Made by a program: the position numbers and the translations under genes. The notes beneath the pieces are model-generated. The model was not told the DNA's origin. It worked only from the letters and a program-made list of their open reading frames with translations, and ran no database searches. Positions 1 to 29,224 of a stretch of 29,224 nucleotides of DNA are shown here, piece after piece. The stretch's first letter is position 1. Every line of letters begins with the position of its first letter. Origin of the DNA: a virus; the IMG/VR virus record IMGVR_UViG_3300032561_000096, positions 1-29,224 of that record; one strand, 5' to 3'.

Positions 1-84
1 AAGGGTGGCTTTGGCTGGATGGACGCATTTAAAGTGCCTTCCATGCGCGTCAAAGAATTCAATTTGAACAACAACAAGCGATAA
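1..84 (+). CDS. C-terminal end of an unidentified phage gene
   Basis: An open frame enters from the left edge and stops at TAA (82-84), leaving 27 C-terminal residues that end in the motif MRVKEFNLNNNKR. The gene sits directly upstream of the capsid decoration gene, where simple contractile phages often place a prohead protease, scaffold or minor head protein. The fragment is too short to assign to any of these. The spacing of 11 nt to the next ATG and the shared direction indicate the same late transcript. Confidence 0.6.
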   Translation, partial: KGGFGWMDAFKVPSMRVKEFNLNNNKR

Positions 85-95
85 GGAAATAGATC

Positions 96-716
96 ATGTC
101 AGCATTAATCTCGATCAACCCTATGGCTACGACCAACGCTGCTGGTCTATTTAACACCAACAGCGCTGGTTATACCCAAGGTGATGCACAAGACGATCCC
201 GCGGTCAAATTTGCTTTGGCTGGTGGCGTACTTTCAACTTCAGCTACTAGCCCACTATGGGGCGGTGTGCCAATTCAGGAATTTATTCCCGGCGCGGCTG
301 CACAACCCGGTACGGATACCCTCGGTTCTACGATTCTGCAAGCTACGACTTCAGCCGTACCATCGGGTATTTGCGTATTCAACCAAGCATACGGTGGCAT
401 TACGACTCCTCAGTCAACTGCTCCTTTGTATTCACCCGGTATGTCGGTTAACTACTACCGTTTTGGAAGTGGCGCTCGTATTCCTCTCGCTTGTGATTCA
501 AGCGTTGTTGCACTGGATGGCAACCTGTCATCGTCAACGGTGTACTACAACTACAGCACAAACGTGTTGACCACGACCCAACCATCGGGTCAGGCTGCAC
601 TGCCAGTGAAGATTCTGAAAGTTAGCGCCAGTGGCAATAAAACGGTGTCGTATAACAGCGGCTCCAATACTGCTAACTGGGTTTACAATCAACCAGTGGC
701 TTTGTGCCTAATCTAA
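96..716 (+). CDS. Putative capsid decoration/cement protein
   Basis: This 206-residue protein is rich in Ser, Thr, Gly and Ala, has no predicted signal or membrane segment, and looks like an all-beta virion protein. It lies immediately before the probable major capsid gene, the usual place of the head decoration or structural cement protein (Gp24-like) in phages of this layout. The start is set by the RBS-like AAGGAAA at 83-89, 6 nt before ATG 96. The gene ends with TAATAA, a double stop. The leader AAGGAAATAGATCATG is almost the same as that of the tail tube gene, which fits high expression. The assignment rests mainly on position and composition; a minor structural role is possible. Confidence 0.55.
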   Translation: MSALISINPMATTNAAGLFNTNSAGYTQGDAQDDPAVKFALAGGVLSTSATSPLWGGVPIQEFIPGAAAQPGTDTLGSTILQATTSAVPSGICVFNQAYGGITTPQSTAPLYSPGMSVNYYRFGSGARIPLACDSSVVALDGNLSSSTVYYNYSTNVLTTTQPSGQAALPVKILKVSASGNKTVSYNSGSNTANWVYNQPVALCLI

Positions 717-729
717 TAAGGAAACTATC

Positions 730-1755
730 ATGTCAGGTTTCGCACCGTCATTTGTTACAGTAAACCCGCACTACATGATGCCCGAGCTGATTATGCAATA
801 CAGCTTGGCTTCCGGCGCATTTACGACTCTTGCTACTGAAAACCCAATGCCTCGCATTGGCGAAGCTGATCTCTACGTTTACGCGAAAAAGGTCCAGCTG
901 ACCACTCAAGTGCAAGCCAACCAATCGCAAGTTAACCAATTGCCAAGCGCATCGGTTATTCCTTCGATGATCTCAACCGCAACGTACCGTTTGCAAACCC
1001 GCGCTCAGTACGATAATTTTGACGAAGCCGCTACCGGTGCATGGGGTTATGCTTTACCCCAAGCAATGCGCCTTGCTGCCCGTCAAGGTATCGCACAGCA
1101 GCTGCGTAATGCTCTGCTGTACGGCTACAACCCTGCCAACGGCGAAGGCTTGTTGAATACTGCTGGTGCAACCACTGCTACCCTTGGTGCTGACACCAAT
1201 GGTAACGTCGGTTATTCCAAGTGGGATTCGGGCCAGCTTGCTCAGTATTTGCTGAACATGATCGGTTCGTTGAAAGTCAGTACATTGCAAATCGGTCAAC
1301 CGCTGCGCTTGGTATTCTTGGCTCCTCAACGCTTTATCAGCCAAATTTCGTACAGCGGCGTTGTGTCATTGACCCAATTCCAACGTATCGGCGCTGGTGT
1401 TGAAACCGCAGCTGGTTTGGTTGAAACCGTCGCTCAATGGGCAGGTGGTGATGACGTTAGCTTTGCAGCTGACGACACTCTCATCGGTCAAGGCGCTGGT
1501 GGCACTGACGCTATCTTGTTGGTTGCTCCTGAATTGAAGATTCCTAAGGCTAACGCTCAAATCAACACCAACATTTTTGCAACTTTGACCCCAAATCAAA
1601 CTGCAACTACTTTGATGCTGACTGACGTATCTGCACCTACCGAAATTCCTACGCCAATTCCTGACGGTGGTATTACTACCCTGTACACGATGCGTTCGAC
1701 TTCCGGCTGGGGTATCCGTCCTGAAGGTCTTTACATTTTGTCCGCTGCCTATTAA
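730..1755 (+). CDS. Probable major capsid protein (DUF2184-like, HK97-type fold)
   Basis: The 341-residue length and position, after a decoration gene and before the connector genes, fit a major capsid protein. Visible features are an N-terminal region with PRIGEADLYVYAKK, a helical segment around residues 105-135 with many Ala, Gln and Arg (LPQAMRLAARQGIAQQLRNA), and a C-terminal beta-rich part with SGWGIRPEGLYILSAAY. The layout resembles the DUF2184 capsid family seen in Bcep781-like and similar phages. The RBS is AAGGAAA at 717-723. The gene is followed by the only sizeable intergenic region, with two inverted repeats, so its transcript may be ended or processed there. The capsid role is inferred from order, size and general resemblance. 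Confidence 0.7.
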   Translation: MSGFAPSFVTVNPHYMMPELIMQYSLASGAFTTLATENPMPRIGEADLYVYAKKVQLTTQVQANQSQVNQLPSASVIPSMISTATYRLQTRAQYDNFDEAATGAWGYALPQAMRLAARQGIAQQLRNALLYGYNPANGEGLLNTAGATTATLGADTNGNVGYSKWDSGQLAQYLLNMIGSLKVSTLQIGQPLRLVFLAPQRFISQISYSGVVSLTQFQRIGAGVETAAGLVETVAQWAGGDDVSFAADDTLIGQGAGGTDAILLVAPELKIPKANAQINTNIFATLTPNQTATTLMLTDVSAPTEIPTPIPDGGITTLYTMRSTSGWGIRPEGLYILSAAY

Positions 1756-1772
1756 GACGGTATATTGACAAA

Positions 1773-1790
1773 CCCCGAGTGATGCCGGGG
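1773..1790 (+). terminator. Small GC hairpin downstream of capsid gene
   Basis: CCCCG (1773-1777) can pair with CGGGG (1786-1790) around an 8-nt loop, 17 nt after the capsid stop codon. No U-tract follows, so it is not a classic intrinsic terminator. It may be an mRNA 3'-end stabiliser or part of a larger structure with the next inverted repeat. Confidence 0.35.
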
Positions 1791-1800
1791 AATGATTCAA

Positions 1801-1848
1801 TGGGCAGTGGGTTTCCCTTAAAAAAGGAAGCCGCATCATCACTGCCCA
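1801..1848 (+). terminator. Long inverted repeat between capsid and connector genes
   Basis: TGGGCAGTG (1801-1809) and CACTGCCCA (1840-1848) are perfect 9-bp inverted repeats enclosing 30 nt. Inside, TTCC (1813-1816) can pair with GGAA (1826-1829). The structure ends 18 nt before ATG 1867. Without a downstream U-tract it is more likely an attenuator, processing site or RBS-spacing structure than a strong terminator. Its role in keeping capsid expression higher than downstream genes is inference. Confidence 0.45.
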
Positions 1849-1866
1849 CCCTTATCGGGAAATACC

Positions 1867-2370
1867 ATGAAACTCTATATTGCCAACTGCTCTAAACAAG
1901 ACCACCAGTTTACATACGGCTTGTTAGAGAATCCCCGTCCCTTCATGCAAAAGATTCGCGCTGGTTCGCAAATCGTTATTGAAGGTCAACCTGAAGAAAT
2001 CGATCACATTCTGAAACAGCACGAACCGTATGGTTTCCAAGATGCTAAAAAAGTCAAAAAGGGCTTTAGTGGCATTGCGTATCAAATGGATAAGCCGATT
2101 TCTGTCGAAAATATCGAAGCTGGAATTAGCGTTCGCGATCAGGAAATGATTGATCGTGCGCTTGAGGCTCGAAAAATTACTGCTGCTGCTGCGGATCAGC
2201 ACCTTGCCAATACCGCGCAGCAAATGGGCTTGAAACAAAAATCCGGCCTTGAAGTAGAAGTTATCGAAGAAAAGCGCAATGCCGCTGATTCTGACGTAAA
2301 ATTCGAACAGACTATTGAAGTGGTACGCGAAGGAATAGCACCCCGTCGCGGACGACCCCGCAAATCTTAA
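1867..2370 (+). CDS. Head-region protein of unknown function with basic AT-hook-like tail
   Basis: This 167-residue protein is charged and mostly helical after residue 80. The N-terminal half (MKLYIANCSKQDHQF, then GSQIVIEGQPEEIDHIL) looks like a small alpha/beta domain. The last residues, RRGRPRKS, match the core of an AT-hook (RGRPRK), a minor-groove DNA-binding motif. It sits between the capsid gene and the connector genes, so a head-completion or packaged-DNA-contact role is possible, but I do not recognise a named family. The RBS is weak (GGGAAATACC before ATG). The basic tail could also simply bind the packaged genome or a nucleic-acid-rich surface. Confidence 0.6.
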   Translation: MKLYIANCSKQDHQFTYGLLENPRPFMQKIRAGSQIVIEGQPEEIDHILKQHEPYGFQDAKKVKKGFSGIAYQMDKPISVENIEAGISVRDQEMIDRALEARKITAAAADQHLANTAQQMGLKQKSGLEVEVIEEKRNAADSDVKFEQTIEVVREGIAPRRGRPRKS

Positions 2371-2382
2371 AAGTGTAAAACT

Positions 2383-2841
2383 ATGAGCGATCCGATCACT
2401 AGCCCTCCGACATTAACTGGCTTTATCGCTTGGTCAAGGGCGGTGATGGGAATCCCCACTGTAGCGCTCGCGGATAACGATCCCGGCTATGCTTACGCAT
2501 TTCAAATCGCTTTAGATTTAGTCCCGTTAGATTTCAGTACTGCGTCGCCTGATATTTACACCCTGACTGTTTACAATTGGGGTGGCAGTCAATTGTTGCA
2601 ATTCCAACAAGATTATGCCGGACAAACTTGGTTCGCGTCGGCAAGGGCAAGCTATGGTATTAACTCTTTTGTGGCTGGCGTTATTAACAGCGCAGCTGAT
2701 TCAAGCACTAGCGAATCATTAACCGTCGGCAAGGGATTAAGCAATTTGAGCTTGATCGATTTGCAACGACTCAAAGACCCATATGGTCGGCAAGCGCTGG
2801 CATGGATGCAAACCATCGGCACTTTGTGGGGGTTGACTTGA
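2383..2841 (+). CDS. Putative head-tail connector/adaptor protein
   Basis: A 152-residue protein starting MSDPITSPPTLTGF. It contains a Gly/Ser segment (about residues 85-112) and a C-terminal helical stretch with LKDPYGRQALAWMQTIG. Size, order (second gene after the capsid) and overlap with the following neck-like gene fit an adaptor of the HK97 gp6 or DUF4054 kind that sits under the portal. No diagnostic motif is visible, so the role comes from synteny. Its stop codon TGA (2839-2841) overlaps the TTG start of the next gene, suggesting translational coupling. Confidence 0.55.
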   Translation: MSDPITSPPTLTGFIAWSRAVMGIPTVALADNDPGYAYAFQIALDLVPLDFSTASPDIYTLTVYNWGGSQLLQFQQDYAGQTWFASARASYGINSFVAGVINSAADSSTSESLTVGKGLSNLSLIDLQRLKDPYGRQALAWMQTIGTLWGLT

Positions 2842-3278
2842 AAATTCACTTAGGCGTAATCGATGTACCCGAACCATTGGGTAACACGACTTTTGGGGTG
2901 GGAACTATCCTAGAGGAAAAATACGGCCTATTTTCCGCTTTTGCTGACAACAACGCACAGTTTATGGCGGATGCCATTGCCAATGATATTGCCGGAGCGA
3001 TGGAAACATACCTGACTACCGGACAATTTTCTAGCAATCCTTTCGCGGGGGCGGGAGATAAAATCAGCCAAAGAATGAGAGATTTTATTTCTTTGCAAGA
3101 GGTTGAAAGGCTCGGCATTCCGGGCGTACCAACTCAGGCCGCGCTGGAAGGTAAAACCCTTCGAAAGAAAAAGATTGGCAAAAAGGGCAAACAATTAGTG
3201 CGTAGTTATGGACCGCGCCGCCCTTCATTTATTGATTCCGGTACACTCGAAAAATCTTTGAAAGCGTGGATTGACTAA
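2838..3278 (+). CDS. Putative neck/head-completion protein (TTG start)
   Basis: Translation from TTG 2838 gives 146 residues beginning MKIHLGVIDVPEP. An upstream ATG at 2802 in this frame would overlap the preceding gene by 40 nt. TTG is preferred because it has GGGGG at 2828-2832 as a possible RBS and forms a 4-nt TTGA overlap with the upstream stop. The C-terminal half is very basic (RKKKIGKKGK), followed by RPSFIDSGTLEKSLKAWID; the pattern of a basic segment and a final P-x-F-I-D-S/T-G motif recurs in phage neck or tail-completion proteins. It probably closes the head or joins head and tail. Its TAA overlaps the next ATG (TAATG). Confidence 0.55.
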   Translation: MKIHLGVIDVPEPLGNTTFGVGTILEEKYGLFSAFADNNAQFMADAIANDIAGAMETYLTTGQFSSNPFAGAGDKISQRMRDFISLQEVERLGIPGVPTQAALEGKTLRKKKIGKKGKQLVRSYGPRRPSFIDSGTLEKSLKAWID

Positions 3279-4282
3279 TGGCAAGCGTTGCTGAAACCGC
3301 AGGGGCAAAAACTCAGCTTGGAGCTGGCCTTGCTGAAGGCGTTAATACGCTATCGCTGAATCAAACTATTACATTCACTTTGTATGTGAAATTGATTTTG
3401 CCGCTTGATGGTTATGTATTTTGGGTAAATGCTGCATTACTAACGGATTCGGCGCTCTATAACGCAGCTCAATTCAACCGCTTAGAATTCGATCAATTCG
3501 GAGATTCTCTACCGGCGCGGCAGCTGGTTGCTCAAGGCTCCTTGCATTATGCGACTGAAATGCACCAGCTCGATGATAGAACGACTGCATACAATCACAT
3601 GATTTTTACGTCATTGCAGCCGATTCAGGATTTCAATTTAATTAATCCCAATTTGATCTATGTTGCTACGAATAGCGATGGGATCAAATTTGCATTTAGT
3701 CGGCGCGAGAATTTCTACAAACAAGCCGATTTGTACCATTATCGAGGCGATGCCTTGTATTCAGTCATGGATACGCAATTAATCGATTCCATGACCGGCT
3801 TTGACACAACCAGCCCTATTGTTTCGAATAGTTTGCCGATTTGGTTGTCATTGAACCAATTTTTTCCGATGTATCCATCTTATTTGGTGGGACAAAACAT
3901 TGCTCCGCCTTATGCGTCGGTGGATATTTCACCGTCGGATACATACGCAATTCAGGCATTCCCATTGCTTGATAAAAATTCAAATCCGAATCAGCTCACG
4001 CATGACAAGGTAAAAATTACGATCTATGGCATTCGTAATCAGGAAGCATTAAATTTCGCTCAATATGTCTTTGATTATTCATTGAATACGGATAATATTG
4101 GCGTACAGAATATGCCTATCGTTCAGGATGAAAAAATGACTCAGCCTGAATTTGGCATTATTGCAATGAAGAAATCGATCACGTTTGATGTAAGTTACTA
4201 TCAGACAACCGTTAACGACATTGCGAGGAAGCTGATTGAATCAGCATTTATTAACATTACCGTTGCACCTTATCCTACATAA
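3278..4282 (+). CDS. Virion structural protein of unknown role between neck and sheath genes
   Basis: This 334-residue protein has no membrane segment and looks beta-rich, with many aromatic residues and motifs such as LEFDQFGDSLPAR and QADLYHYRGDALYSVMD. In contractile phages the gene just before the sheath module often encodes a tail terminator or a collar/neck protein, but 334 residues is long for a terminator. I do not recognise a family. The start ATG 3278 overlaps the preceding stop (TAATG), placing it in the head-completion operon. Confidence 0.5.
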   Translation: MASVAETAGAKTQLGAGLAEGVNTLSLNQTITFTLYVKLILPLDGYVFWVNAALLTDSALYNAAQFNRLEFDQFGDSLPARQLVAQGSLHYATEMHQLDDRTTAYNHMIFTSLQPIQDFNLINPNLIYVATNSDGIKFAFSRRENFYKQADLYHYRGDALYSVMDTQLIDSMTGFDTTSPIVSNSLPIWLSLNQFFPMYPSYLVGQNIAPPYASVDISPSDTYAIQAFPLLDKNSNPNQLTHDKVKITIYGIRNQEALNFAQYVFDYSLNTDNIGVQNMPIVQDEKMTQPEFGIIAMKKSITFDVSYYQTTVNDIARKLIESAFINITVAPYPT

Positions 4283-4304
4283 ACACAGATAGAAGGAAAT
4301 CATC

Positions 4305-4616
4305 ATGGCAATTACGTCATTCCCCATAGTAAATAATGTTGCTATCGTCGGCAACGGTACAAAAACAGTTTTGGACATTACCACTGCGACGGTTATCAAA
4401 CCTGTCGCTGGTCGCGTAGCAAAAGTTAGCGTTTTGGTTGCTGGCAGCGCCGTTGGTTCGGTTAATGATTGCATCACAACTGGTGCAGCTGCGGTAGCAA
4501 ATCAACTGTTTGTTATTCCTGAAACCGTTGGTGTTTTCACTGTAGATATGCCTACCCAAACCGGCATTACCGTTGTTCCCGGCACTGGTCAGACACTCGC
4601 AGTTAGCTACTCGTAA
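4305..4616 (+). CDS. Small beta-rich virion-associated protein
   Basis: A 103-residue protein, very rich in Val, Ala, Gly and Thr, with pattern VKPVAGRVAKVSVLVAG in the middle and a TGITVVPGTGQTLAVSYS end. This is a small beta-sandwich pattern seen in unassigned phage structural proteins. It has a good RBS (GAAGGAAA at 4292-4299) and lies 14 nt upstream of the sheath gene. It could be a minor decoration or a collar component; no function can be stated from sequence. Confidence 0.55.
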   Translation: MAITSFPIVNNVAIVGNGTKTVLDITTATVIKPVAGRVAKVSVLVAGSAVGSVNDCITTGAAAVANQLFVIPETVGVFTVDMPTQTGITVVPGTGQTLAVSYS

Positions 4617-4630
4617 TTAAGGAGTCAATA

Positions 4631-5932
4631 ATGACAACTCAAATCGTTACTGTAAATGTAACGCAAAACGTAGCGCCAGCGCCTAGTCAGCTTCAAAGAA
4701 CCGGGGCGCTTGTGTCCCAAGGTTCGACGACGCTGGCTGCTGGAACTACGGCTTTGCTTACTCAATTTGCTGATTTAACTTCGATCCTCAAAGGTACGAT
4801 TTCGATCAGCTCTATCACTTGGAATACTGGTGTAGTGACGGTTACGACCGCAACCGCACATGGAATTCCTGTTACTGATATTGTTCCCGTTATTATTGCT
4901 GGTGTATCACCAAGCGGATATAACGGCACATTCAATGCGACATCAACCGGAACAACCACTTTTACCTACGCGCTGGCATCAAACCCCGGATCGGCTACGG
5001 TACAAGGTACGGTTATTTTAGAAGATTCGCAAGAATTGGTAGCAATGGCAACGACTTACTTTGCTCAAGGTACGTCAAATGCTATTTATGTATTGGAACT
5101 TGGAACTGGTACAGGCGCACAAGGAATTACAGCGCTTAATACTTATATGCAAGCCAACATGAATGCGTTTTATGCCTACGCATTGCCAGTGGAAATGTCC
5201 AATGATTCGACATTTGTTCCATTTGCGAAAAATTGGGATGCTACAACTTCGATGGTTTACTTTTGGGTAAAAGCATCGTTAGGAAACTACACCAATTTCA
5301 CTGGTACAAAATCAATTGTTGCACTGTGTCAAGATGTGAATGCACCTGTAACAGAATGGTCACCAGCAGCAATGTTGTGGGTTGCCATGAATTACAACCC
5401 ATCCAATACCAATAAAGTCACGCCAATGGCGTTTTCTTATGTGGTTGGTGTTACTGCATTCAGCGGTACGCAAACTCAGCAGCAAGCCCTTCGTACAGCG
5501 AACTGCAACTACATTGGTACTGGAGCTGAAGGCGGCATTAGCAACACCTTGATCCTTTGGGGTGTTAATGGTGACGGCAACGATTACACCTACTGGTACT
5601 CGGTAGATTGGGTTCAAATTAACGTCAATATCAGCATTTCAAATGCGATTATTAACGGGTCGAACAATCCAATTAATCCTTTGTATTACAACCAAGCCGG
5701 TATCAATACGCTGCAAAAAGTGTCACAAGGCACGATGAATAGCGGTATTGCATTTGGTCTAGTGTTGGGTCCAGTAGTGGTGCAAGCGGTTCCATTCACG
5801 ACCTATGTGACCAACAATCCAAGTGACTATGCAATTGGTAAGTACGCTGGCCTTTCGGTCACTTACACACCAGCTCGCGGCTTCACTCAGATCGTTTTCA
5901 ACGTGAATGTCAGCTCATTCGCTCTCGCTTAA
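4631..5932 (+). CDS. Tail sheath protein (DUF3383-like) with inserted E1-FCCH-like domain
   Basis: A 433-residue protein followed by the tube gene, the standard sheath-tube pair of contractile tails. The core has the DUF3383-like pattern: an N-terminal strand that could engage neighbouring subunits, residues 130-170 with an NAIYVLELGTG segment, and a C-terminal domain with YAIGKYAGLSVTYTPARGFT. Residues about 57-128 form an extra module with TATAHGIPVTDIV, SGYNGTF and TTTFTYALASNPG, resembling the domain databases call ubiquitin-activating E1 FCCH, common in phage structural proteins. It is probably surface-exposed. The RBS is AAGGAG (4619-4624). The sheath contracts to drive the tube through the host envelope. 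A similar module is in the baseplate J-like gene. Confidence 0.8.
   Translation: MTTQIVTVNVTQNVAPAPSQLQRTGALVSQGSTTLAAGTTALLTQFADLTSILKGTISISSITWNTGVVTVTTATAHGIPVTDIVPVIIAGVSPSGYNGTFNATSTGTTTFTYALASNPGSATVQGTVILEDSQELVAMATTYFAQGTSNAIYVLELGTGTGAQGITALNTYMQANMNAFYAYALPVEMSNDSTFVPFAKNWDATTSMVYFWVKASLGNYTNFTGTKSIVALCQDVNAPVTEWSPAAMLWVAMNYNPSNTNKVTPMAFSYVVGVTAFSGTQTQQQALRTANCNYIGTGAEGGISNTLILWGVNGDGNDYTYWYSVDWVQINVNISISNAIINGSNNPINPLYYNQAGINTLQKVSQGTMNSGIAFGLVLGPVVVQAVPFTTYVTNNPSDYAIGKYAGLSVTYTPARGFTQIVFNVNVSSFALA
4799..5014 (+). other. E1-FCCH-like module in the tail sheath
   Basis: Encodes sheath residues 57-128. Key landmarks in order are ISSITW, VVTVTTATAHG, GVSPSGYNGTF, TTFTYALASNPG and ATVQG. 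The same landmarks in the same order occur at 13127-13336 in the baseplate J-like protein. The boundaries are approximate. Confidence 0.65.
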
Positions 5933-5945
5933 AGGAAAATAGATC

Positions 5946-6395
5946 ATGGCTGGAAATCCACTTATTAACCAAGGCACTCTTAATAGGCTACGCGGTTCGG
6001 TAGTCTATGCGAGCAATGCTACGTTAAACATTACTGCGCCCTATTTGGCGAAGGAAGCAATCAGCATTGCATTTGATGGCGATGCTGGTTTGTTAATTCC
6101 GACGCTAACTGGTGGTGTAACCTCACCCGAACCATATCAAATGGCGACGGTGACGCTACATTTGCTGAAATCGCAAAGCCTTGCTGATGTCTATAAGACT
6201 CAAATTGAAACCAACGTCAATGTTGGTGACATTTCGATTATTACTGACTCGGCAGCACTGAGTGATTATGCACTCGTCAATTGCATTCTGAAGGGGGTTC
6301 GGGATGTAACATTTGATGGTGTTCAGCCCGGCTTTGTCGTTACCTTGGCTGGTATCTACAACGTCAACAGCTCACTATGGGATTTAATTTCGTAA
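5946..6395 (+). CDS. Tail tube protein
   Basis: This 149-residue protein directly follows the sheath gene with a 13-nt gap, the expected place and size of the inner tail tube subunit. It starts MAGNPLINQGTLNRLRGSV and has alternating hydrophobic beta strands, including MATVTLHLLKSQSLADVYK and a C-terminal LVNCILKGVRDVTFDG, as in single-domain tube proteins. Hexameric rings of this protein would stack to form the DNA channel. Its leader, AAGGAAAATAGATCATG, nearly copies that of the decoration gene at 83-98, fitting a high-copy product. The identity is based on pattern and synteny, not on a search. Confidence 0.75.
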   Translation: MAGNPLINQGTLNRLRGSVVYASNATLNITAPYLAKEAISIAFDGDAGLLIPTLTGGVTSPEPYQMATVTLHLLKSQSLADVYKTQIETNVNVGDISIITDSAALSDYALVNCILKGVRDVTFDGVQPGFVVTLAGIYNVNSSLWDLIS

Positions 6396-6418
6396 GTTAA
6401 CTTTTTAGGACGGAAAAA

Positions 6419-6991
6419 GTGAAAATCAATCGAGCTTTGAACTTGGTAATTCCGGTTGAATCGGAAAAAGGACAAATATACGTTCACAGCACCCCGATCT
6501 CTCGGGAGGTTTTTGAGCAATATTTCTTGGTTATTTCCAAGACATTTGCCGGAATCTTTTCTCAGGGATTGGGGGCGATTGCTGGGCCTAGAATTGCATA
6601 CCTGATGCTAAAGCAAACAGCCGAAGATATGGGTTTGTGGACGGGTCCGGGCGGCGTTGGTAATGGTTTAGTAAATGAAATAATTCGATTATCGAATGTA
6701 TTCATGCCCGGTAAAAAGGGATGGCAAAGTATCCCGCTTCAGGTCGCTATTGACAAAGAAGTATTGGATAAGGAAACCGTCGCTGAAATACAGGGGGAAT
6801 TGATTTTTTTTACTTGCGTGTCCATGATGAACAAAAAGGCACAAGTGCAGGGGATCATGGATACAGTCAACGGATTATGGGGTTCGCACACAACATCATT
6901 GGATTCTACGGAATACATCAACTCCTTGAAGATATCGACAGAGGTAGAGAATACTGGCGCGACGGAGATCACATCGTCGCTGCCTGTTTAG
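6419..6991 (+). CDS. Tail assembly chaperone, unshifted product
   Basis: The 0-frame product is 190 residues, starting at GTG 6419 (GGACGGAAAAA upstream supplies the RBS-like GGA). It lies between tube and tape measure genes, the fixed place of the G/GT-type chaperones of tailed phages. These proteins bind the tape measure and are not in the mature tail. The N-terminal 131 residues would be shared with the frameshifted form. The tail after residue 131 is short, hydrophilic and Thr/Ser-rich (TEVENTGATEITSSLPV), unlike the shared domain. The role is inferred from position and from the frameshift arrangement. Confidence 0.7.
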   Translation: MKINRALNLVIPVESEKGQIYVHSTPISREVFEQYFLVISKTFAGIFSQGLGAIAGPRIAYLMLKQTAEDMGLWTGPGGVGNGLVNEIIRLSNVFMPGKKGWQSIPLQVAIDKEVLDKETVAEIQGELIFFTCVSMMNKKAQVQGIMDTVNGLWGSHTTSLDSTEYINSLKISTEVENTGATEITSSLPV

Positions 6992-7119
6992 ACTATATTT
7001 CGGGGGAAGGTTTTTCGAGGTTTTTTGAGGATGTTGATATAGAATTCAAGTCAAGCGCACACGAATTTCGTCAAAGACATTTATTAAGAGCAATATATGG
7101 CAACAAAATCGGTCATTGA
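6419..7119 (+). CDS. Tail assembly chaperone, -1 frameshifted long product
   Basis: A -1 slip on T-TTT-TTT (6805-6811) would join the first 131 residues to 102 residues read from TAC 6811 to the stop at 7117-7119, giving about 233 residues. The junction reads GELIFF then YLRVHDEQKG. The -1 frame has no stop between 6787 and 7117 and no convincing independent start; TTG 6814 has no RBS. The downstream part looks like a genuine protein domain, with HQLLEDIDRGREYWRDGD and HEFRQRHLLRAIYG, helical and charged. This is the G-T arrangement: the T part recruits tube subunits to the tape measure. Its end overlaps the tape measure start at 7097 by 23 nt. Confidence 0.75.
6805..6864 (+). promoter_or_regulatory. 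Programmed -1 ribosomal frameshift signal
   Basis: The slippery heptamer T-TTT-TTT (6805-6811) is correctly phased: P-site TTT 6806-6808 and A-site TTT 6809-6811 can both re-pair one base back. After a 6-nt spacer (6812-6817), GTGTCCATGAT (6818-6828) can pair with ATCATGGATAC (6854-6864) as an 11-bp stem with one G-U pair and a 25-nt loop. Spacer length and stem strength match known stimulators. No efficiency can be given from sequence. Confidence 0.75.
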
Positions 7120-9028
7120 TATTGAAGTCCACGACGAAGCATTTAAAGAATTTGCGGCGCTCTTTCAGAAATATCAGTCACAACTTGGGAAGATGCCGGG
7201 CCAGTGGGGTAAGGTTGGTTCGGCAACCCAACAAAGCGCAAAAGGTTTTGACGCTGCCATTAAAAACTTGATGCAAGCTGCAACGGCGATGAATAACATC
7301 TACGCAGCGCAAACCAAGGTCGCAGCCGAACAATCAAAAATCAACAAAATTGCCAAAGATACTCAGCGCACATTTGAGAGTATTGGCAAAACAACTGCCA
7401 ACATTGGTAAAAGTGTAGCGTCAACCACTTTAAACCTTCTGCGTTGGTCAGGAATCGGCCTTGCTGCGGGTTTATTGGGTGGGGCGGGAGGTTTGTTTGG
7501 CCTAACATCGTTCGCGGCTAATATTGGCGATTTGCGCCGCCAGTCACAAGGTTTAGGCGTATCGTCCGCAGAACTTCGCGCAGCTCGCGTCGGTTATGGT
7601 CGTTATGCCGATGTTGATCCTTTGCTCGGATCATTGTCAGCTGCTCAAACCGACGTTACAAAACAATGGGCATTTGGTGCAAATCGGTTGAATCCGAATC
7701 AAAGCGCAGCTGAACTATTGCCCCAACTATTGCGTCGCGCGGGTGAAGTTTATAAGCAAGGACCAGCTGCTACTGCACAGCAACGATTGCAAGCACAAGG
7801 CTTGGATGTATTGGGAATTACCGTCGAAACGGCTCGACGCATGGCTCAGATTTCGGAAAAAGAGCAAAAAGACGCTGAAGAAAAATATCAGCGAGATTTG
7901 AAATCTTTTGATGTTGTCGATGCAACATTAAAAAAATGGCAAGAATTTAGCGTAACCATTAATGAAGCTGGAGAAAAAATCAAAACCACGTTTATTGATG
8001 GATTAGCCCCACTGGCTGAACCACTAGGGCATTTAGCTGATAGTTTTTCTGATCTTGTTGCGTCATTTTTGAAAAATCCTGATTTACCAAAATGGATCAA
8101 TGTTTTTGGTCAAAAAATTGAAGAATTCGCTGAATATTTAGGCGGCGACCAAATCAAAAAAGAAATTGATAAATTTATTGAAAATGTTTCGGCTATGGCT
8201 GAAACGATGCAAGGATTTTTAGAATTTGTGGGCAAATTTATGCCAAGCAAATCAACAACGGAAGAAAATCGAGAATATTACAAACCCGGCGGAGAATCGG
8301 ATCAACTTGAATTATTGAAAAAGAAACAAAAAGATCAGTCCGGTAGCTGGCTTAGATATTTTTGGAATCCTTCGGGAAATCAAAGTACTGCGGCAACACT
8401 AGCCGAAAGAAATAACAATCCCGGAAATTTAAGATTTGTTGGTCAACCCGGCGCGGTAAAAGGTGAAGAAGGATTTGCTAAATTTGCTACACAGCAAGAA
8501 GGTTTCCTCGCGATGGCAAATCAATTAAAAAGCTACGGCGCTGGTACGTCGGCTGCTGCTGGATATAAAAAACTGCAAACAGTTGAAGAAATTATTAAAA
8601 CATGGGCGCCTCCTAATGAAAATAATACTGAAGCGTACATAAATTTTATTTCTAAAAAAACAGGTATTGGCAGAAATCAGCAAATTGATATGTCTGATCC
8701 TAAAACCTTGTCCGACATTATGGCTGCAATGGCATGGTTGGAAAAAGGTGGACCAAGCGCATCTTCTGAAGAAATTCAAAAATATTTGCAAAGTAATACT
8801 AAAGGTTCACCTGCATCTTCTGAAGAAATTCAAAAATATTTGCAAAGTAATACTAAAGGTTCACCTGCACCTTCGGGATCATCTGCTGCACCGCAAAAAA
8901 CAGGAATGCTTAATTGGAATCCAACGCCAATCGCTTTGAATGTCACAACGACTAAGATACCCGGACAAGACACGACAATTAATATGTTGTCTGCTGGTGG
9001 GTACTATACAGGTTTAGGGGTTGTTTAA
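7097..9028 (+). CDS. Tape measure protein with embedded murein-hydrolase-like domain
   Basis: A 643-residue protein, short for a tape measure, located after the chaperone. Residues 45-110 are Ala/Gln/Lys-rich helix and likely coiled coil. Residues 113-143 form a hydrophobic Gly/Leu/Ala segment (GIGLAAGLLGGAGG) typical of tape measures and perhaps able to enter a membrane. Residues 240-385 are again helical. Residues about 436-553 match a recurring virion-hydrolase pattern: NNNPGNLRF, a GFAKF segment, VEEIIKTWAPPNEN, then a Met/Ala-rich end with MAWLEKGG. No clear catalytic Glu could be fixed. Just after it comes an 18-residue perfect duplication. The protein sets tail length and may be ejected to help cross the cell wall. 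ATG 7097 lies inside the end of the frameshifted chaperone frame. Confidence 0.78.
   Translation: MATKSVIDIEVHDEAFKEFAALFQKYQSQLGKMPGQWGKVGSATQQSAKGFDAAIKNLMQAATAMNNIYAAQTKVAAEQSKINKIAKDTQRTFESIGKTTANIGKSVASTTLNLLRWSGIGLAAGLLGGAGGLFGLTSFAANIGDLRRQSQGLGVSSAELRAARVGYGRYADVDPLLGSLSAAQTDVTKQWAFGANRLNPNQSAAELLPQLLRRAGEVYKQGPAATAQQRLQAQGLDVLGITVETARRMAQISEKEQKDAEEKYQRDLKSFDVVDATLKKWQEFSVTINEAGEKIKTTFIDGLAPLAEPLGHLADSFSDLVASFLKNPDLPKWINVFGQKIEEFAEYLGGDQIKKEIDKFIENVSAMAETMQGFLEFVGKFMPSKSTTEENREYYKPGGESDQLELLKKKQKDQSGSWLRYFWNPSGNQSTAATLAERNNNPGNLRFVGQPGAVKGEEGFAKFATQQEGFLAMANQLKSYGAGTSAAAGYKKLQTVEEIIKTWAPPNENNTEAYINFISKKTGIGRNQQIDMSDPKTLSDIMAAMAWLEKGGPSASSEEIQKYLQSNTKGSPASSEEIQKYLQSNTKGSPAPSGSSAAPQKTGMLNWNPTPIALNVTTTKIPGQDTTINMLSAGGYYTGLGVV
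8759..8866 (+). repeat. Perfect 54-bp tandem duplication in tape measure gene
   Basis: Two head-to-tail identical copies (8759-8812 and 8813-8866) encode ASSEEIQKYLQSNTKGSP twice, in frame. The copies show no base difference, and GCA of a third copy follows. This suggests a recent slippage or unequal recombination event, or an assembly artefact. It falls in a linker between the hydrolase-like domain and the C-terminus, where length change is likely tolerated. Confidence 0.9.
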
Positions 9029-9630
9029 TGGCTACAAATATCGGACAAGCCGTATATCAGCTTGGATATGAAATATCACCAATCATATTGTCGGGTGGAA
9101 TTGCTACCGATATACCCGGCAGCTTATTGCCAATTATTGCAATTACGGAAGCTGCTAATTTTGGTTTTTCTTTGTTGAATGGAAATAATCCATTAAACCT
9201 AAATGATTTTTTTGGTCATTTCAGGCCATTGCCCGGCGGCTCATTGGTAGAAAACGAAATTGCAACTTATCCATTTGCAAATCAACAATACGCTGCTAAC
9301 GCAATCATCGCTAAACCGTTAAAAATTTCAATGTTGATGAATTGTCCTGCCAATACAAATGGCGGCTATGTGTCAAAGATGATTACATTTACGGCATTGA
9401 AATATGCTCTTGATTTGCATAATCAAGCTGGCGGCACATATATTGTTGCGACACCATCTTACGTTTACTTAAATTGTATTTTGGCAAACCTGATCGATGT
9501 ATCCCGCCCTGACAGTCAGCAGCCGCAAAATGCTTGGCAATTTGATTTCATACAGCCTTTGGTATCACAAGGACCGCAAAACACACTAGGTGCTTTGATG
9601 TCGGCATTTAATAATGGGACACCCGTATGA
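9028..9630 (+). CDS. Baseplate tube/hub-associated protein
   Basis: A 200-residue protein whose start ATG 9028 shares a base with the stop of the tape measure gene. It begins MATNIGQAVYQLGYEISP and contains FGHFRPLPGGSLVENEIA and a C-terminal SQGPQNTLGALMSAFNNG. It is directly followed by the plug and hub genes. In simple contractile phages this slot holds the tail tube initiator or ripcord-like protein that joins tube to hub. The assignment rests on synteny; no diagnostic motif for a named family is certain. Confidence 0.55.
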   Translation: MATNIGQAVYQLGYEISPIILSGGIATDIPGSLLPIIAITEAANFGFSLLNGNNPLNLNDFFGHFRPLPGGSLVENEIATYPFANQQYAANAIIAKPLKISMLMNCPANTNGGYVSKMITFTALKYALDLHNQAGGTYIVATPSYVYLNCILANLIDVSRPDSQQPQNAWQFDFIQPLVSQGPQNTLGALMSAFNNGTPV

Positions 9631-10028
9631 GCGACTTATGGAGTAGTCTTAGCAGTACGATTAATAACCCAAACTCGGTTACTACACCGCTTTTGGGTGG
9701 GTTGGTCAATACTCAAGGTGCAGCATCAAGTTACAGCACTAATCAAAGCTCGACAGCCGTAAAAAGTAATGTAATTCAATTTACACCAAAAAATAATTCA
9801 AATTTTCTTTTTCAAGCGACATTTGACGGTGCGGTTTACAACGTGATTATTAATTGGAACATTTACGGCGAGCGTTATTACGTCAATATTTACAATTTGA
9901 ATAACAAACTGATTGTGGCGTTACCTTTGATTGGTTCGCCATTGAATTACAACATTTCATTGACTGCTGGTTACTTTACGACGCAGCTGGTTTATCGCGC
10001 ACCGACACAACAATTTCAGGTGATTTGA
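9627..10028 (+). CDS. Baseplate plug protein (Pam3 gp18-like)
   Basis: A 133-residue protein overlapping the previous gene by ATGA. After a Ser/Thr/Asn-rich leader of about 45 residues it has a beta domain with FLFQATFDGAVYNVIINWN, GERYYVNIYNLN, a LIVALPLIGSPLNYNI segment and a FTTQLVYR end. This pattern matches the small plug protein that closes the hub of cyanophage Pam3-type baseplates. It would keep the tail channel closed until contraction. I recognise the family by motif; no search was done. Confidence 0.7.
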   Translation: MSDLWSSLSSTINNPNSVTTPLLGGLVNTQGAASSYSTNQSSTAVKSNVIQFTPKNNSNFLFQATFDGAVYNVIINWNIYGERYYVNIYNLNNKLIVALPLIGSPLNYNISLTAGYFTTQLVYRAPTQQFQVI

Positions 10029-11065
10029 TGCGTCGTTATGAAATCAAAATTACCGACCAAGATGGCAATCCAAAGCAAATAAGTGGATTCAATGGCGGGA
10101 TTCTTTTCAATGGAACATTCACCAGCACAGCCGACGCTGCTGGTTTATTGACAATTCCCGGAGCGTTAAACGTCGAATGGGATTTGCCCATTTCTGTTTA
10201 TAACTCACCGTTGGGCGGTGCATTTTTGCGTGTTTATGGGGTTGGATTGCCTTTAATGGCACAGGCGGCAAACTTCAATCCAAGCCCTGATGGAAAAACG
10301 TATTGCAATATTGAGATTTCGGGCGGCATGGCGAAGGGATTGCCTTTGGCAGTACCAAGCCAATACGGAATCTTGATGAAATCAAGAATTCAACAAGCCT
10401 TTGGTAACTGGCAGGGAACATCACAAACGCTTGATTTCATCATGCTGCAACCAGCTGGCAGCAGACAAAACCCGTTTAATTTTAGTTTTACTTGTGCTAC
10501 TAATGCCCCGCTATCGGACGCAATCAAAACTACGTTACAAACTGTTTTCCCAAATGTTTCGGAAATAAATATCAACATTAGTGACAAATTAGTCGCACCG
10601 GAAAAAATTGCTGGCCAAAATTTTACTTTGACTGATTTCGCAAAGTTTTTAAATACTCGAAGTATTAGCATCATAAATAGTCCAAATTATCCCGGCATTC
10701 AAGTTTCGTATGAAAACAATGTCATCAATGTTTTTGATTACACCGTACCGGCTACTGCTGAACCGATTCAAATAGAATTTACTGATTTAATTGGTCAACC
10801 GACTTGGATCGGACCGCAAACGCTTACATTTAAAACGGTTATGCGATATGACTTGAAAGTAGGCGGTCAAATCAAAATGCCTGAATTGTCATCAATATTG
10901 GGTTTGATATTAACTACAGCTCAGTCACAATCGCAGTATAAAAATGTGTCAGATTTTCAAGGCGTATTTAATATTCAAATGGTGCGTCATATTGGTTTGT
11001 TTAGGCAAGCCGATGCAAATAGCTGGGTGACGGTTGTTCAGGCTTATACATTACCAACGGCGTAA
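10028..11065 (+). CDS. Baseplate hub protein (gp44/gpD-like)
   Basis: ATG 10028 forms a TGATG overlap with the plug stop and gives 345 residues; TTG 10025 is a possible but less likely start. Near the N-terminus is DQDGNPKQISGFNGG. The middle shows LSDAIKTTLQTVFP and FAKFLNTRSISIIN, consistent with a small hub domain that searches would probably relate to late-control gpD/gp44 proteins. The end has LKVGGQIKMPELS and a DFQGVFNIQMVRHIG motif, where hub proteins make contacts with the spike. It probably forms the trimeric hub that holds the spike (next gene) and binds the tube. Confidence 0.65.
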   Translation: MRRYEIKITDQDGNPKQISGFNGGILFNGTFTSTADAAGLLTIPGALNVEWDLPISVYNSPLGGAFLRVYGVGLPLMAQAANFNPSPDGKTYCNIEISGGMAKGLPLAVPSQYGILMKSRIQQAFGNWQGTSQTLDFIMLQPAGSRQNPFNFSFTCATNAPLSDAIKTTLQTVFPNVSEININISDKLVAPEKIAGQNFTLTDFAKFLNTRSISIINSPNYPGIQVSYENNVINVFDYTVPATAEPIQIEFTDLIGQPTWIGPQTLTFKTVMRYDLKVGGQIKMPELSSILGLILTTAQSQSQYKNVSDFQGVFNIQMVRHIGLFRQADANSWVTVVQAYTLPTA

Positions 11066-11067
11066 CA

Positions 11068-11808
11068 ATGGATAATATTGACCAAAAAATCCCGTTTGCA
11101 CAGTCAATCAATACTTTCACAGATCGAAAGATTTATGACGCATTGCAAGCAGCTGGTCAATCATGGCCTTGTCACGTTGTCGAGGTGAACGGCCCGATTG
11201 TGACCGTAGCTTTTGATTTGATTACTCCGTCCACTATTACGTTGCCACAAGTTACCGTCCCATTATTTGGGCCTGAATACATTCGGTATCCAATACAAGT
11301 GGGCGATTTGGGTGTTTGTTTTGCTGCCAGTGTAAGTTTGCGCGGCGTGTCAGGATTGGGAACGGGTAAAGCTGATTTCAGCGATCCGGGCAATTTAACA
11401 TCTTTAGTTTTTTTCCCGATTGGAAACAAAAACTGGAGTGAAGTAGATTCTCAGGCCGTAACGATTTACGGTCCAAATGGTGTTGTTTTGCGCGATACCA
11501 ATAGCGATACTGTAATTACTCTGACCCCTACCGGGATCAATATTGTCAGAGGCGATACTAATATATCTATTGACGAATCATCGGTAAACATAACTGCCAG
11601 CTCAATTTCTCTCAATGGCGCAATTCAACTCAACGGTACGATTAGTCAAACTAATTATGGCGGTCATGGCACGACGGCTAACTTTATTGGACCGATTAAC
11701 GTCATCAATGATGTTACAGCCGAAGGAAAGAGTTTGGCGACGCATACTCATGCGGTTCCAAATGTACAAACTGGTGGATCAACGGTCGATACGACTTCAC
11801 CACTTTAA
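11068..11808 (+). CDS. Baseplate spike protein (gpV/gp138-like)
   Basis: A 246-residue protein with the standard spike layout. Residues about 35-120 form an OB-like domain of the Gp138 N-terminal type (PCHVVEVNGPIVTVAFD, GPEYIRYPIQVGDLGVCF). Residues 125-215 are short beta repeats with GVVLRDTNSD, ITLTPTGINIV and NITASSISLNG, as in a triple-stranded beta-helix. The tip has THTHAVP, with His226 and His228 forming the H-x-H motif that binds iron in P2 gpV-like tips, followed by GGSTVDTTSPL. The protein pierces the outer membrane, so a diderm host is likely. The hub gene is directly upstream. Confidence 0.85.
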   Translation: MDNIDQKIPFAQSINTFTDRKIYDALQAAGQSWPCHVVEVNGPIVTVAFDLITPSTITLPQVTVPLFGPEYIRYPIQVGDLGVCFAASVSLRGVSGLGTGKADFSDPGNLTSLVFFPIGNKNWSEVDSQAVTIYGPNGVVLRDTNSDTVITLTPTGINIVRGDTNISIDESSVNITASSISLNGAIQLNGTISQTNYGGHGTTANFIGPINVINDVTAEGKSLATHTHAVPNVQTGGSTVDTTSPL

Positions 11809-11818
11809 GGATTAATGT

Positions 11819-12163
11819 ATGAGAACTTACGGAAGGGTGACTGCAAAAGATGGTACTCAAACTTGGGTAGAAATCCAATCTGATGCAAACGGTAATTTTG
11901 AATATGGATATGCCACAACTTTGATCCAATGTTTAAAATTAAGTCTTGGTGAATCACCGTTTTATGCAAATTATGGAATCCCGGCACAACGTGCGGTCAT
12001 TCAGCAAGTGTTTCCTGATTTTTATGTAATGACAACGCAGCAGCAATTTGCTCCATTCTTTGCTAGTTTGCAAATTACAAAAGAACAGTCAACAACTCCG
12101 ACTTACGATGTTAATATCATTACCACTCAAGGCACTAAAATTCAACAACAGGTGGCGGTATAA
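11819..12163 (+). CDS. Baseplate wedge/sheath initiator protein (gp25/W-like)
   Basis: A 114-residue protein between spike and J-like genes, the usual gpV-gpW-gpJ order. It has ATTLIQCLKLSLGESPFY early and FYANYGIPAQRAV, consistent with the gp25-like fold and its Leu-x-x-x-Leu-Gly-E pattern. The C-terminal part has TYDVNIITTQGTKIQQQ. It would connect the first sheath ring to the wedge core. The start ATG 11819 follows AAGGATTA at 11808-11815. The stop TAA directly abuts the next ATG. Confidence 0.7.
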   Translation: MRTYGRVTAKDGTQTWVEIQSDANGNFEYGYATTLIQCLKLSLGESPFYANYGIPAQRAVIQQVFPDFYVMTTQQQFAPFFASLQITKEQSTTPTYDVNIITTQGTKIQQQVAV

Positions 12164-13792
12164 ATGGCTATTACAACTGACGTTAATTCGACGGGATTGC
12201 AGCCGACTTCTCCAACAACGCTGCAACAAGAACTTATTGCTTTGGTTGCCGCCAGCAATCCTGACTACACCGCTAATTTACCCGGCTCATTGATTGAAGA
12301 TATTAGCTCAACTGATGTAGGCGCATTGGCGCTCATTGATTCAGCGAGAGTAGAGCTTTTTAACAGTATTACCCCGTATTCTGCCAATTCTTTTATTTTG
12401 AACCAATTGGGTCAAATATATGGTGTTCAACAAGGAATTGGATCGAATACTTCGGTTTATGTAACATTTACAGGTTCACCCGGATTTGTCATCCCTGTCG
12501 GATTTACGGTCAGTGACGGAAATTATCAATACACTGTGCAAGATGGTGGAATCGTAGCAACTGGTGGGCAAAGTGCATCACTTTATTGTTTGGCGACATC
12601 GCAAGGCTCTTGGGCTGTTCCAGTAGGCACAGTGACACAATTAGTCACATCCGTACCAACGGGTGTAACCTTGAGCTGCACTAACTTGGTCGCTGGTATT
12701 CCGGGTCAAACTTCGCAGCCATTAGAAAACTATCAAGCTCAAGTTATTCAGGCAGGGCTTGCGGTTGCTCAAGGAATGCCAACATTCCTAAAAACTCAAT
12801 TGCAAAATGTATCGGGCGTTCAATCAAATCTGATTTCGGTTCAACAATCAGGTACGAATTGGCAAATTATTGTTGGCGGCGGCGATCCTTACGAAATAGC
12901 AAATGCAATTTTCACCGGATTATTTGATATTTCAAATGTTGTCGGTTCGACAATGATAGCTAATAGCATTACAAATGCTTATCCAGCAGTAGTAACAACG
13001 AATATTAATCATGGTTACACAACCGGGCAGGTTGTTGAATTTACCGGCGCAACGGGAATGTCCGGTATTAATGGTATTCCTTTTATTGCGGTGGTATTAA
13101 CAGAAAAAACTTTTAGTTTGGCTGTATCTATTTCTTCGATTGTTTGGTCAGGCGGCACTGTGACGGTCACAACCGCAAATCCGCATGGAATGCCATCGGG
13201 TACGCATACTGGCACTATTTATGGCTGTACTCCAAGCGCATATAACGGCACGTTTGTTTTCACACAAACAGGCGCGACGACCTTCACTTATCCATTAGCA
13301 ACCAATCCCGGTGCGGACACAGTTTTGGGATATACCGATTTCGACACAGTGGGAGCTGGTAGCTATACGGGCAATGGTGTAATCACTCCAAACTTACACA
13401 ACATTACAGTATCAATTAATGATTATCCTGATACTTACTCGATAACATTTATTAATCCGTTTGCACAAACGGTTCAAGTAGCTTTAGTTTGGAATACGAT
13501 TTCGACCAATTATGTCAGCCCAACATCGATAGCAGCGGCAGGAATTCCTGCAATTGTTACTTACATTAACAGTATTGCCGTTGGTCAACCGATCAATATT
13601 TTTGAAATGCAAACTGTATTTCAGGCTGCGGTTGCATCTTTATTGCCGACATCATTAATTTCTGAAATGCAATTTACGGTGTTAATTAATGGTGTGACAA
13701 CTTCGCCAGCATCGGGTACAGGAATGATTTATGGCGATCCTTTGTCATTCTTTGAAACAACCAATGCTTTAGTTACTGTGACACAGGCATAG
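12164..13792 (+). CDS. Baseplate wedge protein (J/gp47-like) with two inserted HG modules
   Basis: A 542-residue protein. The J-like core has a helical N-terminus (SLIEDISSTDVGALALIDSA), a beta part (residues 97-185) and a later segment ITVSINDYPDTYSITF with QTVQVALVWNT. Between NVVGSTM (residue 264) and YTGNGVITPN (401) lie two extra modules. Residues 266-322 have TTNINHGYTTGQVVEFTGA and the GMSGINGIPF motif; residues 322-391 have VTVTTANPHGMPSG, SAYNGTF and TTFTYPLATNPG. The second is closely like the module in the sheath gene. The wedge surrounds the hub and triggers contraction. TAA of the gp25-like gene touches ATG 12164. Confidence 0.75.
   Translation: MAITTDVNSTGLQPTSPTTLQQELIALVAASNPDYTANLPGSLIEDISSTDVGALALIDSARVELFNSITPYSANSFILNQLGQIYGVQQGIGSNTSVYVTFTGSPGFVIPVGFTVSDGNYQYTVQDGGIVATGGQSASLYCLATSQGSWAVPVGTVTQLVTSVPTGVTLSCTNLVAGIPGQTSQPLENYQAQVIQAGLAVAQGMPTFLKTQLQNVSGVQSNLISVQQSGTNWQIIVGGGDPYEIANAIFTGLFDISNVVGSTMIANSITNAYPAVVTTNINHGYTTGQVVEFTGATGMSGINGIPFIAVVLTEKTFSLAVSISSIVWSGGTVTVTTANPHGMPSGTHTGTIYGCTPSAYNGTFVFTQTGATTFTYPLATNPGADTVLGYTDFDTVGAGSYTGNGVITPNLHNITVSINDYPDTYSITFINPFAQTVQVALVWNTISTNYVSPTSIAAAGIPAIVTYINSIAVGQPINIFEMQTVFQAAVASLLPTSLISEMQFTVLINGVTTSPASGTGMIYGDPLSFFETTNALVTVTQA
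12959..13129 (+). other. First HG module in baseplate J-like gene
   Basis: Encodes residues 266-322 with the landmarks AYPAVVTT, INHGYTTGQVVEF, GMSGINGIPF and TEKTFSL. It resembles a short repeat-type module common in phage and tail-associated proteins. Limits are approximate. Confidence 0.55.
13127..13336 (+). other. Second HG module (E1-FCCH-like) in baseplate J-like gene
   Basis: Encodes residues 322-391 with ISSIVW, GTVTVTTANPHG, TPSAYNGTF, TTFTYPLATNPG and DTVLG. Its landmarks match those of the sheath module at 4799-5014 in order and spacing. Limits are approximate. Confidence 0.65.
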
Positions 13793-13793
13793 T

Positions 13794-14486
13794 ATGCTTA
13801 CACAAATCATCCCGTCATATTTGTATCAGCAATATGCTGATGATTCGGATTTGCAAGCATTTGTTAATGCGTACAATACTTTAGCTCAACAATATTTAGA
13901 TTGGTTCAATAACCTAAATTTGCCAATTTATACGGCACAATCAGGGCCATCCTTGGATTGGGTCGCGCAAGGGCTATATGGTCAATCCCGTCCTATTTTT
14001 CCTTTCGGAAGTGTTACGTTAACGGATGGTGTTTACAACACCGATCCTTATGACACACGACCCTATAACATAGGTCAAATTAGTGGTACACCACAACAAT
14101 TTATTGTGGCATCGGATGACCTTTTTAAGCGCTGCATTACATGGAACTTTTATAAAGGCGACGGTTATCAATTCAACATTAAATGGTTGAAAAATCGTAT
14201 ATACAGATTTTTGACGGGAACGAATGGAATATCACCGATTGTTGATAATACATATCAAATTAGTGTGCAATTTTCAGCGCCGTATGCAGTAACAATTACT
14301 GTTTACAATCAATTCGCTTCGACATACGTTCCTATTTTGCAATCTGCAATTAATTCACAAATTTTACAAACTCCTTTTCAATTTACCTTTACGGTCAATA
14401 CGGGTACGGTTGATTGGGTTAACAATTCGAACCAAGAAGTATTTTGGAAAAATAATTCAGGCAATACGGTTGCGTGGGTTTCTTGA
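13794..14486 (+). CDS. Baseplate wedge protein (I-like, DUF2612-type)
   Basis: A 230-residue protein directly after the J-like gene, the usual gpJ-gpI order. It has YLYQQYADDSDLQAFVNAYN near the N-terminus, then a WFNNLNLPIYTAQSG segment, and a mid-region with YGQSRPIFPFGS and a helical LFKRCITWNFYKGDG. The C-terminal part (residues 160-230) is beta and ends VFWKNNSGNTVAWVS. This pattern fits DUF2612 baseplate proteins that join the wedge to the tail fibre. It is the last baseplate gene before the fibre region. Confidence 0.65.
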   Translation: MLTQIIPSYLYQQYADDSDLQAFVNAYNTLAQQYLDWFNNLNLPIYTAQSGPSLDWVAQGLYGQSRPIFPFGSVTLTDGVYNTDPYDTRPYNIGQISGTPQQFIVASDDLFKRCITWNFYKGDGYQFNIKWLKNRIYRFLTGTNGISPIVDNTYQISVQFSAPYAVTITVYNQFASTYVPILQSAINSQILQTPFQFTFTVNTGTVDWVNNSNQEVFWKNNSGNTVAWVS

Positions 14487-14499
14487 TGGAGAATAAATA

Positions 14500-15441
14500 A
14501 TGAGTGGCGTTCCATACACTTTCGCAACTGCTTCGGGTTCAATCCCGTTAAATGAGCTTGATTCAAACTTTGCCACACCGATTACGCTTGGATCAAGCAC
14601 AGTTAGCCTTGGCGGATCATTAACAACGATTGCTGGCTTAACATTAACTAGCAGCGCAATAAATGGTACGGTTGGAGCAACTACCCCATCGACAGGCGCA
14701 TTCACCAATTTGTCAGCGTCGGGAACAATCACCGGAACGGCATTTTCTTTATATTTTGCAAGCCCTCCTTCAATTGGATCATCTGCTGCTAATTCAGGCG
14801 CATTTACGACTTTGAGCGCATCATCAACTGTCAGTGGTGCTGGTTTTACTAATTATTTGGCTTCTCCTCCTGCTATTGGAACAACTGCTGCGGCAGCTGG
14901 TGCGTTTACTACCTTATCGGCATCATCGACAGTTAGTGGACCGGGATTTAGCGCTTACTTGGCAAGCCCTCCTGCTATTGGTTCAAGTACGCCATCAACC
15001 GGCGCGTTTACGACCATTTCAGCCGTTGGAACTACTTCTGCTATTGCGTTGAAAACCCCTAACATTACAGAACCAGTAAATGTTGTTGGGACGGCTCCAT
15101 CATCTACGCAAAACTTTTATATTGCATCAGGTGCGGTTCAGTATTACACGAGCAATGCGGCAAACAATTGGACAGTTAATTTTGCATTTTCAAGCGGTAC
15201 GAGCTTGAATGCTCAAATGTCAATTGGCGATTCAATTACTGCAACTATGCTTGTTACTCAAGGCACAACGGCATATTTTTGCTCTGCGGTCACAATTGAC
15301 GGCGTATCGGTTACACCATTATGGCAAGGCGGTACAGCGCCATCATCGGGAAATGCTTCGGGTGTTGATGCGTATGTTTTTGCGATTATAAAAACCGCAT
15401 CTGCAACATATAGTGTTTTTGCTTCTCAGACAAAATTCTAA
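14500..15441 (+). CDS. Repeat tail fibre protein
   Basis: A 313-residue protein with no enzymatic motif. It starts MSGVPYTFATASGSIPLNEL, a common start of phage fibre proteins. Residues about 28-48 contain ITLGSSTVSLGGSLTTIAG, which also occurs in the giant fibre near residue 330. Residues 55-185 carry four repeats of about 34 residues with GAFTTLSASSTVSG. The last 100 residues are a beta domain with SSTQNFYIASGAVQYYTSNA. Such GAFT repeats usually form trimeric fibre shafts. The RBS is GGAG at 14485-14488. It is probably baseplate-attached through the I-like protein encoded upstream. Confidence 0.7.
   Translation: MSGVPYTFATASGSIPLNELDSNFATPITLGSSTVSLGGSLTTIAGLTLTSSAINGTVGATTPSTGAFTNLSASGTITGTAFSLYFASPPSIGSSAANSGAFTTLSASSTVSGAGFTNYLASPPAIGTTAAAAGAFTTLSASSTVSGPGFSAYLASPPAIGSSTPSTGAFTTISAVGTTSAIALKTPNITEPVNVVGTAPSSTQNFYIASGAVQYYTSNAANNWTVNFAFSSGTSLNAQMSIGDSITATMLVTQGTTAYFCSAVTIDGVSVTPLWQGGTAPSSGNASGVDAYVFAIIKTASATYSVFASQTKF
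14659..15050 (+). repeat. Four ~34-residue GAFT repeats in fibre gene
   Basis: Copies begin near 14659, 14764, 14866 and 14968; the last three are 102 nt apart. Shared words are PPAIGTT, GAFTTLSASSTVSG and YLAS. Base changes between copies are frequent, so this is an old repeat kept at protein level. Confidence 0.8.
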
Positions 15442-15442
15442 T

Positions 15443-16285
15443 ATGCGTATCGCAAAAATTGGCTCGGCTGCATCTTCTGCTTTCGGATTTTCCGGGGGTG
15501 TAGTAACTCCACCATCGCCAGTTACCGTCACTTATTTATCTATTGCTGGTGGTGGCGGCGGCGGTACGGGCGCAGGTGGCGGCGGCGCGGGAGGTTGGCT
15601 TTCATGTAGTCAATCAATTACTCCCGGCACAGTATTAACCATTACGGTTGGTGCGGGTGGATCGTCAAACACTCAAGGCGGTACTTCATCAATTATTGGT
15701 ACGGGTGTTTCAATTTCTTCCGTTGGTGGCGGTTATGGCGCTTTGTATGCTCAAACGGGCGGCGCTGGTGGCTCGGGCGGAGGTGGCTCTACAAATAATT
15801 GCGGCGGCGCATTGGCTGGAGGTGCTGGAACTTCGGGACAAGGATATGCGGGTGGTTATGGCTATGGCACAGTAGGAACAACGGCTGGTGGCGGCGGCGG
15901 AGCTGGTAGTCCGGGCGCAAACGGAAACAACCCTGCTGGTTGCGGTGGTGTTGGAAAATCAACTTCGATTAGTGGATCATCCGTTACTTTAGCGGGTGGT
16001 GGTGGTGGCGGAAGAACGACTGCTGGATGTGGAAGTGGCGCGGGTAAAAACGGCGGAGGCAATGGCGCAATTAATACATCTAGCGCTGGCTCGGCTGGTA
16101 CTGCAAATACGGGTGGAGGCGGTGGAGGCGGTTATGGCGGAGCTGGAGCCGGAGGTTCAGGCATGATTTCTATTTCTGTACCGACATCAAGATATTCATC
16201 AAATGTGACCGGAACATATACCGTTTCCACATCAGGTGGGAATACAATTATCAAATGGACAGGATCGGGTACTTACACCGTTTAA
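15443..16285 (+). CDS. Glycine-rich tail fibre/adhesin-like protein
   Basis: ATG 15443 gives 280 residues (MRIAKIGSAAS...); an in-frame TTG 15413 lies inside the previous gene. Residues 36-250 are strongly glycine-rich, with runs such as AGGGGGGTGAGGGGAGG, and repeat the order YLSIAGGGGGG, TITVGAGGS, GGAGTSGQGYAGG and GGGGGAG. The last 45 residues form a normal beta domain ending NTIIKWTGSGTYTV. The same architecture occurs twice in the gene at 24046. Glycine-rich loops forming polyglycine II bundles are known in phage adhesins such as S16 gp38, so receptor contact is plausible but not shown. Confidence 0.7.
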   Translation: MRIAKIGSAASSAFGFSGGVVTPPSPVTVTYLSIAGGGGGGTGAGGGGAGGWLSCSQSITPGTVLTITVGAGGSSNTQGGTSSIIGTGVSISSVGGGYGALYAQTGGAGGSGGGGSTNNCGGALAGGAGTSGQGYAGGYGYGTVGTTAGGGGGAGSPGANGNNPAGCGGVGKSTSISGSSVTLAGGGGGGRTTAGCGSGAGKNGGGNGAINTSSAGSAGTANTGGGGGGGYGGAGAGGSGMISISVPTSRYSSNVTGTYTVSTSGGNTIIKWTGSGTYTV

Positions 16286-16294
16286 GGAATTGCG

Positions 16295-17422
16295 ATGTCA
16301 ATTTTACTTTTTGCCAATAACGCCAAGACTACGATAGCGTCACCGATCACAAGTGTATCTACGTCGGTCAATCTTGCTCCCACTACAGGATCACTATTTC
16401 CTAGTCCTTCAGCTGGTCAATACTTTGTAATGACTTTTAACGATGCGGCGACAGGTTTGATTGCTGAAATCGTATGGGTCACAGCTAGATCGGGCGATAC
16501 ATTGACAATCGTTCGCGGTCAGGAAGGCACAGCTGCTAAAGCATGGTTGGCAGGTGATTATGCAAGCTCTTTCCCGACTGCGGGAACCATGTCAGATTTG
16601 GTTCAAATCGATCAGGTTCAGGATGGCACTTATACCAATGCAACATCGGCTGGAACTGCAAATGCGTTGACGGCTTCGATTTATTCTAATTTGACATCGA
16701 TTCCGAACAACTTCAATTTTGTCATCAATGCTACGGCAAATAATTCTTCAACGGCAACTTTACAATTAACTTTTGTTTCGCCAATCACAGGCGCAACAAC
16801 CATTTTGAGTGCCGCGCCGATTGTAAAAGGTGCAAATTTATCGATTTCGCCTAATGACATTGTGGCTGGTTATCCATGCCTTTTGACATATAGCTCATCA
16901 TTTGCGGCTTATGTATTACAAAACCCCGCAACCAATAGCTCTGCTCAAGCTCCTTCGGGTGCGGTTTTGCATTTTGCGATGCAAACAGCTCCTTTTGGTT
17001 GGTTGATTGCAAATGGTGCAGCAGTATCAAGAACGACGTATGCGTCATTATTTGCAGCAATCGGCACGACGTTTGGCAATGGCGACGGATTCACAACATT
17101 TAATTTGCCTAATCTTTTAGGTCAATTTATTCGAGGTTGGGATGATGGCGCAGGAATCGATCCGGGCAGGACATTTGGTAGCAATCAAAGTAGTGCATTT
17201 GGATCACACAATCATGGTGTAACCGATCCCGGACATAGTCACTTTACGACGGGTGACATGATTAATCCTGCTGCTGGAACGGGTGTTTATGAATGGCCCG
17301 GTGGTTCGCAAGGTGTTATCACTAATACTAATCCCGCATTTACAAATATTACGATTCAAAATTCAGGAAGTACGGAAACAAGACCGATAAACGTGGCATT
17401 ATTGCCATGTATCAAAACTTAA
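16295..17422 (+). CDS. Tail fibre protein with phage tail collar domain
   Basis: A 375-residue protein in three parts. Residues 1-104 (MSILLFANNAKTT to TAGTMSDL) are closely like the N-terminus of the giant fibre at 17729. Residues 105-218 form a beta shaft. From residue about 220 is a tail collar domain: APFGWLIANGAAVSRTTY, FAAIGTTFGNGDG, FNLPNLLGQFIRGWD, then SHNHGVTDPGHSHF. The His cluster (H-N-H-G and H-S-H) is typical of collar fibre tips. It ends with ETRPINVALLPCIKT, as most collar proteins do. It probably uses the N-terminal domain to attach to the baseplate and the collar tip to bind receptors. Confidence 0.85.
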   Translation: MSILLFANNAKTTIASPITSVSTSVNLAPTTGSLFPSPSAGQYFVMTFNDAATGLIAEIVWVTARSGDTLTIVRGQEGTAAKAWLAGDYASSFPTAGTMSDLVQIDQVQDGTYTNATSAGTANALTASIYSNLTSIPNNFNFVINATANNSSTATLQLTFVSPITGATTILSAAPIVKGANLSISPNDIVAGYPCLLTYSSSFAAYVLQNPATNSSAQAPSGAVLHFAMQTAPFGWLIANGAAVSRTTYASLFAAIGTTFGNGDGFTTFNLPNLLGQFIRGWDDGAGIDPGRTFGSNQSSAFGSHNHGVTDPGHSHFTTGDMINPAAGTGVYEWPGGSQGVITNTNPAFTNITIQNSGSTETRPINVALLPCIKT

Positions 17423-17438
17423 CTTTTGGAGTTAAATA

Positions 17439-17714
17439 ATGGCTACAAACAATTATGGCTCGCCGATTACTGGTACGCTAACCGGAACGACAGCCAATGT
17501 CGCGTTATCGGGCGTTCAATATCCGGCATCCGTTGTATTGAATTCATCTTCAGGTAGTCGAGCGATTCAATTGTCATTCGATAACGGTGTCACGTTTTAT
17601 CCAGCTGTAACACCAACTTATACCGAAACGACACAAATCGTATATGTATTTAATTTTCCGGTAACTAATATTCAGTTTACCGGCGCAGCGAACGATACCT
17701 ATAGCATCCTTTAA
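17439..17714 (+). CDS. Small beta protein within fibre region
   Basis: A 91-residue protein between two fibre genes. It has SGVQYPASVVLNSSSG, AIQLSFDNGVTFYPAV and VYVFNFPVTNIQFTGA, an alternating beta-strand pattern. A small virion protein or fibre accessory is possible, for instance at a fibre-baseplate joint. The RBS GGAG (17428-17431) lies within a short hairpin (17419-17435). Function unknown. Confidence 0.55.
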   Translation: MATNNYGSPITGTLTGTTANVALSGVQYPASVVLNSSSGSRAIQLSFDNGVTFYPAVTPTYTETTQIVYVFNFPVTNIQFTGAANDTYSIL

Positions 17715-17728
17715 TTGGTTGGTGGATT

Positions 17729-20700
17729 ATGACCATTTTCTTATTTGCGAACCAAGCGCAAACGACACTTGCTGCGCCCATTTCTAGCACCGCAACAACT
17801 GTTACGGTAGCGTCGGGAACTGGTCAATATTTTCCACAACCAATAACAGGGCAACAATTTGCCTTAACTTTCATTTCTGCGTTTAGTAGTCTAGTAACCG
17901 AAATCGTGTACGTCACTGCGGTTGATGGTGACACTTTTACTATTGTTAGAGGACAAGAGGGAACGACAGCTCAAGCATGGAATGCAAATGATTTTGCAGC
18001 AAACTTGATGACTGCGGGTACAGGTGCGATATTTACTCAAACCTACGGCCTTGAAAATGGTTTGTATTCTGCTCAGTTTACAAACATGGCGACCAATACC
18101 GGTACAGTTACGACGCTGCCGGTGCATCCTCTTGATTTAGCAAACAAGCAATATGTCGATTCGGTCAGTGGAGCTGCGGCATCGAAATACGAGTGCCAAT
18201 GTGCAACGACTGCGAACATTACGCTTTCAGGTTTGCAAACGCTTGATGGTTATACAACCCTTGCTGGTGATCGGGTTCTAGTAAAAAACCAATCCAATCC
18301 CGCATATAACGGCATTTATGTCGCTGAAACGACGGCATGGTCGCGTTCGACTGACATGATTAGCTGGAATGAAGTGCCGGGTGCAACCACTTTTGTGCAA
18401 AACGGCACGTTATATGCGAATACTGGTTGGGTAGCGATTACTTCGGAACTTGGCACGATTGATGTCACACCGATCATTTGGTCACAGTTTTCAGGTCAAG
18501 GTACATACACAGCCGGAACAGGGTTAACCCTAACTGGTACGCAATTTAGCATTACGAATACTGGTGTATCGGCTGGCTCTTATGGTGTCGCTGCTTCGGT
18601 TCCGTCGTTTACGGTCAATGCTCAAGGTCAATTGACAGCTGCGGCTAATACGCCGATTAGCATAGCGCCAAGTCAAATTAATGCTCCAATTCCTAATAGC
18701 AGCCTTGCCAATTCTTCGATTACACTAGGATCGAATTCGATTTCATTGGGCGGCTCTTTGTCCACTTTAGCTGGTGTCAATATCAGCGGCGCGACAAATA
18801 CGCTTACTTTCATCCCAAATTCTGCGCTTGATTACAGCTCGATCACGATCAATGGTAATTCCGTATCGCTGGGCGGTAGCACGACAGTCACCGCAGTTAA
18901 TCCTTATGCACTCACAATTGGAACGGGTTTAACCGGGACCAGTTACAACGGAAGCGCAGCTGTCACGATTGCTTTAGGTAATGTCGGTACGGCTGGCACA
19001 TACGGATCAGCTGGCTCGGTTGCGGTATTGACTACCAATGCACAAGGTCAAGTCACAGCAGCAACGACGACATCGATTGCAATTAACAATACACAAGTAA
19101 GCGGCTTGGGTACGATGTCCACCCAAAATGCAAATAATGTCGCTATTACGGGCGGCACGATTCAGGGTGTATCGCTAACACTTGATAGCTTAAATAATAC
19201 TCCTGTCGGCAATACAAATCCCGCGACGATTGTTGGTACGACAATTACTGCTAATTCAGGGTTTTATGGTTCAGGCGCAAATCTGACCAGCATTCCAAAT
19301 GCTGCGTTGGTGTATTCATCCATTACGATTAACGGCGATCCGGTATCGCTTGGTGGATCGATTACTGTAACTGCTGATGTGCCTTATTCGCTAACGGCTG
19401 GAACAGGTTTGTCCGGCGGCAGCTTTAATGGTTCAACCCCGATTACATTTGCAATTGCTAATACAACGGTTGTGTCAGGCTCTTATGGCGCAGCTAACAG
19501 CACGTTAGAGGCAACGGTTAATGCACAAGGTCAATTAACGGCATTGTCAGCTGTAGCAATTAGCATTGCACCAAGTCAAATCAACGCAACCATACCGAAT
19601 TCAGGTTTAACCAATTCTTCGATCACAATTAACGGCAATTCTGTCAGCCTTGGTGGTTCGACAACGGTTACAGCGGTTAATCCTTATTCTTTAACTTTAG
19701 GAAATGGCTTAACCGGCACATCCTACAACGGTTCAGCTGCGATTACTGCTGCGATTGATACAACGGTAGTGGCGACGCTTAGTGGTGTTCAAACACTGAC
19801 AAACAAAACAATCAGTGGCGCATCCAATACTTTAAGCAATATTGGCAATTCGTCATTGGTTAATTCGTCAGTTACGGTTAATGGCAATTCTGTATCGCTT
19901 GGTGGCTCGACAACGATCACCGCCAATACGACCAATGCGTTAACAATTGGCACAGGCTTATCGGGTACAAGTTTTAACGGGTCATCACCAGTTACGATTG
20001 CGATTGCAAACAGTGGCGTGACATCGGGAACTTATGGTTCGGCTGCTGTAATTCCGGTCATTACGGTTAACTCGCAAGGCCAAATTACATCAATAAGCAC
20101 ACAGGCCACCAACGCTCCTGCCTATCAGGGAACTTGGAATGCGTCCACCAACGTACCAACTTTGACATCTTCGGTTGGCACTGCTGGCTATTATTACGTT
20201 GTGTCAGTAGCGGGTAATACGACATTAAATGGTGTTTCAGGTTGGAATGTAGGTGATTGGGCTATTTTCCAAAATGGCGCATGGGATAAAGTACCCGGTT
20301 CAACTTCTGAATCGTTTACTAATCTGACAACAACCAATTTGGCGGTAACTGGTTTGACTGGTTATATGTACGCCAACGGGTCAGGAAATGTTACAGCATC
20401 GACAACAATTCCTGTGACCGCTTTGACAGGTACGCTTCCCGTCGCAAACGGCGGTACAGGCGCAACCAGTTTGTCAGGTTATATCTATGGAAATGGTACA
20501 GGAGCGATGACAGCATCGTTGACCATTCCCACAACTAACTTGTCCGGCACGATCACTAATGCTCAATTGGCAAATAGCTCGGTTACTTTTGCTGGCGTAA
20601 CTGTAAGTTTAGGAAATAGCGGAACAATACCTTTGGAAAATTTGTCGGATGTTGCTATTAGCGCTCCGGCAACTGGTCAAGTATTGTCATGGAATGGTAC

Positions 20701-23700
20701 TAGCTGGATTAACGCAAATAGCTCACAAACGGGTAGTGTTGGAGCTGGAACGACATTTTGGAATGCAACGCCATTAATTACTGGTACGGGTACGAATAAC
20801 GTATTGCCAATTATTACGCTTGCCAATGCGCCTGTAACAGCTGGTGGTACGCAAACAGCGTCATCCAATCCTAACGGCAATACGGTTGCAGCAATTGGTT
20901 TGTTATCAGCTCCATTGGGTCGCACAACCATTGATGCTGGACAATGGACATTTGATATTTATATCGGTGTCAATAGTGTTGGCGGCGGTAGAACGACTAC
21001 GTTTACTCGTAACACTTATCAAGTCATTTATACGTCACCCAATACATTGACGACAACGGGTACGGGTACTTCGAGAACAGTTACGGCTTCGGGTGATTCT
21101 CCATTTGCAAACGTCACAGCGTCGGCTACAAACACACTTGCATCGTATATTCAAACACCGCAAGGCTTGTATCAGATTACCGCTAAGTCATCAAATACTG
21201 TTGTTACGATTACTGTACCAAGCACATACGCAAACGAAACGGCGGTATCAGGTTCGGTTTGGAATTTATTGTTTGGGGTGACTTCACCAAATATTACAAA
21301 CATTACGCCTAATTATGGTTTGTATATTGTTCAAACAACTCAACCAGCGTTTACGATTAATTCGACGGATTCGTTGGGCGGAATTGGTTTTACAACATCG
21401 ACAGGTAACACAACGGTTACGGCTGTATATAACGGCACTCAATACGCATCGAACGTGGTAACGCCATTAGTTACTCAACACAATCAATTGTCGGGTTTAC
21501 AGGGCGGTACAGCTAATCAGTATTACCATTTGACCAGCTCGGAATACACCGGAACGGGTTCGGGTACATTTGTTCGTGCGACAACTCCGACACTAAGTCA
21601 ACCCACTATTTCAGATGATGAAATATTTACAAGTCAATCAACCGCGCCAAGTTATTTGAAAGGCAAAGTTTGGTATGACGGTGTTGCTGATGGATTGGCT
21701 TATTACAATGGAGTAACAAATAATGAAATTGTAATTGGTCAAGAAGTGCAGTTGCAGGTTTATAACAATACTGGGTCAACAATTAATTTGGGCCAGCCTG
21801 TTTACATTACCGGTCAATCCGGTGGTTTGCCAACAATTGCGCTTGCTCAAGCAAATAGCCTTACAACTTCAAACGTCATCGGTGTTGCTAACCAAAATAT
21901 TTCTGCGTCATCAAATGGATATGTTGTTATTCTTGGTGATGTTATGGGTTACAACACGACCGGATTTACAGCTGGTCAAACCCTATATTTGGATTATGCG
22001 GTTGCCGGTAACTTAATTACCACTCAGCCAACTGCACCAAATTATGCTGTGCGGGTTGGATTTTGCGTCACTAGCGCATCAAGCGGTCAATTCTTTACGT
22101 CAGTACGTAACGTATATACCAATGCGTCTAGCATTATTGGTACGTTGGGCGTACCAAATGGCGGCACAGGAGCGACAACGCTGACAGGCTATGTGTATGG
22201 CAATGGAACTGGCGCAATGACTGCCAGCACGACCATTCCTACTACAGTTCTTTCAGGTACGATTACCAACTCACAATTGGCAAATAGCACTATTTCCGGC
22301 ATTTCGCTTGGAAGTAATTTAGCGACTTTGACTATTGGCACAGGATTATCGGGAACATCGTATAACGGATCAAATGCAACAACGATTGCATTGACCAATA
22401 CGACTGTTACTGCCGGAAGCTATACCAGCGCGAATATTACGGTTGACGCTCAAGGCCGAGTGACCGCTGCATCAAATGGTGGTGGAACTGGCGTTTCATC
22501 ATTCCAAACGTCGTTATCAGGGTTAACCCCATCAACATCGACAACCGGCGCTGTAACGCTTGCCGGTACTTTGGGAGCAGCGTCGGGCGGTACGGGTGCA
22601 ACGACTTTAACTGGTTATGTCTATGGCAATGGCACAAGCGCTATGACCGCATCGACAACCATTCCTACGACTGCGCTCAGTGGCACGATTACAAATGCTC
22701 AATTGGCGAATTCATCAGTTACGGTCAACGGAACAGCAATTAGTCTTGGTGGTTCAGGCACGATTACAGCTGCCAATCCAAACGCGTTAACAATCGGTAC
22801 GGGGCTTACTGGCACAAGTTATACAGGCGCGTCTGCTGTCACGATTGCAATTGATACGACTGTCGTTGCAACATTGACCGGGATTCAGACATTGACCAAT
22901 AAAACAATGTCCGGTGCGTCAAATACTTTTAGCAACATCCCAAATAGCGCATTGACCAATTCGACTATTTCGGGCGTGGCTCTTGGATTGAATTTAAACA
23001 CTTTGACGATTGGTACAGGTTTGTCCGGTACGTCTTACAACGGTTCGGCTGGCGTAACAATTGCACTTTCGAATACAGCTGTCACCGCTGGTTCTTATAC
23101 GCTTGCAAGTTTGACAGTTAATGCTCAAGGACAATTAACGGCGGCATCAAGCGCAAGCACAACCGGATCGGGCAGCGTTGTATTGGCAACCAGCCCATCA
23201 TTGACCACACCATCATTGGGCGCAGCTACCGCAACCAGCATTGTTGCAAGTAACGGTTTGTATTCAAGTGGTTCTTATGGTGGCTCATATAGTGACGGTA
23301 TTGTTGTTGATTACGCAACGGGCGTTGGACGTATTAGCGTCGGCACAGGCGATGGTTTAACAATTTATAACGGTGGTGTCGGAACAACTGCATTGTTAAC
23401 TTTATCTTCAAGCGGCGTTATTACGACTTCGACTTGGAATGGTTCAACAATTGGAGTTACCTATGGCGGAACGGGTGTATCTACACTGACAGGTTTGGCT
23501 TACGGTAATGGTACGTCGGCATTTACTGCTGCAACTGCTGCTCAAGTGGTTAGCGTTATTGGTACGACTGCCGTTACAAACGCAACAAATGCAACCAATG
23601 CAACAAACGCAACGACCGCAACCAACATTGCTGGTGGTTCTGCTAACCAAATACCGTATCAATCCGGTTCAGGTTCGACAGCATTTAGCTCAAATCTGAC

Positions 23701-24049
23701 ATTTAACGGAACGACAATTTCTGATGCTTACGGAAAGATCCGCGCAGTACCACAATCAGGATCATCCAAGACCACAAGTTATACATTGGCTACTACTGAT
23801 GTCGGTCAATACATTCTGATTGGTTCAGGTGGATCAATCACCATTCCAAATTCGACGTTTTCAACTGGCGATATTATTTCTCTGTTTAATCAAACAGGCG
23901 GTAGCATTACAGTAACTTGCTCAACATCAAATGCGTACATTGCAGGTAGCGGAACAAACAAAACATCCGTATCTCTTGCAACATACGGTGTAGCTACTAT
24001 TTTATTTATTACATCAACACTTTGCGTAATTAGCGGAAATGTATCGTGA
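17729..24049 (+). CDS. Giant repeat tail fibre protein (2106 aa)
   Basis: The largest gene here. Residues 1-104 match the N-terminus of the collar fibre, followed by ANKQYVDS (138-145), a common fibre element, and a module with TLDGYTTLAGDRVLVKNQ (171-188). Residues 330-780 hold repeats of NGNSVSLGGSTTVTA (375, 535, 635, 718) and GTGLTGTSYNGS (398, 558, 658, 741). A globular insert near 799-855 has GYYYVVSVAGNTTLNG and WNVGDWAIFQNGAWDKV. NGGTGATTLTG-type motifs lie near 907, 1477, 1619 and 1912, and another repeat block spans 1537-1770. The last 100 residues have IRAVPQSGS, TTDVGQYILIG and TIPNSTFSTGDII, a common fibre tip domain. No S74-type intramolecular chaperone is seen. It probably forms a long trimeric fibre. 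Confidence 0.8.
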   Translation: MTIFLFANQAQTTLAAPISSTATTVTVASGTGQYFPQPITGQQFALTFISAFSSLVTEIVYVTAVDGDTFTIVRGQEGTTAQAWNANDFAANLMTAGTGAIFTQTYGLENGLYSAQFTNMATNTGTVTTLPVHPLDLANKQYVDSVSGAAASKYECQCATTANITLSGLQTLDGYTTLAGDRVLVKNQSNPAYNGIYVAETTAWSRSTDMISWNEVPGATTFVQNGTLYANTGWVAITSELGTIDVTPIIWSQFSGQGTYTAGTGLTLTGTQFSITNTGVSAGSYGVAASVPSFTVNAQGQLTAAANTPISIAPSQINAPIPNSSLANSSITLGSNSISLGGSLSTLAGVNISGATNTLTFIPNSALDYSSITINGNSVSLGGSTTVTAVNPYALTIGTGLTGTSYNGSAAVTIALGNVGTAGTYGSAGSVAVLTTNAQGQVTAATTTSIAINNTQVSGLGTMSTQNANNVAITGGTIQGVSLTLDSLNNTPVGNTNPATIVGTTITANSGFYGSGANLTSIPNAALVYSSITINGDPVSLGGSITVTADVPYSLTAGTGLSGGSFNGSTPITFAIANTTVVSGSYGAANSTLEATVNAQGQLTALSAVAISIAPSQINATIPNSGLTNSSITINGNSVSLGGSTTVTAVNPYSLTLGNGLTGTSYNGSAAITAAIDTTVVATLSGVQTLTNKTISGASNTLSNIGNSSLVNSSVTVNGNSVSLGGSTTITANTTNALTIGTGLSGTSFNGSSPVTIAIANSGVTSGTYGSAAVIPVITVNSQGQITSISTQATNAPAYQGTWNASTNVPTLTSSVGTAGYYYVVSVAGNTTLNGVSGWNVGDWAIFQNGAWDKVPGSTSESFTNLTTTNLAVTGLTGYMYANGSGNVTASTTIPVTALTGTLPVANGGTGATSLSGYIYGNGTGAMTASLTIPTTNLSGTITNAQLANSSVTFAGVTVSLGNSGTIPLENLSDVAISAPATGQVLSWNGTSWINANSSQTGSVGAGTTFWNATPLITGTGTNNVLPIITLANAPVTAGGTQTASSNPNGNTVAAIGLLSAPLGRTTIDAGQWTFDIYIGVNSVGGGRTTTFTRNTYQVIYTSPNTLTTTGTGTSRTVTASGDSPFANVTASATNTLASYIQTPQGLYQITAKSSNTVVTITVPSTYANETAVSGSVWNLLFGVTSPNITNITPNYGLYIVQTTQPAFTINSTDSLGGIGFTTSTGNTTVTAVYNGTQYASNVVTPLVTQHNQLSGLQGGTANQYYHLTSSEYTGTGSGTFVRATTPTLSQPTISDDEIFTSQSTAPSYLKGKVWYDGVADGLAYYNGVTNNEIVIGQEVQLQVYNNTGSTINLGQPVYITGQSGGLPTIALAQANSLTTSNVIGVANQNISASSNGYVVILGDVMGYNTTGFTAGQTLYLDYAVAGNLITTQPTAPNYAVRVGFCVTSASSGQFFTSVRNVYTNASSIIGTLGVPNGGTGATTLTGYVYGNGTGAMTASTTIPTTVLSGTITNSQLANSTISGISLGSNLATLTIGTGLSGTSYNGSNATTIALTNTTVTAGSYTSANITVDAQGRVTAASNGGGTGVSSFQTSLSGLTPSTSTTGAVTLAGTLGAASGGTGATTLTGYVYGNGTSAMTASTTIPTTALSGTITNAQLANSSVTVNGTAISLGGSGTITAANPNALTIGTGLTGTSYTGASAVTIAIDTTVVATLTGIQTLTNKTMSGASNTFSNIPNSALTNSTISGVALGLNLNTLTIGTGLSGTSYNGSAGVTIALSNTAVTAGSYTLASLTVNAQGQLTAASSASTTGSGSVVLATSPSLTTPSLGAATATSIVASNGLYSSGSYGGSYSDGIVVDYATGVGRISVGTGDGLTIYNGGVGTTALLTLSSSGVITTSTWNGSTIGVTYGGTGVSTLTGLAYGNGTSAFTAATAAQVVSVIGTTAVTNATNATNATNATTATNIAGGSANQIPYQSGSGSTAFSSNLTFNGTTISDAYGKIRAVPQSGSSKTTSYTLATTDVGQYILIGSGGSITIPNSTFSTGDIISLFNQTGGSITVTCSTSNAYIAGSGTNKTSVSLATYGVATILFITSTLCVISGNVS
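18841..23160 (+). repeat. Degenerate repeats in giant fibre
   Basis: Three interleaved repeat words recur: SSITINGNSVSLGGSTT (five clear copies), LTIGTGLTGTSYNGSAAVTI (at least seven) and GGTGATTLTGYVYGNG (three in this span plus a fourth near 23462). Two copies of LTNKTISGASNT also occur (near 19797 and 22895). Copies differ at many silent sites, so they are not recent duplications. Confidence 0.8.
23576..23620 (+). repeat. Five 9-bp units encoding a TNA tract
   Basis: Five imperfect 9-base units (consensus ACAAATGCA) encode NATNATNATNATTAT near residue 1955 of the giant fibre. Simple tandem units like these can vary in number by slippage, always in frame because the unit is a multiple of three. 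Confidence 0.75.
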
Positions 24050-25659
24050 GTATTATTCAGATGCTCCTCGCTGGTTCCGGTAAACCAGTTACTTATTCTG
24101 CAACATATTTAGTTGTTGCCGGAGGCGGTGGCGGTGGATTCTTTTGTAACGTCCCCGGTGGCGGTGGCGGTGCTGGTGGTCTTTTATTTGGTAATACCGC
24201 AATATCTAACACTTGTGCCACGACAGTCACGATCGGCGCTGGTGGCGCTACAAATACTCAAGGTTCTAATTCCGTATTAGGCGGCATTACTGCAACTGGC
24301 GGCGGTCGTGGTGGTTATGCTGGTAATAGCACAGGCGGCACAGGCGGTTCAGGTGGTGGCTCATATAGTACGGTAACGACAGGTGGTGCTGGTACATCGG
24401 GTCAAGGCTATGCGGGTGGCGGAGGTGATGGCGCAGGTTATCCATATACTTATCCCGGTGGTGGCGGCGGCGGAGCTGGTGGTGCTGGCTCAAGAGCAGC
24501 TCCTTGTACGGGCGTAGGTGGTGCTGGTGGTGTTGGCTATGCAAGCTCTATTACAGGAACATCAACGTATTTCGCCGGTGGTGGTGGCGGCGGCACAGAA
24601 TCAAACTTGACTACCCCGTCAGCTGGAGGAAATGGAGGCGGTGGTTCAGGTGGTACAGATTGGATTCATTCGGTCGCTGGTGTGCCTAATCTTGGTGGCG
24701 GTGGCGGCGGTGGGGCTGGTAGTACTTATGGTACTGGCGCATCTGCTGGTGGAGCTGGCGTTGCCATTATTTCTTACTGTGGCGCTCAAAAATATTCAGG
24801 TGGTGTGGTCCTTTGCATTAGCGGCAACACTGGTCATTTATTTTCATCATCAGGTACATTAACGCCATTTACCCCATCCTATACCGGCACAGCATTACTT
24901 ATTGCAGGTGGGGGGGGAGGTAGTTTTACTTCCGGCGTGAGTGGTGGTGGCGGTGGTGCTGGTGGCTTTATACCAATGAAAATTGGTTTGGCTTCGGGTA
25001 CAACTTATACAATTACTATTGGCGCAGGTGGCTCGGCAAGCTCTAACGGTTCAAATTCCACAGCTTTTGGCGTTACTGCTTTGGGTGGGGGTGCTGGTGG
25101 TGGAACAGGCTCAAGTTATTTAGCCGGTATTGGTGGATCAGGCGGCGGAGCTTATTCAGGTGGTTACGCTTGTAACCCACAAAAAGGTGCGCGTGGTACT
25201 GCCTTCCAAGGTAATGATGGTGGTTATGGCGACGGTGCAGGTTATCCTTATACCTATCGTTCAGGTGGTGGTGGTGGCGCTGGTAGTGCTGGCAATGCTT
25301 TGGGTAGTTATCCCGGCAATGGTGGATCGGGCGCAACATCAAATATCACCGGGTCATGCGTTACATACGCCGGAGGTGGTGGCGGCGGAACTCAATCAGG
25401 AGCAGGTGGTACTGGTGGGTCAGGCGGCGGCGGTACGGGAGGATCATCGGGCGGTGCTGGTACGGCTGGTACAGCTAACACTGGCGGCGGCGGAGGTGGT
25501 GGTGGTTCTAGTGGCGGCGCAGCTGGTGGATCGGGTGTGTTTATTATGTCTATTCCTACGGCAAAATATACTGGCACAACGACAGGTTCACCGACGGTTA
25601 CAACCAGCGGTTCAAATACGATATTGAAATTTACTTCATCAGGGAGTTATACAGCATGA
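24046..25659 (+). CDS. Double glycine-rich adhesin-like protein
   Basis: GTG 24046 forms a GTGA overlap with the giant fibre stop and gives 537 residues. It holds two tandem glycine-rich domains, about residues 18-277 and 278-537, each with the order LVVAGGGGGG or LLIAGGGGGS, TVTIGAGGA or TITIGAGGS, GGGDGAGYPYTY or GYGDGAGYPYTY, and a GGGGGGG run. The two domains share GDGAGYPYTY, so a domain duplication is likely. The end, NTILKFTSSGSYTA, matches the end of the glycine-rich protein at 15443. No membrane segment or signal peptide is visible. It is probably a receptor-binding protein or adhesin attached to the giant fibre; this is inferred from coupling and composition. Confidence 0.7.
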   Translation: MSIIQMLLAGSGKPVTYSATYLVVAGGGGGGFFCNVPGGGGGAGGLLFGNTAISNTCATTVTIGAGGATNTQGSNSVLGGITATGGGRGGYAGNSTGGTGGSGGGSYSTVTTGGAGTSGQGYAGGGGDGAGYPYTYPGGGGGGAGGAGSRAAPCTGVGGAGGVGYASSITGTSTYFAGGGGGGTESNLTTPSAGGNGGGGSGGTDWIHSVAGVPNLGGGGGGGAGSTYGTGASAGGAGVAIISYCGAQKYSGGVVLCISGNTGHLFSSSGTLTPFTPSYTGTALLIAGGGGGSFTSGVSGGGGGAGGFIPMKIGLASGTTYTITIGAGGSASSNGSNSTAFGVTALGGGAGGGTGSSYLAGIGGSGGGAYSGGYACNPQKGARGTAFQGNDGGYGDGAGYPYTYRSGGGGGAGSAGNALGSYPGNGGSGATSNITGSCVTYAGGGGGGTQSGAGGTGGSGGGGTGGSSGGAGTAGTANTGGGGGGGGSSGGAAGGSGVFIMSIPTAKYTGTTTGSPTVTTSGSNTILKFTSSGSYTA

Positions 25660-26090
25660 GTCACTTTGCATTCGTTCCAAATATTGTCGATGGAAAAGGT
25701 ATTGTCGAAAACGTCATTGTTATCGAACAAGATCAAATCGATACTGGATTGTGGGGAAATCCTTCAGCATGGATTAAGACTAGCTATAACACTCGTGGTG
25801 GCATTCACTATGCTGCTGACAGCAATACGCCCGATGGTGGTGTTGTTTTGCGAGCTAATTATGCTGGTATTGGATTTACATACGATCAAGTAAATGATGT
25901 ATTCTATCCACCACAGCCCTATCCAAGCTGGAAGATTTCATCTCCAAATTGGACTTGGACTACACCAGTAGCATTACCGGCAGATTCGGGGACCGGGACC
26001 CCTCCGAAATTGTACGTTTGGGATGAACCATCTTTATCATGGATTATCCCGACACCACTTGTGACGACAAATAATGGACAATCCACTTAG
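25656..26090 (+). CDS. Conserved aquatic-phage protein of unknown function
   Basis: A 144-residue protein beginning MSHFAFVPNIVDGKGIVENV. The motifs WIKTSYNTRGGIHYA, LRANYAGIGFTYD, YPPQPYPSWKIS and a final YVWDEPSLSWI are a recurring pattern in proteins of marine and freshwater phages, especially cyanophages, usually near fibre genes. Its function is not known. The start forms an ATGA overlap with the glycine-rich gene and its end overlaps the oxygenase-like gene by 17 nt. Association with fibres is inferred from location. Confidence 0.65.
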   Translation: MSHFAFVPNIVDGKGIVENVIVIEQDQIDTGLWGNPSAWIKTSYNTRGGIHYAADSNTPDGGVVLRANYAGIGFTYDQVNDVFYPPQPYPSWKISSPNWTWTTPVALPADSGTGTPPKLYVWDEPSLSWIIPTPLVTTNNGQST

Positions 26091-26721
26091 TAATCAATTA
26101 TCGGTTGCAAATTACTTTCCAACATTAATTTACACAATTGAAAAACCGGAATTTTTAGACGGTGTAAAAACTGTATTTAAAGCACACCTTTCAAAAATAA
26201 AAAAAAGTAAAAAAACAGATCATCCAATAATGACCGATGATCTAACCAATGAAGAATCCATTATTGATTTTTTAAAATATGCCACTGCGACGGGGTGGAA
26301 TATTTTGGATTCTCAGGGCTACAAAATGGAGGATAAGTGGGTTGCTTATGAATCCATGTGGGGTCAACGATACAATAAATACTCACAAATGGAACAGCAC
26401 GTTCACAATAACGGCGTTCAATTGGTAGGGTTTTACTTTTTAGATTGTCCGCAAAATAGTCCAAAAATTGTTATTCACGATCCAAGACCGGGGAAAGTAC
26501 AAATTAATTTGACTGAGAGCAACATTGAAAACGCAACTCCTGCCAGCACAATGATTAATTTTGCTCCGCAAGAAGGAATGTTTTTCTTTGCAAATTCATG
26601 GTTGCCGCATTCTTTTACTAGAAATGAATCGCTCAAACCATTTAATTTTATTCACTTTAATCTAAATGTCATTCCAAATCCCAACTTTGGAAAAGAATCA
26701 ACGGCTGCTGAAGTGATATGA
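26074..26721 (+). CDS. 2OG-Fe(II) oxygenase-like protein (PF13759-like)
   Basis: A 215-residue protein with a recognisable 2OG-Fe(II) oxygenase pattern of the type common in aquatic phages. Residues 107-128 read EQHVHNNGVQLVGFYFLDCP, matching the H-x-H and G-x-Y-Y-L segment; HDPRPGK follows at 135-141; GMFFFANSWLPHSF (168-181) gives the distal His179. These are likely iron ligands (His109/His111 and His179). After this His, family members normally carry an Arg about 11 residues later that binds 2-oxoglutarate; here that place is Phe190, with Arg184 nearby. Activity is therefore uncertain. The gene looks more AT-rich than its neighbours, with several A-runs. It may modify fibre proteins or nucleotides; the substrate is unknown. 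Confidence 0.65.
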   Translation: MDNPLSNQLSVANYFPTLIYTIEKPEFLDGVKTVFKAHLSKIKKSKKTDHPIMTDDLTNEESIIDFLKYATATGWNILDSQGYKMEDKWVAYESMWGQRYNKYSQMEQHVHNNGVQLVGFYFLDCPQNSPKIVIHDPRPGKVQINLTESNIENATPASTMINFAPQEGMFFFANSWLPHSFTRNESLKPFNFIHFNLNVIPNPNFGKESTAAEVI

Positions 26722-26936
26722 AATACCAAATTAGATTCAACAAATCTCGCGGTCAACCGGGTCGCGGTACGGTAGATCATGTTTGGCGAGTATTTGAGGA
26801 TGGTAAAGAATATCTATTTAAAAATTTCCAGGTGAATGTACCTTGTGTATCCGAGCGCGACGGCGAAGATTGGAATATGCTATGCGAAGGGACAATGACC
26901 ATTGATCGTGAAACTTCAACGGCAATAATATCGTGA
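26718..26936 (+). CDS. Small conserved aquatic-phage protein
   Basis: A 72-residue protein with MKYQIRFNKSRGQPGRGT, VDHVWRVFEDGKEYLFK, and a final MTIDRETSTAIIS. This is a compact pattern that I recognise from small uncharacterised proteins in cyanophages and related aquatic myophages. The function is unknown. It overlaps the oxygenase stop (ATGA) and the next gene (GTGATA), so it is in one tightly coupled cassette. The many charged residues suggest a soluble protein. Confidence 0.6.
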   Translation: MKYQIRFNKSRGQPGRGTVDHVWRVFEDGKEYLFKNFQVNVPCVSERDGEDWNMLCEGTMTIDRETSTAIIS

Positions 26937-28216
26937 TAAATATATCCCCATCGGGCGGCGATGATACGGCATCAATACAAACAGCGTTAAATTCGGGCGA
27001 TCATGTTTGCCTTGATGTTGGTGAATTTAATATTAGTAACGCGTTAACTATCAATCATGCCGGGCAAATACTATCAGGTAATGGTCGTGCAGCTACTCAA
27101 ATCAATGTAGGTTCGGGTTTTGTTCATTCACAAGGTGTAATTATTTTTGCAAGCGGCGAGGAAGGCCCACAGCTGCAAAACTTTGGTATTTATTTTAGTC
27201 AGCCTGACACCAATGTCAGAACAAACCTGATTAACTATCCAGTGGCGATTTACGCTCAAAATACCGCACGTTTTACTATTACCAACATGAAAATTACCAA
27301 TGCGACGAATGGCATTGATATGCGTGGCAATTGCGGCGGCGCATTTATTAATTTATTAGAAATGTCAGCGTATCAAACGGGCATTCAAATTGACGGCTCG
27401 ATGGATACGGTTCGACTCAATCAATTCCATTTTTGGAATTTTGATATGACATCGAATCAGGCGAGCATTTTTTATTCGCAGGGTACGAAAGCGCTAGATA
27501 TAGGTCGGGTCGATGGATTATTTATCGACGAATTTTTGAACATTTCCAACCTTGGCATGAATATCTATGAAGGGGCTACTGGCGCACCTTGGATATACAT
27601 GAGCAATTCAGGCTTTGATACATTCAATGGTATTCAAATGTCAGCTGGATCGCTTCAGGCCGTCAATTCATACATCACGATGGAAGGCGGCAATCCTTTG
27701 CAAGGCGTATTGCAAACGGGTGGATTCCTTCAGTTTTCTAACTGTTATTTTGCAAGCGCACAATCTCAACCATTTATGCTGCTGGAAAACATGACCGGCG
27801 GATCATTGCAAATTGATAACTCATACTTCAATTTCAATAATGGGACGCAAATATCGGTTGGCGGCAATATGGCAATTGATTCGATTCAAGTCAATAATTG
27901 TCGATTTGAGGCGCAATCAGCAAACTTTCAATTGATCGGTGTCGCAGCCAGCTCGAATCCAAATAACATCCATTGCACAAACAATGTGATGCAAACGCAA
28001 CCGAACATTACATACAAAAACCCGATCATTAATATCCTTTCGGGCAATCGTGCGTATTTGTCAGGCAATCGGGTATTGGACAAAGGAACTGGTTCGAGTA
28101 CATTTATTGCGATTGCACAAGACAACTTTAATTGGGTATCGGGAAATATTGCACCGGGCTGGAATTATTCGTTTCCAAGTACGGGAAAAACTGGTTTCTA
28201 CGCCAACAATTTGTGA
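26933..28216 (+). CDS. Beta-helix tailspike-like protein (pectate-lyase-3 type)
   Basis: GTG 26933 overlaps the previous stop and gives 427 residues. The N-terminus SPSGGDDTASIQTALNSG followed by VCLDVGEFNISNALTI is the standard start of pectate-lyase-type right-handed beta-helices. Rungs follow with regular N/S/G turns: TITNMKITNATNGIDMRG, QAVNSYITMEGG, LQFSNCYFASAQ, LQIDNSYFNFNN and IQVNNCRFEAQS. No N-terminal baseplate-anchor domain like that of the fibres is visible. It may be a tailspike depolymerising capsule or O-antigen, or a receptor-binding spike. Catalytic residues cannot be fixed from the sequence alone. Confidence 0.75.
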   Translation: MINISPSGGDDTASIQTALNSGDHVCLDVGEFNISNALTINHAGQILSGNGRAATQINVGSGFVHSQGVIIFASGEEGPQLQNFGIYFSQPDTNVRTNLINYPVAIYAQNTARFTITNMKITNATNGIDMRGNCGGAFINLLEMSAYQTGIQIDGSMDTVRLNQFHFWNFDMTSNQASIFYSQGTKALDIGRVDGLFIDEFLNISNLGMNIYEGATGAPWIYMSNSGFDTFNGIQMSAGSLQAVNSYITMEGGNPLQGVLQTGGFLQFSNCYFASAQSQPFMLLENMTGGSLQIDNSYFNFNNGTQISVGGNMAIDSIQVNNCRFEAQSANFQLIGVAASSNPNNIHCTNNVMQTQPNITYKNPIINILSGNRAYLSGNRVLDKGTGSSTFIAIAQDNFNWVSGNIAPGWNYSFPSTGKTGFYANNL

Positions 28217-28245
28217 CTATAATTTACCGGGGACTTCCCGTTAAC
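28190..28245 (+). promoter_or_regulatory. Weak candidate promoter before lysis genes
   Basis: A perfect -10 hexamer TATAAT (28218-28223) lies in the short gap after the beta-helix gene. The best -35 at 17 nt spacing is TTTCTA, weak. A short hairpin CGGG (28228-28231)/CCCG (28237-28240) follows. It could start extra transcription of the lysis genes. The evidence is a single hexamer and is not strong. Confidence 0.25.
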
Positions 28246-28258
28246 TTTGAGGACAATC

Positions 28259-28453
28259 ATGGAACCAATCACTATTAGTGCTGACCTTGCAAACTCCATT
28301 TGGAATTACATTGCCAGCCGCCCTTTTGCAGAAGTAGCCGGTCTTGCAAATCCATTTCGTGAAGTAGTCGGCCCACAAATGGACGCAATTGCAGCCGCTA
28401 AAGCAGCAACTGAAAAAGCAGCTGAGTCATCAGCAGCACCAGCAGCTCAATAA
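28259..28453 (+). CDS. Small Ala-rich protein
   Basis: ATG 28259, preceded by GAGGA (28248-28252), gives 64 residues; the longer frame starting at TTG 28247 has no RBS advantage. The N-terminal half has ADLANSIWNYIASRPFAEV and is probably helical. The C-terminal 22 residues are Ala-, Lys- and Ser-rich (AAAKAATEKAAESSAAPAAQ), low complexity. It has no clear membrane segment. It begins the final gene cluster. Function unknown; a lysis accessory role would only be inference. Confidence 0.55.
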   Translation: MEPITISADLANSIWNYIASRPFAEVAGLANPFREVVGPQMDAIAAAKAATEKAAESSAAPAAQ

Positions 28454-28463
28454 GGAAATCAAC

Positions 28464-28718
28464 ATGGATTGGCAGCAAGTCATTAACTTTGTCGGCGCTG
28501 CGGCGCTATCAGTCATCGGATGGTTTGCTCGCCAACTATGGGAAGCTGTCAACGAATTAAAACGTGATGTAAATGGTCTTGAACTTCACGTTTCAGAAAA
28601 CTACGTTAAAAAAGTAGATTTAAATAGTTTGAAATCCGACATCAATGTAAGATTCGACAGGCTCGAACAATTGATGGATAAGGTTTACGATAAGCTAGAC
28701 AACAAAGCGGACAGGTAA
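28464..28718 (+). CDS. Single-TM coiled-coil protein, possible lysis accessory
   Basis: ATG 28464 follows AAGGAAA (28452-28458) and gives 84 residues; an upstream in-frame start would overlap the previous gene. Residues about 6-25 (VINFVGAAALSVIGWFARQL) form one membrane segment. The rest is charged and helical, with NELKRDVNGLELHVSENYV and RFDRLEQLMDKVYDKLDNK in heptad style, so a coiled coil is likely. Proteins of this shape often sit beside holin genes in phages of many hosts. It could be a holin-like or regulatory protein; spanin-like function is less likely because the region has no lipobox protein. The TAATG overlap couples it to the holin-like gene. Confidence 0.6.
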   Translation: MDWQQVINFVGAAALSVIGWFARQLWEAVNELKRDVNGLELHVSENYVKKVDLNSLKSDINVRFDRLEQLMDKVYDKLDNKADR

Positions 28719-29119
28719 TGGACCCAATTAGCGCCCTATTGAACATTGGAAACACGCTTATACAGCGTATATTCCCTGATCCGGCTCAAGCCGCACAAGC
28801 ACAGCTCGCATTACTTAAAATGCAGCAAGATGGTGATTTGGCTGCGATTAGCGGTCAGATGGATATCAACAAAGTGGAAGCCGCTTCCAGCTCGATATTT
28901 GTTTCAGGATGGCGACCATTTTGCGGATGGATTTGCGGGTTTGGTTTGGGATACGTTGCCATCATTGAACCGATAGCAAGGCTTGTAGCAACGCTAGTGG
29001 GCTATACCGGCGCATTTCCTCAGATCGATACTACTCTCACGATGCAAGTGCTTTTAGGTATGCTTGGCATGGGTGGATTACGATCATTGGATAAATCCAA
29101 AGGCGTTGCGTCAAAATAA
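28718..29119 (+). CDS. Holin-like protein of three TM segments
   Basis: A 133-residue protein with a charged, helical N-terminus (residues 17-55, DPAQAAQAQLALLKMQQDGD) followed by hydrophobic segments at about 60-80 (VSGWRPFCGWICGFGLGYVA), 82-97 and 108-122. The motif SGWRPFCGW with a following LGYV is typical of the gene-transfer-agent and phage '3TM holin' family. It would form membrane lesions at lysis. The neighbours and the location at the end of the late operon agree. A lipid-facing or antiholin function cannot be excluded. Confidence 0.7.
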   Translation: MDPISALLNIGNTLIQRIFPDPAQAAQAQLALLKMQQDGDLAAISGQMDINKVEAASSSIFVSGWRPFCGWICGFGLGYVAIIEPIARLVATLVGYTGAFPQIDTTLTMQVLLGMLGMGGLRSLDKSKGVASK

Positions 29120-29224
29120 TGGTTACGGCTAAAAAATCCGTTGCTAAAAAGGCGGTGAAACGAACTACAAGACGACCACCGCCTAAACAAGATTTTGCCG
29201 ATAAAGTGGTTGATTTAATTAAGT
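29119..29224 (+). CDS. Start of a basic protein, cut by window end
   Basis: ATG 29119 overlaps the holin-like stop (TAATG) and the frame stays open to the end of the window, 35 codons. The start VTAKKSVAKKAVKRTTRRP is strongly basic, with Lys/Arg/Ala repeats, then PPPKQDFADKVVDLIK. Position after the holin-like gene would allow an endolysin, but no catalytic motif is visible and the basic N-terminus could also belong to a DNA-binding protein. Confidence 0.5.
   Translation, partial: MVTAKKSVAKKAVKRTTRRPPPKQDFADKVVDLIK

Follow-up and report, generated by a model that had tools for sequence, protein, structure and literature searches.

Phage T2 carries gp38. In phage S16, gp38 is reported to cap the fibre end and to dock through three helices with Trp residues (PMC6851490). 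Pam3 gp24 is described as having a conserved glycine-rich stem, a variable distal tip, and an N-terminal helical domain for the baseplate (PMC9608196). The same paper gives residues 64-162 as the helical domain of the Pam3 chaperone gp25, and the likeness of gp24 to S16 gp38 and to ALK is published there by the Pam3 authors.

The window, which is the whole stretch of 29,224 bases that was analysed, is a virus record in which the region described here is preceded by contractile-tail genes, matched as tail sheath, baseplate hub, and baseplate wedge. Genes A and B, the fibre gene directly before each, and the gene at 25656..26090 all lie on the plus strand. Gene A (15443..16285, start ATG at 15443) encodes 280 amino acids, of which 34% are Gly, and gene B (24046..25659, start GTG at 24046) encodes 537 amino acids, of which 36% are Gly. 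Gene A follows a fibre-like gene of 313 amino acids (14500..15441) that matches phrog_5906 over residues 177-313, with 1 nucleotide between the stop of this gene and the start of gene A. Gene B follows the giant fibre (17729..24049), which is 2106 amino acids in length and has an N-terminal adaptor common to relatives; the fibre stop and the gene B start share an overlap of 4 nucleotides. Gene A probably encodes the tip of the 14500-15441 fibre and gene B that of the giant fibre, each attached through a class-specific N-terminal plug, with a candidate chaperone encoded beside B.

One glycine-rich domain in gene A and two in gene B had been described in the earlier note, and this count is confirmed by the sequence and by PF21722 matches. 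D1 occupies approximately 15521-16282 of gene A, while D2 (about 24091-24879) and D3 (about 24880-25656) make up most of gene B. PF21722 (Gly_rich_2) matches gene A with 44.8 bits and gene B with 104 bits over two stretches, against a Pfam cut-off of 24.3. It is the only Pfam family reached by either gene at E 0.01, and no gp38 family match was found in that search. Both genes also match phrog_2295. The number of identical aligned positions is 117 of 242 between D1 and D2, 124 of 250 between D1 and D3, and 131 of 248 between D2 and D3, with alignment Z values of 7.4, 10.1, and 10.3, respectively, relative to 300 shuffles that preserve the Gly positions. Since these scores exceed those of the Gly-preserving shuffles, the likeness is more than one of composition, and the three domains are homologous. 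The C-termini nearly match, as had also been noticed, with gene A ending in NTIIKWTGSGTYTV and gene B in NTILKFTSSGSYTA. A loose form of this motif is found at 30 of 87 distinct Gly-rich ORF ends and is a family feature. D2 and D3 do not look like products of a recent duplication, a reading given up because they are 53% identical and group as sisters with a support of only 0.74. In tree distance, D3 lies nearest to the third domain of an L153 gene. Relatives often have two-domain versions as well.

Relatives were gathered using anchors that are not Gly-rich: the baseplate protein, the giant-fibre N-terminus, the protein encoded at 25656, gene 14500, and the giant-fibre C-terminus. Gly-rich homologs were sought with local profiles with filters off; a family search run on the window's record had found gene A but not gene B, an outcome attributed to the looseness of its first look. 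Among named phages, neither the DNA nor the protein searches, run with the region or gene B, returned a match. The blank protein search with gene B is attributed to the low-complexity filter because homologs surfaced via neighbouring genes. The close relatives gathered here come from two contigs, L001/L005 and L002/L004, with 0 to 2 base differences from the window. Two mosaics were also seen. L109 (10001-10357) is 96% identical at the giant-fibre N-terminus and 74% at the baseplate protein. L086 (10001-16369) resembles the middle of the giant fibre in stretches, at up to 95% identity, but its fibre ends differently.

Across 112 family domains, 81 columns have an entropy below 1 bit and 62 of these are Gly; ten variable segments separate the conserved Gly columns or follow them. 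The expectation that loops between conserved Gly motifs vary is thus borne out at the level of the family. The Gly runs would serve as the stem, leaving contact with the host to the variable loops that separate them.

The structure of gene B was modelled with 21 relatives as input (mean pLDDT 76.3, pTM 0.52). Residues 1-11, which belong to the plug, have a pLDDT below 50, and the single short N-terminal helix (residues 4-7) is of low confidence. The Gly runs have no DSSP helix or strand, which is compatible with extended polyglycine-type helices. The top Foldseek matches of the model are Pam3 gp24 (E 0.0011) and the Bxb1 tail tip (E 0.0033), with none past E 0.001; gp38 does not appear among the Foldseek or VIA matches listed for this model. 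A second aligner places D3 on Pam3 gp24 with a Z of 14.4 (175 residues, 2.8 A, 26% identity) and on Bxb1 tail tip chain Q (PDB 9D93) with a Z of 13.4 (173 residues, 3.3 A, 32% identity). The Pam3 fibre is also the best PDB sequence match of the profile (E 0.0018). In its model, gene B has the TNF-like and glycine-rich fold of Pam3 gp24, as seen in the D3 match. For D1 and D2, the same fold is suggested by sequence homology. Because gene B matches both Pam3 gp24 and Bxb1, the fold and its likely role as an adhesin are already known in kind. The suggestion of a structured, adhesin-type glycine-rich domain is therefore upheld at the level of the model, and A and B would be separately made adhesin tips.

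The fibre genes upstream of A and B end in two different domains, here called docks, that would act as sockets. Dock1 is the last 137 amino acids of the 14500 gene (15028-15438), and dock2 is the last 122 amino acids of the giant fibre (23681-24046). In relatives, both are also ORF ends with a tip gene next, and the gap from dock to next gene is a few bases. The gene after the dock is Gly-rich in 10 of 18 distinct cases for dock1 and in 31 of 62 for dock2; the rest have other bodies, some of them here called LamG-like and FN3-like. The bodies that would be exchangeable behind the plugs are glycine-rich, LamG-like, IEDVF-type, and others. PDB sequence searches gave 0 matches for dock1 at E up to 5 and a best E of 0.6 for dock2.

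The next gene begins with a pattern of roughly MPxLxxxGaasAkaFGf after dock1 and MSGIMxMLLG after dock2. In the window, the plug-1 type N-terminus of gene A occupies about 15443-15499 and the plug-2 type N-terminus of gene B about 24046-24087. In L037 the dock is swapped: a fibre with the same giant-fibre adaptor ends in dock1, and the next gene starts with plug 1. In L012 fusion forms are found, in which both fibres end in the Gly-rich domain.

L102, L116, and L117 have what may be a third dock type; the Gly-rich genes that follow it start with a different and longer N-terminus. Fibre ends resembling it are also present in L104 and L106, where no Gly-rich gene comes next. Dock2 with Gly-rich tip genes is also found in L343 and L342, contigs binned to Chitinophagales and Dehalococcoidia genomes; these bins may contain stray phage contigs, and no host is claimed.

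The association of plug and dock was measured across bodies. Profiles made from Gly-rich genes assign 27 of 30 other-bodied genes to the correct dock, and training in the reverse direction gives 31 of 33 correct, with gene A among the misses (Fisher p about 3e-4 in each case). For a prospective test, 77 further loci (74 + 3) were collected, leaving out the two contigs of the window and four earlier-seen loci. Removing 44 duplicates, judged on their first 14 residues, and 2 genes at a contig edge left 31 distinct next genes. The first profiles assign 19 of these 31 correctly: 9 of 9 Gly-rich and 8 of 20 other genes behind dock1, and 2 of 2 behind dock2. Most of the misses carry the IEDVF-type body, which is present also in the dock2 training set, indicating that the 26-residue profile window had learnt letters of the body. 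The plug window was shortened after these misses were seen, and the better figures that follow come from this post hoc window. With plug residues only, scored against genes with other bodies, 87 of 93 are correct, compared with 60 in the best of 200 label permutations. The 87 comprise 60 of 61 genes with three named bodies and 27 of 32 miscellaneous genes, each of the latter counted as its own body, so that cross-body separation is not assured for them. With redundancy filtered, the plug-only test across bodies gives 38 of 39 correct (permuted maximum 31), and with plugs filtered at 60% identity it gives 22 of 23 (permuted maximum 18), the miscellaneous bodies being unscored in both (27 of 66 and 22 of 45 rows). 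The single scored failure is a gene of L153, whose start codon was mechanically chosen and is probably wrong. The next gene thus appears, from its sequence, to carry at its N-terminus a plug specific to the dock, irrespective of the body that follows. This rule looks new, a judgement that rests on literature searches in which no record of it was found.

The short plug would fit the socket domain that ends the fibre encoded directly upstream. The same pairing could arise by genetic hitch-hiking, where bodies recombine downstream of the dock and the first codons simply stay behind, with no role in binding. Plug and dock are DNA neighbours a few bases apart, and linkage alone could hold them together. 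Within one dock class, however, the letters of the plugs diverge widely while the pattern is kept, which suggests selection, and the pairs stay predictable after the 60% plug identity filter. Hitch-hiking is therefore considered unlikely, and a plug that binds its dock is preferred.

The two plug classes also bear on the suggestion of the earlier note that A and B encode alternative tips, here of the giant fibre. The two proteins do share a fold family and similar C-termini, as such a competition would have it. Their plug classes differ, however, and each gene adjoins its own dock-bearing fibre gene, so that we regard competition for the giant fibre as very improbable and do not retain it. Of the two genes described as flanking the giant fibre, gene B does so directly and gene A does not; A adjoins the 14500-15441 gene and is separated from the giant fibre by two genes (16295-17422 and 17439-17714). 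In the reading preferred here, A would sit on dock1 of the 14500-15441 fibre and B on dock2 of the giant fibre, placing glycine-rich tips on two different fibres simultaneously.

The fibre and tip pair at 14500-16285 is extra in the window and lies between the conserved 13794 gene and the short-fibre gene at 16295. Neither dock1 nor a Gly-rich domain lies between the 13794-type and 16295-type flanks in any of 29 loci carrying both (0 of 29), and the flanks are at most 200 nucleotides apart in 26 of them; this count is from the locus listing and includes some same-contig or near-identical loci. The short collar-type fibre and the giant fibre have similar adaptor sequences at the start (16295-16960 and 17729-18520). 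In L010-L013, the short-fibre adaptor ends in a Gly-rich domain where the window has a Collar domain. The 91-amino-acid gene between the short and giant fibres (17439-17714) has no Pfam or PHROG match and is found at the same place in many relatives, at 53-78% identity.

Directly behind gene B is a 144-amino-acid protein matching phrog_7759 (25656..26090), a candidate assembly chaperone for glycine-rich tips. Among 39 loci fetched with phrog_7759 outside the contigs of the window, a Gly-rich domain is adjacent in 28, within 5 kb in 4, and absent in 7. The reverse count was made behind the docks and was limited to next genes that have 1.9 kb or more of sequence following them. Within 1.5 kb, phrog_7759 is found behind 26 of 28 Gly-rich genes, 2 of 7 otherwise glycine-rich genes, and 1 of 11 other bodies (Gly-rich vs other bodies, p 1e-6). 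With the prospective set added, and the distance limit raised from 1,500 to 1,700 nucleotides after L155 was missed at 1,599 nucleotides, the counts are 30 of 32, 2 of 7, and 1 of 24. The difference between Gly-rich and other bodies persists with identity filters of 70% (22 of 24 vs 1 of 22, p 1.5e-9) and 55% (8 of 10 vs 1 of 18, p 1.2e-4); at 45% the numbers are too few (1 of 2 vs 1 of 12, p 0.27). The two Gly-rich exceptions include gene A, near which no phrog_7759 gene of its own is present. The phrog_7759 protein may possibly serve both A and B.

Downstream, the end of the phrog_7759 gene overlaps a 2OG-Fe(II) oxygenase gene (26074-26936), after which comes a 72-amino-acid ORF. The oxygenase, the small ORF, and phrog_7759 are also together in L012 and L156, and in phage DSL-LC04 an oxygenase gene overlaps phrog_7759. 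An ORF of 427 amino acids (26933-28216) before the holin gene has no PHROG match.

The model of the 25656 protein (144 residues, pLDDT 94.3) contains one helix, at residues 25-29. Its best PDB match is the Pam3 chaperone gp25, with a weak Foldseek E of 0.72. Alignment to residues 3-57 of gp25, in its N-terminal client-binding beta-sandwich, is also weak (Z 4.7, 54 residues, 2.3 A), and gp25 is the only one of 147 aligned chains with a Z of 2 or more. The C-terminal alpha-helical trimerisation domain of gp25 is absent from the model. A PDB sequence search with phrog_7759 gave nothing useful, and a Pfam search with 44 members gave nothing convincing. Gene B and the 25656 protein match both partners of one solved complex, and this is the best support for a chaperone, the second match being weak. 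The protein could instead be a structural part of the tip, such as a cap or clamp in the virion. This reading, which gains from the weakness of a match limited to the client-binding domain and from the missing trimerisation helices, is possible and somewhat doubtful. The sole match with a Z of at least 2 is the chaperone that serves Pam3 gp24, the best match of gene B, and this favours a chaperone while leaving some probability to a structural role; the phage Mu chaperone is said to stay in the virion (PMC9608196). The modelled protein is most likely a client-specific assembly chaperone that would assist in the assembly of glycine-rich tips. Its place as a companion gene of the glycine-rich kind of tip looks new.

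There is about an even chance that environmental phages share a combinatorial tip code, consisting of a few sockets with their own plugs, exchangeable bodies, and an independent, body-specific phrog_7759 chaperone for the glycine-rich ones. If this is true, a lineage that keeps its plug could alter its binding by swapping body and chaperone together. Provided that plugs and sockets do pair, tips could be assigned to fibres from genome sequence alone in uncultured phages, phrog_7759, a family of unknown function, would gain a role, and modular tip evolution would become testable in vitro.

The tip fold itself is already known, while the matching of end piece to fibre and the companion gene appear to be new. 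Pam3 gp24/gp25 (PDB 7YPX, 7YFW) shares with this locus the TNF-like and glycine-rich fold, and the client-binding domain of gp25 is weakly matched by the 25656 protein. Pam3 gp24 differs in having its own helical baseplate domain; A and B instead bear short plugs, and each follows a separate fibre gene. Similarly, gp25 has a helical trimerisation domain, and the 25656 protein does not. The Bxb1 tail tip shares the glycine-rich tip domain but is a tail-tip part of a siphophage. The TNF-like glycine-rich domain of ALK/LTK has a similar arrangement but belongs to animal receptors, and its Z values of 6.5-8.3 are of a size for which the tool warns that the arrangement may simply be a common one. 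The likeness to ALK/LTK was set aside as a new result, as it is published for Pam3 gp24 (PMC9608196). In S16 gp37-gp38 (PDB 6F45), the fibre gene likewise precedes a glycine-rich adhesin encoded on its own (PMC6851490). The three-helix N-terminus with exposed Trp of gp38, as described there, is absent from the N-termini MRIAKIGSAASSAFGFSGG (gene A) and VSIIQMLLAGSGKP (gene B); the plugs contain no Trp, and no such helix bundle is seen in their sequence. By our reading, the Pfam match and the N-terminal attachment domain expected of a gp38 are lacking, and the pairs formed by A and B with their fibres would not be members of the gp37-gp38 system of T2 and S16 but would work in the same way.
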